Shown one piece after another: positions 1-60,678 of a DNA stretch of 60,678 nt. The stretch spans positions 1 to 60,678 of the IMG/VR virus record IMGVR_UViG_3300032897_000004; one strand, given 5' to 3'. Made by a program: the position numbers and the translations under genes. The notes beneath the pieces are model-generated. The model had not been told where the DNA came from and did no database searches. It worked only from the letters and a program-made list of their open reading frames with translations. Source of the DNA: a virus. Position 1 is the first letter of the stretch. Each line of letters begins with the position of its first letter.

Positions 1-1550
1 ATCTTCGCCAGCTGAATCTGGAAGCCCTGCCACTCCAGCTTCAGGTCCTGCGTCATCATCAGGAACTTGCCCCATCCGGCGATGTCGTTACGGTTCAACA
101 CGACGCCGGATGCCCGCGCCATCTTCGCCATCTGGGCCTTCTGCTGATTGCTCGACAGCAAATAAAGGGCAGCCTGAGACGCACCGCGACCAAAGAACTT
201 GGTAAGGTAAAGAGAGCGCTTATCCTTGGGCAAGCTAGGTAGAACGTTCAGGAGCTGAGAGACAATCTGATTAGGTGGTAGGGCTGGGTCGATACCAGCC
301 TCGATGAGCAGGCGGTCCTCGGGCTTCAGCGTCAGACCAAGATTAATCTTCTGACGAGTAATGGCGTTCAGGGCCTGCTGATGGGCTGCGCCACCAGCAA
401 TCAGCTCACCCGTGAGAGACCTGCGACGCGCGGCCTGTGCCAGGGTAAACTGTCCCCGCGCCACCTGCAGCATATAGCGCGCATTCGCCGAAGAAATGCC
501 ATACTCCTCACGAATCTTGGCGACACTCATGTTACCGCTAATGCCCTTCTCCATCAGGCCCAACATGGTGGGAATGTCCATGTAGCGCATAGCGGCACTC
601 GTCTGAGAGCTGGATGTCTTGGCGTTCATCAGAGCAACAGCGGCAAGCCGCTCTTGCAACCCCGAACGCGCTCCGGCAAGCGCCTCTCGCAGATTAGCGC
701 TCCTCCCCTTGAGTCCGAATGCCTGCTCAATCTTCTGGACCGTAAGGTTGTGGGCACTGGCCTGAATCCCCATCTGGTTGAGGATGCTGGCGATGGCCAT
801 GCTCGACTGCTGACCCTTTATGGCGCGCTGCAGGTTCGCATAGATGTCGTTGATGCTCATTGTCTTGAGCGTCAAGGCGTTGCGCTCGTTGTAAAGCTTG
901 TACGCCTCATGGGCTTCGGCGGCGTTGCGGTAGGCATACCGGAAGGCGGTCGTCATCGCCCCCGGTTCAATCTTAAGCAGCTCACCAGAAGCAAGGATAG
1001 TCGACGACTGTACCGGGCTCATGCCGGTCAGCTTCGACATCTTGGCGACCTGCATGCCCCAGTTGCCATAGGTGTTCATTGCAGTAACGCCAAGACCGAC
1101 CAGCGTGGTCATCGCCCCAATAGCGAGGTTGGCCGCGGTGTTGAGGCCACTCAGTGCCTTCGTGGCGACGCTGCCAAAAGTATGAATCCTGTGTGTCGCC
1201 TTGACTGTGGTGTCCTGATAGGACTTCATCGCCCGTTCGGCGTTGCGAAGCTCTTGCTCCTGCATCTGGATGGCCTGCTTCTCGGCCTTCAGGGTGGTCT
1301 TGCCGCCGCGGAGCGGGTTCGTCGAGCGCTTGATTGCAGAGTCAAGCTTCTCGTACTTCTCAATCATCTTGTCGAGCGTCAGCATCTGCTCGACGTAGTA
1401 TGCCTTCGCCCGCTCCGCGTCGTCCTTCTGCTGAGTTTCGACGTCCTTGATGGCAGTCTTTAGTTTGGAGAGGTCCCGCAATAGGCCATTGAAGTCGCCG
1501 CGGGCGGTATATGTAATAGCTTTGCTAAAAGTCAACCCGCCCAGAGCCAC
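1..1550 (-). CDS. Tail tape measure protein, N-terminal part (cut by window edge)
   Basis: An open frame starts at GTG 1550 and runs off the left edge, giving about 516 visible residues with no stop. The first 150 residues are mostly charged helix (KLKTAIKDVETQQKDDAERA). A glycine/alanine-rich hydrophobic stretch follows (GLNTAANLAIGAMTTLVGLG), then a region resembling tape-measure N-termini (MSKLTGMSPVQSSTIL). Tape measure proteins set tail length and are usually the longest tail gene, placed after the tail chaperones, as here. It begins 3 bases after the HNH gene stop. The GTG start has only a weak upstream purine stretch, so the exact start is less certain than the frame. Confidence 0.82.
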   Translation of the reverse strand, partial: MALGGLTFSKAITYTARGDFNGLLRDLSKLKTAIKDVETQQKDDAERAKAYYVEQMLTLDKMIEKYEKLDSAIKRSTNPLRGGKTTLKAEKQAIQMQEQELRNAERAMKSYQDTTVKATHRIHTFGSVATKALSGLNTAANLAIGAMTTLVGLGVTAMNTYGNWGMQVAKMSKLTGMSPVQSSTILASGELLKIEPGAMTTAFRYAYRNAAEAHEAYKLYNERNALTLKTMSINDIYANLQRAIKGQQSSMAIASILNQMGIQASAHNLTVQKIEQAFGLKGRSANLREALAGARSGLQERLAAVALMNAKTSSSQTSAAMRYMDIPTMLGLMEKGISGNMSVAKIREEYGISSANARYMLQVARGQFTLAQAARRRSLTGELIAGGAAHQQALNAITRQKINLGLTLKPEDRLLIEAGIDPALPPNQIVSQLLNVLPSLPKDKRSLYLTKFFGRGASQAALYLLSSNQQKAQMAKMARASGVVLNRNDIAGWGKFLMMTQDLKLEWQGFQIQLAK

Positions 1551-1552
1551 GC

Positions 1553-2119
1553 TTATCCGCGCCCCCGCTTCACATTGCAGTCCAAATGAGTAATACGAAC
1601 GTTGTCCACGGTGTGCGAGCCACCAAGAGACAATGGCAAAATGTGGTCAAGCGACTGAGACATTCTATCCGGCCACACCAGCTCTCTATCAATAGGGCCA
1701 CCACAAATGCCACAGACCCAGCCATCTCTTTCGCCAATCTCAGTACGACTTATTGACTGAAAGGCAACACCTATCCGAAGACGCCTCCGATGATGTTGTT
1801 CGCTGGCATAGTCGGGGTGGGTAACGCGATACTGTCGATACGCCGCTTTCATGTTGTCCGGGTGAGCACGCTGCCAGTCGGCGTTGTAGGCGCGGACTTC
1901 CGCTACATGCGTGTCGCGATATTGCTTCGTAATAACAGCACGAGCATCTTTGTTCTCGCGCTGCCACCGAGAAACGTTATCCTTGATGCGCTGACGATGT
2001 TCCCTGTAGTAGGCGGCATAGCATGCCTTGCAACGCCATTGCCTACCATCTGGGCTGGAGGAACATTTACTGAAATCCTCCAGCCCCTTTTCGCAACCGC
2101 ATGTCGAACAACGCTTCAT
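1553..2119 (-). CDS. HNH endonuclease, free-standing
   Basis: A 188-aa protein. The N-terminus has a Cys4 zinc-binding module (CSTCGCEKGLEDF then CKAC), a basic helical middle follows, and residues about 133-185 form an HNH core with CGICGG, DHILPLSLGG and HLDCN. The architecture matches phage-encoded HNH nucleases that act as selfish homing enzymes. It lies between the tail chaperone and the tape measure and shares the chaperone's frame, separated only by tandem TAG TAG stops. Its role in virion assembly is probably nil; the location looks like an insertion. Confidence 0.85.
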   Translation of the reverse strand: MKRCSTCGCEKGLEDFSKCSSSPDGRQWRCKACYAAYYREHRQRIKDNVSRWQRENKDARAVITKQYRDTHVAEVRAYNADWQRAHPDNMKAAYRQYRVTHPDYASEQHHRRRLRIGVAFQSISRTEIGERDGWVCGICGGPIDRELVWPDRMSQSLDHILPLSLGGSHTVDNVRITHLDCNVKRGRG

Positions 2120-2122
2120 CTA

Positions 2123-2473
2123 CTAAAACCCCAGCGAAACCCCCAGATATTCCACCATCTTAGCCTTATCGGGGTCTGAAATGTCGTCGATGGACAGCTC
2201 GCCCTCCTTGGGCTCACCCGTCACGACCTTAGGCTCGATGAAGGCGAAGGCGAGACGCCACTCGATGGCAGCCTGACGCTGCTCGACGCTAGCCTCTTCC
2301 GCATCATCCATGACCTTACGAACGAACTCGGGAACCTGACCGGTCTTGCGCAGCACATACATGTTGTGACGCATGACGCGGGCCACGTTGCCGCTCGGAA
2401 GTTCGATAACTTCCTCTTGAGCGGACTTCCAATCCTTGGCCGGAGTGACCTTCGACTTCCTAGCTTCAGTCAT
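2123..2473 (-). CDS. Tail assembly chaperone-like protein
   Basis: A 116-aa protein. It contains the segment LPSGNVARVMRHNMYVLRKT followed by GQVPEFV, which resembles tail assembly chaperones of siphoviruses and myoviruses. The position between the tail tube and the tape measure is the one expected for the lambda G/GT pair. I looked for a downstream overlapping frame reached by -1 slippage and found none; the gene ends in two consecutive TAG codons. Either a single-product chaperone is used, or the second chaperone part was displaced by the HNH gene. Confidence 0.62.
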   Translation of the reverse strand: MTEARKSKVTPAKDWKSAQEEVIELPSGNVARVMRHNMYVLRKTGQVPEFVRKVMDDAEEASVEQRQAAIEWRLAFAFIEPKVVTGEPKEGELSIDDISDPDKAKMVEYLGVSLGF

Positions 2474-2485
2474 TGTTGCCTCCTG

Positions 2486-2968
2486 TTATTTCTTCTGAGC
2501 TGCCTTGACTTGCCGCTCCTCTTCTTTGCCGAGGCTCTCGGCGATGGTCGCATCGAAAGCGATGGCCGCATTGCGGTTCTGCTCCCAGATGCCAACGTAC
2601 TTTGACGGTGGGATATGAAAGATGCGAGCAATCGCGCCGAGATGCAGACCCTCATCGGTCTTGGCAAACTGCCAGACGCACCATTGGTAGAGGAAGTCAA
2701 TCTCGCCTTCCTCGATTTCGCACTCGTCGAAGCTCGCCTCGGGGTGCCTCCACATTGCTTTGACAAGACCCGTCTTGGACGCCCCGACTTCGAGGAGGCA
2801 GGCGAGGTCGGGGACGTCCATGACGGTAACGTGTCCGGTTCCGGGGATAGTTACAATGTAGCAACCATCGACGAAATCCTCCTCGTCAATGTTGGCTGCA
2901 AGCTGGCCACTTTCGTCAAAGTAGTAGCCCTGCTGTTGCAGCTCAAAATCGAGAGGAGTGTCGGACAT
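2486..2968 (-). CDS. Acidic tail-module protein, unknown function
   Basis: A 160-aa acidic protein, starting MSDTPLDFELQQQGYYFDES and ending in a charged helix (EEERQVKAAQKK). Its ATG overlaps the tail tube stop as TAATG, so the two are translationally coupled. The position between tube and chaperone suggests a tail assembly or chaperone role. Residues about 30-100 (GCYIVTIPGTGHVTVMDVPD) look like a small beta domain. I do not recognise a named family. Confidence 0.6.
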   Translation of the reverse strand: MSDTPLDFELQQQGYYFDESGQLAANIDEEDFVDGCYIVTIPGTGHVTVMDVPDLACLLEVGASKTGLVKAMWRHPEASFDECEIEEGEIDFLYQWCVWQFAKTDEGLHLGAIARIFHIPPSKYVGIWEQNRNAAIAFDATIAESLGKEEERQVKAAQKK

Positions 2969-4191
2969 TAGATTGAGCCGGTATAGGCAAACGGGGTCGT
3001 ACCACTAACGGGAGGCGACACGCAGAAGTTCGTGAGCGCCATCGTGTCGATGGTGTAGAACTCGGCGAACGACCCACTAGAGCCATCGAGACGACCGGCA
3101 TAGTCGAAGGACGCACCAATCAGACGCTTATTCGTGATGGCATCAGGCGTGAAGTTGGTGTACTGCATGCCCGGGAACCACGCCACGAACTTGGCCGGAG
3201 AAGTGCCGGTCAGGTAGTTGGTGCTCTTCAGATAGAACGTCGCCGGAACCGCGGTTGCATTCCGATAGGCATCATAGTCACTAGCGAGACAGATACGCTT
3301 CGTCAGCGTACCGGTCACCGTCGGCCACACGTCGGAGAACTCAACGCTATCAGGATACAGAGTGTTCTGCGTGAAGGCGAAGTAGTTGTCCAGCGTGTTG
3401 GTAGTCGTCATGTTCCAGTCCATGACCTTGGACGTGCTCGGGTTCGAAAGCTGAGTCGTACCAGAGTCAAGCGAGAGGTTGCCCTTCGCATAGGGCTTGA
3501 ACGTGTCGAACGATGGCGTCAGGCTGAAGGTCGGGTAGGAGCCACCGGCATTAGCGGGCGTGAAGTAGAGGCCCTTGATGGTCAGCGTGACCGACAGCGA
3601 GTTGTCCGAATCGAAGGCGAAGGCCGCAGATTCGACGGCCGCACCGGAGAGAATCCAACCGTTGCCCGGGCTGGTGCCCATCAACGGCGCGAACTTCACT
3701 AGAGCGGTCTGAGGGACAATGCGCGTCGCCGGGGACCACTGCCAATGATGCTGATAGGTACCCGTTGCTACCTTGTCGCTTGTAGGCGTCGAGAATACCG
3801 CGGTCGTGGTCACGTCACTCGTGTTGCCGTCTCCGAGAACCGAGCCGCTTGCGCCCGTAGTCGTGTCCTGAGAGCCGCAAATCCAGAACAGAAGAACGGC
3901 CAAGCCATTCGGCCGACAACGCAGCTTTAGGGTAATCTGAGGAGCATACTGACCAGCGCCCGAATGCTGCGGCGGACCATTGAGGCCCATCAGCTCATCC
4001 GACGTCTCCAGCAGGGTTGCGTTCGGCGAATAGGTCACCTCCTGCACGCGGAAGTCGTAGGTCAGCGGCGATGCCGCTGCAGTACCCCAACCATCCTTGC
4101 CGCTCGGGAACGTACCCCCGAGAACATCGGACTCGGTCAGCGGCACCGATTCGAACTGAATGCGGCAAATGGCGTTACTCGTTGCTGTCAT
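2968..4191 (-). CDS. Major tail (tube) protein
   Basis: A 407-aa protein rich in Thr, Ser, Gly and Asn, with predicted beta structure throughout and no signal peptide or membrane segment. It follows the connector/terminator genes and precedes the chaperone and tape measure, which is the standard place of the tail tube gene. Typical features include alternating strands such as YAPQITLKLRCRPNGLAVLL. It is longer than a minimal tube protein (about 200 aa), so it may carry an extra Ig-like or decoration domain. The call rests mainly on synteny and composition. Confidence 0.68.
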   Translation of the reverse strand: MTATSNAICRIQFESVPLTESDVLGGTFPSGKDGWGTAAASPLTYDFRVQEVTYSPNATLLETSDELMGLNGPPQHSGAGQYAPQITLKLRCRPNGLAVLLFWICGSQDTTTGASGSVLGDGNTSDVTTTAVFSTPTSDKVATGTYQHHWQWSPATRIVPQTALVKFAPLMGTSPGNGWILSGAAVESAAFAFDSDNSLSVTLTIKGLYFTPANAGGSYPTFSLTPSFDTFKPYAKGNLSLDSGTTQLSNPSTSKVMDWNMTTTNTLDNYFAFTQNTLYPDSVEFSDVWPTVTGTLTKRICLASDYDAYRNATAVPATFYLKSTNYLTGTSPAKFVAWFPGMQYTNFTPDAITNKRLIGASFDYAGRLDGSSGSFAEFYTIDTMALTNFCVSPPVSGTTPFAYTGSI

Positions 4192-4411
4192 TGTTGTTCA
4201 CCCCCTTCTTGGGGTTCGTCTTAACAGGAGCATCATCGCGAATGACGAGCGGAAGCTGCATGTCGTCGATGAGTGTTTGCGCTTGTTCTTTGGTCAGGTT
4301 CAAACTCTCCAGGTCGACACTGCAACCAGCGCAGTACTCCCCCGGGAAGTTAGGAAAGAGGCGCGGAACGACCCCGTAGGGACAATCCGGCCACTCGATG
4401 AAGCAGGCCAC
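4175..4411 (-). CDS. Small Cys-containing protein in the tail module
   Basis: A 78-aa protein. The N-terminal half has several Cys residues (CFIEWPDCPYG, then EYCAGCSVD), suggesting metal binding; the tail is charged. It sits 10 bases after the tail terminator candidate and overlaps the tail tube start by 17 bases, as expected for coupled phage genes. No family is recognised. Confidence 0.6.
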   Translation of the reverse strand: MACFIEWPDCPYGVVPRLFPNFPGEYCAGCSVDLESLNLTKEQAQTLIDDMQLPLVIRDDAPVKTNPKKGVNNNDSNE

Positions 4412-4421
4412 GTTTGCCTCC

Positions 4422-4946
4422 TTAGAATGATTCGTAGGTCTCGACCCTGAACTCCAGCGGCACGTTCATGGCGTTCTCCGCGGGCGTCAGCTGGCCGAGA
4501 GGTGTATCGTACAGAATCTGCATGAGCGTACATTTCGTCAGCAGGAGCGAGCCATCGAACTGCGATGGGTCCATGAGGATTTCGGCGATAGCCAAGGCAT
4601 AACGTCGAATCTTCTTAGCCAGCTCCCCGCTTAGAACATCGCCCTGACAGGCGATGAAGACGTAAATCTGATGTGTAATGGCGGTGCCAGCACCCTCATC
4701 CTCGATATCCTCAGGTCCCTCATTGACCGCGCGAGCATCGAGAATGAACACGGCTGGATAGACAACCTGCATCATGTCGGGCATGAGGGCAGGAGTCATC
4801 GGTGCGTAGTACTGCTTGCTGTCGGGAACTTCTAGCTCAACACCATCGTTGTAGCGAGCCGCCACCTGCGTCAACTTACTCGGCAGCTCCTGCTGTAGAA
4901 CGTAGGTAATTTCGCTGATGACCTCTTCAGCAAGCAAAAATCCCAT
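4422..4946 (-). CDS. Tail terminator/completion-like protein
   Basis: A 174-aa protein with a helical N-terminus (EEVISEITYVLQQELPSKLTQ) and a beta-rich remainder (VVYPAVFILDARAV; ITHQIYVFIACQGD). The order adaptor, neck protein, this protein, tail tube is the usual one for tail terminators (gpU-like). It overlaps its upstream neighbour at base 4946. The functional call is by synteny and secondary-structure feel, not by a strong motif. Confidence 0.5.
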   Translation of the reverse strand: MGFLLAEEVISEITYVLQQELPSKLTQVAARYNDGVELEVPDSKQYYAPMTPALMPDMMQVVYPAVFILDARAVNEGPEDIEDEGAGTAITHQIYVFIACQGDVLSGELAKKIRRYALAIAEILMDPSQFDGSLLLTKCTLMQILYDTPLGQLTPAENAMNVPLEFRVETYESF

Positions 4947-5572
4947 TAGTGCCTCCGTACGGAAACAAAGCGCCCACTCGGCGACATCCAGCGATAGCCG
5001 TACTTCCCGACCGGGACGTAGCGCAGACCCTCACCGATGCCCTGGCTCCTGATGGTATAGGTCTTCGGCATTGGGCTGCCCGTCGCGTCCAACATGACAG
5101 CGTAGAAGTCCTCAATCATCTCCTCCCACTTCTGCAGCTCCATCTCGTTGGGCTCGAATGGACGAGCGACCTGACCACTGTCCGTGCCACTGTTGAAGTA
5201 GTCGGCGTAGTTGTGGCCGTCCCCCGCCTCGGTCACGTTGCTAGCCTGTCCCCATGACGCCTCGGTATGGCTGAAGTGATGTGTGTAGCCCTCGCCTCCG
5301 GCGAGGCTCTCATACATCCGACCAGTCATGACGCCGACTTGGTCGCTACCGTAGCGGTCTGCCTTATAGACAGCCCAATACTCGGCGTTCGGCTGCCATG
5401 CCTCCTGCCCCATAACCGCGCCCTGCTTCTCGAAGACCTCGTTGACGTACTCAAGCCAGCGGGCTTCCAGCGCACGGAAAAGTGGCTCGGCAGACTTCAT
5501 ATTGTTCTCGGCCGCGGTCACCCGCAGCCGCCATGCCTCCATCGCATTGTCGACGTCAAACGAAATAGGCAT
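4946..5572 (-). CDS. Neck / virion morphogenesis protein (gp10- or gpG-like)
   Basis: A 208-aa protein. The start is ATG 5572, which overlaps the previous stop as TAATG. Residues about 60-100 (WQPNAEYWAVYKADRYGSDQ then VGVMTGRMYESL) resemble the conserved 'TG.L..S' segment of phage virion morphogenesis proteins that sit between head and tail. The C-terminus (YRWMSPSGRFVSVRRH) is basic. The neighbours are head-tail adaptor and tail terminator. Confidence 0.58.
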   Translation of the reverse strand: MPISFDVDNAMEAWRLRVTAAENNMKSAEPLFRALEARWLEYVNEVFEKQGAVMGQEAWQPNAEYWAVYKADRYGSDQVGVMTGRMYESLAGGEGYTHHFSHTEASWGQASNVTEAGDGHNYADYFNSGTDSGQVARPFEPNEMELQKWEEMIEDFYAVMLDATGSPMPKTYTIRSQGIGEGLRYVPVGKYGYRWMSPSGRFVSVRRH

Positions 5573-6396
5573 TACCACTCCTTGCCTCGCCACCACCAGG
5601 GAGTCGTGTAGTCAACATCGGAATCAATGTCGACCGGCACGGTCTTGGTCGTGTAGCCCGCGCTCATCACCGAGACCGGGACGATGGTGTCAGCGCCATA
5701 GAGGTTGAAGTGCGGGTCGCGCAGCTGCTGCAGCCATGCCTGATACTTCGTCTGGAACTTGCCGAAGGCACCGCGGTCGGACGACATGCCGATGTCGCCC
5801 GGCTGTCGCGACAGAATGATGGCCGCGGCGGCACCGTACTGGTTGATGGTCTTCAGAAAGCTGTAGGCGTTTGGCTCGGTAATGGGCAGCATGTAGCCGC
5901 GGCCCATGAGCACGCCGTCAATCTCACGTGCAATCGTCTCGACAATTAGCTGTGCAGTTGCGACGCTCGGCGTCGTCTTATCGGTGATGGGGACTCCGGC
6001 CATGATGGCAAGGGTCTCTTCCAGCGAACAGTAGGCGGTGCGCTGCGGCTGTTCACCGTGAACGAACACGTAGCCATAGGCTACCGGAGTGCGATTACCG
6101 AGTGAGTCGATAAGGTCAGACTGCCAGAAATAGCTACCGCCAAGATTAACGGTGTCTGTACCGGATAGAACCACAGAAAACGTACCACCAAGCGGTGAGG
6201 TAATGGTGATGTTACCATTACCACCAGACATGAGATAGTTAACGAGCTTCTCTGTGCTGTCCTCGTCGTCCTTTAGAAACCATTCGATGTCGGCGTAGGC
6301 ACCAAGGTTAACAGCAAGATTGCTCTCGTCGGTAACCGAGATATTAATCCGTTTATCTGCCCCGGACCAAGCGTCCAGGTTAGTAGGTGCTCCCAT
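5572..6396 (-). CDS. Head-tail connector with an extra N-terminal beta domain
   Basis: A 274-aa protein with two parts. Residues about 1-115 are beta-rich (DKRINISVTDESNLAVNLGA; GGSYFWQSDLIDSLG) and look like a small Ig/BppU-like module. Residues about 120-230 look like a helical head-tail adaptor (CSLEETLAIMAGVPI; IVETIAREIDGVLMGRGYML; QYGAAAAIILSRQ). The C-terminus ends in a Trp-rich stretch. It stands between the large repeat protein and the neck protein. The fusion is unusual; the adaptor call is moderate and the N-terminal call is tentative. Confidence 0.55.
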   Translation of the reverse strand: MGAPTNLDAWSGADKRINISVTDESNLAVNLGAYADIEWFLKDDEDSTEKLVNYLMSGGNGNITITSPLGGTFSVVLSGTDTVNLGGSYFWQSDLIDSLGNRTPVAYGYVFVHGEQPQRTAYCSLEETLAIMAGVPITDKTTPSVATAQLIVETIAREIDGVLMGRGYMLPITEPNAYSFLKTINQYGAAAAIILSRQPGDIGMSSDRGAFGKFQTKYQAWLQQLRDPHFNLYGADTIVPVSVMSAGYTTKTVPVDIDSDVDYTTPWWWRGKEW

Positions 6397-6404
6397 GCCC
6401 TTCC

Positions 6405-9400
6405 TTATCTCTTCCCGGGTGCGTCAATAGGTGGGTCGATGCGACCGTCAATGTCGCTCTCCGCGGCTAGTGGCAGTTTCCCCTTCACCTCGTCGGGGGC
6501 GGGCAATTCTATGTCAATAGTTGTCGCCGAAGGCAATTTGGCCGCAATGCTTTCCTGTTCTATTATACCGGAAACAGTAACAACCGGCAGCGGCGGCAAG
6601 GTGCGCAAGAAGGCGGCACCCGTCACAGCACCAGTAAGGATAGCCGTGATGACTGCAGAACCCGTGGTGTCGGTCACACAAACCGCATAGACGACGGCAC
6701 CGCCGGTCGTGTCGTTGTAGCGGAGAACCACATAGGTTGTAGCAATATCAACTACCACATCAACGACGGCGCTGCGATTGCGGAAGACCTTGCTGTCAAC
6801 GGTGGCAATGCTGGCTATAAGGGCTGCGGCAGTAGTGACATGCCGAGCGCCGCTGGTAACCGCCGCCGAGACAGCAGATGCGGTCATTGCGTGACACGGT
6901 AGGCCGAGATGCGAAACCGTCGCCGTCAGATGGGCCGCGACGGAAGCCGCACGCGGATGATGCCCCGCAGATGCTGCCGCAGTTGAGCTAAGCGCTAGGA
7001 CACTGACGCTGCGCGGATGGTTTCCTTGACTGGCCACCCCCGCCGCAGCTGACACTGCGGCAACAGCGTGAACGGGTATAGTCAGGTGAGAAGCCGCGGC
7101 CGAGCTGATGGCCGTAGCTGTTGCCGTACGCGGCATCGTGCCGGTGCGGACGACCGTAGCCGAGCAGGTCGCGACTTCCATGGCGGTGCGCGATTTGGTA
7201 CCGGTGCGTGTAACGATGACCGAGCAGACAGCGGCCACCGAGGCAGTGCGGTCGTTTACACCGGCCACTGAGCCCGTGACCGCCGCCAAACACGTTGCCA
7301 CCACACTGGCTGTGCGAGCAAAAACAATAGGGTTACGCGTCGCCGTCGCTGAGCAGACAGCGCCCGCGGGAGCCGTGCGCGGCATCGTGCCCGTACGGAC
7401 GACAGCGGTGGCCGCAGTAACGCTCGCGGTCGCGTGGTCGGGCAATGCAAGATGAGAGACCATGGCCGAAGCACTCGCCGTCTGTGCAACGGTACGCGGC
7501 GCAGTCATTGTCTTCGTCACCGTTGTCGAGCAAACCGCGCTCGCAGAGGCCGTCCGCGGCATCGTGCCCGTACGGACGACAGCGGTGGCCGCAGTAACGC
7601 TCGCGGTCGCATGGTCGGGCAATGTAAGATGAGAGACCGTAGCTGAGCACGTGGCCGCCACCGCAGCAGTGCGCGGCATCGCGCCTGTATGCGTCACCGT
7701 TGTCGAGCAAACCGCGCTCGCAGAGGCCGTGCGCGGCATCGTGCCTGTACGGGTAACGGTGGTCGCGCACGTAGCCGTCGCGGCTGCGGTGCGCGGCTTG
7801 GTGCCCGTTCGGGTAACGGTGACCGCCGCGGCGGCGCTTGCCGTAGCGTGGCTGGGCAACGTCAGGTGAGAGACCGTCGCTGAGGCGCTCGCCGCCACGG
7901 TCGCGGTGCGGGAGAAGGCGATGGCGTTACGGGTGACGGTAGCGGCACACGCAGCGGAAGCCGTAGCCGTGCGTGGTGCGGTCATCGCCTTGGTTACTGT
8001 GCTGGAGCACGTAGCCGCAACCGTCGCCGTACGCGGCGCGGTCATTGCCTTCGTTACGGTGCTGGAACACGTCGCCGTCGCGGCTGCGGTGCGCGGCATC
8101 GTTCCCGTACGGGTAACGGTGGCAGCCGCAGTTGCAGTTGCCGTAGCGTGGTCGGGTAGCGTCAAATGAGAAACGGTGCGAGAACAGGTCGCCGTCGCCG
8201 TGGCGTGGCCGGGCAACGTCAGGTGAGAGACCGTCGCCGAGGCGCTCGCCGCCACGGTCGCGGTGCGGGAGAAGGCGATGGCGTTACGGGTGACGGTAGC
8301 GGCACACGCAGCGGAAGCCGTACCCGTGCGTGGTGCGGTCATCGCCTTGGTTACTGTGCTGGAGCACGTAGCCGCAACCGTCGCCGTACGCGGCGCGGTC
8401 ATTGCCTTCGTTACGGTGCTGGAACACGTCGCCGTCGCGGCTGCGGTGCGCGGCATCGTTCCCGTACGGGTAACGGTGGCAGCCGCAGTTGCAGTTGCCG
8501 TAGCGTGGTCGGGTAGCGTCAAATGAGAAACGGTGCGAGAGCAGGCTGCCGCTACCGTAGCGGTACGCGGCATCGTGCCCGTACGGGTGACGGTCGTCGT
8601 GCAGGCGGCGGCGACGGTGCCCGTGCGTGGCATCGTACCCGTACGGGTAACGGTAGCCGAACAGACCGCCGCCGCAGTTGCGGTGCGACTCTTCGTCGTA
8701 CTCGGAGTAGAAGCGGCCAACACACCAGCGTTGTAGTTTGCCGCAACCTCAGCAGCTGACAGACAGCGATTGTAGATGCGGATGGTGGCAATGCCGTCGG
8801 TGAAGTAGCGGTCAGCGGAGCCGTTAAAGGCCCGCACCCCGATGTAGGTGTGCGTCGAGGTGAAGGTGCCGCCCGGCCCGGCGGCGCTCTGCTGGTCGCC
8901 ACCGTCGGTGTAGATGTAGAGGTTGGTGCCATCATAAGTGGCAACGCCGTGGTGCCAACCGCCCCCGGTCACGACCACGGTACCATATGGCACCCCAGAG
9001 CCTCCGGCGTCGTTGACGGACCCGTTGCCGAGCACGGTGCCGCTGACCAGCAGCGTGGTACGAGCCGTGCCAGAGTCGTCGCCCTCGCCGACCAGCGTGA
9101 CAGTGCCCGAGTTAGTGCATTTGAACCAAGCCTCAAACGACCATGCCGAGCCCTCGGTGATGCCAAGGTCGGGCAACGACACGTAGTCGCTGCCGCCGTC
9201 GAACTGCAGCCGATAGGGGTCACCCGTCGTGCCCGAGCCTGCCCAGCCCGACGAGGTCGTGTAGGCGAAGGTCTGCAGCGTGCCGGTGTCGCCGTTCCCC
9301 GTGTGGTCGTACCACGTGCCGGTCGGTGTCGGACTGTTGACGCCCTGAGAGGTGCCGTTGACGGCAAGGGCGGCGACGTACTCCGCGACCAGTCCTGTCG

Positions 9401-10859
9401 TTGCCACCGAGACCTTGGTGGCCGTCACAGTGGACGAACAGGTAGCGCCTACCGTGGCGTGGTCGGGTAGCCCCAGGTGGGAAACGGTGGCAGCGGCAGT
9501 CGCCGCTACCGTAGCATGGTCGGGCAAGCCGAGATGTGAGACGGTCGCCGCACAGGCCGCCGCCACGGTAGCGGTGCGCGGCATCGTGCCGGTGCGCGTC
9601 ACGGTGGACGAACAGGCAGCCGCCACCGAGCAGGTGCGGCTGTAGGTCGTGCCACCCGCCACCAGATAGACGATGGAGGTCGCCGTGACCGTGTTCGCGT
9701 TGGTCTCGGCGTTCATGTAGGCGTCGTAGCGGTCACCGTCGGTGAGCGTGACCGCCGTACGAGAACAGACCTCCGAGGCACTGTTGAAGTTCAACCCCGG
9801 CGTGACCTCGCTGGTCGCACCACCGTAGTCGTTGGTGCCCTGGTCATTGAGCTGAATGTTGACGCTATTGTTGTTGCTGATGCCCTTCGCCTGCAGATAG
9901 GTGGTCGCTAGCGTACTGTAGGAGGACTGCTGGTTATACCAGAGCTGCTGAAGCACCTCGATGGCGGCCGTGCCCGACTCCTCCTTGGCGACACGAGCCC
10001 AGACCTCGCACAGCGCGGCACTCGTAATGCGCAGATAAAGCGCGGCACGGGCGATATCACAGGTGCCGCTCGCACTCGACTCCTTGATGCCGTAGCGATA
10101 GAAGTGGCCGTCGGACAAGGAGCTAGGGTTGAAGTCGGTGTTTTGTACGGTCCACGTCGTCGCTGTGGTGCCGCTCAGCGCGCCAATGGGGGTGTTGTAG
10201 TTAGCCGTGTCGAACATCGCCGCAGTGGCCGTATAGCTCGTCGAGGAGCTGGCGATGACCGCCTCGAAGCTGGCCGCACTCGCACCCGAGAGCGTCGACC
10301 AGTTGGCCGCCACATACTGGAACCATGAGGAGTAGGTGGTCGTCCCCTCGCTGTAACTCGTAGCGGCACGCGAGTCGGCCCTGACGGTGCCGATGGCATC
10401 ACTGTTCGACGTCGTCGAGTAGGTGTAGGAGATGAGGGGAATCTGGATGCGCGTCTTGGTCGCACCGGACTGAACAATGATGATGCGTGCGCTGTAGACC
10501 TTGACCTGATTGGCACTGGCGGTGGCGGGCAGCTGGACGGCATATTGGGTAGCACCGGCCTGTGGGGTCCAAGCCACGCCGGTACGGCGACGATAGACGG
10601 TAGAGTTGCCGGTGTGGGTAAGACTCAGCCCACCGTTAGTGACCGCGGTCCATGAAGAACCGTTGTAGTACATGAGCTGCAGGGTGTAGTCCGTCGAGGA
10701 GTTGCTGTTGAAGGCGTTCGCTTCGAAGTAATAGGTCGCGCCATCGTAATCTGACGGATTGAGAATGACCTGGGTGCGCAGGAAGGTGGTGGGGCCAGTC
10801 GTCGCCGAGGCGATACCGTACTCCAGCATCTCGATAGGAACGACGAGGTTCATCGTCAT
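6405..10859 (-). CDS. Giant repeat virion protein with LamG-like domain
   Basis: A 1484-aa protein. Residues about 1-300 are homologous to the N-terminus of the 634-aa protein at 12919-14823 (shared pattern FLRTQ...YDGATYYFE...ARIIIVQ). Residues about 490-715 form a LamG/concanavalin-like lectin domain (YVSLPDLGITEGSAWSFEAW; FTSTHTYIGVRAFNGS; TIRIYNRCLSAAEV). Around it are dozens of Ala/Thr/Val-rich units of roughly 17-18 residues, with variants such as RTGTMPRTATVAAACSSTVT and SHLTLPDHATA. The last 150 residues are non-repetitive. I infer a virion surface fibre or decoration. Its ATG overlaps the second glycosyltransferase gene (ATGA), so the repeats may be glycosylated. The DNA carries a recent 357-bp tandem duplication. 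Confidence 0.72.
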   Translation of the reverse strand: MTMNLVVPIEMLEYGIASATTGPTTFLRTQVILNPSDYDGATYYFEANAFNSNSSTDYTLQLMYYNGSSWTAVTNGGLSLTHTGNSTVYRRRTGVAWTPQAGATQYAVQLPATASANQVKVYSARIIIVQSGATKTRIQIPLISYTYSTTSNSDAIGTVRADSRAATSYSEGTTTYSSWFQYVAANWSTLSGASAASFEAVIASSSTSYTATAAMFDTANYNTPIGALSGTTATTWTVQNTDFNPSSLSDGHFYRYGIKESSASGTCDIARAALYLRITSAALCEVWARVAKEESGTAAIEVLQQLWYNQQSSYSTLATTYLQAKGISNNNSVNIQLNDQGTNDYGGATSEVTPGLNFNSASEVCSRTAVTLTDGDRYDAYMNAETNANTVTATSIVYLVAGGTTYSRTCSVAAACSSTVTRTGTMPRTATVAAACAATVSHLGLPDHATVAATAAATVSHLGLPDHATVGATCSSTVTATKVSVATTGLVAEYVAALAVNGTSQGVNSPTPTGTWYDHTGNGDTGTLQTFAYTTSSGWAGSGTTGDPYRLQFDGGSDYVSLPDLGITEGSAWSFEAWFKCTNSGTVTLVGEGDDSGTARTTLLVSGTVLGNGSVNDAGGSGVPYGTVVVTGGGWHHGVATYDGTNLYIYTDGGDQQSAAGPGGTFTSTHTYIGVRAFNGSADRYFTDGIATIRIYNRCLSAAEVAANYNAGVLAASTPSTTKSRTATAAAVCSATVTRTGTMPRTGTVAAACTTTVTRTGTMPRTATVAAACSRTVSHLTLPDHATATATAAATVTRTGTMPRTAAATATCSSTVTKAMTAPRTATVAATCSSTVTKAMTAPRTGTASAACAATVTRNAIAFSRTATVAASASATVSHLTLPGHATATATCSRTVSHLTLPDHATATATAAATVTRTGTMPRTAAATATCSSTVTKAMTAPRTATVAATCSSTVTKAMTAPRTATASAACAATVTRNAIAFSRTATVAASASATVSHLTLPSHATASAAAAVTVTRTGTKPRTAAATATCATTVTRTGTMPRTASASAVCSTTVTHTGAMPRTAAVAATCSATVSHLTLPDHATASVTAATAVVRTGTMPRTASASAVCSTTVTKTMTAPRTVAQTASASAMVSHLALPDHATASVTAATAVVRTGTMPRTAPAGAVCSATATRNPIVFARTASVVATCLAAVTGSVAGVNDRTASVAAVCSVIVTRTGTKSRTAMEVATCSATVVRTGTMPRTATATAISSAAASHLTIPVHAVAAVSAAAGVASQGNHPRSVSVLALSSTAAASAGHHPRAASVAAHLTATVSHLGLPCHAMTASAVSAAVTSGARHVTTAAALIASIATVDSKVFRNRSAVVDVVVDIATTYVVLRYNDTTGGAVVYAVCVTDTTGSAVITAILTGAVTGAAFLRTLPPLPVVTVSGIIEQESIAAKLPSATTIDIELPAPDEVKGKLPLAAESDIDGRIDPPIDAPGKR

Positions 10860-11473
10860 TTACCCGCACCCCCTCCCGTCCAGCCCGGCTCATCGGGGTC
10901 GTTGAGGTGACGGATATCGAGAATCCCATGGAGGCTCACGCCGGGCGGCGTGAAGAGGACACATTCCATGGAGTCGGTGGCACCCTCAAGGCCGCGGCGC
11001 AGGCGCTCGACTTCGAAGAGGGCGCAGCCAAGGCTCCAGCAACCATCGGGGGAGCCGTCGCGCCAGGGGACCATGTGAGAAACAAGGCCGGAGGCGTCGA
11101 TACGGCTGAGAAGCACTGAGAGCGTCTCTGGCGGGCAGATGACGTCTGCCTCGACAGAGACCACGTGTGTGGCACCGAGCCACTCAGCGCGCCTTAGAAT
11201 CTTCCAGAAGCACAGCTCGATGGTGTCCCAGAAGTTCGGTAGGCGGGGAACCCAGGCAGCGGGGATGCCGCTAGCGCGGATGGTGTGGACATAGTCGAGG
11301 TGTTCGACCGAGTTGTCTACCATGAAGGCGCTGCGATTGGGGTAGGTGAAAGCGTCATAGGCGTCCGCCCACGCCTGCAAGGCGTAGCGCTTACCATCAT
11401 AGGTAGGGCAGGCGACTAGAACGTAGGGCCGCTCATCTCTATTTCCTGTGTATGATGTGCAGGCGGCCGTCAA
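10856..11473 (-). CDS. GT-A-like glycosyltransferase, second of tandem pair
   Basis: About 205 aa. VLVACPTYDG near the start, an EADVICPPETLSVLL segment in the middle and a PDGCWSLGCALFE segment match its upstream neighbour at 11439-11963, so the two are duplicates. The acidic EAD stands where GT-A enzymes bind metal and nucleotide sugar. No ATG is in frame near the expected start. I chose TTG 11473, preceded by AGGAGAG; TTG 11494 is an alternative. Both lie inside the upstream gene. The coupling to the 1484-aa repeat protein suggests that protein as acceptor, which is inference. Confidence 0.68.
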   Translation of the reverse strand: MTAACTSYTGNRDERPYVLVACPTYDGKRYALQAWADAYDAFTYPNRSAFMVDNSVEHLDYVHTIRASGIPAAWVPRLPNFWDTIELCFWKILRRAEWLGATHVVSVEADVICPPETLSVLLSRIDASGLVSHMVPWRDGSPDGCWSLGCALFEVERLRRGLEGATDSMECVLFTPPGVSLHGILDIRHLNDPDEPGWTGGGAGK

Positions 11474-11963
11474 GCTGGACACTCTCCTGTGCAAGGTTCT
11501 CCATATGGGTCTCCCAGCAGCGTCGCCGCTGGTAGAGCAGTTCGGTCGGTATCAACTTGCACCCCAAGGCGAAATACCCATCAGGAGTGCCGGGGTAGGG
11601 CACCCGGTGGGCAACTATCTCGCTATGCGAAGCCTCAAGCAAAACGTCGAGCGTCTCTGGCGGACAAAGAACATCGGCCTCAATGGAGGCGATATGTGTG
11701 TAGTGGTGTTCATGAGCAAAGTCGACAATCATGCGCCATGCCAGCTCCATCGTGTCCCAGATGTAGGACATCGGTTCGACATGGTCTGCCGGGATACCAA
11801 AATAGCGCAAATGATGCAGATAGATTAGGCTCCCGGGAGTAGTGTCAACGCAGTACAACCCATAATGTGGATACGTAAATGCCCGGCAACAGCCCAACCA
11901 GTCCTCCAAACAATAGGACTTCTCGTTGTAGGTCGGGCAGGCTACCAACACGCAGGGCGTCAT
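11439..11963 (-). CDS. GT-A-like glycosyltransferase, first of tandem pair
   Basis: A 174-aa protein beginning MTPCVLVACPTYNEKSYCLE, the typical opening strand and nucleotide-binding loop of GT2/GT-A enzymes. IASIEADVLCPPETLDVLLE carries the acidic metal-binding position, and PGTPDGYFALGCKLIP resembles an acceptor-site segment. It is shorter than typical GT2 enzymes (about 220-300 aa). It overlaps the upstream small gene by 4 bases (ATGA). Confidence 0.72.
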   Translation of the reverse strand: MTPCVLVACPTYNEKSYCLEDWLGCCRAFTYPHYGLYCVDTTPGSLIYLHHLRYFGIPADHVEPMSYIWDTMELAWRMIVDFAHEHHYTHIASIEADVLCPPETLDVLLEASHSEIVAHRVPYPGTPDGYFALGCKLIPTELLYQRRRCWETHMENLAQESVQLDGRLHIIHRK

Positions 11964-12181
11964 GGCGCTTTGAACGTCACCCGTCCGTTTAAAATGCCCT
12001 GTACCAGCAAGTGATAGGCGGCCCGAGCAATCAGGTCGCCTTTCGCCTCGGCCTCGTTTTCGCGACGAATCGCCTCGTTAATCCATTCCGTCTCGGCGAC
12101 CGCCTCGCGTAGGCCGACTGGAGCCACCAGTGGGGTGGCATTCTCCGGTAGCACGATGCCGCGTTTGTCGGTGAGCTTCAT
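11960..12181 (-). CDS. Small helical protein, unknown
   Basis: A 73-aa protein. The start chosen is ATG 12181, which overlaps the previous stop as ATGA. The protein is mostly charged helix (REAVAETEWINEAIRRENEA then EAKGDLIARAAYHLLVQGIL). It sits between an 84-aa unknown gene and the glycosyltransferases. No family is recognised. Confidence 0.65.
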   Translation of the reverse strand: MKLTDKRGIVLPENATPLVAPVGLREAVAETEWINEAIRRENEAEAKGDLIARAAYHLLVQGILNGRVTFKAP

Positions 12182-12432
12182 GTGCCGCAGGACTCCGTGA
12201 CAGGACAATGCTGGGTCTCTTCAGGGGTCAGCTTCTCGCCATTGAGATGACGAATCGTATCCCGGGCAATCTGGCGAAACTCCTCGCGGTTGATGGTCAC
12301 CATCGTGCCGTCGCGCTGGACGATGTAGACATAGCGCTCGTCCACGTTGACGGTGTGTTTACGAGAACGATAGGTGGTCTTCACGACCTTGGCTGTGACC
12401 TGAATGTCACAGCCTGCCTCCACATCGGTCAT
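12178..12432 (-). CDS. Small conserved-looking protein, unknown
   Basis: An 84-aa protein with beta-type character (DIQVTAKVVKTTYRSRKHTV; RYVYIVQRDGTMVTINREEF) and a helix, ending with a pair of Cys (HCPVTESCGT). It lies 9 bases after the gp80-like protein gene and is coupled by ATGA to the next gene. Function is unknown. Confidence 0.62.
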   Translation of the reverse strand: MTDVEAGCDIQVTAKVVKTTYRSRKHTVNVDERYVYIVQRDGTMVTINREEFRQIARDTIRHLNGEKLTPEETQHCPVTESCGT

Positions 12433-12441
12433 GGGTGCTCC

Positions 12442-12852
12442 TTAGCTGATGTTGATGACGATACCAGTGGTGGCCGCCATGGTCAGCGAGTCACCCACGT
12501 TGATTGTAGCACTAGACGACAGCTGACCGAAGTACAGCTGGTTACCGGCCGTGCTGGCGTCGAAGATACTCCAGCCATAGACGGCTCCCCAGTTGCCGGT
12601 CGAGCAGGGGCCGAAGGTGACGGTGCCGCTGTTGGTCGAGCCCGACGAACCTGCCGCGTTCCAGGTAATCGACTGACGGGCGTAGCCGTTCGTAGCGAGG
12701 GTCAGCTCGGTGAAGGTACCACCGTTGCCGGTGTCACCAGCGGTGGCGTTCGTGCAGAGCCCCATATAGCACGCGGCGGGCTGAGTGAACGACGTCTTAT
12801 GCAGCGAATGGTCGAGCAAATGCTCAGCCAAGTAAAGAGTAATGCCAGACAT
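12442..12852 (-). CDS. Gp80-like tail fibre/decoration protein
   Basis: A 136-aa protein. It opens MSGITLYLAEHLLDHSLHKT, then has YMGLCTN, GYARQSITWNAAG and a C-terminal GDSLTMAATTGIVINIS. This strand pattern is the one seen in the small phage family annotated as tail fibre or gp80-like (TYLANKLLDH, YARQ, W-rich, SGDTL). It is a virion surface beta protein placed between two larger virion proteins. A GC-rich hairpin sits just upstream. Confidence 0.68.
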   Translation of the reverse strand: MSGITLYLAEHLLDHSLHKTSFTQPAACYMGLCTNATAGDTGNGGTFTELTLATNGYARQSITWNAAGSSGSTNSGTVTFGPCSTGNWGAVYGWSIFDASTAGNQLYFGQLSSSATINVGDSLTMAATTGIVINIS

Positions 12853-12885
12853 GACAATCTCCTAGATTGCTTCATGATTCCGAAG

Positions 12886-12906
12886 GGGGCGGCGCAAGGC
12901 CGCCCC
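12886..12906 (-). terminator. GC-rich hairpin between virion genes
   Basis: On the minus strand the arms GGGGCGGC and GCCGCCCC enclose CTTGC. It lies between the 634-aa protein stop and the gp80-like gene. No T-run follows, so it may be a partial terminator, an RNA-processing site or an mRNA-stabilising element rather than a strong terminator. Confidence 0.5.
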
Positions 12907-12918
12907 GGACGGACTAAC

Positions 12919-14823
12919 TTAGAACAGATGATAAGAACTGCTTTGATTAGCCGTTCCCGTCCAACCACAATTGGCAAACGAGCCGTCGAAATAGCTGTCG
13001 CCACCTGTGCCATTGAATTCAAGCAAGAAGGCATCAATGTACAGGTCGATGTTCGGATGGGTAGCCCAATCAAAGTTCACACTCACCCCGGGGTCCATGT
13101 AGGCGCAGTTGGCGGGAGTCGTACCAGACCACGTAAGCGTCTGGCTACCCGGTCCCCAGAAGTTGGGTTCCGTCTGCCCATCAACTGCCAGATAATTCCA
13201 GTTACTATCCCAGAAGTCAGCGAACAGAGTAATGTCCTCGTTGTACGCTGTATAGACCGTGACCGAACAAATGAACGGCACGTTGGCCCCACAAGGAATG
13301 TAGTCCTTGAGGGTCACAAAGCCAATCCAAGGATTGCCAAAGTCGTTGGGCACAAGGCCGCCCTGGGAAATGAGCTGGTCGTTCGCAACGCCTGCATACT
13401 GACAGCGCCAACTGTAGGTGCCCGAAACGACATGACTCGTGCTCTGGCTGACTGTTGGCGTACCGTACCAGGAATAGTGCGTCACACCGCCCACCAGTTC
13501 GCTCGCCCGCTCCGTCCAGTAACCGTACGGCGTCTGACCATAGCCCTGGGAGTTGCTCCAACTGCCCTCCATCGAGGGGTTGACGATGGAGTTGATGCGC
13601 TGGTACTTGGCCAGTTTGGCGACGAGAAGCCCATGATAGGTCTGAGCAGTACCAGCCGAAGCCAGCTGGTCCAAACCATAGTAATGGCCGTCAGTCGGCT
13701 TAGACTCACCAACCGAAACAACGTTGGTGCCGTTGTAGTTGATGGCGTTGCCGACATCACTACCGGTCGTCGCAGTCGCAGATGTGCCGAGGTCGATGAG
13801 CTTCACATTGTTTTCATTGGTGGCGTCAACGCCATAGGAGGCAAGCGACCAATTCAATTTATCAGCCGACCAGTGGCTGTCCGTGTAGAGGACTTTCTCG
13901 TAGTAATAGACCGCCCTGCTCGTGCCAGACGCGCCCTGCATCACCATACGCTTCGGACAGACCACCTTTGTCAGGCCGTTTGCGTTGGAGAGCTTGAAGT
14001 AAAGGGCAGCCCGGTAGCTGTACTGCGCCGTGGCAGTGGTCGTGCCACTCGACATCAAAACAAGCTGATAGTTCACTCCGTCAGTAAAGTTACCGGAAAC
14101 GTTGAAGTTGGCCTGATAGAGAGATGGCGTAGTCGAAGTGATAGGAGTTGCCTGGGTTGAGCCGCTGATGACGCTCCCAGCAAAGGGGGCAAGACCAAAA
14201 TTGCCACCGTAGCTGGCATTCGCCGCAGCAGCAACACCCTCTAGTGCAACACCAGTAATATCGCCAATCACCCAGTCACTTGCGTTGTAGGTGAAGAAGC
14301 CGTACTTCGTGGCATCGTTCTGACCATAGGTAGTGGAATATCGCTGGTTGGTGTATTGAGCCGCGGTATTGCTGGAACTATGGCTCGTTGCGCCAAGACC
14401 CTCAAGCGGGAACTGAATGCGTGTTTTCGTGGGGTTGGTTTGGACAACAATGATACGGGCCGCATAGACATAGGTACTGCCTGCAGAAACGGTAGCAGGA
14501 ACCATGACGGCATATGTCTGTTTTCCCGAAATTGGAGTAAACGCTGCACTACGCGCAACGGTGATGTTGGGACAACTGGTCGGAAGACTAGCAACAGCAT
14601 TAGTAACGTTCGTCCACGTTCCGCTATTGTTGTACTGTAGTTGCACATCACAGGTGTGAGTGCTGTCGGTGTTCGTACCGACCACCTCGAAGTAGTAGGT
14701 CGCGCCGTCGTACTGTCCGGGGTCAAGGTACATCTGCGTACGCAGAAACGCACCCTGAGAAACAGTAGCTGACGTCAAGGCATAATCTACCATTTCGAGC
14801 GTTACTTCAAAGGAAAAACTCAT
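12919..14823 (-). CDS. Virion structural protein, paralogue of the 1484-aa protein
   Basis: A 634-aa beta-rich protein. Residues about 1-150 align with the N-terminus of the 1484-aa protein (FLRTQMYLDPGQYDGATYYF; VPATVSAGSTYVYAARIIVV). It then repeats related strand modules about every 150 residues. The C-terminal part (residues about 430-634) resembles a carbohydrate-binding fold (GSFANCGWTGTANQSSSYHL). No Thr/Ala repeats are present. It is probably a surface or fibre component of the virion. Confidence 0.62.
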   Translation of the reverse strand: MSFSFEVTLEMVDYALTSATVSQGAFLRTQMYLDPGQYDGATYYFEVVGTNTDSTHTCDVQLQYNNSGTWTNVTNAVASLPTSCPNITVARSAAFTPISGKQTYAVMVPATVSAGSTYVYAARIIVVQTNPTKTRIQFPLEGLGATSHSSSNTAAQYTNQRYSTTYGQNDATKYGFFTYNASDWVIGDITGVALEGVAAAANASYGGNFGLAPFAGSVISGSTQATPITSTTPSLYQANFNVSGNFTDGVNYQLVLMSSGTTTATAQYSYRAALYFKLSNANGLTKVVCPKRMVMQGASGTSRAVYYYEKVLYTDSHWSADKLNWSLASYGVDATNENNVKLIDLGTSATATTGSDVGNAINYNGTNVVSVGESKPTDGHYYGLDQLASAGTAQTYHGLLVAKLAKYQRINSIVNPSMEGSWSNSQGYGQTPYGYWTERASELVGGVTHYSWYGTPTVSQSTSHVVSGTYSWRCQYAGVANDQLISQGGLVPNDFGNPWIGFVTLKDYIPCGANVPFICSVTVYTAYNEDITLFADFWDSNWNYLAVDGQTEPNFWGPGSQTLTWSGTTPANCAYMDPGVSVNFDWATHPNIDLYIDAFLLEFNGTGGDSYFDGSFANCGWTGTANQSSSYHLF

Positions 14824-14830
14824 TCTTACC

Positions 14831-15235
14831 TCATATATCGTTTGTCATCTCCCAACGCTTATCGTTGGGCCAAATCTTCATTCCGTACTTCACGTTCTTG
14901 CCGTCAAGCGTGGTCTGCCAACCAAGGACGACATAGGCCATCTCTGGCTGACCCCCGCACCCCCACTCCATGTGCTTGTAGTAGATGAGCCGCAGCGCCG
15001 CATTGGGCACGGGGTCGGGCGTATAGCGTTCATCCCCAACGAAAAATGAGCCGTCAACCAAGTCGACGGCGAAAGTGGATGTGTCGCTGAGTGTTATCTG
15101 AAAGGCGAGTGGCGTGTGATTGTAGATGAAATCAAAGCGCGCTTGTCGAATGTGGGACGGGTCCGCATCCCGGTAGGCGACAACGGACCCATCCGCCATG
15201 CTCGCCTCCGTGGACAGAATTGCATTCCTGCTCAC
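14831..15235 (-). CDS. Virion-module protein, unknown
   Basis: A 134-aa protein with a beta-type profile (AFQITLSDTSTFAVDLVDGS; RLIYYKHMEWGCGGQPEMAY). It lies 7 bases before the 634-aa virion protein gene in the same operon. No family is recognised; a structural or assembly role is inferred only from position. Confidence 0.6.
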   Translation of the reverse strand: MSRNAILSTEASMADGSVVAYRDADPSHIRQARFDFIYNHTPLAFQITLSDTSTFAVDLVDGSFFVGDERYTPDPVPNAALRLIYYKHMEWGCGGQPEMAYVVLGWQTTLDGKNVKYGMKIWPNDKRWEMTNDI

Positions 15236-15262
15236 GATTCTTACCCTTCTGTTAGTTGACCC

Positions 15263-15751
15263 TTAAACCTCGTTCCAACCAAACCGATAGTCCATCGTGC
15301 CGATGCTGCCCGAGGAAGCCGTGGAGGCAACCACAAGCTGCAGGACGATGTAGTAGCAGTAGTTGGCGGAGTAGGTCGGGGTGAGACCAGCGCCCTGCGA
15401 CGTCGGAATACCAGTCGTGGCAATAGCCGAGGCGGTATTGACCGGAGTCGAATAGGTGGTGCTACCGACGAGGCCAGCGTTCAGCGTGACGCCGGTACCG
15501 AGGGTGCCGCTGTACTTCCAGAAGGTGATACTGCTGATTGACGTGAACGAAGACGTCCAATGCCCCTGAATCCACCGCTCATACGAGTAGGAGTTACTCG
15601 AAGGCGGGATGGCAATCGGGTTGGCGTTCGGCACGGTCGTAGTATCAGAGCCGCTGGCGATACTCGCCGAAAGCAGGTTGATATACGAGGTGTCGACACG
15701 CGTACCCGGAGAGGTACCGTAGGTCTCCGCTGCAGTAAAGCTAGAAGCCAT
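15263..15751 (-). CDS. Small virion/decoration protein
   Basis: A 162-aa protein starting MASSFTAAETYGTSPG at ATG 15751, preceded by AAGGTAGAG. A much longer upstream extension in this frame only shadows the next gene and was rejected. The protein is rich in Ser/Thr/Gly, with strands such as HWTSSFTSISSITFWKYSGT, and ends in DYRFGWNEV. The position downstream of the capsid genes suggests a decoration or fibre-attached protein. Confidence 0.65.
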   Translation of the reverse strand: MASSFTAAETYGTSPGTRVDTSYINLLSASIASGSDTTTVPNANPIAIPPSSNSYSYERWIQGHWTSSFTSISSITFWKYSGTLGTGVTLNAGLVGSTTYSTPVNTASAIATTGIPTSQGAGLTPTYSANYCYYIVLQLVVASTASSGSIGTMDYRFGWNEV

Positions 15752-15770
15752 CTCTACCTTTCCTTGTTGT

Positions 15771-15790
15771 GGGGCGGCTTGCGCCGCCCC
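15771..15790 (-). terminator. Hairpin with GCAA tetraloop
   Basis: On the minus strand GGGGCGGC-GCAA-GCCGCCCC forms a perfect 8-bp stem with a GNRA loop, just after the 200-aa capsid-module gene. It is followed by ACAACAAGG rather than a T-run. It may attenuate, process or stabilise the late mRNA. The same core recurs at 59671-59690. Confidence 0.55.
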
Positions 15791-15800
15791 CTTTCCAGTG

Positions 15801-16403
15801 TTACTTGAGGTCAGACGAAGTGAACTTGCACTTGAAGTCGCTCGACCCGTCCAGAGTGGTGTTAAAGGCCACGCTGGAGTTGGTGTAGTCGGGCGTCGGA
15901 GGAGTACCCTCAAGCGTGCCGCCCACGTTGCCGGTCGGAGCGGCAAAGCCGCTGACGAGCACGCGAAGCAGACCGAGCTTGCTGCCAAGGCCAATAGTGA
16001 TGTTGCCCGGGCCGCTGCGCTGAGCCATGTGAACCTTCGTGATGGTAGCGAAAATCTTGCTACCGACAACGGAAGTCGTACCATTCAGCGTCAGGTCCTC
16101 GCTGATGGCGGTCCCGAACTGGTTGGTACCGTAAACAGTCACAACGGAAGTCGCGGCAGCGTCGGCGATGACGGTGACATTGCGCGGATGCGCAGGACTG
16201 GTCAGACCAGTAGTAACATCGCTACCGCTTGAGCCAGACGGCAGAGCGGTCGTACCCAGAACAGCGGTCGCCGTGCCGAGCACGGGGGCATGCCAGACCT
16301 GGATGTATTCGGTGAAGGCCACGCGGCCCTTGGCGTCGCCAAGACCGGAGATGCGGCCAATACCACCCTTGACAAGGATGGTGCGGTTGAAGAGCTGTGC
16401 CAT
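15801..16403 (-). CDS. Capsid-module structural protein
   Basis: A 200-aa protein directly downstream of the major capsid gene. Beta strands dominate (RNVTVIADAAATSVVTVYGT; EDLTLNGTTSVVGSKIFATI; GNITIGLGSKLGLLRVLVSG). The size and place suit a head decoration or completion protein. The start ATG 16403 is preceded by GAAAGGTAAC. No catalytic motif is visible. Confidence 0.62.
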   Translation of the reverse strand: MAQLFNRTILVKGGIGRISGLGDAKGRVAFTEYIQVWHAPVLGTATAVLGTTALPSGSSGSDVTTGLTSPAHPRNVTVIADAAATSVVTVYGTNQFGTAISEDLTLNGTTSVVGSKIFATITKVHMAQRSGPGNITIGLGSKLGLLRVLVSGFAAPTGNVGGTLEGTPPTPDYTNSSVAFNTTLDGSSDFKCKFTSSDLK

Positions 16404-16430
16404 GGTGTTACCTTTCTCGTCGCTTCAGTT

Positions 16431-16457
16431 CCGGGCGGGGCATGGCACCCCGCCCGG
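16431..16457 (-). terminator. GC hairpin after the major capsid gene
   Basis: CCGGGCGGGG and CCCCGCCCGG form a perfect 10-bp stem around a 7-base loop, between the capsid stop (16492) and the next gene (16403). There is no T-run. Such a hairpin could lower read-through and so raise the capsid share of the operon output. Confidence 0.55.
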
Positions 16458-16491
16458 TCTAATAGCTCCGTATCCGAGAACGGCGTCAGCC

Positions 16492-17475
16492 TTAGCTAAC
16501 GACCGTGGTGTACTGGTACAGGGTGTTGATGTCGATGGAAGCCTCGGCAGTGTAGTCAATGCACTGGATGATGTTCGCATTGCGCTGCGGCTCATAGTAA
16601 GTCGAAACGCTGAAGCGACCACCAGCAGGGCTGCCGCCCCACACGAAGGTGCGGGCCGGAGTGACACGCTTGGCCTGCAGGCTGCCACCAGCCGGGTCCA
16701 CGTACGCGATGATGGCAACCTTGCCCCACACGTCCGAGAGGGTCGTGGTGGGCTTGCCAGTCGTCGGGTCGTAGTACTCGGCCGCGGTGTTATAGAGAGC
16801 CCACGGCACGACGAGTTCGTCGATGTCGAAGACCTGGGCGAGCATCTGCTCGGTGATGTTGCGCATCGTGCCGAGCTGCACGTACTTCACACGCTCGATG
16901 ATATCGGGGTGCTGACGCAGTGCACTGAACACGGTACGACCGAGAATCAGCAGGTTCGGCTTGCGACCGACCAAGCCAAAGATGGTGTCCTTGGCCAGCT
17001 GAATGTCGTAGACCGGGTTCGAGGTGCCCGTATCCCACATGTTCCCGCCAGTCAGGGCGGAGGTATTCGTGAAGGTGCTGGTGTCCTGAATGAGGGCAGC
17101 AACACGACGCTCATAGTTGAGACGTAGAGTATCAACTGCAAGCTGAACACCCATCTGCTCCGGCTGAATAGCGGCGTCGGCGTTCGCCACTTCCTCACGG
17201 GCCACCGGCACTTCAACGCCGTAGCCGTCGCAAGAGAAGCGGTTCTTCGAGATGGTCAGGTTGATACGCGGGAAGACAGCGTTCGGAGCGCGCTTGACAT
17301 CGGGGATGTTGAACGACTCCTTACCACCGACCCAGTAGTAATCCGAGAGCTTCGGCACGATGAGCGGAGGAGCAATCTTCTCGGCGATACCCACCTGGGA
17401 GAGGTCCTGGCCGTACGCAACAGCGAAATCGCTAAGGGCTTGGTCGATGTGGACCTCAGAAACGAGGAAAGACAT
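16492..17475 (-). CDS. Major capsid protein (HK97-like fold)
   Basis: A 327-aa protein. Features shared with phage major capsid proteins of this class are KDTIFGLVGRKPNLLILGRT, VFSALRQHPDIIERVKY and ITEQMLAQVFDIDELVV, plus a late strand EASIDINTLYQYTTVV. It follows two cement-protein genes and a protease-scaffold gene, which is the expected late-head order. There is no long N-terminal delta domain, in keeping with a separate scaffold. SD-like GGGAGGTGAAC precedes the ATG. Confidence 0.88.
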   Translation of the reverse strand: MSFLVSEVHIDQALSDFAVAYGQDLSQVGIAEKIAPPLIVPKLSDYYWVGGKESFNIPDVKRAPNAVFPRINLTISKNRFSCDGYGVEVPVAREEVANADAAIQPEQMGVQLAVDTLRLNYERRVAALIQDTSTFTNTSALTGGNMWDTGTSNPVYDIQLAKDTIFGLVGRKPNLLILGRTVFSALRQHPDIIERVKYVQLGTMRNITEQMLAQVFDIDELVVPWALYNTAAEYYDPTTGKPTTTLSDVWGKVAIIAYVDPAGGSLQAKRVTPARTFVWGGSPAGGRFSVSTYYEPQRNANIIQCIDYTAEASIDINTLYQYTTVVS

Positions 17476-17498
17476 TTAGGAGTTCACCTCCCTTTCAA

Positions 17499-17906
17499 TT
17501 ACGAATGGCTCAACGTGCTGGGAAGCACGAAGATTTCGATGACGTTGTTGGCGCTGGCGGTCTGCGCCTCAAGGGCGATACCGACAACGTTGTTCTTATC
17601 GGTCGCAGACTTGACAAGAGCATTGCTCTGGGCAGTCGCACCGGCCTTGAGGAAGTCCCGCACGGCGACAGCGGTGCCACCGTTGACCGCGGCCTTGGAA
17701 ACACCAAAGACACGAACGACGGCCCACTCGCCACTCACCGGCTTGTTCTGCAGAATGCCGAGCACGACGTCGTTGCCGCTGCCGCTGAGGGCCTTGCAAG
17801 TCCCGGCTGCGGAATCCGCCATCACCGGGAAGTACAGAAGACTGGACAGGTCGGCAGTAGCCTTGAACGTCATGTCAACTGCAAACTGCGAATGAGCTTC
17901 AGACAT
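17499..17906 (-). CDS. Capsid cement protein-like, copy 2
   Basis: A 135-aa protein closely similar to the next gene upstream (17947-18348). Both share a D.TFKA..DLS...YFPV opening, NDVVLGILQNKP, VSKAAVNG/PSKAAVNG, a V.G.ALEAQT segment and an EIFVLP end. The pattern GxxVVLGILQN...G is that of DUF2190-type capsid cement proteins. It lies just upstream of the major capsid gene in transcription order. The pair is a tandem duplication. Confidence 0.72.
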   Translation of the reverse strand: MSEAHSQFAVDMTFKATADLSSLLYFPVMADSAAGTCKALSGSGNDVVLGILQNKPVSGEWAVVRVFGVSKAAVNGGTAVAVRDFLKAGATAQSNALVKSATDKNNVVGIALEAQTASANNVIEIFVLPSTLSHS

Positions 17907-17946
17907 ATCGAATTTTCACTCCCTTCAACAGGAGAACGTAGGTGGA

Positions 17947-18348
17947 TTAGAGACTCGCCGTGCCCGGAAGCACGAAGATTTCGACGACGTCGTTGGCGTT
18001 GACGGTCTGTGCCTCAAGGGCGAAACCAACAACGTTGTCCTGGTCCTGCACGCCGCCAACGAGAGCCCCGCTCGCGGTTGCACCGGCCTCCAGCCAGTCA
18101 CGAACGGCGACGTCGGTGTTGCCGTTCACGGCTGCCTTCGAGGGGCCGAAGATACGAACAACAGCCTCCTGATTAGCAGTCGGCTTGTTCTGCAGAATGC
18201 CGAGCACGACGTCATTGCCGGTGCCGCTAACCACATCGCACGTACCAGCCGTTGCCCCCGCCTTAACAGGGAAGTACTGTAGAGCGCTTAGGTCGGACGC
18301 TGCCTTGAACGTCAGGTCAAGAGCATACTGAGAATGAACTTGAGACAT
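17947..18348 (-). CDS. Capsid cement protein-like, copy 1
   Basis: A 133-aa protein, paralogue of 17499-17906 with the same motifs in the same order (TFKAASDLSALQYFPVKAGA; NDVVLGILQNKP; VVGFALEAQT; VEIFVLPG). Such proteins stabilise HK97-fold capsids at late assembly. The two copies differ at many positions, so both are likely used. SD-like AGAAGGGAGT lies upstream. Confidence 0.72.
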   Translation of the reverse strand: MSQVHSQYALDLTFKAASDLSALQYFPVKAGATAGTCDVVSGTGNDVVLGILQNKPTANQEAVVRIFGPSKAAVNGNTDVAVRDWLEAGATASGALVGGVQDQDNVVGFALEAQTVNANDVVEIFVLPGTASL

Positions 18349-18380
18349 CTATGTTTTCACTCCCTTCTGGGGGAACGAGA

Positions 18381-18400
18381 AGAGGGCCTTGCGGCCCTCT
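18381..18400 (-). terminator. Hairpin with GCAA tetraloop after the scaffold gene
   Basis: On the minus strand AGAGGGCC-GCAA-GGCCCTCT followed by TCTCG. The stem is perfect over 8 bp with a GNRA loop, 25 bases past the protease-scaffold stop and before the cement genes. It is probably an attenuating or processing element in the head operon. Confidence 0.55.
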
Positions 18401-18425
18401 GGTTTGCGAAACGATGGGCTAAGTG

Positions 18426-20747
18426 TTATTCGGCGCGGCCGAGCATCTGCGGATGGGCGACTTCCTTGTCGTCCACGAAGCGGATGCCGTATGCCTCGGC
18501 GAGAGCCTTGTTCTCCTTGAGAACGCGGTTCTGGCAGGTGCCATAGTCCACGTCCGGGTGAGCGAGGCGATACTCCTTGGTCAGCTCGGCGAGCTTGACA
18601 TGAGCGTTCTCGGGAGAGATTTCGTCCTCTTCCTTGTTCTCGCCAGCACTGCGTTCACTCAGGTCGACAGCGACCTTGTCCTTCTGAGAACTCAAGACCT
18701 CCTTGAAGAGGTCATAGTCACTGAGAGCGAGCTTACGAAGCCAGCCCGGATTCTCATCGTCGCCGATGTCGGCGGGGAGAATCTTGTTCTCGGCGAGAGC
18801 GACGGAGAGGAGCTTCTCGACCTTCGCAGCACGCTTAGCCTTCTTCGCTTCGGTAAGCTTATCGTTAGCTTCGGTAAGAGCCTTTTCGGTCTCGGCGAGC
18901 TTGCGCTCCGCCTCGTCCTTGGCCTCAGTCAGCTCAACCTCACGCGCCTCGAATGCGGCGAGGATTGCGTCCTCACTGGCCTCTTCACTCAGACCGAACT
19001 TTTCGGTCAGCTTGGTCATCTTGGTTTTCATCTCCTTTCGGACACTCATCGCGTCCAACATTGCTTCCGTTAGCTGCTTCGACTTCGCCGTAGGCTTTGC
19101 CGCAGCAACCTTGTTTTTCGCTTCCTTCATGAACATCTTCGCAGCGCCCACGCCGGTCTTACCGTGCATGTGGTTGCTCAGCTTCTCCATGATGGCTTCC
19201 ATCTCGGAGATGAGGTCATCGGTCGCCGAGGAACCGTCCTCGTCCTCGTTAGCTTCCTCCGGGTCGGCAGCGTCGTCCTTCGCCGCGGCCTTCTCGGTCT
19301 TGGCCTCTTCCTCGTGGTTCTCGACGTCGTTGTTCACGCCGTCGCGCTGGTCGGTCTTCGGGTCGGGCTCCTCCTCGGCGATGACGTGCTCGCCGTTGGG
19401 GTTCCACTCGCCCGGCTTGTTGGCCGTCTTCGAGTCGGCGACGTTGTCTACATCGTCGGCATTGGATGCCTGCTTGGTGGTCGGCTTGGCCTGCGTGCCC
19501 CGCGAGGGGTTGACGCCGGTCGAGGCCGGGTCCGCCATGTTGCCCAGAGTCTGCACAGGCGGCTGGTTCTGAGCGCCTGCGGCGCGGTCGGCGGGCGTCT
19601 GTACGGGGCCAGCCGTCGTGACGCCGGGGGCCGGAGCCGGAGGCATGGGCATCTGCACCTGACCGGTAGTGACTACACCGCCGGTCTGCGGATTAGGCTT
19701 GGGCGATGCCACGCTCTTCACCTTGATGGCCAGCTGCGCCATCATCTGCATGATGTTGTTGATGAGGTCCTGCTCGTCTTGAATCGCCGGAGTGATGCCC
19801 GGACCGGGCGCTGTCTGCGGCGGATGAACAGGCACGACAGGGTTACGCGGAACGACGGGAACGCCCGCCAGCTCGATGGGCTCCATCTCGATGAAGGGAG
19901 CCTCGACCTGCGGGGCCTCGCTCAGTCCGAACGGAGACATTGCTTCCAGGTCGGCCTCGCTGGCGGCCACCGGACCCATCATGCGCAGGACCGGCACGTT
20001 CGTGAGACAACCACTCTTCAGAACGGGACTCTTAATCTCGCCGGTCTCGGGCACCTTGTGGGGGCCAAAGTAGGGCGAGATGTAGCGATAACGCTCACCA
20101 CGGATGAGTTCCTCACCGTGCTTGTTCCAGTGAACCTTCGCATAAAGCGCCTCGCCACCAGCCCACGGTCGAATCGAGAGGTCCTTAATCCAACCCTCTG
20201 CCGGTGCCGACTGGTCATGACGACCGGACGCCTCGATGAAGGGCTCCGTCTCGCCTAGAACCTTGTCCTTGAAGTTCTGAACGATGCTTTCCGCCACCGG
20301 ACGAGTCAGGTCGAGGTCGTCGTACTTCGAGGTGCTGTAGTGGCCGATAGGGAACATCATCACGTCGACATCAGAGCAGCCCACGTCTTCCGACGCGGCG
20401 ACCTTGATGCCAACCTGACTGGCATAACGCTTCGCCTTCGCCAGCGCCGAAGCCTTCGCATCAGCGGAGACGCTCGACTGCGGAATCCGGCCTAGAGCAT
20501 TACGGATGTGAGCCTCATCGAGTCCACCCTGTGCATTCCGATAGGGAAAGTGACGCAGGCCGCGGGGCACCGTCTTGCCGTCCTTGTCTTTCTTGCCACC
20601 GGGCTCGATATACAGGAAGGCACTGTCGGGAAGGTCATTTTCTGCTTTTCCAGAAAGTACGGACATACTTTTATTCACCTCCCCTTTTTGGGTAGGAACT
20701 TTGACCTTAACTGCTGATGGGATGTGTACATCGCCGGGGTCTAACAT
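18426..20747 (-). CDS. Prohead protease fused to scaffold (Mu gpI-like)
   Basis: A 773-aa protein. Residues about 35-110 form a small domain with FLYIEPGGKKDKDGKT and LRHFPYRNAQGGLDEAHIRN, typical of phage head maturation proteins. Residues about 120-270 resemble Mu-type protease I (PFIEASGRHDQSAP; GGEALYAKVHWNKHGEELI; RYRYISPYFGPHK). Residues about 280-420 are a Pro/Gln-rich linker. Residues about 440-700 are long acidic coiled coils (LTEAKDEAERKLAETEKALT) typical of scaffold. The start at 20747 overlaps the portal stop (TAATG); ATG 20666, with a stronger GGGGAGGTG upstream, is an alternative. It guides and then degrades the internal scaffold (family knowledge). Confidence 0.82.
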   Translation of the reverse strand: MLDPGDVHIPSAVKVKVPTQKGEVNKSMSVLSGKAENDLPDSAFLYIEPGGKKDKDGKTVPRGLRHFPYRNAQGGLDEAHIRNALGRIPQSSVSADAKASALAKAKRYASQVGIKVAASEDVGCSDVDVMMFPIGHYSTSKYDDLDLTRPVAESIVQNFKDKVLGETEPFIEASGRHDQSAPAEGWIKDLSIRPWAGGEALYAKVHWNKHGEELIRGERYRYISPYFGPHKVPETGEIKSPVLKSGCLTNVPVLRMMGPVAASEADLEAMSPFGLSEAPQVEAPFIEMEPIELAGVPVVPRNPVVPVHPPQTAPGPGITPAIQDEQDLINNIMQMMAQLAIKVKSVASPKPNPQTGGVVTTGQVQMPMPPAPAPGVTTAGPVQTPADRAAGAQNQPPVQTLGNMADPASTGVNPSRGTQAKPTTKQASNADDVDNVADSKTANKPGEWNPNGEHVIAEEEPDPKTDQRDGVNNDVENHEEEAKTEKAAAKDDAADPEEANEDEDGSSATDDLISEMEAIMEKLSNHMHGKTGVGAAKMFMKEAKNKVAAAKPTAKSKQLTEAMLDAMSVRKEMKTKMTKLTEKFGLSEEASEDAILAAFEAREVELTEAKDEAERKLAETEKALTEANDKLTEAKKAKRAAKVEKLLSVALAENKILPADIGDDENPGWLRKLALSDYDLFKEVLSSQKDKVAVDLSERSAGENKEEDEISPENAHVKLAELTKEYRLAHPDVDYGTCQNRVLKENKALAEAYGIRFVDDKEVAHPQMLGRAE

Positions 20748-22099
20748 TAGCCCTCCGGCTGGGGGTCGATTTCGTCGTGTGTCGGTTCATAATCGCCGTC
20801 GGTTGGCGGGTCATAGCTGAAGTCGCCCACTAGGTTCGTCGGCGCAGTCGTCTGCGGCGTGTTGTAGGTGTCAAGCAGCTCCTCCGCGGGCAGCTCGGCT
20901 TCCTGACGGAGCCAGCGCCACGTGTTCGGACCGAAGGTCATGCCAGCCTGCTCAAGGTTCTTCATGGCAATGCCGAACGCCTTGAAGTCGATGCGGTTGA
21001 CGCGCCCGACGACGAGCCGCGGCATGTTCTCAGCCCAGTCCGAGAAGTTGTAACGGCACAACTCGGGAATGATGCCTGACGAATGGTTGTTAAACACTTC
21101 GCAAATGTACGTCGCTCGCGCCTGAATCGAGTCCATGAACATGTCGCCCAGCGTGCGCCCTAAGGCACGCGAGCCAGTCTGCGTGCGCCCAAGGTCAAGC
21201 ACCTCGGCGACCACCGCGTTGGACATCTCCTCGTTGCAGTAGTTGATGAAGTCGAGGAGGTCCTTCAGCGTGTAGCCGCTGGCGGCCTCAATCACGGCCT
21301 CCCAGTTCGGCGGCAGCATGATGTACATCTGCTCGTTGGCGGAGAAATTCGCGCCAATCGAGTTGGCTTGGTCGATGTCCTGCTGGGTCGCACCGACCGG
21401 CACCTGAAACTTCAGGAAGCCACCCATCCTCTCGGCGAGGATGAGCAGCAAAATCTCAGCCCGCTCCTTGTTGTACCAGGGCTTGTACATCGAGCGAAGC
21501 ATCGGCACGCCGCGGAAGTTGTCGCCTTCCTTCTGGTTGACAAACCAGAGCAGCTTGTAGCCGGGAATCTCGACATAGCCCTTTTCCAGCGTCATCTGCT
21601 TGACCGCATAACACATCCGGTCACGCACCCAGATTTCGATGATGGTCTTGGGTGGCAGCCAGCCGAGCCGCTTAATGCGAATGTTGCCGTCTTCGTACTT
21701 CCAGCAGCGCTCGAAGCAGCTCATGCCGTAGGCTTCGTACGTTAGAATCTCGTGCAGGGTCTCGCGCCATGTCCGGTCCATGTTCTGGAAGAGACAGTGC
21801 GAGACAAACTCCTTAATCTGGTCGGCCCGCGGGTCGCCCGGGTGGGCCGAATGAATCTGCCAGTTGGCATGCAGCAGCGGCAGGTCCATGGCGTTCAGCA
21901 CCCCGGCCAGCTTCGGGTCGCTCCAGCGCATGCGGTCGTAGATGCGGTAACCGTTGGGCGGCGTCAGGTCCGGGTTGTACTCCTGAACCGCCAAGCGGCC
22001 CAGGATGCCATAGGTCATACTGGTAGCGCCCAGCTCCCTGAAGTCGGGGTCTGGCACGTTATCGGATGAGCCCTTAAACTTCGGAACGACTAGCTTCAA
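20747..22099 (-). CDS. Portal protein (Mu gp29-like, DUF935 type)
   Basis: A 450-aa protein from TTG 22099, adjacent to the terminase stop. It has the signature of Mu-like portals: RMRWSDPKLAGVLNAMDLPL near the start, a helical FERCWKYEDGNIRIKRLGWL region, LGRTQTGSRALGRTLGDMF, and a C-terminal ENMPRLVVGRVNRIDFKAFG. It forms the dodecameric DNA channel at one capsid vertex. Synteny (TerS, TerL, portal, protease) is textbook. Confidence 0.86.
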   Translation of the reverse strand: MKLVVPKFKGSSDNVPDPDFRELGATSMTYGILGRLAVQEYNPDLTPPNGYRIYDRMRWSDPKLAGVLNAMDLPLLHANWQIHSAHPGDPRADQIKEFVSHCLFQNMDRTWRETLHEILTYEAYGMSCFERCWKYEDGNIRIKRLGWLPPKTIIEIWVRDRMCYAVKQMTLEKGYVEIPGYKLLWFVNQKEGDNFRGVPMLRSMYKPWYNKERAEILLLILAERMGGFLKFQVPVGATQQDIDQANSIGANFSANEQMYIMLPPNWEAVIEAASGYTLKDLLDFINYCNEEMSNAVVAEVLDLGRTQTGSRALGRTLGDMFMDSIQARATYICEVFNNHSSGIIPELCRYNFSDWAENMPRLVVGRVNRIDFKAFGIAMKNLEQAGMTFGPNTWRWLRQEAELPAEELLDTYNTPQTTAPTNLVGDFSYDPPTDGDYEPTHDEIDPQPEG

Positions 22100-23530
22100 T
22101 TACCACACCTTGCTCTTCAGACCGCCCGTTGTCGGGCGGGTCTGGAAAACGTTCTCTGACGTGACCTCATCGAAGTGACCGGCATAACCAACCATCAGGT
22201 TGAAGATGCCGTACCGCAGCGCGTCCATGACGTGCCCGTAGTACTTGTCCTTCGCATAGACGTCGGGCTGGTCCTTCTCCGGTATCAATGTCTCGAAGGC
22301 TGCAATCAGCTCCTTGCAGCTCGGGTCAACCAGCAGCCACTGAGCACTCGCCAGATGGTTCTGAATGAGCACGCAGCCATCCTTGAAGGCGCTGCGCATC
22401 GCCACAGGAGCCAAGTTCGCCTGCGAGAAGACCTGCATCTCAGACTGCGCTGTCTGAGGATTGCGGCCATAGCCCGCCGGGTCGCAGTAAGTGCAGAGCG
22501 GCTGCACGCCGATTCGCTCATCCTCCGCATGAATCAGTCCCGCGAACTGCTGCGTCGTGACGTCCTGCGGACAAATCTCATGAATGACGACGACCCTGCC
22601 CGTCGCCGTCAACGTGAGCCAAAGGCAAGCAACATGGTTCAGACCAAAGTCAACAGCTCGGAAAATCGGCTGATGCCGAAACTGTAGGTCCTCAAGGTCA
22701 ATCAGCGTGTTGGCATGCTTCTTCTGGTCAAACCGGTCAAAGAAGATGCCTTCCGCCGAGGCGAACGCCTCCTCCGGGTCGGCACAGAACTCGCGCCGGG
22801 CGAGCCGGATTCGAATCGCGTTGGTTACGTTCGCCTCGTACCATGCTGCGTCGCGGCTCGGGTCGGCATCCCAACGCAAAAACACCGGCACGAACTGCTC
22901 TCGATGCGGTTCCACCCAAAGCTGGTGGAAGAAGTCACTGCGTCTATATCCAGTCGAAACAACCGTGATTCGCTGCGCCGCGGGCTTCACGGTGGCCCAC
23001 ATCTCTTCCTGATACGGCATGAACGCCATCTCGTCGATTACCGCTCCCCATGGAGCGTATGAACGCATCATCGACTCCGTGGCGGGCAGTACCCGGAACA
23101 TGCAGCCGTTCATGAACCCCAGCGACAGTTTCGAGTTATCGTCGGGGTTGAGCGGCGCACGCCACTTTGGCGGCAAGTTGTTGCGCAACACCTTCAGGCG
23201 TCGCAGCATCTCCTTGCCCTCGTCCTCGCGCTTCGAGCACAGGACGATAAGCTTCGGACCCTCGAACGTTGCCTCCCAAAGGTAGTAGGCCAGCGCCAGC
23301 CACGTGATGCCGAGCTGCCGAGCCTTGAGAACAATGACCTTCGGGTTGTCCTGCATCGTCTGCAGGAGCCGCTTCTGTTCGGGCCACAACTTAAAGGGGA
23401 CAAGGGTTCCACTTACCTTGTCCTCAAGCTTACACGACTCTACAAATTCAATGAGGTCGGGCCTTCGATAGCGCTCAGTGGTGCGAGCTACTATTTCCCG
23501 CCAAACCTGCGAGCTGTCGGAGTTCGTCAA
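22100..23530 (-). CDS. terL: Terminase large subunit
   Basis: A 476-aa protein. The N-terminal ATPase has a Walker A-like KARQLGITW (residues about 67-75), a Walker B GAVIDEMAFM (about 165) and a coupling motif VVSTGYRRSDF. The C-terminal RNase H-like nuclease has AVDFGLNHVACLWL, TYCDPAGYG and a late acidic VMDALRYGIFN. It packages DNA through the portal. The start is TTG 23530, about 13 bases after GGAG, and overlaps the small terminase gene by 56 bases; there is no in-frame ATG before the Walker A. Confidence 0.92.
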   Translation of the reverse strand: MTNSDSSQVWREIVARTTERYRRPDLIEFVESCKLEDKVSGTLVPFKLWPEQKRLLQTMQDNPKVIVLKARQLGITWLALAYYLWEATFEGPKLIVLCSKREDEGKEMLRRLKVLRNNLPPKWRAPLNPDDNSKLSLGFMNGCMFRVLPATESMMRSYAPWGAVIDEMAFMPYQEEMWATVKPAAQRITVVSTGYRRSDFFHQLWVEPHREQFVPVFLRWDADPSRDAAWYEANVTNAIRIRLARREFCADPEEAFASAEGIFFDRFDQKKHANTLIDLEDLQFRHQPIFRAVDFGLNHVACLWLTLTATGRVVVIHEICPQDVTTQQFAGLIHAEDERIGVQPLCTYCDPAGYGRNPQTAQSEMQVFSQANLAPVAMRSAFKDGCVLIQNHLASAQWLLVDPSCKELIAAFETLIPEKDQPDVYAKDKYYGHVMDALRYGIFNLMVGYAGHFDEVTSENVFQTRPTTGGLKSKVW

Positions 23531-23927
23531 TGAAATCGTTTCTCTCCGTTTCGGGAATGCGCTTCAACGCCAACTCAACCAGCTGCTCGTAGCGTTCGCG
23601 CATGGCCTCTTCCGAGTAACCATTCTCGCGCGGGTCGGTCCGACGCCAATGCTCTGGGTCGTTGTTGCACAACCAAAAGATGATGGCCGTGACATTGCCG
23701 TTCATCGCCTTGTCGAACAGCATGTCCTTGACCTGCTCGTTCGCCATCGCCTTGGCTTCCTTGATTTCCTCGCGGAGCATAGGGTCCAAGTTCATATGGT
23801 CATAAAGGCAATAACGGCTGATGCCGAGCTTCTTCAGTGCATAGCTCTGACTACAGCCACCGGCTAGCATCTCAAGGAACTGCTGGCGGACTTCTGAAGT
23901 CCACTTATAGCCATCTCTGTCAGGCAC
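23475..23927 (-). CDS. Terminase small subunit-like DNA-binding protein
   Basis: A 150-aa protein. An HTH lies at residues about 10-50 (QFLEMLAGGCSQSYALKKLG then ISRYCLYDHMNLDP), followed by a helical region and the signature NGNVTAIIFWLCNNDPEHWR, common in phage small terminases and Terminase_5-like proteins. It recognises packaging sites and recruits TerL. It ends inside the terL start. Confidence 0.8.
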   Translation of the reverse strand: MPDRDGYKWTSEVRQQFLEMLAGGCSQSYALKKLGISRYCLYDHMNLDPMLREEIKEAKAMANEQVKDMLFDKAMNGNVTAIIFWLCNNDPEHWRRTDPRENGYSEEAMRERYEQLVELALKRIPETERNDFIDELRQLAGLAGNSSSHH

Positions 23928-24118
23928 TAGTATGCACCCTCAATCTTAACGTTCACCCTCATGGGCTTCTCGCGACCAAACGCCGCGAGTTTGATAACCT
24001 CGGGCAACTGTGACGCGTCGCACATCAACACGATGCGCGCCGTACCGTCAGCGTACATGCCGACCGTCATGCCCTTATCGAACAACGTGGCGTAGAAGTT
24101 TACCTCTAGGTCGCCCAT
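23927..24118 (-). CDS. Small protein, unknown
   Basis: A 63-aa protein, beta-like (LEVNFYATLFDKGMTVGMYA then DGTARIVLM), between the HNH and small-terminase genes. It overlaps the HNH gene by 13 bases and ends one base inside the TerS start. No family is recognised. Confidence 0.55.
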   Translation of the reverse strand: MGDLEVNFYATLFDKGMTVGMYADGTARIVLMCDASQLPEVIKLAAFGREKPMRVNVKIEGAY

Positions 24119-24423
24119 GGCTTCGTAAATGCCTCCGTGATACCCAGTAACAGACTGTCAATGTTGTCAGGAGTAACCGGCTCACGTAGTTGCACCAAGC
24201 CGTCGTGATACCCACGATGGCAGCGACTACAGAGCAACATCAAGTTCTCCATATCGTCGCCGCCGCCTTGGCTACGACGCTTGCGATGATGGACTTCGAA
24301 TGGCCCCTTGTGGGAACCACAGTTTTCACAGTACCCGCGGCCACGAGCCTTGCGGATATTGGCGCGGCAGTGAAGCGGGGGTGCGTTTTCAGTGCGACCT
24401 TCGAGTCGCTTATCGTCGCCCAT
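24106..24423 (-). CDS. HNH endonuclease of the packaging module
   Basis: A 105-aa protein starting at ATG 24423 (MGDDKRLEGRTEN); a longer in-frame extension upstream overlaps the neighbouring gene and was not used. The core has CENCGSHKGPFEVHHRKRRS then NLMLLCSRCHRGYH, a complete Cys/His HNH motif. Phage HNH proteins next to terminase genes assist cos-site cleavage in several phages (family knowledge), which would imply defined genome ends here. Confidence 0.82.
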   Translation of the reverse strand: MGDDKRLEGRTENAPPLHCRANIRKARGRGYCENCGSHKGPFEVHHRKRRSQGGGDDMENLMLLCSRCHRGYHDGLVQLREPVTPDNIDSLLLGITEAFTKPWAT

Positions 24424-24434
24424 GCTGCTTGCAC

Positions 24435-24752
24435 TTAGCGGTGCTTGCGCACGACTGCGCTGCTTACTCCCTCGGGGAGATACCGCGCCAGCTTTGCTGC
24501 TTCGAACATGCCGGGCGTAGGTTCTTGGAGCCGTTCGAACTGGGGCCGCCATGCGTTAATGCGACTCAGCTCGGCCATCTCCCAGCGGTCCATGTTGTTC
24601 CGCTGCGGAGGGAAGTACGAGTAGTGAGCGCCTTGCATGCACTCGACAATCTCGTCCAGCTCGTGTTTGCGCGCCTCGACGGCGCGTTCCAATCGACTCC
24701 GTAGAATCTCCTCTCGGCGGATTCTGTCTTGCTGCTGGTTCAGGGCTACCAT
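24435..24752 (-). CDS. Helical protein, first gene of late operon
   Basis: A 105-aa protein, mostly charged helix (RREEILRSRLERAVEARKHE then LDEIVECMQ) with a basic C-terminus. It is the first gene after the extended -10 promoter at 24781-24786, before the HNH and terminase genes. No family is recognised. Position suggests a role in packaging or late control. Confidence 0.58.
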   Translation of the reverse strand: MVALNQQQDRIRREEILRSRLERAVEARKHELDEIVECMQGAHYSYFPPQRNNMDRWEMAELSRINAWRPQFERLQEPTPGMFEAAKLARYLPEGVSSAVVRKHR

Positions 24753-24780
24753 CCATCAAATTGTGGTTAGCTTCATACTA

Positions 24781-24786
24781 ATTATA
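24781..24786 (-). promoter_or_regulatory. Extended -10 promoter of the late operon
   Basis: The minus strand reads TGT-TATAAT, a perfect -10 hexamer with the extended TGn element, 28 bases before the first late gene. No convincing -35 hexamer sits 16-18 bases upstream, which fits extended -10 promoters or activator-dependent use. The spacer region overlaps the end of the sigma-like gene. Confidence 0.62.
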
Positions 24787-24807
24787 ACACAAGGGGTACA
24801 ACATCCG

Positions 24808-25029
24808 TTAGCCTTCTATTAAACCGCAGAGGTAGTACTGGAGAGTGAACATTGCCCTCGCGTGAATCTGCTTCGCCGCCCCGACTTGACACCCCATTTC
24901 CTCCGCAATCTCAGGGAAAGACATGCCACAGACCCAACGCATGAAGACCACGTCGCGCTGGCGCTCGGAGAGTGCATCATACGGCACGTTGACAAAGTTG
25001 TCGCTCCAGTCGTCCTCATCGTAGTTCAT
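24808..25029 (-). CDS. Sigma region 4-like transcription factor
   Basis: A 73-aa protein from ATG 25029, overlapping the previous stop (ATGA). LSERQRDVVFMRWVCGMSFP followed by EIAEEMGCQVGAAKQIHARA is a sigma-70 region-4 HTH with the characteristic 'L..RQR.V...R...G.S..EIA' start. There is no region 2. It ends just upstream of the late promoter, so it may act as a late-gene activator. That function is inference. Confidence 0.72.
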   Translation of the reverse strand: MNYDEDDWSDNFVNVPYDALSERQRDVVFMRWVCGMSFPEIAEEMGCQVGAAKQIHARAMFTLQYYLCGLIEG

Positions 25030-25376
25030 GAGTGCAGGGCGCAGTAACGCCCCCGGTTGTAGCGGGACAGGACCGTCGTGCAGCCTGCATGCCCACAGAT
25101 GCGCACGGGTGGCTTGCAGACAAAGTGTCCCCTGTTGTCGATGAAGCAGTTGAAGCCCATGCGCTCCAACTGTAGGACGAGCTTCCGTATCTCTGACTGT
25201 TCGATGCGCAGGTGAAAGGCAGCCTCTTTGACGCTGCTGTATCGGATGCACCAGCCGTCTAACAGCTTCCGCTGCATGTTGTTGAGGTGTACGTCGGACG
25301 GACTGTCGCCCAACTCCCGCGAGCCGCGGGCATGCACTCCGCTGCCCTCATCCCAGCGGTAGCGATGCAGCTCCAT
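25026..25376 (-). CDS. Putative regulator with HTH and C-terminal zinc finger
   Basis: A 116-aa protein. The middle (SSVKEAAFHLRIEQSEIRKL then VLQLERMGF) looks like a winged or simple HTH, and the C-terminus CGHAGCTTVLSRYNRGRYCA then LHS holds a Cys/His zinc site. It is coupled to the XRE gene upstream and the sigma-like gene downstream by overlaps. It is likely DNA-binding; no named family. Confidence 0.6.
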   Translation of the reverse strand: MELHRYRWDEGSGVHARGSRELGDSPSDVHLNNMQRKLLDGWCIRYSSVKEAAFHLRIEQSEIRKLVLQLERMGFNCFIDNRGHFVCKPPVRICGHAGCTTVLSRYNRGRYCALHS

Positions 25377-25714
25377 CAGGATGCCTCAACGCCCGTAACG
25401 TAGTCGTAGAGGCGATGGAGGTCAGCTTCTTCCCAGGTGGCGATGACGCGACAGACATCGTAGTAGGTGTCCTTGTTGAGGAGAGCGTCGCAGAGCCACT
25501 CAGGAGCCCGCTTGGCGCGTCGCAACAGCTCATGCTTGCCGACGCCCAGCCGCTCCGCCAAAGCCTCCATGACGGCCTCTGAGGGCGGCCCACAAAGGTC
25601 ACGCTCGATGAGCGAGAGGTACGGCGCTGAGATACCGACATCCTTGGCCAACTCGCGCAAGCCCAGACCACAATCTTCCCTCAGCGTGCGAAGAAAAGTT
25701 CCCAACGTTTCCAT
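25376..25714 (-). CDS. XRE-family HTH regulator
   Basis: A 112-aa protein. Residues 4-60 are a Cro/C1-type HTH (LRTLREDCGLGLRELAKDVG; ISAPYLSLIERD), and the C-terminal 50 residues are helical. GGAGGCAGC precedes the ATG. It heads a regulator trio (XRE, zinc-finger HTH, sigma-like) just before the late operon. Confidence 0.8.
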   Translation of the reverse strand: METLGTFLRTLREDCGLGLRELAKDVGISAPYLSLIERDLCGPPSEAVMEALAERLGVGKHELLRRAKRAPEWLCDALLNKDTYYDVCRVIATWEEADLHRLYDYVTGVEAS

Positions 25715-25722
25715 GCTGCCTC

Positions 25723-26046
25723 CTACAGTGCGGGCTTCCCGATGATGTCATCGCAGAAGTTCATCGCATCTGTTAAACTCTCCATAACTTTATAAACTGC
25801 CTTGTGAGCCTCAACATCTCGCTGGAAGTCGATTTGAGAGTCTCGCTGTTTCTTTCCGGGCTGTTTGACTTCGATGTAGTAAGTGATGCCATCGCGCAAC
25901 GCCAGAAGGTCTGAAATGCCAGGGTACGAATACATGTCTTGATGGACGTGGAAGACGAAAAATCCTCGTAGCCGAAGGTAATCACGAATAGCCTCCTTGA
26001 TTTTTGCCTCTGGCTGCTTGCCCCGTTTACCGGCCCGCGGGCTCAT
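25723..26046 (-). CDS. VRR-NUC family nuclease
   Basis: A 107-aa protein from ATG 26046, overlapping the previous stop (ATGA). It is a minimal PD-(D/E)XK nuclease: EAKIKEAIRDYLRLRGFFVF, then HQDMYSYPGISDLLAL, then YYIEVKQPGKKQRDSQIDFQ (E-x-K motif). Phage stand-alone VRR-NUC proteins are Holliday-junction or flap-type nucleases. It is embedded in the replication operon. Confidence 0.82.
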   Translation of the reverse strand: MSPRAGKRGKQPEAKIKEAIRDYLRLRGFFVFHVHQDMYSYPGISDLLALRDGITYYIEVKQPGKKQRDSQIDFQRDVEAHKAVYKVMESLTDAMNFCDDIIGKPAL

Positions 26047-26627
26047 GCCGTTTCCCTTCTGCTTTGGCCACTGAGCACCACGAGCGTGCACATACTGCGC
26101 AGACGGTCCACGACCGGCAGGCTGAGGTAGTCCTGCAGTTCGGCCAGCGTGGCGTTGCTGGTGAGAATCGTTGGTAGGCAGTACTCGTAGCGATGGTCGA
26201 CGAGGTCGTAGAACACGCCCTGCAGCCACTCCCTGTTGTTCTGCTGCTCAGTGCCCATGTCGTCAAGGATGAGCAGCGGGGCCACGAGACAGGTCTGCCA
26301 CAGCTCGGCATCGCCGCCGTTGTAGCTGTCCTTGAGGTCGGCCAGCACGGCGCGCATCTTGCAGAGCCTGCCGACCCGTAGCTCACGCATAATGGCGCTA
26401 GCCAGTGTGGTCTTGCCGGTGCCCACCGGGCCGATGAGCAACAGGCCATTAGTTGCAACACCCTTCCTGAAGTCGTCGCACCAGCGACGACAGGTGCGCA
26501 CGGCGTCCGTCTGCTCCATGAGGTCGAAGCTAACGTTGAAGAACCGCGGAGAGATACCGAGGTGGCGCATCTGCAGTTCGAAGTAACGCGTGTCGATTTC
26601 CTCCTGCGTCAGCGGTAGGTAGTTCAT
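26043..26627 (-). CDS. DnaC-like helicase loader ATPase
   Basis: A 194-aa AAA+ protein. Walker A is GPVGTGKTTLASAIM (about residue 66), Walker B LLILDDMGTEQ (about 117), and a sensor-1-like TILTSNATLAELQDY follows. N-terminal residues (RYFELQMRHLGISPRFFNVS) suit a loader. It places DnaB-type helicase at the origin. It lies next to the initiator-like gene, as in lambda O/P or DnaD/DnaC arrangements. Confidence 0.84.
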   Translation of the reverse strand: MNYLPLTQEEIDTRYFELQMRHLGISPRFFNVSFDLMEQTDAVRTCRRWCDDFRKGVATNGLLLIGPVGTGKTTLASAIMRELRVGRLCKMRAVLADLKDSYNGGDAELWQTCLVAPLLILDDMGTEQQNNREWLQGVFYDLVDHRYEYCLPTILTSNATLAELQDYLSLPVVDRLRSMCTLVVLSGQSRRETA

Positions 26628-26631
26628 GGCT

Positions 26632-27357
26632 TCACTCCCACTTGTCGGTGTAGACCTTGTTCTCGTCGGGCCTCTGGAAGCTCACCGGATGGTCCGCCGC
26701 GTAGCCCTCGGCGGCCTTGCGGACGTAATTGGCGTTGGGCGCATCCGCGGCGAGAGCGGCCCGCAGACCATGGACGAACGCCTCGGAGCTGAACTCCTGC
26801 TCCATATCCCAGAGGGGCTGGTAGAGCGCTGTCACCACACGACGGTCGGTGATGCGTCCAGTCTTGGTGGTCTGCTCGGCGAGCGCGACACCCATGGCGA
26901 TGTAGGCGCTGGGGTGTTTCGTCTTCGCCAGTATCTCGTTGGCTATCTCGCTCCAGTCGGTGGTGATGAGCGCATCAGCGCAACTTGACTTTTTCTTCGT
27001 GCCACTAGTAGTAATAGGTTTGTCTTTTACTTCTTTCTCTTCTTCCTTGGTAGGTGAAGAAAGTAAAGAAGAACCCAATATACTATTACTACTACTGTCC
27101 TGGCGGTTTTTGTCAATGTATATACCCGCAAGCTTGAGGGTATTTAGCAGTTCTTCGGGATTTGCAGCACTTTCGTCCTCTTCTCCCATTTCTCCTACTT
27201 GGTTGAGGGTATATACACGTGTATATACATCAGGATGCTGGACATAATCGGCCAAAACCATGTAGGAACGCAGCAGGGCGCGGAGGAATCCCCTCGGCTG
27301 TTGGTCGATGAAAATGTTCTCCTCATCGTTGAAGTACGTGCAGCGGCGCTTGCCCAC
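26632..27357 (-). CDS. Putative replication initiator (DnaD-like C-terminus)
   Basis: A 241-aa protein. N-terminal helices precede a low-complexity middle (residues about 65-130, Ser/Lys/Glu-rich) and a helical C-terminus with FVHGLRAALAADAPNANYVR then KAAEGY, resembling the DnaD/DnaB_2 C-terminal motif. The place beside the helicase loader supports an initiator role. The DNA of the middle (26985-27230) is markedly A+T-rich and palindromic, unlike its surroundings; as in lambda O, the origin may lie inside the gene. Confidence 0.55.
   Translation of the reverse strand: MGKRRCTYFNDEENIFIDQQPRGFLRALLRSYMVLADYVQHPDVYTRVYTLNQVGEMGEEDESAANPEELLNTLKLAGIYIDKNRQDSSSNSILGSSLLSSPTKEEEKEVKDKPITTSGTKKKSSCADALITTDWSEIANEILAKTKHPSAYIAMGVALAEQTTKTGRITDRRVVTALYQPLWDMEQEFSSEAFVHGLRAALAADAPNANYVRKAAEGYAADHPVSFQRPDENKVYTDKWE
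26985..27230. other. A+T-rich palindromic patch, candidate replication origin
   Basis: Within the initiator-like gene, about 26985-27135 is rich in T and A tracts in an otherwise G+C-rich genome. It is flanked by GTATATAC at 27118-27125 and by a perfect 20-bp palindrome GTATATACACGTGTATATAC at 27209-27228. This combination (binding sites plus an easily melted region in an initiator gene) resembles lambdoid origins. Origin function is inferred. Confidence 0.45.
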
Positions 27358-27707
27358 TACTTCTGCTCCCGGTAGATGGGTTCAGGGGCGTTCAGCTTCT
27401 TGGCGTCGGCCAGGGCCTTGCGGTCCTGAGCCCTGATAGCGCGGTAGCGCTTGACAAAGGAATGGCCTTCGTGGAAACACTCTACACCCACCCCTACTAA
27501 TCCGGCCAAGACTACCACTCCGAGTATCGCAGCGGCGAAGTAGAGCGTGCCGTAGATGCTGTCGCTCTGGGCGTGAAAGCGTCCAGCGCAGACCCACGCC
27601 AGCTGGAAGAACATGCCCGCGGCGAGCCAGCTGAGGCCGCAGGCGACGAAGAAGTAAACGGCATGGGTGAGGCGCTTGGGCTTAAGGTCAATGGTTTTCA
27701 GTTCCAT
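27357..27707 (-). CDS. Small membrane protein with two TM segments
   Basis: A 116-aa protein starting at ATG 27707 (TGATG overlap). Two hydrophobic stretches are clear: AVYFFVACGLSWLAAGMFFQ and TLYFAAAILGVVVLAGLVGV. The C-terminus is charged and cytoplasmic-looking. It sits inside the replication operon, between the RecB-like nuclease and the initiator. Function is unknown; a membrane anchor or superinfection function is possible. Confidence 0.65.
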   Translation of the reverse strand: MELKTIDLKPKRLTHAVYFFVACGLSWLAAGMFFQLAWVCAGRFHAQSDSIYGTLYFAAAILGVVVLAGLVGVGVECFHEGHSFVKRYRAIRAQDRKALADAKKLNAPEPIYREQK

Positions 27708-28600
27708 CACTCGTCTCCTGTGTGTTCGTCCAGGTCCTGTTCTTCGAGCCACTCGGCGAACTCCTCGGCGCGGTCCGGGCTCGTGATGTTCCACTCGCCG
27801 TTCTTACTGCGCTGTGCGACCTCCTCGGGCTCCATGTCGGGCTGACAGGCGTCGCCCAGGCAGTAGTCGCACTTCTTGGGATTGCATGCCGGGTCGGCCC
27901 CGATGATGACCTTGGGATAGATGCCGCGGGTCTTGCGACCCGAGAACTGCATGGTGCGTGGTAGGATAGGTGGTAGCTCAGGCAGGGCGTCACGGAGGTG
28001 CTCCAATTTGGCCATGCGCTGCACCACCAGCTCGCGGGCCGACTCGTTGTGAGCGACGGCTACCTCGATGGCGGGGATGTCGTGCATGAGGTTGCTTTGG
28101 ATGTAGTAGATAAGTGGTGGTAGGGTGAGTCCGAACGCCTCGTGGACGAACATGTCGTAGGCGATGACCTGCAGCATGTGCTTCGGCTGGGGGTAGACCC
28201 CGGTCTTCTGCAGATACACTACGGTCTTGACGTCGGCGATGCGCAGGCCGCCACCGTAGTTGATGATGGCATCGAAGCGGCCGGTCCAGCCGGGTGGCAG
28301 GAAGCCGCGGAGCGAACACTCTTTCTCGACGAGGATGCCGCCCTCGGCCCAGGCCGCATAGTGCATCTCGTGGAGCTGGTTGGCGAGGAAGAAGAGGAAG
28401 TCCTGCTTGCGCTGCTCCTCGCCGCCCTTCGGGCGAATCGCTGCGCCACTAAGGCGCAGCATAACGGCACGCGGGCACTGTCCAAGGTCAGAGATATGCA
28501 AGGAGTTCTCATCCCAACCGTGAGACTTCGCCTCGTATGCGAGCGCAAGCCTATGAAGGTAGCCTTCCAGAGAAAGGCATACCGAATCAATGTCTGTCAT
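27707..28600 (-). CDS. RecB/Cas4-like PD-(D/E)XK exonuclease
   Basis: A 297-aa protein. Motifs in order: LHISDLGQCPRAVMLRL near residue 35 (Cas4/RecB-like cysteine), GRFDAIINYGGGLRIADVKT (about 107-126, the D...D-x-K core), and a C-terminal Cys cluster (CNPKKCDYCLGDAC). This is the arrangement of iron-sulfur-bearing RecB-family exonucleases. A role in phage recombination or replication is likely. Confidence 0.8.
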   Translation of the reverse strand: MTDIDSVCLSLEGYLHRLALAYEAKSHGWDENSLHISDLGQCPRAVMLRLSGAAIRPKGGEEQRKQDFLFFLANQLHEMHYAAWAEGGILVEKECSLRGFLPPGWTGRFDAIINYGGGLRIADVKTVVYLQKTGVYPQPKHMLQVIAYDMFVHEAFGLTLPPLIYYIQSNLMHDIPAIEVAVAHNESARELVVQRMAKLEHLRDALPELPPILPRTMQFSGRKTRGIYPKVIIGADPACNPKKCDYCLGDACQPDMEPEEVAQRSKNGEWNITSPDRAEEFAEWLEEQDLDEHTGDE

Positions 28601-28618
28601 CTTACTCCAATAATGACC

Positions 28619-28978
28619 TCACGTGTTGTACCTGATGAAGTGGGCGGGGTTACCGGCCCAAACCTCTCCGGCGGGGATATCCTTGGTGACCACTGAGCCC
28701 GCACCGACGGCTGCTTCGTCGCCGATGCAGCGCACCTGTGGCAGGATGATGGCACGAGCCCCAATGAAGCACCTTCTGCCGATGTCGAGTGGCATTGGCA
28801 TGATGATGCTGCGGTCGAGAAGGTTGTGCTCGTGGGTGATTATCATGGCCTCACGACAGATGGCTGTGCCCTCGCCGACGACGACGTCGGCTGAGATATC
28901 AATGTCTGCCTTGTCTGAGATGTAGGCCGTCTTGTCTGCGTACAGACGTCCACCAAGGTGTTCTTGGTCTTCAATCAT
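28619..28978 (-). CDS. Left-handed beta-helix acyltransferase-like protein
   Basis: A 119-aa protein with hexapeptide-repeat character (YISDKADIDISADVVVGEGT; IGRRCFIGARAIILPQVRCI; GDEAAVGAGSVVTKDIPAGE) and the standard end VWAGNPAHFIR. It is a short member of the maltose/galactoside O-acetyltransferase-type LbH family. The substrate is unknown; it might modify a sugar on the host or virion. Confidence 0.8.
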   Translation of the reverse strand: MIEDQEHLGGRLYADKTAYISDKADIDISADVVVGEGTAICREAMIITHEHNLLDRSIIMPMPLDIGRRCFIGARAIILPQVRCIGDEAAVGAGSVVTKDIPAGEVWAGNPAHFIRYNT

Positions 28979-28984
28979 GTCTCT

Positions 28985-29350
28985 TTATAGCCTTCCCTCG
29001 TGAAGCGCTTTGTGGTGTCCACGACAAAGCCATCTCACCTCTAGCGGCTTGCTGTAGTCGTCGTGATGTTTCTCTGCCTTGGCACCACAAATCTCGCATG
29101 GTTGTGGGATAAGCTTGCCATCTCGCACAGCATTATTTGCTGTGTAGTTGGCGACGATGGCTGGTGTTCCCTTGCGCTTCTGGTAACGCTTGGCTTCGCT
29201 ACGCCGCACTGCTTCTGGGTCGCGACGGGCTACAGCGGCACGCCGTTCTTCTGGCGTCAGCTTCTGGTACCAGCCACGATGATACTCACGATGTTTGCAC
29301 TTAGGGCACACACCGCAGGTGCAAGTAACTGGTCTACCTCGCTTTGCCAT
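28985..29350 (-). CDS. Small HNH/zinc-binding protein
   Basis: A 121-aa protein. The N-terminus has a Cys set (CTCGVCPKCKHREYHRGWY) and basic helices. The C-terminus NNAVRDGKLIPQPCEICGAK followed by HHDDYSKPLEVRWLCRGHHK is the compact phage HNH-like fold (CxxC, HHDDY, WLCR.HH). It may be a nuclease or only DNA-binding. It follows the SSB-like gene by 13 bases. Confidence 0.75.
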   Translation of the reverse strand: MAKRGRPVTCTCGVCPKCKHREYHRGWYQKLTPEERRAAVARRDPEAVRRSEAKRYQKRKGTPAIVANYTANNAVRDGKLIPQPCEICGAKAEKHHDDYSKPLEVRWLCRGHHKALHEGRL

Positions 29351-29363
29351 GTGTTACATAATC

Positions 29364-30023
29364 CTAGAACGGGATATCCAGGTCCTCACTGCCAATCTCC
29401 ATGGCGGTGACGGGCTGCTGCACGACGGGCTGCTGCACAACAGGGGCCTGCACGACGGGGGCCTGTACGGGTGCCTGCTGGACCTGCTGGGCCATCTGCT
29501 GCTCGACCTGGGCGACCTGCTGCGGCGCGGCCTGCTGCGGCCCCGCGGCGAACTTGTCGAAACCCTTCGCGAGACGGATGACGGCCTGACCGGCGACGCC
29601 GAGCGGGTCGGTGCCAAGGTCAAGCTTGCCCGCGGTGATGAGGGCTGATACCACACGACCGGCATGCTGCATCGCGTTCTCACGACGGATGACGCCATCG
29701 TCGGCCTGACCGCCACCGCCACCGCCGTTGTTGTTGAACTGGCGCTCGGGGCGCAGGGCGAGCGGACCGGGGGTCAGCACCTGCAGGACGTTCGTGATGT
29801 TGCGGTAGACGATGTTGTTTGCACCCTGCTGGACCTCGACCTCGGCGTTGATGACCGTGGCCTGCTTGATGGTCTCCCAGAGGTTGTTGTGGTAGTTGTC
29901 GATGGTGTAGCTGAGGGCGTTGCCCTTACCATCAAGCTTTGCTGCGTCGCGCACCACCATGTACGGATACCCCTTCGAGTTAGTCCGCATCTGGTAGTCC
30001 TTGAGCGAGATAACTTCTGCCAT
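29364..30023 (-). CDS. Single-stranded DNA-binding-like protein
   Basis: A 219-aa protein from ATG 30023 with GAAGGAGAGCGT upstream. Residues about 1-95 are an OB-type beta segment (KGYPYMVVRDAAKLDGKGNA; LWETIKQATVINAEVEVQQG). A Gly/Asn linker, a helix, a long Gln/Pro/Val-rich tail and the terminal acidic tip DLDIPF follow. The acidic -PF tip is the protein-recruiting end of bacterial SSBs. The N-terminal fold is divergent, so the SSB call rests on the tail and the operon. Confidence 0.66.
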   Translation of the reverse strand: MAEVISLKDYQMRTNSKGYPYMVVRDAAKLDGKGNALSYTIDNYHNNLWETIKQATVINAEVEVQQGANNIVYRNITNVLQVLTPGPLALRPERQFNNNGGGGGGQADDGVIRRENAMQHAGRVVSALITAGKLDLGTDPLGVAGQAVIRLAKGFDKFAAGPQQAAPQQVAQVEQQMAQQVQQAPVQAPVVQAPVVQQPVVQQPVTAMEIGSEDLDIPF

Positions 30024-30050
30024 ACGCTCTCCTTCGTTGGATGTAATAAC

Positions 30051-30056
30051 AGTGTA
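30051..30056 (-). promoter_or_regulatory. Possible extended -10 before the SSB-like gene
   Basis: The minus strand reads TGT-TACACT, 28 bases before the start codon and just downstream of the terminator hairpin at 30088-30113. A TTGTCC lies 19 bases further upstream. It is weaker than the other promoters but well placed after a terminator. Confidence 0.42.
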
Positions 30057-30080
30057 ACACACAGCGGAGAGCGCGGGACA

Positions 30081-30113
30081 AAGAAAAGCCCCCCGCCCGG
30101 CGGGACGGGGGGC
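30081..30113 (-). terminator. Rho-independent terminator after the XRE gene
   Basis: On the minus strand a G+C stem (GCCCCCCGTCCC / GGGCGGGGGGC) is followed at once by TTTTCTT. It ends the helicase/XRE transcription unit before the SSB-led unit. This is one of the few hairpins here with a real T-tract. Confidence 0.78.
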
Positions 30114-30140
30114 AGTTAGGCGGTTGGGTGTGGGGTGTTC

Positions 30141-30626
30141 TTAGCTGGCCTGCTCCTCTTCTGCACCTTCGGTCTCCTCGGTGATGAGGACCGGCACGAC
30201 AACGGTGACGGCTCCCTTCAAGAGCATGATGGTCCCGAAGGTGCGTCCGAAGGCGACTTCGAGCTTCTCACGTTCGCTGGCGCTGGGCAGGCGCTGGCCA
30301 CGCTCGATGAGCGAGAGCGTCGGGTAGGAGATACCGACCTCTTCGGCCACTGCCCTCACCGACCCGCGGGCCTCGCGGGCGCTGCGCAGGGCCTCTACGG
30401 TACCCTTCGCTGCGAGCCCGAGCTTGAAGGCCGGGTCGGCGTCTTCAGACTGCGCGGGCTCCTCTTCCTCGACAGTCTGCTGGAGCTGGAGGTCGGCGAT
30501 GTCCTTGCCGAGACGGTCGTAGAACGACGCCAGCTCATCGCGGTCCTTCTGGAGACGCCCAATCAGCTCTCCAGGTCCAGCAACAGCGCGGGACTTGAGG
30601 TACTCGGCTGCGGTGTTTCCAGACAT
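30141..30626 (-). CDS. XRE-like HTH protein with long N-terminal helix
   Basis: A 161-aa protein. Residues 15-60 are helical and acidic. Residues about 85-135 carry the HTH (SVRAVAEEVGISYPTLSLIE then RGQRLPSASEREKLEVAF). The C-terminus is hydrophobic then acidic. It begins at ATG 30626 behind AGGGAGACC, 64 bases inside the 3' end of the helicase gene. A transcriptional or replication regulator is likely. Confidence 0.74.
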   Translation of the reverse strand: MSGNTAAEYLKSRAVAGPGELIGRLQKDRDELASFYDRLGKDIADLQLQQTVEEEEPAQSEDADPAFKLGLAAKGTVEALRSAREARGSVRAVAEEVGISYPTLSLIERGQRLPSASEREKLEVAFGRTFGTIMLLKGAVTVVVPVLITEETEGAEEEQAS

Positions 30627-31948
30627 TGCTTGTGGTCTCCCTCTTCGAGATAGCTTGCCGACACGTCGGTAAACTTGGTCAGATGGCGGTCGAAGTGTAA
30701 ACCTGCTACCCCCACCGGACCGAATCTGTTCTTTGCGATGATGCAGCTCACAAACGACGACAACGGGTCCTCCGGGTCTGGCCAGAGGAAGCAGACGACG
30801 TCCGCGTCCTGCTCAATCGCTCCGCTCTCTCGCAGGTCTGAGAGTTGCGGCTTCTTGTCCTTCCGCGCCTCCACTTCGCGATTCAGCTGCGAGATGGCTA
30901 AGATGGGGACTCCCATGTCCTTAGCCAGCCCCTTGAAGCTGCGGCTGAGGTTCGCTACCTCACGCTCGCGGCTTTCCACTCTTGTCGCAGTATCATACTG
31001 CATCAGCTGCACATAATCAACAATGACAAGGGCGACGTGCTGCTTGGCCGCAAACTGCTTCACAACGGCCCGCATCTGCGGAAAGGTCAGGTGGGCGTTG
31101 TCGTCGATGTAGAACGGCACGCTCTCCATCTCCTGCGTTGCGCTGCAGACCCGCTGCAACTCGTCAGAAGATACGTTACCACTTCTGAGAGATTGCGAAA
31201 CAACTCCCGACGAACTGGAGGCAACGCGGTCAATCAGCTCGCTTTTCGACATTTCGAGGCTGAAGAAGAGTACCGCCCCATCTCCCGAGAGGGCGACTCT
31301 CTTCGCGATGTCGAGCGCTAACGATGTCTTGCCGACGCCGGGTCGGGCCGCCAGCACATAGACAAGGGATGGGGAGAAGCCAACCAGATAGTGGTCAATG
31401 CCATGGAAGCCACTGGAGACGTGCTCCATGCCGAAGTCGGGTTCACCGAGGTGGGCATAGTGCTCCCGTGCAATGGTGTCGAAGCGCTGCATCTCACTGT
31501 CGTGGGCCGTCTCACCAATGGAGAGGATGTCGCGCTCCAGACTGCCCAACAGGTCCGTGGCGGAGAGTCTGCCGTCCTGAATCTCTCGCAGCGCACGCTG
31601 CGAGGCGTCGGAGATATGACGCACTGCGGCCATGTCCCGCACCGCGGCGATGTAACGCTCGGCGTTCTGGGGTTCATAGACCTGCAGAACGAGATGTTCG
31701 AGGAAGGCATGTCCGCCCACTTCCTCCAGCTGGCCGCGGGTCGCAAGCTCGCTGCCCACCGTGATGGGTTCGACCGTACCATGCTCGAAAACGGCAGCGG
31801 CTGCGTCGAAGATGAGACGATGGGCGGGGCGCTGAAAGTCCGTGGCGCTGAGGCGGCGGATGACTGTTGCGGCATCATAGCCCAGGAGGATACCCATGAC
31901 GGCCTCTTCGGCTCTGATGTCGGCGATGAGCTGTTCGTTCTCTTCCAT
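30563..31948 (-). CDS. Replicative DNA helicase, DnaB-like
   Basis: A 461-aa protein. The N-terminal DnaB domain opens with AEEAVMGILLGYD. The RecA-like motor has Walker A ARPGVGKTSLALDIAKR (about 200), LVIVDYVQLMQ (Walker B), and LSQLNREVEARKDKKPQLSD then LRESGAIEQDADVVCFL, the DnaB signature. It unwinds the fork and is loaded by the DnaC-like protein. It ends within the XRE gene. Confidence 0.93.
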   Translation of the reverse strand: MEENEQLIADIRAEEAVMGILLGYDAATVIRRLSATDFQRPAHRLIFDAAAAVFEHGTVEPITVGSELATRGQLEEVGGHAFLEHLVLQVYEPQNAERYIAAVRDMAAVRHISDASQRALREIQDGRLSATDLLGSLERDILSIGETAHDSEMQRFDTIAREHYAHLGEPDFGMEHVSSGFHGIDHYLVGFSPSLVYVLAARPGVGKTSLALDIAKRVALSGDGAVLFFSLEMSKSELIDRVASSSSGVVSQSLRSGNVSSDELQRVCSATQEMESVPFYIDDNAHLTFPQMRAVVKQFAAKQHVALVIVDYVQLMQYDTATRVESREREVANLSRSFKGLAKDMGVPILAISQLNREVEARKDKKPQLSDLRESGAIEQDADVVCFLWPDPEDPLSSFVSCIIAKNRFGPVGVAGLHFDRHLTKFTDVSASYLEEGDHKQCLETPQPSTSSPALLLDLES

Positions 31949-31960
31949 ACAGACTCCAAA

Positions 31961-31987
31961 CCCGGGGCGGGAAGACCCCGCCCCGGG
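31961..31987 (-). terminator. GC hairpin between the holin-like and helicase genes
   Basis: CCCGGGGCGGG and CCCGCCCCGGG arms form a near-perfect stem; the minus strand continues TTTGGAG. It lies in the 67-base gap upstream of the helicase gene. Probably a partial terminator. Confidence 0.5.
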
Positions 31988-32015
31988 CGTTCACACCGGT
32001 CCGCTAGCTCGGTGG

Positions 32016-32474
32016 TTACTCTGCTTCAGGCGGCTCAGACTCTCCGCAATCGCAATCGCAGAAGTCGTCCCCGCAACCCTCAAGGAGGATGTCGAACGCA
32101 CTCTTGCGCCCGACGCCATAGGTCACGTTAGTCGGCGACAGCCAGTTATAGGCGGCGACGATAGCGGCAGCGATAGCAGCGCCGAGGATGGCCTTCCAAT
32201 CGCCCGCGCCAAGGTTCAGGACGTGCGAGCCCATGGTAACGAGCTGGCCAAGTGCGGTGCCGATAAAGACCAACAGGAGGTCGGTCTCCAGGTCAACCGC
32301 CTTCAGGCTCATCACGTACTTGTATGCGGCCACGACCACGGCAGCGATACCGGCGGCGACGACTGCTCGCCACTGGGTCGCACCGAGGGTCAAGACGCTT
32401 CCACCATAGGTAGCCGCGGCGGCCAGACAGGCAGCAATGAAGACCTTGAGCAACTGCTCGATTTCGTACTTCAT
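32016..32474 (-). CDS. Holin-like membrane protein with internal duplication
   Basis: A 152-aa protein. Two homologous halves are visible: a hydrophobic segment ending GSVLTLGATQWRAVVAAGIA then AVVVAAYKYV, and GSHVLNLGAGDWKAILGAAI then AAAIVAAYNWL. This gives up to four membrane segments. The C-terminus is cytoplasmic-looking, acidic and Cys-rich (CGDDFCDCDCGES). A strong GGAGGTGAAAC precedes the ATG. The pattern suits a holin, though it is separated from the lysins by the primase block. Confidence 0.58.
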   Translation of the reverse strand: MKYEIEQLLKVFIAACLAAAATYGGSVLTLGATQWRAVVAAGIAAVVVAAYKYVMSLKAVDLETDLLLVFIGTALGQLVTMGSHVLNLGAGDWKAILGAAIAAAIVAAYNWLSPTNVTYGVGRKSAFDILLEGCGDDFCDCDCGESEPPEAE

Positions 32475-32788
32475 GTTTCACCTCCTTCTCGGTCGTCGTT
32501 TGTTAGTAGAGGTTGCGCGGTATCCGGCCAGATGCCGGAGCTGTGGGCATACGTGTAGACTCGTTCTTCGACGAATTCGTACGTCGCATCGGACTGGTTC
32601 GGGCAGTTGATGGGGTGCACATCGGGGGGAAGCTTCTGGTACCACTGCGCCATCATCGGGGCCGTCTCCTCAGTCGGCACACCGATGAAGCCCTTGTGGA
32701 AGGGACTGCGGATGATGTAGAGGACGTCGTTGCCGTCCTGTTCTAACACCCAGACCTGCGGATTGATGCGCCTGTAGGAACACTCCAT
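32471..32788 (-). CDS. Unknown 105-aa protein
   Basis: A 105-aa soluble protein (YRRINPQVWVLEQDGNDVLY; SPFHKGFIGVPTEETAPMMA). It overlaps the holin-like gene by 4 bases and starts just after a large inverted repeat. No family is recognised. Confidence 0.58.
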   Translation of the reverse strand: MECSYRRINPQVWVLEQDGNDVLYIIRSPFHKGFIGVPTEETAPMMAQWYQKLPPDVHPINCPNQSDATYEFVEERVYTYAHSSGIWPDTAQPLLTNDDREGGET

Positions 32789-32798
32789 ATGTTACCCC

Positions 32799-32852
32799 GG
32801 GCGGCGGCCCGACGGGAGACCGTGTCGGCGAGGAGGAGATTGGCCGCCGCCC
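32799..32852. repeat. Long inverted repeat in a gene gap
   Basis: Arms GGGCGGCGGCC (32799-32809) and GGCCGCCGCCC (32842-32852) are perfect over 11 bp with a 32-base spacer. Outer GTTAC/GTAAC arms extend the symmetry after a 3-base mismatch. It fills the gap between the MerR-like gene and the 105-aa gene. It could be a transcript hairpin, an operator pair or a recombination relic. Confidence 0.6.
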
Positions 32853-32864
32853 AGAGTAACAGTA

Positions 32865-33089
32865 TCACAGACCGTTTACGTAACGGCTGTGAGCCTCAGT
32901 GATGACGTCTGACTCGCGTTCGATGAAGGAGTCGAGGTCTTCGCGAGTGACGAAGCGCAGTGCGCCCCCCTGACGGACGCTCGGCAGCATGCTCCTGCTG
33001 CCGCTTTCCACCGTGCACCAGCGGTACACCGTGTCAGCGTCAACACCGAGTTCGTCTGCTACATCTCTTATTGTAAGGAAGGTGGTCAC
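32865..33089 (-). CDS. MerR-like / excisionase-type HTH protein
   Basis: A 74-aa protein. TIRDVADELGVDADTVYRWC is a canonical helix-turn-helix, followed by a wing with LRFVTREDLDSFIERE, as in excisionase/helix-turn-helix type 17 proteins. It is coupled to the primase gene (33086-33089 overlap). Without an integrase nearby, a regulator is more likely than an excisionase. Confidence 0.8.
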   Translation of the reverse strand: MTTFLTIRDVADELGVDADTVYRWCTVESGSRSMLPSVRQGGALRFVTREDLDSFIERESDVITEAHSRYVNGL

Positions 33090-34030
33090 GTTGCCTTCTT
33101 TGTTAACTCGTCAAGCCAATCGGTCCCCGGCACTGAGGGGATGACCGATTCTACCATGACCCCTACCGCCTCCAGCCGCCTGCGGGCACGCGCACCCGCC
33201 CGCTGGCCGACCATGTTGACATCATTGTCAAGCCAGAGGTAGAGGGTCTTGATGCCGGGCGGCGGCTCGATGTTCTCGACGCCGTAGGCGCTCACGGCCG
33301 CGATGGTGGTGCGGTTGGTCGACTCCTGCACGGCGATGCCCGTCTCGATGCCCTCGGTGACGTTCAGGGCATAGTGGTCCTTGACCGGCCCGAGACGCAC
33401 GGCTGCGCCGCGCGTAGCGCCGTCGACCACCGGCCGCGTCATCTTCTTGGGGTGCGAGACCCCGGCCTTGCCGGAGCCCACGTTCGAGAGGTAGATGCGC
33501 TGGATGGCGACCACCTCGCCGCTCGGGGCCTGCACGGGCGCGAGGATGGCGGGGAAGTTGCCGATGAGCTGGTTGTCCTCATAGTAGGCTAGCGAGGGGT
33601 GCAATCTCAGCGAGGGCGGCACGACCCCGGAGAGCCCGCGCGTCTGCAGGTACTCGCTGATGCGCCCGGTGTCGGGCACGGCCTGCTTCCAGAGGGTGGC
33701 GATGTAGTCGGCGTTGACCGGCGTCTCGTCGTGCCAGCTGTCGTCCAATCCTAGCGCCTCTGAGACGCTGTGGAGCGTCTGGGCGAAGTCCCAGTCGTTC
33801 AGCCACTGAAGCAGCGCCAGACCGTCTGAGAACGAGCCACAGGTGGCGCATATCGCGCCGCCCGTGTCCTCGAAGTCTTTGAACACGCGAAAGCCGTCCT
33901 TGCCGCCGTGGCGCGGACAGGGGCCATGCTTGCCCCTGACGATGGCGTCGGTCGCCTGCGGCGCAAGCTGCAGGATGAGGCCGGTCCAACGGCCGCGGGC
34001 CGCCTCCTTTACTATTGCTGCGTCTTGCAT
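33086..34030 (-). CDS. DNA primase (zinc finger plus TOPRIM)
   Basis: A 314-aa protein from ATG 34030. The N-terminal zinc site is CPRHGGKDGFRVF...CATCG (residues about 35-65). The TOPRIM part has NVTEGIETGIAVQES and LYLWLDNDVN (catalytic Glu and DxD). The C-terminus PGTDWLDELTKK is typical of phage primases. It lies upstream of the helicase in the same leftward cluster. A longer in-frame start inside the upstream gene was rejected. Confidence 0.86.
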   Translation of the reverse strand: MQDAAIVKEAARGRWTGLILQLAPQATDAIVRGKHGPCPRHGGKDGFRVFKDFEDTGGAICATCGSFSDGLALLQWLNDWDFAQTLHSVSEALGLDDSWHDETPVNADYIATLWKQAVPDTGRISEYLQTRGLSGVVPPSLRLHPSLAYYEDNQLIGNFPAILAPVQAPSGEVVAIQRIYLSNVGSGKAGVSHPKKMTRPVVDGATRGAAVRLGPVKDHYALNVTEGIETGIAVQESTNRTTIAAVSAYGVENIEPPPGIKTLYLWLDNDVNMVGQRAGARARRRLEAVGVMVESVIPSVPGTDWLDELTKKAT

Positions 34031-34461
34031 CCGAACAGCCCCATCTCGGTGAGGGTCTCGTAGCAGGCGGTGATGGTGGGCACACACTGGGGCTCGTAGC
34101 GCTGGCAGCGTCGCAGGGCGTATTCCTCGGGGATGGCGTAGGCCGTATAGAGCGTCGCCGCCGTCAGGAAGAAATCCTCAGTGTGCGACCGGTAGACGAG
34201 GCAGCCCTCCGGGCGCTCGCAGGGGACGGCGAGGTGGGTTATCTCGTGAATCACCACAAGTGCAAGGTCGTAGGGGTCGTCACCGGGTTCGATGACGATA
34301 GTGTCGTCGGCGAGCAGCTCGCCGTGGCTGCAGTGGTCGTCGATGTGCCACGCACGATAGGCGCTTTCGGAGACCTTGCCGACCCGTACCTTCGGGGCGG
34401 GAATCTCCAGCGCCTCGGCCACCTCCTGGGCGAGGCTGTTGAGCATCTCCGCAACTGACAT
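34012..34461 (-). CDS. Zinc metallopeptidase-like protein (HExxH)
   Basis: A 149-aa protein from ATG 34461 behind GGGGGGTAGC. ALVVIHEITHLAVPCERPEG contains HEITH, the zinc-binding HExxH, with more His and Glu residues following (SHTEDFFLTAA). The size matches small SprT/minimal metallopeptidases seen in phages. The substrate is unknown. Confidence 0.66.
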   Translation of the reverse strand: MSVAEMLNSLAQEVAEALEIPAPKVRVGKVSESAYRAWHIDDHCSHGELLADDTIVIEPGDDPYDLALVVIHEITHLAVPCERPEGCLVYRSHTEDFFLTAATLYTAYAIPEEYALRRCQRYEPQCVPTITACYETLTEMGLFGCKTQQ

Positions 34462-34499
34462 TGCTACCCCCCGTGGAGCTTCAGGACCTTGCCACCATA

Positions 34500-34751
34500 T
34501 CACTCGACCGGGACGGAAACCACGTTGCGGTCACCAATCCAGGCCGTCATCTGCTCCTCCGGTCCCCACCAGCACTGGACGCCCCAGAGCACGGTGCCGT
34601 CGTCCAGCACGATTTTCGGATTGTTCACCGGCAGCGGCAAAAGGTCACAGGGTTCATCACCGACGTAGACGCCATGGCCGAAGACGTTCACCGTCGTGTC
34701 GTCGGCGTCGCGACAAGCGATGACGCGGGTGCCGGGTTCCGTTGATGCCAT
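34500..34751 (-). CDS. Small conserved phage protein
   Basis: An 83-aa protein from ATG 34751 with GGAGGG upstream. The segments GTRVIACRDADDTTVNVFGH, NNPKIVLDDGTVLWGVQCWW and GPEEQMTAWIGDRNVVSV recall a frequent phage/plasmid hypothetical family. It is the first gene after a strong promoter. Function is unknown. Confidence 0.68.
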   Translation of the reverse strand: MASTEPGTRVIACRDADDTTVNVFGHGVYVGDEPCDLLPLPVNNPKIVLDDGTVLWGVQCWWGPEEQMTAWIGDRNVVSVPVE

Positions 34752-34773
34752 GTTTCCCTCCACAAGTGACAGA

Positions 34774-34808
34774 GGGGCGGCGACCCCAGTATCGGATGTC
34801 GCCGCCCC
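34774..34808 (-). promoter_or_regulatory. Perfect hairpin in the leader of the primase operon
   Basis: Arms GGGGCGGCGAC and GTCGCCGCCCC are perfect over 11 bp with a 13-base loop. They lie between the promoter at 34825-34852 and the first start codon, so they form a stem in the 5' leader. No T-run follows. Probably an mRNA stability or attenuation element. Confidence 0.6.
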
Positions 34809-34824
34809 GATGACTGACACTACC

Positions 34825-34852
34825 ATTATAACGGTAGCCCAGTCCCTGTCAA
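34825..34852 (-). promoter_or_regulatory. Strong sigma70-like promoter of the replication operon
   Basis: The minus strand has TTGACA (34847-34852), a 16-base spacer and TATAAT (34825-34830), both hexamers perfect. It points left to 34751 and the primase/helicase genes. It is the best consensus promoter in the window and probably an early one. Confidence 0.82.
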
Positions 34853-34857
34853 CATGC

Positions 34858-35586
34858 TCAGTACCAGCCGTAGGCCAGTTCGTGCGCCCATGCGGCTACT
34901 GGCGACCCGTAGCTGCTGCGGATATAACTGATGCCCCAGCGAATCTGGGTCGCGGCGTTCCGCGCCCAGTCCGCACCTGCGGCAGCCATCTTGCTGCCGG
35001 GCAACGCTTGCGGGATGCCATAGGCACCACTGCTGCTGTTGCAGGCGTTGGGGTTCCAGTTACTCTCGCGCATCCACAGGCTGTAGAGCGCATTCCACTG
35101 CGCTCCGACCCAGCCGCAGGCAGCGGCCAACGCATGGCCGATGGCGAGGGGTGAGCCAGAGACGGCGGCGCAGATGCCGCGATGGGCACGAGCTGCCCTT
35201 GCGCGGGCCTCTCTCGCGAGCTTGTTTGTCAGCCGAGCATAGCGGCCAGCCAGCGAGCGATAGTGCATTCCCGCGTGCTTCCAAGCCGCGGTCGAGGCGT
35301 ATGTGCCAAGAAGGTGGGGCAGTCGCGCTACATGCCTGTAGCGCAGTAGGCGATGGCGATTAGCCGTAGCCTGACGATGCCAGCCCTTGGCCCACTCGAC
35401 CCAAGCGTGGTTCGGAAGCGGTCTGGTGAGCTGCGACGTTAAGAACGTCGGGTGCGCCGTAGCGAGCGTGAAAACGACCGGTTCAGCCGCTGCGTTCGCA
35501 CTGGGAGGGTTGTCAGCCGCGATAGAAACGGCTGAGACGATAGCCAGCAAGATGAAGACGGCTATCGTCACCATTAGGCGGGACAT
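34858..35586 (-). CDS. Secreted transglycosylase-like endolysin
   Basis: A 242-aa protein from ATG 35586. MSRLMVTIAVFILLAIVSAV is a signal peptide. Residues about 60-130 (WVEWAKGWHRQATANRHRLL; YASTAAWKHAGMHYRSLAGR) form a domain shared with the NlpC/P60 gene upstream. The C-terminus (residues about 155-240) is SLT-like: LYSLWMRESNWNPNACNSSS with the catalytic Glu, GAYGIPQALPGSKMA, and a WGISYIRSSYGSP strand. It cleaves the glycan backbone. A 9-codon leader ORF with the main SD precedes it. Confidence 0.78.
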   Translation of the reverse strand: MSRLMVTIAVFILLAIVSAVSIAADNPPSANAAAEPVVFTLATAHPTFLTSQLTRPLPNHAWVEWAKGWHRQATANRHRLLRYRHVARLPHLLGTYASTAAWKHAGMHYRSLAGRYARLTNKLAREARARAARAHRGICAAVSGSPLAIGHALAAACGWVGAQWNALYSLWMRESNWNPNACNSSSGAYGIPQALPGSKMAAAGADWARNAATQIRWGISYIRSSYGSPVAAWAHELAYGWY

Positions 35587-35587
35587 C

Positions 35588-35614
35588 CTAGACGAAGTCC
35601 AGCTTGAGGAACAT
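35588..35614 (-). promoter_or_regulatory. Leader minigene before the transglycosylase
   Basis: AAAGGAG is followed by ATG 35614 and the frame MFLKLDFV-stop, ending one base before the transglycosylase ATG. The lysin ATG itself has a poor SD, so its translation may depend on termination-reinitiation at this minigene. This would time or limit lysin synthesis. Confidence 0.5.
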
Positions 35615-35783
35615 GGCTTCTCCTTTCGGTTGGCCCTGTCTGGCCACACACAAGGTACGAAGCGACGTCACTTCGTTACTCATCCTTGACCTGCACCCAG
35701 GTATCGGTACCGCTGGCCACTCAGCACCTCTACCATCGGCAGGCCAAGGTCAAGTCGGCCTTGCCTGTGCGACCGTTGTTAAA

Positions 35784-35803
35784 GCGCCCGCCATACGGCG
35801 GGC
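35784..35803 (-). terminator. Hairpin after the NlpC/P60 gene
   Basis: The minus strand has GCCCGCC-GTAT-GGCGGGC followed by GCTTTAAC, 17 bases past the NlpC/P60 stop. A short terminator that separates the two lytic genes. Confidence 0.6.
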
Positions 35804-35820
35804 ACATGTTATGTTACCCC

Positions 35821-36624
35821 CTACCGTCCAAGATGGCAAGCGCTTGACGGTGAACCCACGTTGTCAATGCGCACGACCGCCCCGGTGTAGGGTGCATCAA
35901 TCATTTCGCCGCCACCGATGTAGATGCCGACATGGTAGGCGGGATAGCCAAAGAACACGAGGTCGCCAGGACTGAGGCCGCTCAGCGACACGCCCGCACC
36001 TGCGACCTGCTGCGCCGAGGCGAGATGCGGAAGGCTGATGCCGAAGTGGCCGAAGACGTAGGCGACGAGGCCGGAGCAATCGAAGCCGCCGGGCGATTCG
36101 CCACCCCAGACGTAGGGGACGCCGAGGAAGTTCTTGGCATAGGCGACAATCTCTTGGCCGAAGCTACGATACTCCTGCTGCAGCCGACGTATCACCCGCG
36201 CATAGAGCTTGGAGTACAGCTTGGCGTAACGATGGGCGAGCCTACGATAACGCATGCCAACGCGCTTCCAGGCGGTGGTCGAAGCCGATTTGCGGGGCAG
36301 ACGAGGAAGGGTCGCTACACGAGCGAAGTGCAGCACGGCGTGACGGTTCCGGCACGCCTGACAGTGCCACCCCTTGGCCCATCTGACCCAATGGGTGTCG
36401 GTCTTTGGTTTGTCTGGTTTGCCGAGCATCACTGCCACCGAGTAGGTGGGGTGCATCGGCGAGTACACAACGTCAACCGCTGGCGGTAGCTCGGCCTTTT
36501 GTGTCACACTGGCCGAGACTATCGGCACAATGGCAAGCAGCAGAAAGACGCCGACTGCAGCGAGCAACCGCGGTAGACGGCTTGGGGTACGCTTGAGGTG
36601 ACGCCACCGTTTCCGTTTCTCCAT
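35821..36624 (-). CDS. Secreted NlpC/P60 peptidoglycan endopeptidase
   Basis: A 267-aa protein. A basic N-terminus and LLAAVGVFLLLAIVPIVSAS form a signal anchor or peptide. Residues about 80-150 (WVRWAKGWHCQACRNRHAVL; KSASTTAWKRVGMRYRRLAH) are homologous to the same region of the transglycosylase. The catalytic domain (about 165-265) has GVPYVWGGESPGGFDCSGLV (Cys), GDLVFFGYPAYHVGIYIGGG (His) and a late polar residue. It cuts stem peptides. Confidence 0.86.
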   Translation of the reverse strand: MEKRKRWRHLKRTPSRLPRLLAAVGVFLLLAIVPIVSASVTQKAELPPAVDVVYSPMHPTYSVAVMLGKPDKPKTDTHWVRWAKGWHCQACRNRHAVLHFARVATLPRLPRKSASTTAWKRVGMRYRRLAHRYAKLYSKLYARVIRRLQQEYRSFGQEIVAYAKNFLGVPYVWGGESPGGFDCSGLVAYVFGHFGISLPHLASAQQVAGAGVSLSGLSPGDLVFFGYPAYHVGIYIGGGEMIDAPYTGAVVRIDNVGSPSSACHLGR

Positions 36625-36641
36625 TCCGCATGACTCTCCTC

Positions 36642-36794
36642 TCAGTAGGACTTCGTCTTCGGCCGGTGCTTGCGCCGGGCCTTCTTGGCGGCCTTGCGTT
36701 CAGCGTCTCGCTGCGCCAGCTGCTTGAAGTAGTTTTTGCTGTCGTGCGGCTGCTTACCGGTCTTGAACGACGTAATCCCCTTCAGCGGTTTCAT
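36642..36794 (-). CDS. Small basic protein
   Basis: A 50-aa protein from ATG 36794 with GGAGGC at good spacing: it starts MKPLKGITSFKTGKQPHDSK and ends in a Lys/Arg-rich tail (KKARRKHRPKTKSY). Helical and very basic, so probably nucleic-acid binding. It ends 18 bases before the NlpC/P60 gene. No family is recognised. Confidence 0.65.
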   Translation of the reverse strand: MKPLKGITSFKTGKQPHDSKNYFKQLAQRDAERKAAKKARRKHRPKTKSY

Positions 36795-36829
36795 GCCTCC
36801 TCCTTTCCTAGTATAGCCGGAGTGGTAAT

Positions 36830-37063
36830 CTAGTAGATGAGAATCGTCACTTCAGACCAACGCTCCTTGACCCACTGAGGGCCACGGAAGATGCCGCGGG
36901 TCTTCTTGCCGATGGGCAGTGGCGGCGTGAAGACGCCGGTCAGCGGCCAGAAGCAGCCGACCAAGACGTGGCCGACAACCCGGCCATCCAGCACGACCCG
37001 GGCGAGCTTGAACGTGGTCAGCCCAAGCAGGGTGTTACCGATGCGCCGCAGGAAGAACAACAT
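36830..37063 (-). CDS. Small protein with hydrophobic stretch
   Basis: A 77-aa protein behind GGAGAGAG. The first 45 residues are largely hydrophobic (FKLARVVLDGRVVGHVLVGC then FWPLTGVFT), and the C-terminus is basic. It may be membrane-associated. It follows the 72-aa gene at 37071 in the unit driven by the 37317-37345 promoter. Confidence 0.55.
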   Translation of the reverse strand: MLFFLRRIGNTLLGLTTFKLARVVLDGRVVGHVLVGCFWPLTGVFTPPLPIGKKTRGIFRGPQWVKERWSEVTILIY

Positions 37064-37070
37064 CTCTCTC

Positions 37071-37289
37071 CTAGTTGTTGGATTGGAGTTTACGCATCAG
37101 GGCTAACAGCTCTGAGCCGACATGCCTTGTTTCGTTGATGTCATGAGCAAACTCAACGTCAATGTGCTTGAAGTGCGCACAGTTTGGGTGCTCCTTGTCG
37201 TGCTTCTTCGATTCGGCGAGTAGCACCTTGCCTTGCTTCACGAAGGCTTGTGCCGCCTGCACTGCCTCTTCGAGAGTTTGCTTTTTCAA
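37071..37289 (-). CDS. Small helical protein, unknown
   Basis: A 72-aa protein from TTG 37289, spaced 5 bases from GAGGAGG; a longer frame upstream would cross the promoter and was not used. The helix KQTLEEAVQAAQAFVKQGKV is followed by a His/Cys region (EHPNCAHFKHIDVEFAHDIN). It is the first gene after the strong promoter at 37317-37345. Confidence 0.6.
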   Translation of the reverse strand: MKKQTLEEAVQAAQAFVKQGKVLLAESKKHDKEHPNCAHFKHIDVEFAHDINETRHVGSELLALMRKLQSNN

Positions 37290-37316
37290 GGCCACCTCCT
37301 CAGCCCATTTGACATG

Positions 37317-37345
37317 AGTATAACAAAAGGGGCTGAGGTTGTCAA
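37317..37345 (-). promoter_or_regulatory. Strong promoter nested in a terminator
   Basis: TTGACA (37340-37345), a 17-base spacer and TATACT (37317-37322, with extended TGT) on the minus strand. The -35 lies in the loop of the terminator hairpin at 37329-37356, so one short DNA stretch ends the upstream unit and starts the next. Confidence 0.78.
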
Positions 37346-37356
37346 ACCCCAGCCCC
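37323..37356 (-). terminator. Rho-independent terminator overlapping a promoter
   Basis: The minus-strand RNA has a 12-bp stem (GGGGCTGGGGTT / AACCTCAGCCCC, one G-U pair) with loop TGAC at 37329-37356, followed by TTTTGTT. It terminates the AAA ATPase unit. The loop contains most of the next promoter's -35. Confidence 0.75.
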
Positions 37357-37381
37357 CGAGCAGCCCCTGCGCGGGGCAACC

Positions 37382-37600
37382 TTATGGCTTCGTACCGTCC
37401 GGTCCCTTTACCGGCCGCACCTTCGGGATGCGTATCGGATTCCCGTTGCGGTCGATGCGGATTTCATCCTCGCCCTCGTCGTCGTCCGAGGAGTAGGCGA
37501 AGTGCCAGCCACTGATGGGACAGATGCCGATGCCGCGCGTGCCGCTGTCCTGCAGCTTGACAAGGTGGTTGGGACAGCGTGCTGACAGCTGTCTCGTCAT
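37382..37600 (-). CDS. Small acidic protein, possible zinc site
   Basis: A 72-aa protein. CPNHLVKLQDSGTRGIGICP has Cys/His residues, and the middle DDDEGEDE is acidic. The start overlaps the AAA ATPase stop (TGATG). No family is recognised. Confidence 0.58.
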   Translation of the reverse strand: MTRQLSARCPNHLVKLQDSGTRGIGICPISGWHFAYSSDDDEGEDEIRIDRNGNPIRIPKVRPVKGPDGTKP

Positions 37601-38961
37601 CAGTGCACCTTTCCCTTCTCGCCGTTCATCAGGATGTAGTCCGTGACGATGTCGCGCATCTCTTCCTTGAGCGACTGCTGACGTCGCGGCTGCTCGGCGT
37701 ACTCGTAGTCGCCGCCGCCCTGCTGGATTTGCAGGCTGCCGCTGGCCGTCATGCCCAGACCCACGGGCCGCGGCCTGCGATAGCGCGAGCCAATCTCGTC
37801 GTAGAAGCGCTTCATGCTCTCCTTCTCACGGGCCAACGCCCAGTCAAGCGTCTCCTTGTCGATGGCGGGCAACTTCCGGTACGCAGCCCTGCGGGCCGCG
37901 TTCAGGATGACGTTCTTGATATTCCCGCCCGCAATCTTTGCCTTGGCGTACTCGTTGAAGTCGACGTCGTCGGCCAGCGGCGCATCCTCCGGCATGAGCA
38001 CCCGCCAGATGGCGGCACGCTCAGCCTCGGTCGGGAAGGGGAACTCAATCTTTGCCGCGACGCGACGCTCGAAGGCGGGGTCCATCTCGCAGAGACGGTT
38101 GGTCGTGAAGATGACCACGCCTGTGTAGAGTTCGAGCGCCGACAGGAGCGCGTTAATCTGGCCAGCGAGTATCATACCCACTTCCTCGCGCGGCCCAATG
38201 AGGCTATCGCACTCGTCGAAGAGCAGCAGCTCCTTGTTCTCGACCGCCTTCTCGAAGAACTCCTTCAGCGCCCGCTCCGCGCCGCCCGGCTCGGATGACT
38301 GCACCTCGGCGGTCTGCACTATCTTGAGCGTCAAGCCCAGCGTGTTGGCCAGCGCCTGGGCGACGAGCGTCTTGCCGCAGCCCGGAGGGCCGTAGAAGAG
38401 CATGCTGACCGCAGTGCCCTTCTCGAACACCTCGCCGAAACCCCAGTCTTCGAAGATGAGGTCGTTGTTGGCAATCTGTCCGATGGCCTCGCGGATTTCT
38501 TCCTTCTTGTGCTCATCCAGCACGACGCTGTCGAGTGTGACTATCTCGGCCGCCTTGGGCCGAGGCTGCTTGACCTCGGCCCAGAGGCAGTCGACCTTGT
38601 TCAGTTCGGCAACTTGGTCGAAACGGACAGGGAGCTTGACTTCAGTGACGTCGCTCGACATCTCGTTGCCTTGGGCATCCCACGCCTTCTCCACCTTGAT
38701 GAAGGCATAGCTGCGCCCGGACGCCTCACCAGTGCGTACGACATGGCCTGCATACAGCACGGGACCACTGTAGTTCTCGAACTCCTTCAACGCCTTCGTA
38801 TCGAGGTGGTTCAGGGGCTCGTCTGTGCAGTTGTCCGCGCTGAACGGCGTATAGACGGCCGTGCAGGTCGCGTTTGTCCGCACGTAGTCGCCCTCCTTGA
38901 GGGTTTCCAGACCCCCAAGTTGGTTGGCGGCAACGGCGACGAATGTCCGCTTCTTTGCCAT
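37600..38961 (-). CDS. AAA+ ATPase with N-terminal substrate domain
   Basis: A 453-aa protein. Residues 1-165 form a beta-rich N-domain (YVRTNATCTAVYTPFSADNC). The AAA core has Walker A MLFYGPPGCGKTLVAQALA (about 195), Walker B LLLFDECDSLIG (about 250), sensor 1 VVIFTTNRLCEMDPAF, and the second-region FPTEAERAAIWRVLMPEDAP. A short Gln/Arg-rich tail ends it. The core resembles Cdc48/FtsH/Vps4-type unfoldases. The partner is unknown; a virion or host-protein remodeller is possible. Confidence 0.82.
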   Translation of the reverse strand: MAKKRTFVAVAANQLGGLETLKEGDYVRTNATCTAVYTPFSADNCTDEPLNHLDTKALKEFENYSGPVLYAGHVVRTGEASGRSYAFIKVEKAWDAQGNEMSSDVTEVKLPVRFDQVAELNKVDCLWAEVKQPRPKAAEIVTLDSVVLDEHKKEEIREAIGQIANNDLIFEDWGFGEVFEKGTAVSMLFYGPPGCGKTLVAQALANTLGLTLKIVQTAEVQSSEPGGAERALKEFFEKAVENKELLLFDECDSLIGPREEVGMILAGQINALLSALELYTGVVIFTTNRLCEMDPAFERRVAAKIEFPFPTEAERAAIWRVLMPEDAPLADDVDFNEYAKAKIAGGNIKNVILNAARRAAYRKLPAIDKETLDWALAREKESMKRFYDEIGSRYRRPRPVGLGMTASGSLQIQQGGGDYEYAEQPRRQQSLKEEMRDIVTDYILMNGEKGKVH

Positions 38962-38968
38962 GGTTCTC

Positions 38969-39214
38969 CTACTTCGTGCGTGCCAGCAGCAGGTCCCGCT
39001 GCAGCGTGACGGTGCGCAGCTTCAGCTCCAGGCTGCGGATGTTCTTCTTGTGCTGGTTGGACTTCCGCGCCGTGCGCTGGTGGATGAGCCGCAGGTCGCA
39101 GAGCTGCTCGCCGAGCACGACGGTCTTGGCCTTGTAGTACTCGACCCGTGCGGTGAGCCTGTCGACTTCGTTCTGCAGCTCCTGCTCGCGTGCGATGGTG
39201 CGTGTTGGTGCCAT
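38969..39214 (-). CDS. Small coiled-coil protein
   Basis: An 81-aa protein. Long amphipathic helices (REQELQNEVDRLTARVEYYK; RSLELKLRTVTLQRDLLLAR) indicate a coiled coil, with a basic middle. It is the first gene of the leftward unit with the AAA ATPase (7-base gap), so it might be an adaptor for it; that is inference. Confidence 0.62.
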   Translation of the reverse strand: MAPTRTIAREQELQNEVDRLTARVEYYKAKTVVLGEQLCDLRLIHQRTARKSNQHKKNIRSLELKLRTVTLQRDLLLARTK

Positions 39215-39243
39215 CTTCCCTCCTGTCGTTTCCGGTCTCCAGC

Positions 39244-39273
39244 AGCATACGCCATCGGCGCGGTGTTCGTCAA
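39244..39273 (-). promoter_or_regulatory. Promoter of the AAA ATPase unit
   Basis: The minus strand has TTGACG (39268-39273), 18 bases, TATGCT (39244-39249), placed 30 bases before the coiled-coil gene. It is divergent from the rightward promoter at 39294-39302. Confidence 0.7.
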
Positions 39274-39293
39274 GGGAGAAACATAACGCCTTG

Positions 39294-39302
39294 TGCTATG
39301 AT
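39294..39302 (+). promoter_or_regulatory. Extended -10 promoter of the cysteine peptidase unit
   Basis: The plus strand reads TGC-TATGAT, 30 bases before ATG 39333. There is no clear -35. It drives the peptidase, RlaP and zinc-ribbon genes. Confidence 0.6.
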
Positions 39303-39332
39303 TATAGTAGTTGTAGAAACGAGAGGAGAGCC

Positions 39333-40253
39333 ATGCGCAAATTCAAGTTCGGTCGAATTGCTTCTTCCCCTGCGAAGCTCGCTCGACGCCTGTTCATCCA
39401 TCCCAAATACCTTAACATTGATGAGCTGCCGATGCGTCCCGCCAGCGTGGACTACTCCAACGTGGGCGAGCCCCTTGGCATGATGCTCAACGACTCGCTC
39501 GGCGATTGTACCTGCGCCGGGGTCGGTCACGCGACGCAAGTCGCGTGCTGGTATGGTCAGAAGACTCCCTCGGCCGTCAAGGACCACGACGTCCTCGTGC
39601 TCTATGAGAAGGCCGCTGGCTACAATCCCAACGACCCCAACAGCGACCAGGGAGCGGAGCTTCTCGACATCCTCAACTACTGGTCGAAGAACCCCTTCGT
39701 CAATAACAAGCTCGACGCGTTCGTCGCCTTCGACCCCACCAACCCCGACCACTGGAAGGCCGCGGTCGATTTCTGGGGTTGCGCCTACATTGGCGTCTGG
39801 CTGCCTCAAAATGTGGTCGACGCCCTCGAAAGTGGTCAGGTCATCGACTGGATTCTCACAACCGACCGGGTCACCCAGAGCGCGGGCCACTGCGTCATCG
39901 TCGTGGGCTATGACGACAAGGGGTTGACAGTTGTTACCTGGGGGCAGACAATCAAGATGTCGTGGGCCTTCGCCGCGAAGTATTGTGACGAGGCGTATGT
40001 GCTCTTGATGAGCCAGTGGGCCAGCGGCAACGAGCCTAACAACTTCAACGAGGAGCAGCTCAAGAATGACCTCGCACAAGTGCAGGGCGGTGGCGTTATC
40101 CCGGTCGACGGTCCTCCCGCGCCGCCTAATCCACCGGTACCACCTGCTCCTCCCGCTCCTCCAACACCCAACCCCGAGCCGATTGACGAGCGGATTGTTA
40201 AGGCGATTATCAAAGCCCTCCAGAAAGCTATTGAAGAGCTAGAGGAACTGTAA
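39333..40253 (+). CDS. Papain-like cysteine peptidase
   Basis: A 306-aa protein from ATG 39333 with GAGGAGAG. NDSLGDCTCAGVGHATQVAC carries the nucleophile Cys context, QSAGHCVIVVGYDDKGLTVV the His, and TWGQTIKMSWAFAAKYCDEA the following polar/Trp region, as in papain/C39-like folds. Residues about 255-285 are a Pro-rich hinge (PPAPPNPPVPPAPPAPPTPN) and the end is an amphipathic helix (VKAIIKALQKAIEELEEL). There is no signal peptide. The target is unknown. Confidence 0.72.
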   Translation: MRKFKFGRIASSPAKLARRLFIHPKYLNIDELPMRPASVDYSNVGEPLGMMLNDSLGDCTCAGVGHATQVACWYGQKTPSAVKDHDVLVLYEKAAGYNPNDPNSDQGAELLDILNYWSKNPFVNNKLDAFVAFDPTNPDHWKAAVDFWGCAYIGVWLPQNVVDALESGQVIDWILTTDRVTQSAGHCVIVVGYDDKGLTVVTWGQTIKMSWAFAAKYCDEAYVLLMSQWASGNEPNNFNEEQLKNDLAQVQGGGVIPVDGPPAPPNPPVPPAPPAPPTPNPEPIDERIVKAIIKALQKAIEELEEL

Positions 40254-40270
40254 TCAGCGAGAAACTGATA

Positions 40271-40927
40271 ATGGAGGCAGTCGGGGGTAGCCAAGCATAC
40301 GGGATGGCTACCCCCGAGTCGGATACCGACTACCACGGTGTCTTCGTGCTGCCGACGCGCCGTGTGCTGAGCATGCGGGGCTATGAGGAGACGCGGGTCT
40401 CCAAGAACCCTGACCGCTGCCTGCATGAGGTCGGTAAGTTTGTGCGGCTTGCCGCCCAGTGCAATCCGACCATCTTGGAACAGCTCTATCTCGACCAGTA
40501 CGAGTTCCTGGCCAGAGAGGGGAAGATGCTGATTGCCATCAGAAGCGCCTTTCTCTCGCAGCGCGTGCGCCAGACCTATGGCGGCTATGCCCGACAGCAA
40601 ATCGGTCGGCTGGAGCGTCGCGAGGCCGATGGCATGGTCGGCTTCGGCCCCAAGGTCGCCAAGCGCCGTGAGAAGCATGCCCGGCACTGTTTTCGCTTAA
40701 TCTGGCAAGGCGTCGACCTGCTGAAGACCGGCGAGCTGCGAGTGCGCCTTACCAAGCAAGAGGTAGCATGGCTTTTTGAGATTGGTGAGATGTCAACCGC
40801 TGAGATGCGCGAACGGTTTGACACAGAGCTTTCGTACATGGATAGCATCGCATCAGTTCTGCCCGATGAGCCGAACTACAAGGTTATTGACGAGGTCCTC
40901 TACGACATAAGGTTGATGAACCCATGA
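40271..40927 (+). CDS. RlaP-type nucleotidyltransferase (RNA repair family)
   Basis: A 218-aa protein. GGSQAYGMATPESDTDYHGV is the catalytic G-S...D-x-D motif of the polymerase-beta superfamily branch named RlaP (PF10127, 'RNA repair pathway DNA polymerase beta family'). The helical C-terminus follows (ARQQIGRLERREADG; HARHCFRLIWQGVDLLKTGE). Family members are linked by gene context to RNA ligases; here RtcB and an Rnl-type ligase lie within 8 kb. It may add a nucleotide or modify RNA ends before sealing. The start ATG 40271 has no strong SD. Confidence 0.8.
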   Translation: MEAVGGSQAYGMATPESDTDYHGVFVLPTRRVLSMRGYEETRVSKNPDRCLHEVGKFVRLAAQCNPTILEQLYLDQYEFLAREGKMLIAIRSAFLSQRVRQTYGGYARQQIGRLERREADGMVGFGPKVAKRREKHARHCFRLIWQGVDLLKTGELRVRLTKQEVAWLFEIGEMSTAEMRERFDTELSYMDSIASVLPDEPNYKVIDEVLYDIRLMNP

Positions 40928-41136
40928 GATGTGACAGCTGTGGCAAGGACAAGCCTCGTGAGGGGAATTGGTTCCACAAGACGGCCTATGGCCGTGTCTT
41001 TGATGCCTGCCCGGAGTGCTTCGTGACCGTGGTGCAGACATTGTTTGGCCCGGCTCTTGAGGCTCGCGAAAAGGAAGTGAAAGCCGAGCTTGCCCGCCAG
41101 GAGGCAGAGCAAGCCCGGCTCAAGAAGCGCCGTTAG
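40924..41136 (+). CDS. Zinc-ribbon small protein
   Basis: A 70-aa protein. CDSCGKDKPREGNW and CPEC form a zinc knuckle, followed by a charged helix (ALEAREKEVKAELARQEAEQ) and basic end. It overlaps the RlaP stop (ATGA) and so is co-translated. It converges with the cREC gene, sharing 4 bases. Confidence 0.7.
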   Translation: MRCDSCGKDKPREGNWFHKTAYGRVFDACPECFVTVVQTLFGPALEAREKEVKAELARQEAEQARLKKRR

Positions 41137-41486
41137 ACGGCAGGCAGGAAGCTCTCCAGCCCCACTCTCTGCACGTTCCACGCGGGGCCAATCTCGACGC
41201 GTAGGCGCTCGGCCCCGACGGGGTTCTGCGTGTGGATGAAGACGGTGCCGATGCGCAGGGAGCCGTCTCCCTCGCGGCCCATCTTGTCGAGCCAGCGCGC
41301 CAGTGTCAGGACCCAGAACTCCTCTTCTTTGCCCATGTCGTAGTCGAGCCACAGCTCGTTGACGGTGCCTGTGAAGTCGAGGATGAAGTCGAAGGCGTCG
41401 TGGGCGCTGCGGAAATGCAGCGCCGGGTTAGCCAGCGTACGGATATCGTCAATGACGATGCGGTCGATGGTGCCGTCGGCTAACAT
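41133..41486 (-). CDS. cREC: cyclic-phosphate-processing receiver-like protein
   Basis: A 117-aa protein. IDRIVIDDIRTLANPALHFR (acidic pair of a receiver domain), NELWLDYDMGKEEE and IGTVFIHTQNPVGAERLRVE match the cREC family (PF20274), whose hallmark is H.xNPxGxxRM near the end. Family members occur with RNA-repair genes. It lies next to RlaP. I infer a role in handling 2',3'-cyclic phosphate ends. Confidence 0.76.
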   Translation of the reverse strand: MLADGTIDRIVIDDIRTLANPALHFRSAHDAFDFILDFTGTVNELWLDYDMGKEEEFWVLTLARWLDKMGREGDGSLRIGTVFIHTQNPVGAERLRVEIGPAWNVQRVGLESFLPAV

Positions 41487-41992
41487 CCGCGACCGTTCCA
41501 GTATCCGCGGGTGACGACTGTGATGAGGTTATTGATGCAGTCGTCGCTCAGGTCGGTGAATTCGACGGGATTCAGGTTCATGGCGGCCCGCATGACGAAA
41601 GGCTCCGGCCTGGGCTTCTCTTCCTCGTAAGGAATGCCGAAACATTCGCACATCTCCGCAAGGCCCTCTTCGTCGTCATCCAGGGCAGTGTAGACGTAGC
41701 AGTTGTCCAGCGCCTCGTTCCACTCGCGGTCGGCACCGGGTGAGTGCTCGATGAGGAAGAAGGCGTCGCAGCGCTTGATGAAGGCGAAATTCGAGCCGAA
41801 GTAGTCCTCATACTCCATGCCGCCGACCATCATGCCGACGACAAAGTCAAGGGCCGGGTTGTAGACGGAGAAGCCGAGCTTGAGGAGTTTGGCGTGCCAC
41901 ACCAGGAACTGGTGGACGTTGTCGAGGTAGCCCGGCGCATCGGGGCTGTTCAGCGGCCCCGCGAGATAAACGGTCGGTCTCTCTTTGCTCAT
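41480..41992 (-). CDS. Nucleoside deoxyribosyltransferase-like protein
   Basis: A 170-aa protein from ATG 41992, overlapping the previous stop (ATGA). RPTVYLAGPLNSPDAPGYLD, then FSVYNPALDFVVGM and CDAFFLIEHSPGADREWNEA, gives the flavodoxin-like fold of NDT/DUF4406 proteins (YLAGP opening; late catalytic Glu). It may exchange bases on deoxynucleosides or act on nucleotide signals. It is coupled to a MazZ-like pyrophosphatase upstream. Confidence 0.72.
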   Translation of the reverse strand: MSKERPTVYLAGPLNSPDAPGYLDNVHQFLVWHAKLLKLGFSVYNPALDFVVGMMVGGMEYEDYFGSNFAFIKRCDAFFLIEHSPGADREWNEALDNCYVYTALDDDEEGLAEMCECFGIPYEEEKPRPEPFVMRAAMNLNPVEFTDLSDDCINNLITVVTRGYWNGRGC

Positions 41993-42462
41993 TCGTTCTC
42001 CTTTAACCACTCGAAGAGGTAGCCCTGCGTGTTGAACCAAACTGCGCAGAGTGCCTCTTTCATGTCGACAAGCCGCCAGCCGGGCTCGACGTGATAATGG
42101 GCTGTTACGTGGGTAATCTCCCTGCCGTCCTTGCGCTCTTTGTAGACGAAGAGACCGCGATGGATAGCCCACACGTCGAAGACGTGTCGCAACATGCTCT
42201 TCATGTACTGGGGCATGGGAATGCCAGCCTGCCAATTGTCTGAGTCGCGCATGGTGCCGTCAGACTGGAGACGGTGCTCTGTCATGTACTCTCCGAAGGC
42301 GCTTAGCGGCAGCGGATTCAAGAAGCCCTCGTAGTCGTGCTTTCCAGAGTCTGTGTCGCGATAGGCTCCGCCCTCGAAGTAACGACCCTCAGGCTGCTGT
42401 TCGGGCGGGTAGACGGTCTGAGCAAACTCATCGGCGGGGCACTGCATATCGTTCTTCTTCAT
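41989..42462 (-). CDS. dATP/dGTP diphosphohydrolase-like (DUF5664/MazZ type)
   Basis: A 157-aa protein from ATG 42462 behind AGGAGGCC. RDTDSGKHDYEGFLNPLPLS, FGEYMTEHRLQSDGTMRDSD and NWQAGIPMPQYMKSMLRHVF match the DUF5664 dATP/dGTP diphosphohydrolase N-terminal domain. MazZ enzymes lower dATP/dGTP pools in phages with 2-aminoadenine DNA, but the key PurZ gene is not in this window. The promoter is the minus-strand extended -10 at 42485-42490. Confidence 0.72.
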   Translation of the reverse strand: MKKNDMQCPADEFAQTVYPPEQQPEGRYFEGGAYRDTDSGKHDYEGFLNPLPLSAFGEYMTEHRLQSDGTMRDSDNWQAGIPMPQYMKSMLRHVFDVWAIHRGLFVYKERKDGREITHVTAHYHVEPGWRLVDMKEALCAVWFNTQGYLFEWLKENE

Positions 42463-42484
42463 ATGGCCTCCTTCTCGGGCTTTC

Positions 42485-42490
42485 AGTATA
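42485..42490 (-). promoter_or_regulatory. Extended -10 promoter (minus)
   Basis: The minus strand reads TGT-TATACT in the context GGGCTATGTTATACTG, 22 bases before ATG 42462. Nearly the same sequence (GGGCTGTGTTATACTG) recurs at 48901-48906, so the phage reuses this promoter type. Confidence 0.65.
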
Positions 42491-42500
42491 ACATAGCCCG

Positions 42501-42538
42501 CACGCGCCTTGACGGCGCGTGACCCCATGTTGTATCAT
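42501..42538 (+). promoter_or_regulatory. Rightward promoter with hairpin around its -35
   Basis: TTGACG (42509-42514), 18 bases, TATCAT (42533-42538). CACGCGCC-TTGAC-GGCGCGTG (42501-42521) is a perfect 8-bp inverted repeat with the -35 core in its loop. It can act as an operator for the promoter or form a hairpin in leftward reading. It drives the 22-aa peptide and the HAD genes. Confidence 0.66.
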
Positions 42539-42559
42539 GATAACGATAAGGAGGTCAAA

Positions 42560-42628
42560 ATGCGTTTACGCGTCAAGCGCCGCCGGGCCAACAAGAGGCT
42601 CTTCCGGCTGCTTATCTGGAAGAAGTAG
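42560..42628 (+). CDS. 22-aa highly basic peptide
   Basis: AAGGAGG precedes ATG 42560; the peptide begins MRLRVKRRRANKRLFRLL and ends IWKK. It holds ten Arg/Lys among 22 residues with a hydrophobic face, so it is a cationic amphipathic helix. Its stop is 2 bases before the first HAD gene. Whether it is an active peptide or a coupling leader is open. Confidence 0.55.
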   Translation: MRLRVKRRRANKRLFRLLIWKK

Positions 42629-42630
42629 AC

Positions 42631-43005
42631 ATGAAGGATTTTCTGCAAGCTAACATGCTGCCACCGACGAACCGCGGTTACGTCTGTGTGGACTTCGACC
42701 AGACCCTCGCCCAGCGGATAAAGCACGAGAGCTACGACCCCAAGGACCTGAGCGACTTCCCGCCGGTTGCGGCCATGGTGAATCGCGTCAAGGCGTGGCT
42801 CCTGTTGGGCGAGGATGTCTGCATCTTCACCTCGCGCGTCGCTCGCCCTGATGCTGACGCGCAGCGCAAGGCTATTGAACACTGGTGCGAGAAGCACATC
42901 GGCCGCGTCTTGCCCGTCACCTGTATTAAGCAGTACACCATGGTGAGGTTCTGGGACGACCGCGCCGTACAGGTCGCGCTCAACATGGGGGTGCGCCTTG
43001 GCTGA
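42631..43005 (+). CDS. HAD-type phosphatase, copy 1
   Basis: A 124-aa protein. Motif I GYVCVDFDQTLAQR (DxDxT), motif II CIFTSRVARPD, motif III Lys in TCIKQYTM, motif IV FWDDRAV. It is a capless mini-HAD, close in size to phage polynucleotide 3'-phosphatase-like proteins. It is homologous to the next gene. In this RNA-repair context a role in end-healing is plausible but unproven. Confidence 0.78.
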   Translation: MKDFLQANMLPPTNRGYVCVDFDQTLAQRIKHESYDPKDLSDFPPVAAMVNRVKAWLLLGEDVCIFTSRVARPDADAQRKAIEHWCEKHIGRVLPVTCIKQYTMVRFWDDRAVQVALNMGVRLG

Positions 43006-43405
43006 CGTTCTCGACCCCACGAGCGACTTCCTCGCTGCCAATATCCTCGACCCCGAGAAGAAGTATATCGCGGTCGACCTGGATGGCACCCTCGCTTTCT
43101 ACTTCGGCTGGAGCGACGACATCGGTGAACCGGTGCCGCTCATGTTGAACCGTGTCAAGGCATGGTTACTACAGGGCCGCCCTGTTTGCATCTTCACGGC
43201 CCGCGTCTGTCCGCCGAACCCCGACAAATTCCGCAGCATCATCAATGCGTGGTGCTGGAAGAACCTTGGGCAGGAACTGCCCATCACCTGCATCAAGCAG
43301 CACTGCATGGAAGAGTTCTGGGATGACCGCGGCATTTGCGTGCTACCCAATACCGGAACACGCTCTTGCATTGAGGACGATGAAGGTGAGGATGAGGACT
43401 CGTGA
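42998..43405 (+). CDS. HAD-type phosphatase, copy 2
   Basis: A 135-aa protein from TTG 42998 overlapping copy 1. Motif I YIAVDLDGTLAFYFG, motif II CIFTARVCPPN, motif III TCIKQHCM, motif IV FWDDRGI; the C-terminus is acidic (EDDEGEDEDS). Copy 1 has DFDQT and copy 2 has DLDGT, so both keep the catalytic Asp pair. A tandem duplication with divergence. Confidence 0.78.
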   Translation: MADVLDPTSDFLAANILDPEKKYIAVDLDGTLAFYFGWSDDIGEPVPLMLNRVKAWLLQGRPVCIFTARVCPPNPDKFRSIINAWCWKNLGQELPITCIKQHCMEEFWDDRGICVLPNTGTRSCIEDDEGEDEDS

Positions 43406-43650
43406 GTATCTTCGACAAACCTACCGGAGCCTGTTGCCGCTGCGGCCTCTTCCCTGACGCCGAGGACCACTTTGACGACCCCCTGCACCCCTTCATCGAG
43501 CAGCTGCAGAAGGCACAGTTCTTCACCCTCAATGGTCAAAGATTGATGATTTGCTCCAGTTGCGACGAATGGGTCCGCATTACCTACGGACCCATCCTGT
43601 TCCCTGGTAAGCCAGCGGGCAACCGCTGGCAGCGTCGTCACGCGAGGTGA
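43402..43650 (+). CDS. Small zinc-finger protein
   Basis: An 82-aa protein from GTG 43402 (overlap with HAD copy 2). CCRCG and CSSCDEWVRI form a zinc site with a His/Asp-rich spacer; the end is basic. It converges with another Cys4 protein at 43638. Confidence 0.65.
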   Translation: MSIFDKPTGACCRCGLFPDAEDHFDDPLHPFIEQLQKAQFFTLNGQRLMICSSCDEWVRITYGPILFPGKPAGNRWQRRHAR

Positions 43651-43823
43651 GCGCGGTCCTTGAGGAAGCAGCGCCAGCAGAGGTCTAACATGGCGTTGCC
43701 ACGTTTGACCTGAGCGACCAGCACCTGCTTCGAGCCGCACCTACTGCAGCAGTGAAAGAGCGGACTGCGCACCGTCATGGTGTAGGTCCGCTTCTTCGTC
43801 TCCAGACTTAGCTTGAACTTCAT
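43638..43823 (-). CDS. Small Cys4 zinc protein
   Basis: A 61-aa protein. CCSRCG and CWRCF form a Cys4 knuckle after a basic N-terminus (MKFKLSLETKKRTYTMTV). It overlaps its convergent neighbour by 13 bases and the upstream gene by 4 bases. Confidence 0.65.
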   Translation of the reverse strand: MKFKLSLETKKRTYTMTVRSPLFHCCSRCGSKQVLVAQVKRGNAMLDLCWRCFLKDRAHLA

Positions 43824-44251
43824 ACTCCCTCCAGTGATTCGATGATGCCGTTGTCGTCAACGACGACGTTCGCCTCGGTGGTCAACTCGAAGAGCGGATT
43901 CCCCTCCTCGTCTGTGGCCCAGAAATTGTCGTAGGCCGATGTACCCTCGGTGTAGTGGTAGAGGCTCGGGAAGAGGTCTTCGAGGGCGCGGTCGATGTAC
44001 TCGCGCCAGCCGTGCTGGTGATGAAGCTGTCGCATGGCAGCATGGACCGTGTTCGGGTCACGCAGGTGCAACACGGCATCGACATAGCCCCGCATGTAGT
44101 TACGGTCAACGCCCCAGCGCGGCAGCTCGGTCCCTTCGATGACGTAACGCCGGAAGCGCAGGATGAAGTTAGCGGAGCGCTTCGTCCAATCCTGCGACTG
44201 CAGGTGTGCGCGCCGCTGCGGCGGCGCAAGGTATTCGTCAAGTTCTCCCAT
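43820..44251 (-). CDS. Unknown 143-aa protein
   Basis: A 143-aa protein with a helical N-terminal half (WTKRSANFILRFRRYVIEGT; NYMRGYVDAVLHLRDPNTVH) and an acidic, Asn-rich end. It lies 7 bases after RtcB in the same operon, so it could act with it. No family is recognised. Confidence 0.58.
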   Translation of the reverse strand: MGELDEYLAPPQRRAHLQSQDWTKRSANFILRFRRYVIEGTELPRWGVDRNYMRGYVDAVLHLRDPNTVHAAMRQLHHQHGWREYIDRALEDLFPSLYHYTEGTSAYDNFWATDEEGNPLFELTTEANVVVDDNGIIESLEGV

Positions 44252-44258
44252 GGCTCTC

Positions 44259-45419
44259 CTATGCCTTGATGACAGCGAGCGGACGCAGCTTCATCTGCGG
44301 CGTGACGAGGTCGCTTTCGGCGGCAATCACAACGTCAATGTCTTTGTACGCCTGCCTGCATTCCTCGGCAACATCGCCTTTCTTCGGCTTGAACAGCTCG
44401 ATGCCAGAGTTGTCCATTTCCTTGATGACGTCTTCCATCTTGATGGCCTTGAGAGCCGCCTTGCGGCCCATGGCGCGGCCAGCACCATGCGAGCAACTCT
44501 GGTACGAATCGGGATTGCCCAGGCCCTTGGCAAGGTAAGAGGCAGAGCCCATGCTGCCGGGGATAATGACCATTTCCCCAGCCCGTGCCCGCACCGCGCC
44601 CTTGCGATGCACGACGAGGTTGTAGCCGCCGTGATTCTCAAGCGCCGCGTAGTTGTGGTGGATATCGAAGCTTCGGCCAAAGCCAATGCCGTAGTTGAGC
44701 AGCACGTCCTCAATGTGCGACATCATGTGCGTCCGGTTGGCCCTTGCGAACTGCAAACAAAGGCCCATCTCTTCCCAGTACGCTTGGCCCTCGTTTGTGT
44801 CCATCGGCAAGAAGGCCAACTCCCAGCTCTTCGGCACCGAGGAGAACCAGCGCTCATTCAGTTCAATGGCCAGCTTATTGTAGTGACTAGCTACCTTCAG
44901 ACCGATGTTGCGGCTACCGGAGTGCAGCATGAAGCACAGGCCACCGACATCGTCAACCTGAGCCTCGATGAAGTGGTTGCCGCCGCCCAGCGTGCCAACC
45001 TGGAAGAGGCTGCTCTCGTACTCGCGTTCGACGATGCTGTACATCGGTATCACGGAACCGTTCGACCAGTCCTCCTGCTCGATGCGGTGGTGATTGAAGC
45101 CGGTCGGGATGAGCCGCGTGATGTCGTGCATGATGTCGTGCACGGGTGCATCTGCCGCGAGGGTGTCGGTCGACAGGAAGGTCATCCCGCAGCCGATGTC
45201 CACGCCGACGGCGTTCGGCACGACGACGTTCTGGCAGGCCAGGACGCCGCCAATCGGCATGCCGTATCCCATGTGGGCGTCGGGCATCAGGGCCACAGAC
45301 TTGAAGGCGAACGGCAGGTTTGCGAGGTTGCGCGCCTGCTCGGCGCACTTCGGCTCCAGCTCTTCGGCAACCCAGCTCTTGATGGGCCGCTCCTGTCCTT
45401 CTTCCCAGATAACCTTCAC
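44259..45419 (-). CDS. rtcB: RtcB-type RNA ligase
   Basis: A 386-aa protein. The RtcB set is complete: ALMPDAHMGYGMPIGGVLAC, VGVDIGCGMTFLST (metal Asp/Cys), TLGGGNHFIEAQVD, LHSGSRNIG, SCSHGAGRAMGRKAAL (guanylylated His) and the end LRPLAVIKA. It joins 2',3'-cyclic phosphate or 3'-phosphate ends to 5'-OH ends with GTP. It is shorter than many bacterial RtcBs (about 400-480 aa) but keeps all motifs. It is coupled to a phosphoesterase by ATGA. Confidence 0.93.
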   Translation of the reverse strand: MKVIWEEGQERPIKSWVAEELEPKCAEQARNLANLPFAFKSVALMPDAHMGYGMPIGGVLACQNVVVPNAVGVDIGCGMTFLSTDTLAADAPVHDIMHDITRLIPTGFNHHRIEQEDWSNGSVIPMYSIVEREYESSLFQVGTLGGGNHFIEAQVDDVGGLCFMLHSGSRNIGLKVASHYNKLAIELNERWFSSVPKSWELAFLPMDTNEGQAYWEEMGLCLQFARANRTHMMSHIEDVLLNYGIGFGRSFDIHHNYAALENHGGYNLVVHRKGAVRARAGEMVIIPGSMGSASYLAKGLGNPDSYQSCSHGAGRAMGRKAALKAIKMEDVIKEMDNSGIELFKPKKGDVAEECRQAYKDIDVVIAAESDLVTPQMKLRPLAVIKA

Positions 45420-46132
45420 TTTGCATCCCTTGAGTCGTATACTGTGACCTTGCCATGGTCAATGATGGCGTAGCGATAGCGGTCGGTCTTCATGTCAACG
45501 CCACGGGCGTAGGGGTCAACCATGTGCAGGTTCGGGAACCGCTTCGCATGCCAGGGCATCGGCGGCGTGTGGCCGCAGACTTGCTCGATGTCGATGGGCT
45601 CAAGCAACTCGGGGCGATACCAAAGCGGTCCATGCTCATAGGCGCTGACGAAGCGATGCGGGCCGCTTGTCTGGGAGTAGACAAGGTCCCCCGCGGTCTG
45701 CGTGTAGAAGTCCTCATTCAACTCGTCGACCAGTTCGTCTACGTCTCCCCCGGGGTCCTCCGCCATCGGCAGCTTGCTGAGGTAGATTTTCGACACCCCG
45801 GCATGCGTTATCAGGATGCCGTCGCGCGCCACGGCGAGGTGCCACTGGCGATGAGCGAACTGGTCCATCAAGAAGCCGCGCCAAGTCCAGCTCTCGGGGT
45901 CCTGGGGCCAGATGGTCATGCCAATGAGGATGGCATGCTCATGGTTGCCCCAGAGAATGACAGCGCCCTCCTCTTCGAGGATGGCCAGACACTTCTCCGG
46001 TTCGTCACCGATGTCGAGCAAGTCCCCGGCGAAGACGACCTCGTCGTAGCCACCGTTCTCCTGAGCATGGCTCAGGGCGTTCTCGATGAGCGCCGGAGTG
46101 CCGTGGGCATCGGCGAGGACGAGAGTTCTCAT
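45416..46132 (-). CDS. Calcineurin-like phosphoesterase
   Basis: A 238-aa protein. VLADAHGTPALIENAL, VVFAGDLLDIGDEPEKCLAI, ILWGNHEHAIL, LITHAGVSK and VCGHTPPMPW are the five metal-binding motifs of PPP/PrpE-type phosphoesterases. It overlaps RtcB by 4 bases, so the two are co-translated. A role in RNA-end healing is inferred from the coupling; dinucleoside tetraphosphates are another possible substrate. Confidence 0.84.
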   Translation of the reverse strand: MRTLVLADAHGTPALIENALSHAQENGGYDEVVFAGDLLDIGDEPEKCLAILEEEGAVILWGNHEHAILIGMTIWPQDPESWTWRGFLMDQFAHRQWHLAVARDGILITHAGVSKIYLSKLPMAEDPGGDVDELVDELNEDFYTQTAGDLVYSQTSGPHRFVSAYEHGPLWYRPELLEPIDIEQVCGHTPPMPWHAKRFPNLHMVDPYARGVDMKTDRYRYAIIDHGKVTVYDSRDAK

Positions 46133-46146
46133 GTCTCTCCAAGCAT
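46129..46146 (-). promoter_or_regulatory. Leader minigene before the phosphoesterase-RtcB operon
   Basis: AGGAGGTAAAAC is followed by ATG 46146 and MLGET-stop, whose stop overlaps the phosphoesterase ATG (ATGA). The strongest SD of the operon thus serves this 5-codon frame. Coupled reinitiation may set RtcB dose. Confidence 0.48.
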
Positions 46147-46171
46147 GTTTTACCTCCTGGTTGTCACTGGT

Positions 46172-46201
46172 ATTATAGTTCCCAGCGGGCCGTTAGGTCA
46201 A
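46172..46201 (-). promoter_or_regulatory. Promoter of the phosphoesterase-RtcB operon
   Basis: The minus strand has TTGACC (46196-46201), 18 bases, TATAAT (46172-46177). Its -35 stands back to back with the -35 of the rightward promoter (46206), with only 4 bases between. Confidence 0.75.
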
Positions 46202-46205
46202 GCAC

Positions 46206-46234
46206 TTGACACGTCCGTCGCGAAGGTCTAGACT
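46206..46234 (+). promoter_or_regulatory. Promoter of the HicA-like unit
   Basis: TTGACA (46206-46211), 17 bases, TAGACT (46229-46234). The start codon at 46261 follows a GAGGAGGAGAC SD. Divergent from the RtcB operon promoter; one polymerase may exclude the other. Confidence 0.74.
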
Positions 46235-46260
46235 GCTTGCAGGAGACCAGAGGAGGAGAC

Positions 46261-46464
46261 ATGGCAACCAGTGCAGTGCCGAAGGAACTAAAGTCAATGG
46301 TCAAGGAAGCCCAGGATAATGGCTGGGAACTAAGCGGCGGCGGTCGACGCCACTTCAAGCTCTCGAAGGGCGGCACCATCATCGTGATGGCGTCCTCGGG
46401 CAGCGATTGGCGCGGCGTGCATCAGACCCGTGCCCGCCTGCGACGAGTGGGAGCTATCCGGTGA
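46261..46464 (+). CDS. HicA-like small protein
   Basis: A 67-aa protein from ATG 46261 (SD GAGGAGGAGAC). VKEAQDNGWELSGGGRRHFK then LSKGGTIIVMASSGSDWRGV has the double-stranded RNA-binding-like fold and catalytic-type His of HicA mRNA interferases. No HicB antitoxin-like gene is next to it. It may be a tamed HicA-like RNA-binding protein. Confidence 0.66.
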   Translation: MATSAVPKELKSMVKEAQDNGWELSGGGRRHFKLSKGGTIIVMASSGSDWRGVHQTRARLRRVGAIR

Positions 46465-46646
46465 ACACAGTCTACGCGCCGATGCGCAAGCATCGTGGTC
46501 CACATGAGGTATGGCACATCGTCGTCTCTGGGACGACGGCCTGTGGCCTGCGCGTCCGTAAGAACAATTGGCGGCAGCTCAAGAAGCCCGAGAAGAACAT
46601 CTGCGAAGCATGCAAGCTGGCGGACAACTCATGGAAGGCAAAATGA
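46461..46646 (+). CDS. Small zinc-binding protein
   Basis: A 61-aa protein from GTG 46461 (GTGA overlap). HEVWHIVVSGTTACGLRVRK and ICEACKLADNSW give His/Cys ligands of a small treble-clef-like module common in phage hypotheticals. Function is unknown. Confidence 0.6.
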   Translation: MNTVYAPMRKHRGPHEVWHIVVSGTTACGLRVRKNNWRQLKKPEKNICEACKLADNSWKAK

Positions 46647-46822
46647 AACAGCCGAACGAAGAGCAGAAGCTGAAGGTCTGTCCGGTCAATCACTGGTCGA
46701 GGTGCCCCGCTATGGTGCACTCCGTGGAGCAGCCCTGCAGGGGCTGCCAGGGTTGTTGGCTCGACAAGCTCATCCTGCAGTGCAGCAAGGAAGCGGCAGA
46801 ACGGGCGCGGGGCGATGAGTAA
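46643..46822 (+). CDS. Small Cys-rich protein
   Basis: A 59-aa protein from ATG 46643 (ATGA overlap, GGAAGG upstream). CPVNHWSRCPAMVHSVEQPC then RGCQGCWLDK has six Cys and two His residues. Probably a zinc protein. ATG 46631 is an alternative start. Confidence 0.6.
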   Translation: MKQPNEEQKLKVCPVNHWSRCPAMVHSVEQPCRGCQGCWLDKLILQCSKEAAERARGDE

Positions 46823-47225
46823 ACCCGTCAGGAAGCGTTACCGCTGGTACATCAACTATGACGGCACGTACAAGAGCCGCTATGGCAATTGGTACGGTCA
46901 TGGCATGGGAGACCTTCCCGAGCTGCCGTCCGAACCTCTCCTTTGTAGCTGGGGCTGGCACTTCATGACGACGGCCGATGGCGTGCTGGAGCATGCTCCT
47001 CGTAGTTGCTTCGGCAGGATGGAACTCTGGGAAGTCGAACTCTACGGCAGCGGCAAGACAACGCGGGCTCTGTATGGAAAGGCCGCAACGACCCGTGGCG
47101 TGCGCCATGTCAAGCTCGTTTACTCCTCGCCTGTATCGCTGAGCTATGGTAAATTGATGAAGGCTCTGGAGGAGAACGGAACAAAGGTATACGCGAGCGA
47201 CAGGTCGCACTACTCGGATTATTAG
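46815..47225 (+). CDS. Unknown 136-aa protein (DUF7666-like features)
   Basis: A 136-aa protein. LCSWGWHFMTTADGVLEHAP, ELWEVELYGSGKTTRALYGK and RHVKLVYSS recall phage proteins with a 'GFHxC...DVL...EVEA.G' pattern (DUF7666). It ends before a hairpin that separates it from the RNA ligase. Confidence 0.6.
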   Translation: MSKPVRKRYRWYINYDGTYKSRYGNWYGHGMGDLPELPSEPLLCSWGWHFMTTADGVLEHAPRSCFGRMELWEVELYGSGKTTRALYGKAATTRGVRHVKLVYSSPVSLSYGKLMKALEENGTKVYASDRSHYSDY

Positions 47226-47232
47226 ACCTTTA

Positions 47233-47267
47233 GGGGGTCTGCCCGGATAGGAGACAGGCAGGCCCCC
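47233..47267. terminator. Hairpin between convergent genes
   Basis: GGGGG-TCTGCC and GGCAGG-CCCCC form an 11-bp stem with one mismatch. It lies in the 48-base gap between the convergent 136-aa and RNA ligase genes. A T-tract is weak on both sides, so termination strength is uncertain. Confidence 0.6.
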
Positions 47268-47273
47268 CAAACT

Positions 47274-48179
47274 TCACTCGAAGGACTGCGCGGCCAGCTG
47301 TTGCTTGTACCACTCGGGCAGACCGGCGGTGGCCTTCCGCAGGATTTCCTTGTGGAAGTTCTTCCACATCCATTCCATGATGTCCTGCTGCTCCTCCGCG
47401 ATAAGGTCCTCGTTCACGGTCCTCATGAGCGCGCCGATATCGCGAGGCGAGCCCTCCAGTAGGCCCTCATCACGGAGGTGCTGGACCGCCTTCTGCCAGC
47501 GCGCCTCGGTGCGGAAGCTCTCGACGAAGTCCTCCCAGTGACCCTTGCTGGTGTGCTCCTTCTTCCAGCTATCGCGGTGGACTTCCTTGAACTTCTCGGA
47601 CACCAGCTTGCCGCACATGATAGGCATGGGGTGGCCCTGCTCGCCACCAAGCATCCAGGGTGTGTAGCGCTTGCAGACGACGCCCTCAATCTTTGGACCG
47701 CCGAGATAGCTCTCCCGGTCAAAGAATGCGGTGAGCTGTTCCATCGAGTCCACCATGCCCTCATAGAGCCGCGGTACGACGTCGATGCCGAGGAACTTGG
47801 CCTCGTCGCAGAGGGTGGGGTAGTCGAAGAACCTCTCGTAGGCCGAACAGCCGAAGAGCGCGAGATGGTTGGTCGGCACGCGGTCATACTTTAGCGCGTT
47901 GTGCTTCGGCTTTTTGAGGTACTCGCAGTAGTAGACGACGTTAGGCGCGAGTAGGCCGCGATGAAAGAGGTCGAGAGCATGCTCAGCGCCCTCCTTGAAC
48001 ATCGTATCAATAGCGCCCTCGAACATCTCCTTGCCCTTCGAGCGCATGTGCAGGGTGCCATCAATGAGACCGAAGACGAACTGTGAGCCGTCGACCTTCT
48101 CGGTGACCTCGACGGGCTCTTTGAACAGGTCCTTGATATAGCCCTGACCAATGGTGAAGATTTTGGGGAAGGCGTGCAT
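47274..48179 (-). CDS. Rnl2-like RNA ligase
   Basis: A 301-aa protein. Motif I VTEKVDGSQFVFG (AMP-accepting Lys), motif III VVYYCEYLKKPK, motif IV KIEGVVCKRY, motif V CGKLVSEKFKEVHRDSWKK. This is the T4 Rnl2/RNA_ligase family order; a helical C-terminal domain follows (MEWMWKNFHKEILRKATAGL). It seals 5'-phosphate/3'-OH nicks in RNA, complementing RtcB, which joins the opposite polarity. Confidence 0.88.
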   Translation of the reverse strand: MHAFPKIFTIGQGYIKDLFKEPVEVTEKVDGSQFVFGLIDGTLHMRSKGKEMFEGAIDTMFKEGAEHALDLFHRGLLAPNVVYYCEYLKKPKHNALKYDRVPTNHLALFGCSAYERFFDYPTLCDEAKFLGIDVVPRLYEGMVDSMEQLTAFFDRESYLGGPKIEGVVCKRYTPWMLGGEQGHPMPIMCGKLVSEKFKEVHRDSWKKEHTSKGHWEDFVESFRTEARWQKAVQHLRDEGLLEGSPRDIGALMRTVNEDLIAEEQQDIMEWMWKNFHKEILRKATAGLPEWYKQQLAAQSFE

Positions 48180-48331
48180 CAGTGCTTGTGCAAAATCCAG
48201 ACGCTAATGAGAGCGACGAGTAGCCCAAACACCCAAAGCGCGATGTAACCGACGAAGCAGATACACACAATCCAGATAAGGATTGTGAGCGCATGGACAA
48301 GGCCCGGGCTCATGGCGATAAGTGACATCAT
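48179..48331 (-). CDS. 50-aa membrane protein
   Basis: A 50-aa protein from ATG 48331 overlapping the previous stop. One or two hydrophobic stretches (LVHALTILIWIVCICFVGYI; FGLLVALISVWILHKH) make up almost the whole chain. It sits between a deoxyribosyltransferase-like gene and the RNA ligase. Function is unknown. Confidence 0.62.
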   Translation of the reverse strand: MMSLIAMSPGLVHALTILIWIVCICFVGYIALWVFGLLVALISVWILHKH

Positions 48332-48681
48332 CTTTGTCCAACCTCCTTCAGGTACTCGACCGTCATGGGATAGCTCATCTCGCGATAGCCGATGCAAGAT
48401 GGCAGCTCGATAACGGGAATGTCAAGCGACTGTGCGATGCGAATCTCCGTATAGACGCCACTGGGAATGTTGCCCGACTCCGGTAGGGCGCGGAAGGCGA
48501 AGACCTCGCACTGGGTGACCAGGGCATGGGCATAGTCCATACCAAGCGTCTCCCAGTTGTGCTCGTGCTCCGGGGCGTTTGGGTTCAGCACCTCGAAGCC
48601 GAGAGACTCCAGCAGCGCGATGTCGCGCGCCTCCTGGGGCGTGTTGTACAGGGCCATGCAGTGGGCGTAGTAACACTTCAT
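48328..48681 (-). CDS. Nucleoside deoxyribosyltransferase-like protein 2
   Basis: A 117-aa protein from ATG 48681. YYAHCMALYNTPQEARDIAL, LGFEVLNPN, CEVFAFRALPESGNIPSGVY then TEIRIAQSLDIPVIEL shows the NDT-like flavodoxin fold, with the nucleophile-type Glu in YTEI. It is a shorter relative of the gene at 41480. It may act on nucleotides. Confidence 0.7.
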   Translation of the reverse strand: MKCYYAHCMALYNTPQEARDIALLESLGFEVLNPNAPEHEHNWETLGMDYAHALVTQCEVFAFRALPESGNIPSGVYTEIRIAQSLDIPVIELPSCIGYREMSYPMTVEYLKEVGQR

Positions 48682-48683
48682 GT

Positions 48684-48893
48684 TCACTCCGCTGGTAGTA
48701 GGTAGTCCAGTACCTCGGGCCAGTGTCCTGCGTCCGCGAAGTACTTCTCTCGCATGCGCCAAATCAGGTCCCAATCGACCGGGGCGCGGGTCTTCAGGTG
48801 CGTTTGCCATGTCATGTTCTGAGCGCCCCAGCGCATACACCGCGCAGCGGGGTGGCACCAGTCCTGAAAGCAATCGCTCCAAACTAATCTCAT
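48684..48893 (-). CDS. Small protein, possibly leaderless
   Basis: A 69-aa protein (WSDCFQDWCHPAARCMRWGA; DWDLIWRMREKYFADAGHWP). The ATG at 48893 is only 7 bases past the -10 at 48901-48906, so the mRNA would be leaderless. An internal ATG is an alternative. No family is recognised. Confidence 0.55.
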   Translation of the reverse strand: MRLVWSDCFQDWCHPAARCMRWGAQNMTWQTHLKTRAPVDWDLIWRMREKYFADAGHWPEVLDYLLPAE

Positions 48894-48900
48894 CCTTCGC

Positions 48901-48906
48901 AGTATA
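48901..48906 (-). promoter_or_regulatory. Extended -10 promoter (minus) with no leader
   Basis: The minus strand reads TGT-TATACT in GGGCTGTGTTATACTG, the same pattern as 42485-42490. The start codon follows after GCGAAGG, near the expected transcription start. Confidence 0.6.
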
Positions 48907-48959
48907 ACACAGCCCGCCCGCGGTGTGATAACATGATGTCAGGCAACCAAGGAGATGCT

Positions 48960-49289
48960 ATGGCAGAAGCCCCCTTCGAACCCAATTCCTACGAGATGTG
49001 GTCCATCGTCGTCGATGACTTGGTCAGCAACATCTTGCAGCTGGCCCCCGGCTTCGACCCCGACGATATCAAGGACGACAACGACCTGAAGTGCCGCCTG
49101 CTTTCGAACCTCGTCGTCGTGCTCGCCCTGCGCTTCCGGGCCAACGAGCTGGAGGGCTGGGTGCGTGAGGCGAGCGGCGTCTCCGGGGAAGATATCGACC
49201 AGTTTCTGGCCGACATCGAGCAGGAGGGCCAGCGCGCCTTCGCCGAGTGGCAGCTTGAGCAGCGAGAGCAGGATGAGTCTGCCGAGTGA
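48960..49289 (+). CDS. Acidic helical protein, unknown
   Basis: A 109-aa protein from ATG 48960 after AAGGAG. It is acidic and helical (NSYEMWSIVVDDLVSNILQL; EDIDQFLADIEQEGQRAFAE). It opens a rightward run of small genes. No family is recognised. Confidence 0.65.
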   Translation: MAEAPFEPNSYEMWSIVVDDLVSNILQLAPGFDPDDIKDDNDLKCRLLSNLVVVLALRFRANELEGWVREASGVSGEDIDQFLADIEQEGQRAFAEWQLEQREQDESAE

Positions 49290-49359
49290 GATTATCATCG
49301 TCTGCTGCGCGACCATCGCGTTTCTTATCCTTGCGTTTCTGAAAGCAGTGAGGCACTGA
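49273..49359 (+). CDS. 28-aa single-pass membrane peptide
   Basis: ATG 49273 starts MSLPSEIIIVCCATIAFLIL, followed by AFLKAVRH. A single transmembrane helix with a short basic C-terminus. It overlaps the previous gene by 17 bases and stops 1 base before the next ATG. It looks like a phage micro-membrane protein. Confidence 0.5.
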   Translation: MSLPSEIIIVCCATIAFLILAFLKAVRH

Positions 49360-49360
49360 C

Positions 49361-49567
49361 ATGGCTGAGACCGACGCCCGCAAGCAAATCTTGAACTACA
49401 TGGACATGCTCTGTGGTGAGATGCCCGATTCTAACTGCGAGAAGGGCTGCCCCCTTGCCGAGATGAAAAAGCAGGCCGGTAACGAGAACTGCCCGCTCGG
49501 CATTTGCGCCTTCCTTTTCACCGAGTATACTAAGCTGAAGGCACAGATTGACAGCCTGATGAACTGA
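49361..49567 (+). CDS. Small Cys-rich protein
   Basis: A 68-aa protein. Cys residues (MLCGEMPDSNCEKGCPLAEM; NCPLGICAF) suggest a metal site or Fe-S-like cluster; the C-terminus is helical. Function is unknown. Confidence 0.65.
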   Translation: MAETDARKQILNYMDMLCGEMPDSNCEKGCPLAEMKKQAGNENCPLGICAFLFTEYTKLKAQIDSLMN

Positions 49568-49570
49568 GGC

Positions 49571-49840
49571 ATGATGCACTGGAACTACCGCATAGCGAAG
49601 CGTTTACACGGGAATGATGTATATTATACCATCGTCGAAGCATATTATGAGAACGACGAGGTTGACATGTACAGTGACGACTCGACCCCACTCGGCATCT
49701 ATGGCGAGGACCCCGAGGAGGTCGTCCGCGTGCTGGAGATGATGTTGGCGGACGCCGTCAAGGGTCCTGTCCTTGACCTCGACGAATTCGACGCGCAGCA
49801 TCCCCGTGACATCGAGGAGTCCGAAGAAGATGGCGATTGA
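49571..49840 (+). CDS. Small acidic protein, unknown
   Basis: An 89-aa protein (NYRIAKRLHGNDVYYTIVEA; EDPEEVVRVLEMMLADAVKG). The pattern 'NYR...YTIVE.YY...GE...VV..L..ML.D' is common among phage hypotheticals. Acidic tail EESEEDGD. It overlaps the next gene by 11 bases. Confidence 0.62.
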   Translation: MMHWNYRIAKRLHGNDVYYTIVEAYYENDEVDMYSDDSTPLGIYGEDPEEVVRVLEMMLADAVKGPVLDLDEFDAQHPRDIEESEEDGD

Positions 49841-50030
49841 CATCAACGCAATCTATGACCAGCTCGAATCCCACAAGTACGTTGACACGACCTTCGATGA
49901 AGAGTGCTACGAAGCACTGGCCGTCGATGACATGATTTCCTACCTCGTCAATGAGGTGCGTACCATCAATCGCCGCTATGAGGACCTGTTCATCGCCTAC
50001 TCCGAACTGCTGGAGGCCCGACAAAAGTGA
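49830..50030 (+). CDS. Small helical protein, unknown
   Basis: A 66-aa protein from ATG 49830 preceded by CCGAAGA. Acidic helices (INAIYDQLESHKYVDTTFDE; VRTINRRYEDLFIAYSELLE). It is coupled to the phosphoesterase gene by GTGA. Function is unknown. Confidence 0.62.
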   Translation: MAIDINAIYDQLESHKYVDTTFDEECYEALAVDDMISYLVNEVRTINRRYEDLFIAYSELLEARQK

Positions 50031-50542
50031 TTTACTTCACGAGCGACCTGCACATGGGTCATGAGAACATCATCAAATACTGCAACCGGCCCTTCCGCGA
50101 TGCGAACGAGATGGACAGAGTGCTCATCGAGAACATCTGCCAGACCGTCGGACCGAGCGACACGCTCTACGTGCTGGGCGACTTCTGCTTCGACCCGCGA
50201 CGCTTCGAGGCGTGGAACTGCTACCTGCAGGTCTTCATCGAGGACATCATCTACGTCAAAGGAAACCACGACCCCAAGGCCCGCCAGGACCCGCTGGCGC
50301 TCAGCCTGAAGTACAACAAGCACCGCTACTACCTCTGCCACTATCCCTGGGCCTCATGGAGGCCGCGGACCATCATGCTCCATGGACACTGCCATGGTCA
50401 TGCGCCCGACCCGAACCGCGACCCGCGGCAGCAGAACCGCTTCGACGTGGGTGTCGACTGCTGGGACTTCAGGCCGGTGAGCATCGACGAAATCGAGGCT
50501 CGCTGCATCTGGCCACCCCGCCAGGAGCGCGAGCGGGAGTGA
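50027..50542 (+). CDS. Calcineurin-like phosphoesterase 2
   Basis: A 171-aa protein from GTG 50027. YFTSDLHMGHENIIKYCNRP, VLGDFCFDPR, YVKGNHDPKARQ, YLCHYPWASW and MLHGHCHGHAPDPN match the small YfcE/COG4186-type phosphoesterases of phages. It may be a nuclease or phosphatase for RNA ends in this context, but substrate cannot be read from sequence. Confidence 0.84.
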   Translation: MIYFTSDLHMGHENIIKYCNRPFRDANEMDRVLIENICQTVGPSDTLYVLGDFCFDPRRFEAWNCYLQVFIEDIIYVKGNHDPKARQDPLALSLKYNKHRYYLCHYPWASWRPRTIMLHGHCHGHAPDPNRDPRQQNRFDVGVDCWDFRPVSIDEIEARCIWPPRQERERE

Positions 50543-50745
50543 AGCCGTTCTGTCACAGATGCGGTAGGTTCCTCGACGATGTCAAAGTGGAGGAGAGCCA
50601 ACTCCGGGGCGAGTCTCGCACATGCCCGGACTGCCAGTACAGGTCGTTCTCTGGGTTTGACCGCTCGTTTATCCGGCGTGGAACGCTGTGTAATGGGATG
50701 CCTGTCCCAGTCCCCGTTAGCAAGCCCTGGGAAGAGTGCCTCTAG
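50539..50745 (+). CDS. Zinc-ribbon protein with KPW-type tail
   Basis: A 68-aa protein from GTG 50539 (GTGA overlap). CHRCG...CPDCQYRSF forms a zinc ribbon. The C-terminus KPWEECL recurs in three other small proteins (53490-53699, 53701-53886, 54513-54599), which otherwise share nothing. Confidence 0.68.
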   Translation: MKPFCHRCGRFLDDVKVEESQLRGESRTCPDCQYRSFSGFDRSFIRRGTLCNGMPVPVPVSKPWEECL

Positions 50746-51155
50746 ACCTCGGTGAGGAACTCTAGCCAGCGTGTGCCGCGCTCCCCGTTGTCGAGATAGG
50801 CGAGGGAGTCCAACTCGACGACGACGGTGGGCAAGCCCATACGATGGGCCTCCCGTATCATGTCGCGCGTGCCGCGCGACCGCCTGCAGGCCAAGGCCAA
50901 GCAATGGGTGCCGTAGTGTGCCATCTCAATGTTGCGCTGGTGACCGGCGGCCTTATGGAAACGATGCCAGTCGGCCGGGAAGTGCTTGACCGGACACTTC
51001 TCCGTGGCCCAGAGCGCCCCGAGGGTATCCACCCCCGGGGCGTCGCCGCTGACCACCTCATCGGGCATGCCGTAGCGCTCCACGTAGGCGTCGATGATAG
51101 CAAAGACGACGCCGAGCTGGGTGAACAGGTGGTCGCCGCAGATGATGAGCTTCAC
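50742..51155 (-). CDS. SLOG-family (DUF2493/YspA-like) protein
   Basis: A 137-aa protein. KLIICGDHLFT, DEVVSGDAPGVDTLGALWAT (the G-x-A-x-G-x-D nucleotide-binding loop) and TRDMIREAHRMGLPTVVVEL define the small SLOG fold. Such proteins bind nucleotide-type ligands and often occur in phages. It converges with the zinc-ribbon gene. Confidence 0.78.
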   Translation of the reverse strand: MKLIICGDHLFTQLGVVFAIIDAYVERYGMPDEVVSGDAPGVDTLGALWATEKCPVKHFPADWHRFHKAAGHQRNIEMAHYGTHCLALACRRSRGTRDMIREAHRMGLPTVVVELDSLAYLDNGERGTRWLEFLTEV

Positions 51156-51388
51156 CGGACGATGACCTCCGGCACCCAGGGGTTCTCGCCAGCCGTGCGG
51201 AACCAGCGACGCTTGTCGTCTGCCCCCAGGCCGATGTGCGTGTCGGTGATGGCCGTACAGTCTCCCTCAGCGCAATGGTCGGTGGTCTGGTATTTGGTCT
51301 CGCTCGCGTACATCTGCGTGTCCACCGTGGTACGGCTCAGCAGGACGCGCTTGCCGAAGAAGCGAGCGTTTGGTGATTCCTCGCTCAC
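51152..51388 (-). CDS. Small unknown protein
   Basis: A 78-aa protein from GTG 51388 (GTGA overlap with the 163-aa gene). Contains FFGKRVLLSRTTVDTQMYAS and a Cys pair (HCAEGDC). It is coupled to the SLOG gene by 4 bases. No family is recognised. Confidence 0.6.
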   Translation of the reverse strand: MSEESPNARFFGKRVLLSRTTVDTQMYASETKYQTTDHCAEGDCTAITDTHIGLGADDKRRWFRTAGENPWVPEVIVR

Positions 51389-51876
51389 TGCTCGATTTCC
51401 TCGATGGTGTCGAAGTCGTCGCAGATGGCGTGCCAACGCGTTGCACCATCCAGCGAGAGCTTCACGGCGTGCGCGGTGACGGCGACGACGCGCCCCTCGG
51501 TGCAGTCGCCATCGTCGTCGATGACGAGCACGTTCTTGCCGAGGTACTGGGCATAGGGGCTTTTCTTCTCTGTCATGACAATCTCCAGGTCGTCGGGTTC
51601 GAAGTTGAAGGTCTCCACGATGTGGCCATCCTGGTAACGTAGCGGCTTGTCGAACCGCACGATGAGACCGAGGTAGTGCATCTTGTTCTTCTCGATGACG
51701 CCGGTCTCGTCGCCACGGAAGAAGGAATGGTCCTGTGCCGCACAGCGTACGATGACGCGCGTGCCGACCGGGAACTGCTCCCAGACGGCCGGGTTGATGT
51801 GGTGGATGTCCTGCAGGTACTGCGGACCGCCGTGGTCGACGCGACGCTCCTGGTTCAAGTCGTGGACGCTCTTCAT
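51385..51876 (-). CDS. Unknown protein with two small beta domains
   Basis: A 163-aa protein from ATG 51876 (TGATG). Beta segments (FPVGTRVIVRCAAQDHSFFR then GDETGVIEK; LGKNVLVIDDDGDCTEGRVV) look like two SH3-like barrels. Function is unknown. Confidence 0.62.
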   Translation of the reverse strand: MKSVHDLNQERRVDHGGPQYLQDIHHINPAVWEQFPVGTRVIVRCAAQDHSFFRGDETGVIEKNKMHYLGLIVRFDKPLRYQDGHIVETFNFEPDDLEIVMTEKKSPYAQYLGKNVLVIDDDGDCTEGRVVAVTAHAVKLSLDGATRWHAICDDFDTIEEIEQ

Positions 51877-52037
51877 CACCAATAGAGCGCGGCGAAGAAG
51901 AGGAACACCATCGCGGTTGCTACGCCAATGGCGGCGTCGAGCCGCGAGATGGGCTTGCGCTCCCTGCCGATGAGCGCCACGCTACAGAAGGCGTTGGCGA
52001 TAAGCAGCACGGCGAAGACGACGATTACAGCGTGCAT
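51876..52037 (-). CDS. 53-aa membrane protein
   Basis: ATG 52037 with GGAGGAAG upstream. Two hydrophobic helices (AVIVVFAVLLIANAFCSVAL; AAIGVATAMVFLFFAALYW) are joined by a basic loop (GRERKPISRL). Could be a holin-like or superinfection-exclusion protein; no evidence decides. Confidence 0.62.
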   Translation of the reverse strand: MHAVIVVFAVLLIANAFCSVALIGRERKPISRLDAAIGVATAMVFLFFAALYW

Positions 52038-52038
52038 A

Positions 52039-52230
52039 TTATTCTTCCTCCTTGTATCCGGCCCATTTGTTCAGGCCCCAGACTCCGAAGTACAGGTCCC
52101 AGATGCCGAAGGCGACTTCGATGGTGCCCGACGTCCAGTGGTGCCCCGCCATGCCGAGCCCGCCCAGGACGCACAGATAGACGCCCAGCGCGAACAGGCA
52201 GATGGCGAAGAAGGGGAAACCTTTTGGCAT
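52039..52230 (-). CDS. 63-aa membrane protein
   Basis: ATG 52230 behind GGAGGG. FAICLFALGVYLCVLGGLGM and GTIEVAFGIWDLYFGVWGLN are membrane segments. It is the first gene of the leftward unit from the promoter at 52264-52293. Confidence 0.62.
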   Translation of the reverse strand: MPKGFPFFAICLFALGVYLCVLGGLGMAGHHWTSGTIEVAFGIWDLYFGVWGLNKWAGYKEEE

Positions 52231-52257
52231 TGACAGCCCTCCGTGGTTGTGTATACT
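52230..52257 (+). promoter_or_regulatory. Strong rightward promoter
   Basis: TTGACA (52230-52235), 16 bases, TATACT (52252-52257), 46 bases before ATG 52303. It overlaps the leftward promoter region and reads into the long chain of small genes. Confidence 0.78.
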
Positions 52258-52263
52258 AACGGC

Positions 52264-52293
52264 AGGATAGCATCGTAGTAACCACCCTGTCAA
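52264..52293 (-). promoter_or_regulatory. Leftward promoter
   Basis: The minus strand has TTGACA (52288-52293), 18 bases, TATCCT (52264-52269), and drives the two membrane-protein genes. Its -10 abuts that of the rightward promoter, so the two transcripts start within about 10 bases and interfere. Confidence 0.72.
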
Positions 52294-52302
52294 GGGAGAA
52301 CC

Positions 52303-52569
52303 ATGAGAGCACGGAAGAAGCCCGTCGAAGTCGAGTGTATCCGCTACGACCCGCCCAACAACTGCCACGAGGTCTGGGATTTCTGTGGTTGGGACTGGAA
52401 AGACCACGACCCCAGCGACTGCGGCCGTCATGCAGAGGTCTTGCTGGAGACATACAATGGCTTCGTTCCGGCTCACCCTGGCGATTACATCATCCGCGGC
52501 GTCGAGGGTGAGCTGTATCCCTGCGATGCCGACATCTTTGCCAAAACCTACGAAGTTGTGGAGGAATGA
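52303..52569 (+). CDS. Conserved small phage protein, copy A
   Basis: An 88-aa protein. KKPVEVECIRYDPPNNCHEV, PAHPGDYIIRGVEGELYPCD and ADIFAKTYEVVEE are the common phage pattern 'KPVxVEA...PGDWIIxGVKGExYPCKPDIFxxTYE'. Two relatives follow in the window (52566-52850 and 56849-57103). Function is unknown. Confidence 0.74.
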   Translation: MRARKKPVEVECIRYDPPNNCHEVWDFCGWDWKDHDPSDCGRHAEVLLETYNGFVPAHPGDYIIRGVEGELYPCDADIFAKTYEVVEE

Positions 52570-52850
52570 TGAGCGTAGGTAAGTACCGTCAGCGCTGTAT
52601 CGAGCGCGTCGAGGCCATCCAGTACGATGGCACCAACCTTGAGGAAATCCACGAGTTCGCGGAGATGCGCGGCGCAAAGGTCTGGTGGAACGAGATGCAG
52701 AACTGCCCTGAGGTGACACCGGCTGGAGACCTCTTGGAGAAGAACGATTGGGTCGTCTGGAACGAGGAGATGCGTTATCTCTGCGTACTCTACCCGGAGG
52801 AGTTCAACGACTGCTACGTGCCCGACGGCAAGCCGTTCTTGGACGACTGA
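52566..52850 (+). CDS. Conserved small phage protein, copy B
   Basis: A 94-aa protein, overlapping copy A by 4 bases. RVEAIQYDGTNLEEIHEFAE, LEKNDWVVWNEEMRYLCVLY and PEEFNDCYVP keep the family order (VEA.QY...I.EF...DWVV...PEEF..Y) but differ widely from copy A. Confidence 0.7.
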   Translation: MMSVGKYRQRCIERVEAIQYDGTNLEEIHEFAEMRGAKVWWNEMQNCPEVTPAGDLLEKNDWVVWNEEMRYLCVLYPEEFNDCYVPDGKPFLDD

Positions 52851-52851
52851 G

Positions 52852-53196
52852 ATGGCGGAGCCCCGCTTCGAGAAGAAGCTCACACTGGAGCAGGTGCTCG
52901 CTATCGGCAAGGAGGCGCGCTGCGAGGACGTCGTCTTCGAGTGCACCTGGGTGTTCAAGGGGAAGGGCGATTCGGCCTATCCCATCATCACCGGCCAGAG
53001 CTGGCGCGAGGGGGTCAAGGATATCACCGGCAACGTGCTCGACTGTGATGCCACGAAGGAATCGTGGCTCTATCCCCTGCCGACCTACGGCTGGTACCAC
53101 CTCGGTCGCTGCCGCTGCAGAATCTGTGACCCCAATGCACATCGCAGGGAAAGGGAAAGAGTTGACGGACGCGGAAGTCATCACAAAGCTACGTGA
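52852..53196 (+). CDS. Small protein, unknown
   Basis: A 114-aa protein (EQVLAIGKEARCEDVVFECT; YPLPTYGWYHLGRCRCRICD). The Cys residues near the end may bind metal. The last 60 bases overlap the next gene, and the tail there is low-complexity basic. Confidence 0.58.
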   Translation: MAEPRFEKKLTLEQVLAIGKEARCEDVVFECTWVFKGKGDSAYPIITGQSWREGVKDITGNVLDCDATKESWLYPLPTYGWYHLGRCRCRICDPNAHRRERERVDGRGSHHKAT

Positions 53197-53497
53197 CGTG
53201 CTGGGCGGGCGACTCGTCGCCTTCCTCGCCGGAGTAGAGGACACGAAGGTCATCGGTCTCTGGGCAAAGGGCGACGAAGCGCCCGAACCCGAGACGTTCC
53301 TCAGGCTGTTCTTCACCTACAACAGCATCGTTAAGCCTCTGCTTGAGGTAGAGAGTCCCGAGAGTGTGAAGGCGTGGATGGAAAACCTCAACCCGATGCT
53401 TGACGATGTCTCCCCGGCTCGTGCCCTCGCCGAGGGTAACTGGGTGAGCTGGCAGCGCGTGCAGACGGCGATGCGCTTCTTCAGGTCCAATGGATAA
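53135..53497 (+). CDS. Xre/MbcA-like antitoxin-type protein
   Basis: A 120-aa protein. FLAGVEDTKVIGLWAKGDEA then PEPETFLRLF looks like a divergent HTH, and VKAWMENLNPMLDDVSPARA then LAEGNWVSWQRVQTAMRFF recalls the DUF2384/MbcA domain. No toxin partner is next to it. The start is uncertain: ATG 53135 gives a 62-base overlap, TTG 53162 a shorter one. Confidence 0.6.
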   Translation: MHIAGKGKELTDAEVITKLRDVLGGRLVAFLAGVEDTKVIGLWAKGDEAPEPETFLRLFFTYNSIVKPLLEVESPESVKAWMENLNPMLDDVSPARALAEGNWVSWQRVQTAMRFFRSNG

Positions 53498-53699
53498 CCT
53501 GTACTACTGCCCCAACTGCAATTTCTGGGCCTATCTCGACATCATTGAAACCGACCGCGGCACACGCCACTGGCGTTGCAACAAGTGTAACCACCGCGGT
53601 GACATTCGTTATCACCTAGACGGCACGTCCTATCTTAGCGACCTGACGATGTTCAAGGACCTGCCGGTGCCGCCGAAGCCCTGGGGGGACAGCCTCTAA
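53490..53699 (+). CDS. Zinc-ribbon protein with KPW-type tail
   Basis: A 69-aa protein. CPNCNFWAYLDII and CNKCNHRGDI form a zinc ribbon, and the end is KPWGDSL. The last 20 bases of its tail (aagccctggggggacagcct) recur exactly at the end of the next gene. Confidence 0.72.
   Translation: MDNLYYCPNCNFWAYLDIIETDRGTRHWRCNKCNHRGDIRYHLDGTSYLSDLTMFKDLPVPPKPWGDSL
53677..53696 (+). repeat. 20-bp junction repeat, KPW type, copy 1
   Basis: aagccctggggggacagcct encodes the KPWGDS tail of the zinc-ribbon gene and holds a GGGGGGA that can serve as SD for the next start. It is identical to copy 2 at 53863-53882. Variant forms are at 50722-50741 and 54577-54596. Confidence 0.8.
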
Positions 53700-53700
53700 C

Positions 53701-53886
53701 ATGATAATCGGCGAACGCATCACGCTCATGAATGATTGCGAAATGGTCATAGTTCGTGTGAACCAGGATGACACATTCGACGCCCTGTCTCTTGACAACG
53801 GCCGTGTCTATCGTTATGGGAAAAACAAACCAATCAAGAGCAAGGTGCCACCGCAATCGGTCAAGCCCTGGGGGGACAGCCTGTGA
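53701..53886 (+). CDS. Small protein with KPW-type tail
   Basis: A 61-aa protein (GERITLMNDCEMVIVRVNQD; DALSLDNGRVYRYGKNKPIK), probably an SH3-like beta fold, ending VKPWGDSL. It differs from its neighbour except for the tail. It starts 1 base after the neighbour's stop. Confidence 0.66.
   Translation: MIIGERITLMNDCEMVIVRVNQDDTFDALSLDNGRVYRYGKNKPIKSKVPPQSVKPWGDSL
53863..53882 (+). repeat. 20-bp junction repeat, KPW type, copy 2
   Basis: Exact copy of 53677-53696, again at the gene end and just before the GTG start of the next gene. Confidence 0.8.
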
Positions 53887-54491
53887 GAGACGTCATCATC
53901 GCGCCCTTCGGCGACGACTGTGACAACTACTGGCTGGCCGACAGCGCCGGAATCGCGGCCATCTACCTGCTGCGCGACGAGATGCGCAGGCGCGGCATTG
54001 ACATCGCCTGCGGTCCGATGGACGAGCAGGCGCGGGTCACCATCTATCCCGAAGGTGTGCCGAACGATGCCCCCTGGGGCCACACCATTCACTGGATACT
54101 GGGACCGACGTGCGGCCATCCCGGTACGGATAGGTGGTACTTCCTGCCCTGCATGGGCACACCGAACGTCGCCGTTCCGCTCATCGACGAGGGCATCTTC
54201 TACAACGATGGTCGGCCGCACGAGGGTGTCCTGTACGTCGAGGACATCCACCCGCACACTCCCAAGAACGAATTGGCCGAGCTGTTCCGTAGCCGGGAGG
54301 TGCTGGTCCACAACCACCCATGGTTTTCCAACATGGGCATGGAGGCTCAACTTTGTGGCTGCAGGGTAGAGTATGTCGATGGCCATCAGGAGATGCCGGT
54401 CTCGGCATGGCGCATCTGGCAGGCACTCATCCCGGGCCAACTGGACAACTTCGCCGAACATCTGCGAGCCCTGCTCTTGACAAGTGCATGA
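53883..54491 (+). CDS. Glycosyltransferase-like protein
   Basis: A 202-aa protein from GTG 53883. IIAPFGDDCDNYWLADSAGI at the start and VLVHNHPWFSNMGMEAQLCG then CRVEYVDG near residues 145-170 resemble the donor-side segment of GT-B enzymes (E/A..LCG.PV.Y). It is short for a GT-B enzyme, so it may be a divergent or single-domain form. Medium confidence. Confidence 0.55.
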   Translation: MRDVIIAPFGDDCDNYWLADSAGIAAIYLLRDEMRRRGIDIACGPMDEQARVTIYPEGVPNDAPWGHTIHWILGPTCGHPGTDRWYFLPCMGTPNVAVPLIDEGIFYNDGRPHEGVLYVEDIHPHTPKNELAELFRSREVLVHNHPWFSNMGMEAQLCGCRVEYVDGHQEMPVSAWRIWQALIPGQLDNFAEHLRALLLTSA

Positions 54492-54512
54492 GCGTTCGGG
54501 TTAAATAGAGGT

Positions 54513-54599
54513 ATGAAAGGCCCAAACTCGCCGATGGGGCAGGGTGTGCCGCGGCCACAGCCGGATGGCGTGGTGAAACCATGGAAGGAGTGTCTGTGA
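54513..54599 (+). CDS. 28-aa peptide ending KPWKECL
   Basis: ATG 54513 starts MKGPNSPMGQGVPRPQPDGV; the rest is VKPWKECL. Pro/Gly-rich and probably unstructured, it is nearly reduced to the KPW tail. Its last codons hold GGAAGGAG, the SD of the next gene (GTG 54596). Confidence 0.5.
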   Translation: MKGPNSPMGQGVPRPQPDGVVKPWKECL

Positions 54600-54889
54600 A
54601 CGATTTGGATGAAGTCGCGCAGCAGCACGACGGGCCTGCGATGAGGGCGTACACGGCGGTGCGCGACATCAACCGGATGATGTGCTCGACCGTGGTCCCC
54701 AAACGCCTCGCCGACGCCGTCATCATTGAGCTGGCACAGAAGCTGGCCGACGCGGAACTGGCGTTGAGCGACCATGTGTATCTGGCGACGCACGACCTCA
54801 ACAACGGCCCAGAATACCAAGAGGTCCACCTGCGCCAACTCAATAGGCTCGCGGGCTTCCCTGTCCACGCCGACCGGAAGGAGCCGTGA
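54596..54889 (+). CDS. Helical protein ending DRKEP
   Basis: A 97-aa protein from GTG 54596 with GGAAGGAG 5 bases upstream; ATG 54581 is an alternative. Helices AYTAVRDINRMMCSTVVPKR and DAVIIELAQKLADAELALSD. The tail DRKEP is coded by the junction repeat at 54872-54891. Confidence 0.65.
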   Translation: MNDLDEVAQQHDGPAMRAYTAVRDINRMMCSTVVPKRLADAVIIELAQKLADAELALSDHVYLATHDLNNGPEYQEVHLRQLNRLAGFPVHADRKEP

Positions 54890-54891
54890 TG
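54872..54891 (+). repeat. 20-bp junction repeat, RKEP type, copy 1
   Basis: gaccggaaggagccgtgatg encodes the end of one gene (DRKEP-stop), the SD GGAAGGAG and the start ATG of the next. Exact copies at 55640-55659 and 55897-55916; a variant lies at 55228-55244. Confidence 0.85.
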
Positions 54892-55242
54892 GGTGAGCCG
54901 CCCACCTTCGAGAAGCACGACGGCCTCGCTCGCGCTGGCGAGGTGTCGATGCTCCCCTGGCGCTACGCCTTCCTGTATCGCGACCTCGTCGAGGTGGCGC
55001 GCGAGCACGGCTATGCGCTGGCGCTGCACGGGTCGATGAAGCGCGACCTCGACCTGATAGCGGTGCCGTGGACGGGGCTCGCCGTCAGCGCCGAGCACTT
55101 GGCTCTCGCGTTGCGCGATGCAGCGGGTGCGGCGTTCGGTGAAGGCGACCCGCACGAGAAGAAGCACGGTCGACTTGCTTGGTCGCTGCACCTCGGCGGC
55201 GGTCCGTACGTCGACCTGTCCGTGATGCCGAAGGAGCCGTGA
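54889..55242 (+). CDS. Nucleotidyltransferase-like conserved phage protein
   Basis: A 117-aa protein. REHGYALALHGSMKRDLDLI then AVPWTGLAVSAEHLALALRD and YVDLSVMP match a widespread phage family with G-S...D-x-D like a minimal nucleotidyltransferase (GSMKRDLDL). A catalytic role is unproven. Confidence 0.7.
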   Translation: MGEPPTFEKHDGLARAGEVSMLPWRYAFLYRDLVEVAREHGYALALHGSMKRDLDLIAVPWTGLAVSAEHLALALRDAAGAAFGEGDPHEKKHGRLAWSLHLGGGPYVDLSVMPKEP

Positions 55243-55424
55243 TGCCTGACCAGAGCGCCGACGAGGAGTTGAACGACGAGTTGACAGTGGCGGTTCTGCG
55301 GACGTTGCTCGCAGAACGCGACCAGAAAATCGCCCAACTTGAAGCTCGCTGCGGGGTCCTCCTCGCGGAGCGCAGAGCGTTCAGGCGGGCACTTGGCGTG
55401 TTGATGAACGCCCCAGAACCATGA
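55242..55424 (+). CDS. Small coiled-coil protein
   Basis: A 60-aa protein from ATG 55242 (TGATG). A long helix (ELTVAVLRTLLAERDQKIAQ; LEARCGVLLAERRAFRRALG) predicts a coiled coil. Ends NAPEP, a variant of the junction tail. Function is unknown. Confidence 0.62.
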   Translation: MPDQSADEELNDELTVAVLRTLLAERDQKIAQLEARCGVLLAERRAFRRALGVLMNAPEP

Positions 55425-55657
55425 GCGCCTTCGAACAGTTGCGGGAGGAGGGGCTGCTGACGGAGGAGGTGAGGGCGGTCATCTACGACCTTGAGCACGG
55501 CCTAGCCGTCCCGCAGGCCCGCGTCCTGCTCGCCCTCGCCGCCCTCGCCGCCGTGGCGCTGGAGCAGGCGAGGATTCACACGCACGAGCCTCTTCCCGGC
55601 GAGGTCGATGCCTATATGCGGGAACAGGCCGCCCTTTTCGACCGGAAGGAGCCGTGA
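55421..55657 (+). CDS. Helical protein, paralogue of 55914-56357
   Basis: A 78-aa protein. FEQLREEGLLTEEVRAVIYD and ALAALAAVALEQARIHTHEP have direct counterparts in the 147-aa gene at 55914-56357. It ends DRKEP via the junction repeat. Confidence 0.65.
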   Translation: MSAFEQLREEGLLTEEVRAVIYDLEHGLAVPQARVLLALAALAAVALEQARIHTHEPLPGEVDAYMREQAALFDRKEP

Positions 55658-55659
55658 TG
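55640..55659 (+). repeat. 20-bp junction repeat, RKEP type, copy 2
   Basis: Exact copy of 54872-54891, at the next-but-two gene boundary. Confidence 0.85.
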
Positions 55660-55914
55660 AGCAGCATCAACCCGATACTCGACGCCGCCATGGTGGCGCG
55701 CAAGGCGCGCGCCGCCGAGTTCGACGACCGCTGGAGCATGGACGCTCCGGGGGTCGACTTCTTCGACCTGACCAACCGAGCCATCAGGAACCTGCAGAGC
55801 GCCCAGCACGCGCTCGTCTACGGGCCGCGCGAGAACATCCGCCGCGACCTGAACGATGCCGGGAACCTGTGCGACTTGGCGTGGTCGCTGTGCCGGGACC
55901 GGAAGGAGCCGTGA
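55657..55914 (+). CDS. Helical protein ending DRKEP
   Basis: An 85-aa protein from ATG 55657 (TGATG). Helices AAMVARKARAAEFDDRWSMD and DLTNRAIRNLQSAQHALVYG; ends DRKEP. No family is recognised. Confidence 0.64.
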   Translation: MSSINPILDAAMVARKARAAEFDDRWSMDAPGVDFFDLTNRAIRNLQSAQHALVYGPRENIRRDLNDAGNLCDLAWSLCRDRKEP

Positions 55915-55916
55915 TG
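55897..55916 (+). repeat. 20-bp junction repeat, RKEP type, copy 3
   Basis: Exact copy of the 54872 and 55640 repeats, again joining two genes. Confidence 0.85.
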
Positions 55917-56357
55917 AGCGAGCAAAGTGCCGTCGAGCAGTTGAGAGAGGCGGAGTTGCTGCCGGAGGAAGTGGAGCACTACGCAAGGGGAACGGAGGGT
56001 CCGCGAGAGTGGCTGGCCGACCGCAACCCTAGAGACGCCGTTGAGATGACGGTGCGTGATGCAGACGCCGCCCTCGACGCCCTCGCCGCCGTGGCGCTGG
56101 AGCAGGCACGGGAGGCGCGAAGCTGGCAGCGGTCAAGCGAAAACTGGGCCAAGCAACGAGACGCCGAGAAGGCCCGGCGCGAGCAGGCGGAGACGGAGGT
56201 CGAGCGTCTCGACTTCCTTGCGAATCACGCGAGCGACCTTCTGAAGCTGGCTTGGGAAGACACGGAGTCGGCCCATATGAAGGGCGGCTGGTCCTTCTCT
56301 GAATGGCTCGACTACCTTGAGGCCGACCTCGCCCGCCGCAGCGGAGGGGAGTCGTGA
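55914..56357 (+). CDS. Long helical protein, unknown
   Basis: A 147-aa protein. An N-terminal segment shared with the 78-aa gene (VEQLREAELLPEEVEHYARG; ALDALAAVALEQAREARSWQ) is followed by a long charged coiled coil and a Trp-containing end (GGWSFSEWLDYLEADLARR). Duplication within the cluster is likely. Confidence 0.66.
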   Translation: MSEQSAVEQLREAELLPEEVEHYARGTEGPREWLADRNPRDAVEMTVRDADAALDALAAVALEQAREARSWQRSSENWAKQRDAEKARREQAETEVERLDFLANHASDLLKLAWEDTESAHMKGGWSFSEWLDYLEADLARRSGGES

Positions 56358-56713
56358 TGCCGTTCCAAGACCACGGAGGTCACGTCGAGAGGCTGTGGCG
56401 TGAGGCCGACGAGAGGAAGGACCAGCGCATCGCCGAGCTGGAAGCTCGTATCGAACGCGACCAAGAGTGGCTCGACAGGTGGCAGGGCGTAGCCGCTGAG
56501 AAAGACCTACAGCTCGCCGCCGAAAAGGCCCGTGCCGATGAGTACAAGGAGGTAGCCGAGCGTATCGCTCGCCACTGGGCCTACCCGGACTGGTTCTTCG
56601 AGACCGACCCGCCAGACGCCTATGTGACGCCGCAGGCCGGGGCGCGGCGCATCGTCAAAGAATACCTCAAGGAGATACGGGATGAGCGTGAAGGAGACCA
56701 CAGTGATGGTTGA
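56357..56713 (+). CDS. Coiled-coil protein, unknown
   Basis: A 118-aa protein from ATG 56357. A long helix (RKDQRIAELEARIERDQEWL; EKARADEYKEVAERIARHWA) is followed by an aromatic segment (YPDWFFETDPPDAYVTPQAG) and a helix. The family may occur in phage hypotheticals, but I cannot name one. Confidence 0.65.
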   Translation: MPFQDHGGHVERLWREADERKDQRIAELEARIERDQEWLDRWQGVAAEKDLQLAAEKARADEYKEVAERIARHWAYPDWFFETDPPDAYVTPQAGARRIVKEYLKEIRDEREGDHSDG

Positions 56714-56852
56714 TGTACGCCCTTGCGGCGAGAACGTCGAACTCTACCTGCGGACCGCCGAGGGCATTGCTCTCTATATCCCGCTGGACTTGGCCGAGGC
56801 CGAGAAGGTCAGGGATAAGCTCGACGCCATCATCCGCTACCTGAAGGCATGA
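56682..56852 (+). CDS. Small protein, unknown
   Basis: A 56-aa protein. AAGGAG precedes ATG 56682 by 7 bases; ATG 56706 (48 aa) is an alternative with its own AAGGAG. VELYLRTAEGIALYIPLDLA then EAEKVRDKLDAIIRY has a beta-beta-helix profile. Overlaps both neighbours. Confidence 0.62.
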   Translation: MSVKETTVMVDVRPCGENVELYLRTAEGIALYIPLDLAEAEKVRDKLDAIIRYLKA

Positions 56853-57103
56853 AAGAGTACCGCCTGCGCCCCGTTGAGGCGTTCCAGTACTGGGGCCAGC
56901 CCATCGAGGAGCTGCAGGAGCTGTGTCCGTTGCTGCATGAGGCCGATGCTCGCTTCAGTCACGACCTGGAGCTGGAGCAGCCGTTCGGTGTACTGTTCGG
57001 CAACACGAAGGTCAACAAGAGCGACTGGCTGGTCCATTCCTATCTGGGCTGGCAGGTCATGTCGGATGCTGAGTTCTTCAAGCTCTATGAGGCCGTGGAA
57101 TGA
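56849..57103 (+). CDS. Conserved small phage protein, copy C
   Basis: An 84-aa protein. RLRPVEAFQYWGQPIEELQE, KSDWLVHSYLGWQVMSDAEF and FKLYEAVE show the same scaffold as the genes at 52303 and 52566 (P-x-E-A-x-Q-Y, DW(L/V)V, EF...Y). Third paralogue in the cluster. Confidence 0.68.
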   Translation: MKEYRLRPVEAFQYWGQPIEELQELCPLLHEADARFSHDLELEQPFGVLFGNTKVNKSDWLVHSYLGWQVMSDAEFFKLYEAVE

Positions 57104-57366
57104 GCGACTACGAGTATCTTGATATCGAGTACAACGGCCCGAGCGCCAGCGAGAAGACCGGCCTCTGGGCGGTGCTCAGCAAGCATGGCGACGAACTCGG
57201 CGTTGTGAGGTGGTTCGGCCGCTGGCGGCAGTACTGCTTCTACCCGGAGCCCGACTGCGCCTTCAGCGCTGGCTGTCTGGCCGACATACAGGACTTCCTG
57301 CGCAGCGCGAAGGACGTTTACCGGGAGTGCAGCCAAGCCCGGCCGCAAGAAGAAGAACTACAATAG
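57100..57366 (+). CDS. Conserved small phage protein
   Basis: An 88-aa protein. LWAVLSKHGDELGVVRWFGR, WRQYCFYPEPDCAFSAGCLA and DIQDFLRSA match a very common phage hypothetical ('LGxIKWYGRWRQYxFxPEPGTVFNxxCLxDI'). Function is unknown. Confidence 0.74.
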   Translation: MSDYEYLDIEYNGPSASEKTGLWAVLSKHGDELGVVRWFGRWRQYCFYPEPDCAFSAGCLADIQDFLRSAKDVYRECSQARPQEEELQ

Positions 57367-57387
57367 CAAAAGAGGCTGGAGGGACGA

Positions 57388-57603
57388 ATGAAACTGCACA
57401 TCAGGACATTCTATGACGAGGACTGCGATGACTACGTCATACAGCTCGATTGGCAGGACAAAGAGGGCAAGCGCTGGGGTTGGCAGGGTTGTGCCGCCGA
57501 CCTTTGTGTCGTGCTGCCGCAGGTGGAGGACGTGAAGAACGACGGCATCAAGCCTCTCGACCAGTTCCGGTTTCATGGCACCACCATTGACTTGAAGGAG
57601 TAG
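57388..57603 (+). CDS. Small protein, unknown
   Basis: A 71-aa protein from ATG 57388 with GGAGGGAC upstream. Beta strands (KLHIRTFYDEDCDDYVIQLD) then a helix. No family is recognised. Confidence 0.65.
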   Translation: MKLHIRTFYDEDCDDYVIQLDWQDKEGKRWGWQGCAADLCVVLPQVEDVKNDGIKPLDQFRFHGTTIDLKE

Positions 57604-57605
57604 AA

Positions 57606-57794
57606 ATGAAGTATGCCGGTAGGCCGAATCTCAACAGGCTCTTCGCGGAAGAGAGACTGCCGCAGAGCGTCATCGACCTCGTCGCCTGCTGTACCAACGA
57701 CGGCGACTTCAACTGCGAGCGCTGCTGCTTGGGTGACATCAACGACAATTGCGACATGGCCGCCCTCGAAGACCTCGCCGCCCTGGTGAAATGA
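57606..57794 (+). CDS. Small Cys-rich protein
   Basis: A 62-aa protein with Cys at CCTNDGDFNCERCCLGDIND then C, suggesting a metal site; acidic. SD GAAGGAG. Function is unknown. Confidence 0.64.
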   Translation: MKYAGRPNLNRLFAEERLPQSVIDLVACCTNDGDFNCERCCLGDINDNCDMAALEDLAALVK

Positions 57795-57997
57795 GCACCA
57801 AGACACAGTACTTCTGCGACTGCTGCGGCAGGGAGCTGAACAACTGTCGTTGGCATCCTCTCGAATTGGCAATCTATGGAGAGCGCTATTGGAGGGGCGA
57901 CGTCTGCGAAGAGTGCGAGTTGAAGTTCTTTGAGGCCCTCAACGCAATCCTCACTAGTAACGGTCTTGCTCCTGTCTTGGTTCCGCGACATGGATGA
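57791..57997 (+). CDS. Zinc-finger-like small protein
   Basis: A 68-aa protein from ATG 57791 (ATGA overlap). CDCCGRELNNCRWHPLEL and CEEC form a zinc site; the helical end is KFFEALNAILTS. It overlaps the next gene by 8 bases. Confidence 0.64.
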   Translation: MSTKTQYFCDCCGRELNNCRWHPLELAIYGERYWRGDVCEECELKFFEALNAILTSNGLAPVLVPRHG

Positions 57998-58190
57998 GGT
58001 GACCTACTGGAAGGCCGTGGCGCGCAAGCTGGCGCGCTGGCTGCCCATCGACGGCACGAGCTACAGCGTCTATCGCCAGGACATGCCACACAGCCTGCTG
58101 AGCGAGCAGATGGCCCCCGAGGACTGGGTCCGCATGGCGCAGCGCGCTGTCGAGGTGCGTGAGGCGGCGGGGCTGCCCCCGGCCATCTAG
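57990..58190 (+). CDS. Small protein, unknown
   Basis: A 66-aa protein from ATG 57990. VTYWKAVARKLARWLPIDGT and EDWVRMAQRAVEVREAAGLP are helical. It ends by converging with the leftward gene at 58187 (4-base overlap). Confidence 0.6.
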   Translation: MDEVTYWKAVARKLARWLPIDGTSYSVYRQDMPHSLLSEQMAPEDWVRMAQRAVEVREAAGLPPAI

Positions 58191-58384
58191 CACAGCGCCG
58201 AACGTTTCCCGTTGCGGGAAAACTCAAACGGGCGCTGCAGGGCGCGGCTGTAGAGCGCGGAGAAGTACACCATGAGCATGCCCTCGTCGACCGGGCGCGT
58301 GCGGAAGTAGAGATGGGCGGCGGCGTACAACATTCCTTCCAGCTCGCCGCGGCTGGCGCGGCTAAGGATGGTGTCGGCGTCCAT
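58187..58384 (-). CDS. Small helical protein, unknown
   Basis: A 65-aa protein (MDADTILSRASRGELEGMLY; VYFSALYSRALQRPFEFSRN). SD-like AGGAGAGG precedes the ATG, and the promoter at 58420-58448 drives it. No family is recognised. Confidence 0.64.
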   Translation of the reverse strand: MDADTILSRASRGELEGMLYAAAHLYFRTRPVDEGMLMVYFSALYSRALQRPFEFSRNGKRSALC

Positions 58385-58419
58385 TGGGTTCCTCTCCTAG
58401 AACTTATACAGCGGGGCGC

Positions 58420-58448
58420 ACTCTACCGGAGCGTCGAGCCTGGGTCAA
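58420..58448 (-). promoter_or_regulatory. Promoter of the 65-aa gene
   Basis: The minus strand has TTGACC (58443-58448), 17 bases, TAGAGT (58420-58425), 35 bases before ATG 58384. It borders the non-coding region with repeats. Confidence 0.68.
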
Positions 58449-58649
58449 GCGGGGAACGTTACAGGATGGCCAAACATCTCCACGATTTTCGCCAGCGCGT
58501 AAAAATAGGAGTCATCCCTACCGAATTTTCCGGCACCTTGTTACATAGGGGGGTAACACGTTCTGATTTTGGCATATAGGCTGGTTACCACCCACCCAAC
58601 GAGGCGGCTACTAGGGTTTTAGTACTTTTTTGGCCGAATGCTTTTTGCC
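58449..58649. other. Non-coding stretch before the iteron field
   Basis: No convincing gene on either strand. It contains a small inverted repeat TGTTAC / GTAACA (58539-58558, 8-base spacer) and a T-rich segment near 58617-58650. Together with the repeat field it forms the longest intergenic region of the window. Confidence 0.6.
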
Positions 58650-58875
58650 GTACTATCATCGTCGTAGCGACGAGCCAACGAGGATGGTAGTACTACCCTC
58701 CGGGTACGACCATCCGGGTACGACCCTCCTGAGGGTACTACCATCCAAGTACCACCATCCCCGTAGCACCATAGTAGCACCATCACTGTAGTACCATCCC
58801 TATGGTGCTACTACCAGCACAGTAGGATGGTGGTGCTACCATCCGGGTACTACCATCCCGGTAGTAGCTACGAGC
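58650..58875. repeat. Iteron-like field of ACCATCC repeats
   Basis: Six exact ACCATCC copies (58709, 58740, 58754, 58793, 58838, 58852), two inverted GGATGGT copies (58682, 58825) and several variants (ACCCTCC, ACCATAG, ACCATCA) are packed into about 180 bases. They are usually preceded by GGTAC or GTA. Spacing is irregular (14-45 bases). It lies in a 548-base intergenic region. It suits binding of a repeat-recognising initiator or regulator. Confidence 0.75.
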
Positions 58876-58920
58876 AAAATAAAAGGGACCTGCCTATTAT
58901 GCAGCTAATAGGCAGGCCCC
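58876..58920 (-). terminator. Rho-independent terminator of the right-end cluster
   Basis: On the minus strand a long stem (arms 58885-58899 and 58906-58920, core CCTGCCTATTA / TAATAGGCAGG) with a 6-base loop is followed by TTTTATTTTG. It ends the leftward unit 58933-60639 and shields the iteron field from it. Confidence 0.85.
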
Positions 58921-58932
58921 AGTGGTTGCGGG

Positions 58933-59121
58933 TTACTTTGCGGTCGGACACTTCCCCCCGTTGGCCTTCACGCAGAGCGTGCACAGGTGGGTATCGGCGA
59001 CACTGTACAGCACCGATGCCAGCGGACGCTGACACCACGCGTCCACGTGGTGAACGTCTACGTTGCGCAGTGCAGGTCGAGTCTCCACGTTCCCGTGCTT
59101 CGTTGTGACTTGAACGTTCAT
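58933..59121 (-). CDS. Small protein, possible zinc site
   Basis: A 62-aa protein starting MNVQVTTKHGNVETRPALRN at ATG 59121, 6 bases after AAAGGTG. Late Cys residues (HLCTLCVKANGGKC) suggest metal binding. Last gene before the terminator. Confidence 0.62.
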   Translation of the reverse strand: MNVQVTTKHGNVETRPALRNVDVHHVDAWCQRPLASVLYSVADTHLCTLCVKANGGKCPTAK

Positions 59122-59138
59122 CGTATCACCTTTCTTTG

Positions 59139-59152
59139 TCATCAATTGATGA
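59139..59152. promoter_or_regulatory. 14-bp palindrome, possible operator
   Basis: TCATCAATTGATGA is a perfect palindrome in the short gap between the 62-aa and 86-aa genes. The flanks are A+T-rich for this genome. It could be a dimeric-repressor site. Confidence 0.45.
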
Positions 59153-59160
59153 TACCTATT

Positions 59161-59421
59161 CTATTCTACGTAGTCCCAACTGCACTCAGAAATACTTACT
59201 AACCCACCGAATACCCTGTATGCGTAGTCCTGGGTCAGGTCGTAGTGTCCGAGGTGCAGCCCTGTGTTCACATTCCAGTGCCACACGATATATGGCCGGT
59301 CGGGGAATACTGGGGTTTGGCTACGCGCCAGAATGACGCCTTCCAGACTGTCGGGTGAGAACGCCGCGTCTACGTACGCGGCGTGAGCGTCGGTCAAGTC
59401 TGTCATCAGAAAGTGCGTCAT
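59161..59421 (-). CDS. Small protein, unknown
   Basis: An 86-aa protein (MTDLTDAHAAYVDAAFSPDS; YIVWHWNVNTGLHLGHYDLT). It overlaps its upstream neighbour at base 59421 (TAATG). No family is recognised. Confidence 0.63.
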   Translation of the reverse strand: MTHFLMTDLTDAHAAYVDAAFSPDSLEGVILARSQTPVFPDRPYIVWHWNVNTGLHLGHYDLTQDYAYRVFGGLVSISECSWDYVE

Positions 59422-59639
59422 TATTCGTCCGCCTCATACTTGCGCCAGATTGTGTACGTGCCGTCGTGCTCAGTTTCGAATTGCACCTCGTCTGTACGTG
59501 ATGTCCTGAACAACTCGACCCGGCCGGAGTAGTCGGCTTTTGCTTCGGACAGTAAACGCCGGACTTGTTCCTGACCGCAATCGTACACGGTCATTATCAC
59601 GCCTGAAGTGCTATGGTGTTTGAAACCGTAGCGTACCAT
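59421..59639 (-). CDS. Small protein, unknown
   Basis: A 72-aa protein behind GGAAGGATATC. VIMTVYDCGQEQVRRLLSEA and VELFRTSRTDEVQFETEHDG then TYTIWRKYEADE look like a small alpha-beta domain. No family is recognised. Confidence 0.63.
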   Translation of the reverse strand: MVRYGFKHHSTSGVIMTVYDCGQEQVRRLLSEAKADYSGRVELFRTSRTDEVQFETEHDGTYTIWRKYEADE

Positions 59640-59670
59640 GATATCCTTCCATGAATTGTTGCCGGGTAGG

Positions 59671-59690
59671 GGTGCGGCTTGCGCCGCACC
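59671..59690 (-). terminator. Hairpin with GCAA tetraloop
   Basis: GGTGCGGC-GCAA-GCCGCACC on the minus strand, 3 bases after the stop of the 120-aa gene. It has the same CGGCGCAAGCCG core as the hairpin at 15771-15790. No T-run follows. Confidence 0.55.
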
Positions 59691-59693
59691 GCC

Positions 59694-60056
59694 TTACCGC
59701 TCCGGCCTTGTGTTCGTGCGCACTTTGCAGCCGTCCACATCGGCGACCACGCCAACACGAATTGTGTACAGCGCTCCGGCCTCGTGAACAAACGAGTGCT
59801 TTTCCACGTGCGGCTTCGGGCCAAGCACTCGACCGTTCTTGTCGCGCGTCGCCATGTGCCACACCTCGCGTGCACGGGGAACGTCCACGCTGGTTGCCGT
59901 GCTCTCTTTGCGGTCAACGAGTCGATATTGGTTCACGCCAATCTTCATCAGGCTGAACCGTGGCGTGAGCGCCACCAATCTTTCGCCGGGGAAGAACATG
60001 TCGTGCCTCTCTTCCGTGACTGGTTTGCACTTCTCGCTGAAAGCCCAATATGCCAC
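59694..60056 (-). CDS. Unknown 120-aa protein
   Basis: A 120-aa protein from GTG 60056 (GGGGGATAG upstream). Beta-rich middle and end (RFSLMKIGVNQYRLVDRKES; LYTIRVGVVADVDGCKVRTN). A shorter start at the internal MFFPGERLV is possible. No family is recognised. Confidence 0.58.
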   Translation of the reverse strand: MAYWAFSEKCKPVTEERHDMFFPGERLVALTPRFSLMKIGVNQYRLVDRKESTATSVDVPRAREVWHMATRDKNGRVLGPKPHVEKHSFVHEAGALYTIRVGVVADVDGCKVRTNTRPER

Positions 60057-60069
60057 GAATTCTATCCCC

Positions 60070-60219
60070 CTAGTCGATGATGACTTCCGGCAGGTCTTCG
60101 ATGTCGTCCAGAGTTAGGACGAATCCCTCTGCTTCAAGCGCCGTGATGGTGCCCTCGACTTCGGCGCGGTCAATGAGCCACGTTGTCTCGACGTCCCAGT
60201 CTGTCCAGAATTCCTGCAA
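60070..60219 (-). CDS. Small acidic protein
   Basis: A 49-aa protein from TTG 60219, 6 bases after GGTGA. It starts LQEFWTDWDVETTWLIDRAE and ends LTLDDIEDLPEVIID. It is in the same frame as the upstream gene, separated by a TGA and two codons. Function is unknown. Confidence 0.5.
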   Translation of the reverse strand: MQEFWTDWDVETTWLIDRAEVEGTITALEAEGFVLTLDDIEDLPEVIID

Positions 60220-60225
60220 CTCAGG

Positions 60226-60639
60226 TCACCGTCCTTGGCTCTTGTAGAGTTCCGACAACGGACGCGACGCAACTTCCCGTTGTTCTTCGAATCCGTAGTC
60301 ACTCTCCACGATTCTCCACATTGTGCACTGCTGGTCGATTAGTTCGGCAATTCCTGTCGCGCATTCCTGCGCGACGTTCCTGAGGTCTTCCGCGTCGCCC
60401 TCAGCGCAACCGCAAACCCACAGGCTTTCTTCCCGCACGAGGTTCCCGGCGTCGTCTTGCCAGCCGCCGATTCGCACCTCTTCGAACCACCCGCCAAACT
60501 CACGGGCAAAACGCGAGCGAACGGTCCCGGCCGCAAGCTCCCGCCATCCTTCGCGGATAGGCTCGCCGTCTTTGGTCACCGAACCTATTTGAATTTCCAG
60601 CGTCGCCTTCAACTTGCTCGCCCCCTCACGGCCACCCAC
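60226..60639 (-). CDS. Unknown 137-aa protein at the right edge
   Basis: A 137-aa protein from GTG 60639; TTG 60612 after GAGGGGG is an alternative start. FAREFGGWFEEVRIGGWQDD, then LWVCGCAEGDAEDLRNVAQE and an alpha-helical end. No family is recognised. The 39 bases beyond it hold nothing clear. Confidence 0.56.
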   Translation of the reverse strand: MGGREGASKLKATLEIQIGSVTKDGEPIREGWRELAAGTVRSRFAREFGGWFEEVRIGGWQDDAGNLVREESLWVCGCAEGDAEDLRNVAQECATGIAELIDQQCTMWRIVESDYGFEEQREVASRPLSELYKSQGR

Positions 60640-60678
60640 ACTACCGCCTGAAACTGACGCGGGGTAACATGCGCCAAT

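What the first reader, a model, noticed from the sequence alone, without database searches (positions are those of the whole stretch)
40271..50542. Dense phage RNA-repair arsenal: RlaP, cREC, two HADs, RtcB, two phosphoesterases and an Rnl2-like ligase
Seen: motif-complete RtcB, Rnl2-like ligase, RlaP nucleotidyltransferase, cREC receiver-like protein, two mini-HAD phosphatases and two calcineurin-like phosphoesterases within about 10 kb, in several small operons. Known: these families recur in RNA-repair gene neighbourhoods; RtcB and Rnl ligases seal opposite end chemistries. Inference: the phage carries a full healing and sealing kit against tRNA- or rRNA-cleaving host defences. Having both ligase polarities plus RlaP and cREC in one phage looks unusually complete.
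Basis: partly seen in the sequence, partly recalled or inferred. Interest (0 to 1): 0.88.

Follow-up and report, generated by a model that had tools for sequence, protein, structure and literature searches.

The report
Phage RNA-repair gene cluster
A fragment of a bacterial virus genome carries, within about 8 kb, two RNA-joining enzymes and two helper proteins that probably mend host RNAs cut by the bacterium's defences; such kits are already described in phages, so this is a good but not unprecedented example.

Summary
Four of the named genes are confirmed well above family cut-offs: RtcB, an Rnl2-type (PF09414) ligase, RlaP and cREC. They span 7.9 kb; chance placement gives a span this tight with P about 0.009. 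Catalytic residues are intact in both ligases. The two HADs and two calcineurin-like phosphoesterases exist, but their assignment to RNA repair is weak: inspected relatives of HAD1 lie mostly among phage DNA-replication genes, one phosphoesterase type is found in 1,270 phage records, and the other resembles PPP/Ap4A phosphatases. "Full healing and sealing kit" is overstated: I found no 5'-OH kinase and no CCA-adding enzyme, although the contig is incomplete. The grouping itself is real. In otherwise dissimilar viruses these genes are among the best conserved ones shared with this contig, and occur as adjacent pairs: RlaP-RtcB, RtcB-Rnl2, Rnl2-RlaP-CCA enzyme, RtcB-cREC. One 94-kb relative has all four. 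Dual-ligase phages, RlaP and cREC were described by Iyer et al. 2021 (PMC7824862), so the combination is a new member of a known kind. Most likely it is an exchangeable RNA-end repair set that counters RNA-cleaving defences; this function is inferred, not shown.

The parts
40271..40927 (+). RlaP family Pol-beta nucleotidyltransferase (first ATG in frame; only about 5 residues precede the GS motif, so the true start may be slightly upstream at a non-standard codon)
   Evidence: PF10127 E 2.6e-20, phrog_388 E 7.1e-40; GS...SDxD motifs invariant in relatives; start region read
40924..41136 (+). small Cys-rich protein overlapping the RlaP stop, unknown
   Evidence: ORF list; no Pfam hit above cut-off
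41133..41486 (-). cREC, cyclic-phosphate-processing receiver-like domain
   Evidence: PF20274 44.8 bits, E 2e-11; DD, LDxDxG and H(S/T)xNPVG motifs shared with cREC of G005
41480..41992 (-). DUF4406 / nucleoside 2-deoxyribosyltransferase-like protein, overlapping the cREC start (same operon)
   Evidence: PF14359 27.7 bits over cut-off 22; phrog_355
41989..42462 (-). first gene of the cREC operon, unknown
   Evidence: gene call; no Pfam hit above cut-off
42631..43005 (+). mini-HAD phosphatase 1
   Evidence: HAD motifs in sequence; PF25109 HAD_PNKP 20.0 bits, below cut-off; relatives in 16 phage records, the inspected ones mostly among DNA-replication genes
42998..43405 (+). mini-HAD phosphatase 2 (tandem neighbour of HAD1)
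   Evidence: HAD motifs in sequence; phrog_1238 E 3.5e-5 only
43820..44251 (-). unknown protein directly downstream of RtcB
   Evidence: gene call; no Pfam hit
44259..45419 (-). RtcB RNA ligase (3'-P or 2',3'-cyclic phosphate to 5'-OH)
   Evidence: PF01139 E 1.2e-104; catalytic residues conserved; only RtcB of the contig
45416..46132 (-). calcineurin-like phosphoesterase 1, PPP/Ap4A-hydrolase-like, overlapping the RtcB start by 4 bp
   Evidence: PF00149 E 1.4e-12; nearest PDB sequence is a diadenosine tetraphosphatase, E 0.003
47274..48179 (-). Rnl2-type ATP-dependent RNA ligase
   Evidence: PF09414 E 7.2e-11; AlphaFold model of mean pLDDT 91; best Foldseek PDB match T4 RNA ligase 2, 2hvr, E 3.3e-8
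48328..48681 (-). second nucleoside 2-deoxyribosyltransferase-like protein, first gene of the ligase operon
   Evidence: phrog_355 E 0.0021 with the longer ORF; PF14359 13.6 bits, below cut-off
50027..50542 (+). calcineurin-like phosphoesterase 2, a common phage type
   Evidence: PF00149 E 1.3e-6, phrog_547 E 2.4e-47; matches in 1,270 phage records

Best explanation
The stretch 40.3-48.2 kb is an RNA-end repair set that this phage and others exchange piecemeal, used to rejoin host (or phage) tRNAs or other translation RNAs cut by host defence RNases. Proposed work sharing: RtcB seals breaks left by metal-independent RNases (2',3'-cyclic phosphate or 3'-P plus 5'-OH); the Rnl2-type ligase seals 3'-OH/5'-P breaks; RlaP puts back nucleotides lost at the break; cREC opens cyclic phosphates at RNA ends or in nucleotide signals. 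Shown here: family membership, intact ligase catalytic residues, clustering, and recurrent adjacency of these genes in otherwise dissimilar viruses. Inferred: the RNA substrate, the counter-defence role, and any cooperation. The HADs and phosphoesterases are optional members at best.
For: Pfam, motif and fold evidence. Relatives G004, G005, G006, G045 and G086 share few other detectable proteins with the window, yet RtcB, Rnl2 and RlaP there are 36-64% identical to the window's. Adjacent pairs: RlaP-RtcB with about 50 bp between them (G006) and about 35 bp (L070, L071); RtcB-Rnl2 about 0.4 kb apart (G045); Rnl2-RlaP-CCA-adding enzyme (G004); RtcB-cREC 79 bp apart (L136; L137 has the same match positions). 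Of 16 RlaP lineages (clustered at 80% identity), 14 have a Pnkp-type kinase, CCA enzyme, RtcB or ligase within 10 kb; against 43 Rnl2 lineages, Fisher P is 4e-5 for Pnkp and 8e-6 for CCA. One of the other two, L004, has a PF09414 ligase in the same record about 7 kb from its RlaP. CCA enzyme and Pnkp identified by Pfam. The same families are described as the RNA-repair repertoire of jumbo phages.
Against: No kinase or CCA enzyme found in the contig. Genes lie in several short operons on both strands rather than one. Most Rnl2 relatives have no other repair gene detected within 10 kb. cREC activity has never been shown; PMC9503650 calls it experimentally uncharacterised. No tRNA gene in the window.
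Confidence: 0.62

Rival explanations
1. A hot spot of unrelated accessory genes: the stretch collects small cargo genes of many kinds, and the repair genes are there because all cargo lands there, not because they work together.
For: Short operons on both strands interleaved with unknown ORFs; most Rnl2 relatives stand alone; phosphoesterase 2 and HAD1 are not repair-specific.
Against: The same gene pairs recur next to each other in viruses that share little else with the window, and RlaP has strong repair-gene neighbours.
Confidence: 0.22
2. cREC, the two deoxyribosyltransferase-like proteins and the YAcAr SLOG protein form a separate module that destroys or senses NAD+/ADP-ribose or cyclic nucleotide signals of host immunity; only RtcB, RlaP and the ligase act on RNA.
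For: cREC shares an overlapping operon with a DUF4406 protein; YAcAr SLOG at 50742-51155 (PF10686, E 1.4e-11); the literature links cREC and SLOG to NAD+/ADPr systems.
Against: cREC lies 79 bp behind RtcB in L136; the second deoxyribosyltransferase-like protein is only a marginal match and sits in the ligase operon. This rival overlaps with the best explanation (it differs only for cREC), so the confidences are not exclusive.
Confidence: 0.3
3. The ligases process the phage's own RNAs (maturation or intron splicing) and have nothing to do with defence.
For: RtcB and Rnl-type ligases do act in splicing elsewhere (own knowledge).
Against: No tRNA gene was found in the window; introns were not searched for; neighbours in relatives are end-healing and CCA-adding enzymes.
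Confidence: 0.08

Closest known systems
RNA-repair systems of jumbo phages (Iyer, Burroughs, Aravind and colleagues 2021, PMC7824862)
   Same: RtcB plus ATP-grasp RNA ligases, RlaP, cREC and HAD phosphatases; [quoted passage not shown]
   Different: Here on a 60.7-kb incomplete contig, four families within 7.9 kb; no kinase, 2H or CCA enzyme seen
V5/Mydo-type phage neighbourhood: sirtuin, T4-like tRNA ligase, cREC, nucleotide kinase, MazG, sometimes a calcineurin-like phosphoesterase (PMC9503650)
   Same: cREC near an RNA ligase and a calcineurin-like phosphoesterase
   Different: No sirtuin or MazG identified here among the proteins scanned; RtcB is present and the ligase is Rnl2-type
T4 Pnkp-Rnl anticodon repair (own knowledge) and RlaP-Pnkp-ligase-CCA clusters of viral contigs L073-L075 and L077
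   Same: RlaP and a PF09414 ligase (viral contigs); an Rnl-type ligase (T4)
   Different: Those clusters carry a Pnkp-type kinase-phosphatase and a CCA enzyme; the window has neither
RtcB2-PrfH ribosome rescue operon (PMC9223846)
   Same: An RtcB ligase assigned to counter RNA damage
   Different: No PrfH-like GGQ release-factor motif in the window proteins or near 80 related bacterial RtcBs

Membership tests
RtcB ligase | PF01139 over cut-off and conserved Cys/His/Asp/Asn metal and guanylylation residues | tested here: met
   351 bits against cut-off 27; D74, C77, N148, H149, H166, H255, H311 conserved
RtcB ligase | GTP- and Mn-dependent sealing of 3'-P/cyclic-P to 5'-OH | not testable with these tools
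   needs biochemistry
Rnl2-type RNA ligase | PF09414 over cut-off and nucleotidyltransferase motifs I, III, IV, V | tested here: met
   43.0 bits against cut-off 27; K28, D30, G31, E86, E165, G166, K170, K191 invariant in 31 sequences
Rnl2-type RNA ligase | Rnl2-like fold with a helical C-terminal domain, closer to Rnl2 than to other RNA ligase families | tested here: inconclusive
   pLDDT 91 model with all-helical residues 195-298; top PDB match T4 Rnl2, but Naegleria RNA ligase and Trl1 are almost as close (TM about 0.5), so the exact subfamily is open
RlaP | PF10127 over cut-off with GS and DxD motifs | tested here: met
   73.6 bits against cut-off 23; motifs
RlaP | association with RNA ligases or repair genes | tested here: met
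   14 of 16 lineages with a repair gene within 10 kb
cREC | PF20274 over cut-off with receiver-like acidic residues | tested here: met
   44.8 bits against cut-off 27; motifs
cREC | hydrolysis of cyclic phosphates | not testable with these tools
   predicted in the literature only
Complete Pnkp-Rnl healing and sealing pathway | 5'-OH polynucleotide kinase encoded | tested here: not met
   no kinase among the window proteins scanned; tblastn with a phage Pnkp found none; the contig is incomplete
PNKP-type HAD 3'-phosphatase (mini-HADs) | PF25109 over cut-off | tested here: not met
   HAD1 20.0 bits against cut-off 27.6; HAD2 no hit

The most novel reading that the evidence does not exclude
The phage couples RNA repair to nucleotide-signal metabolism: each of two operons pairs a deoxyribosyltransferase-like protein with a repair protein (one with cREC, one with the Rnl2-type ligase), so that damage-derived cyclic nucleotides or NAD+ derivatives are processed together with RNA-end sealing.
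Probability: 0.1. Interest if true: 0.6.

Novelty: new member of a known kind. Interest (0 to 1): 0.38.

Why it matters
It shows that the RNA-repair combination described in jumbo phages also occurs, compactly, on a 60-kb contig of a phage of unknown full size, and that its genes travel between dissimilar viruses as adjacent pairs. The pairs RtcB-cREC and RlaP-CCA enzyme give direct, testable hints about the substrates of the uncharacterised cREC and RlaP proteins.

Tried and rejected
RtcB2-PrfH type rescue: no GGQ release-factor motif in the window proteins or near 80 bacterial RtcB relatives. Phosphoesterase 1 structure: single-sequence model of pLDDT 36, not used; no relative found in viral contigs and one partial match in phages, so a link to Pnkp-type phosphatases could not be tested. 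cREC in named phages by tblastn: none, probably too divergent for that method. cREC in 91 records that hold Rnl2, RlaP or RtcB relatives: only G005; the tool warns for the second set that silence is not absence. HicA-like reading of the ORF at 46237-46464: no Pfam hit. Burroughs and Aravind 2016 on RNA repair was not held, so its gene neighbourhoods could not be compared.
Full report
What is there. The window is one whole IMG/VR virus record of 60,678 bases, classed linear. It is a fragment: the first gene, a 516-residue ORF, runs into the left end. It carries a DnaB helicase, a primase-like protein, an AAA ATPase and an NlpC/P60 protein, and has no tRNA gene. The eight ORFs of the finding are at the stated places. 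RtcB, the PF09414 RNA ligase, RlaP and cREC pass their Pfam cut-offs clearly, as do the two Metallophos proteins; HAD1 is below the cut-off of HAD_PNKP and HAD2 has no Pfam hit.

Catalytic integrity. The short RtcB (386 residues) keeps the Asp, Cys, Asn and His residues of the RtcB active site, judged from the alignment with 1uc2 and from invariance in six viral RtcBs. The ligase keeps motifs I, III, IV and V in all 31 sequences aligned. Its model is good (pLDDT 91), and its best solved relatives are T4 RNA ligase 2, the Naegleria nick-sealing RNA ligase and Trl1; the TM-scores are about 0.5, so I call it Rnl2-type without claiming the exact subfamily. RlaP has the GS and SDxD motifs; its first ATG leaves a short N-terminus. 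The cREC motifs match a second phage cREC.

Layout. Six short operons can be read from overlaps: RlaP with a Cys-rich protein (+); an unknown protein, a DUF4406 protein and cREC (-); HAD1, HAD2 and a small protein (+); phosphoesterase 1, RtcB and two unknown proteins (-); a deoxyribosyltransferase-like protein, a small hydrophobic protein and the ligase (-); and small proteins with phosphoesterase 2 (+). The four specific genes are closer together than randomly placed genes (P 0.009), a modest signal by itself.

Relatives. The stronger evidence comes from other viruses. Scans of IMG/VR gave 53 loci with the ligase, 38 with RlaP and 7 with RtcB. G005 (IMGVR_UViG_3300025864_000012, 94 kb) has RlaP, cREC, RtcB and the ligase within about 25 kb. 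G009 (L071) has RlaP next to RtcB and a PF09414 ligase about 8 kb away. G086 has RtcB, the ligase and a PF10127 fragment. Elsewhere pairs lie side by side: RlaP-RtcB in G006, RtcB-ligase in G045 and ligase-RlaP-CCA enzyme in G004, RtcB-cREC in L136 and, by match positions, L137. Few other window proteins have relatives in G004, G005, G006, G045 and G086, so the repair genes appear to have moved rather than been inherited with the genome. RlaP is the gene with the clearest neighbours: of 16 lineages, 8 have a Pnkp-type kinase-phosphatase and 9 a CCA-adding enzyme within 10 kb, against 1 and 1 of 43 ligase lineages. Many of these contigs are near-duplicates, so the counts after clustering at 80% and 60% are the ones to trust. 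RtcB lies within 10 kb of 6 of 53 ligase loci, while 659 of 50,697 phage records hold an RtcB match; the two collections differ, so this is only indicative.

What is weaker than claimed. Relatives of HAD1 in BcepSaruman and in a Mesorhizobium phage lie among DNA-replication genes, and in a Rhizobium phage near ParB-like and terminase genes. Phosphoesterase 2 matches 1,270 phage records. Phosphoesterase 1 overlaps the RtcB start, which suggests a link, but its nearest solved relative by sequence is an Ap4A phosphatase and I found almost no relatives. No kinase was found, although not every small ORF of the window was scanned against Pfam. Without a kinase the ligase cannot seal 5'-OH ends alone, so the two ligases probably serve different breaks, or the missing part of the genome or the host supplies the kinase.

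What is known. Iyer et al. 2021 (PMC7824862) describe RtcB, Rnl1, Rnl2, RlaP, cREC and HAD phosphatases as the RNA-repair repertoire of jumbo phages, with any combination of ligases in one phage, and predict the roles used here. PMC9503650 places cREC beside ligases and NAD+/ADPr enzymes and states that it is experimentally uncharacterised. The finding is therefore a compact new member of a known kind. The most useful additions are the adjacent pairs, above all RtcB-cREC and RlaP-CCA enzyme.

Noticed in passing
L003, L005, L006, L068, L072-L077; G004, G005 and G006: RlaP is followed, in several cases directly, by a CCA-adding enzyme (PolyA_pol, RNA-binding and HD domains in G006), 9 of 16 RlaP lineages within 10 kb; this points to tRNA as the RlaP substrate.
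   Followed up: partly
L136:6795-8303 and L137 (same match positions): RtcB and cREC genes 79 bp apart on one strand in other viral contigs.
   Followed up: partly
window 50742-51155 (-): YAcAr-family SLOG protein (PF10686, E 1.4e-11) just beyond phosphoesterase 2.
   Followed up: no
window 41480-41992 (-) and 48328-48681 (-): Two deoxyribosyltransferase-like proteins (the first a DUF4406 member, the second marginal), one in the cREC operon and one in the ligase operon.
   Followed up: partly
window 3-1550 (-): First gene runs into the left end of the contig, so the phage genome is incomplete.
   Followed up: no
L072:10642-11580 and L073:8935-9885: A conserved protein of about 315 residues without Pfam assignment lies near RlaP in several viral contigs (L072-L075, L077).
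   Followed up: no
L133:7992-8366: cREC gene a few kb from genes that read like thymidylate synthase and dihydrofolate reductase in a 164-kb virus record, without RtcB nearby or a PF09414 ligase detected.
   Followed up: no
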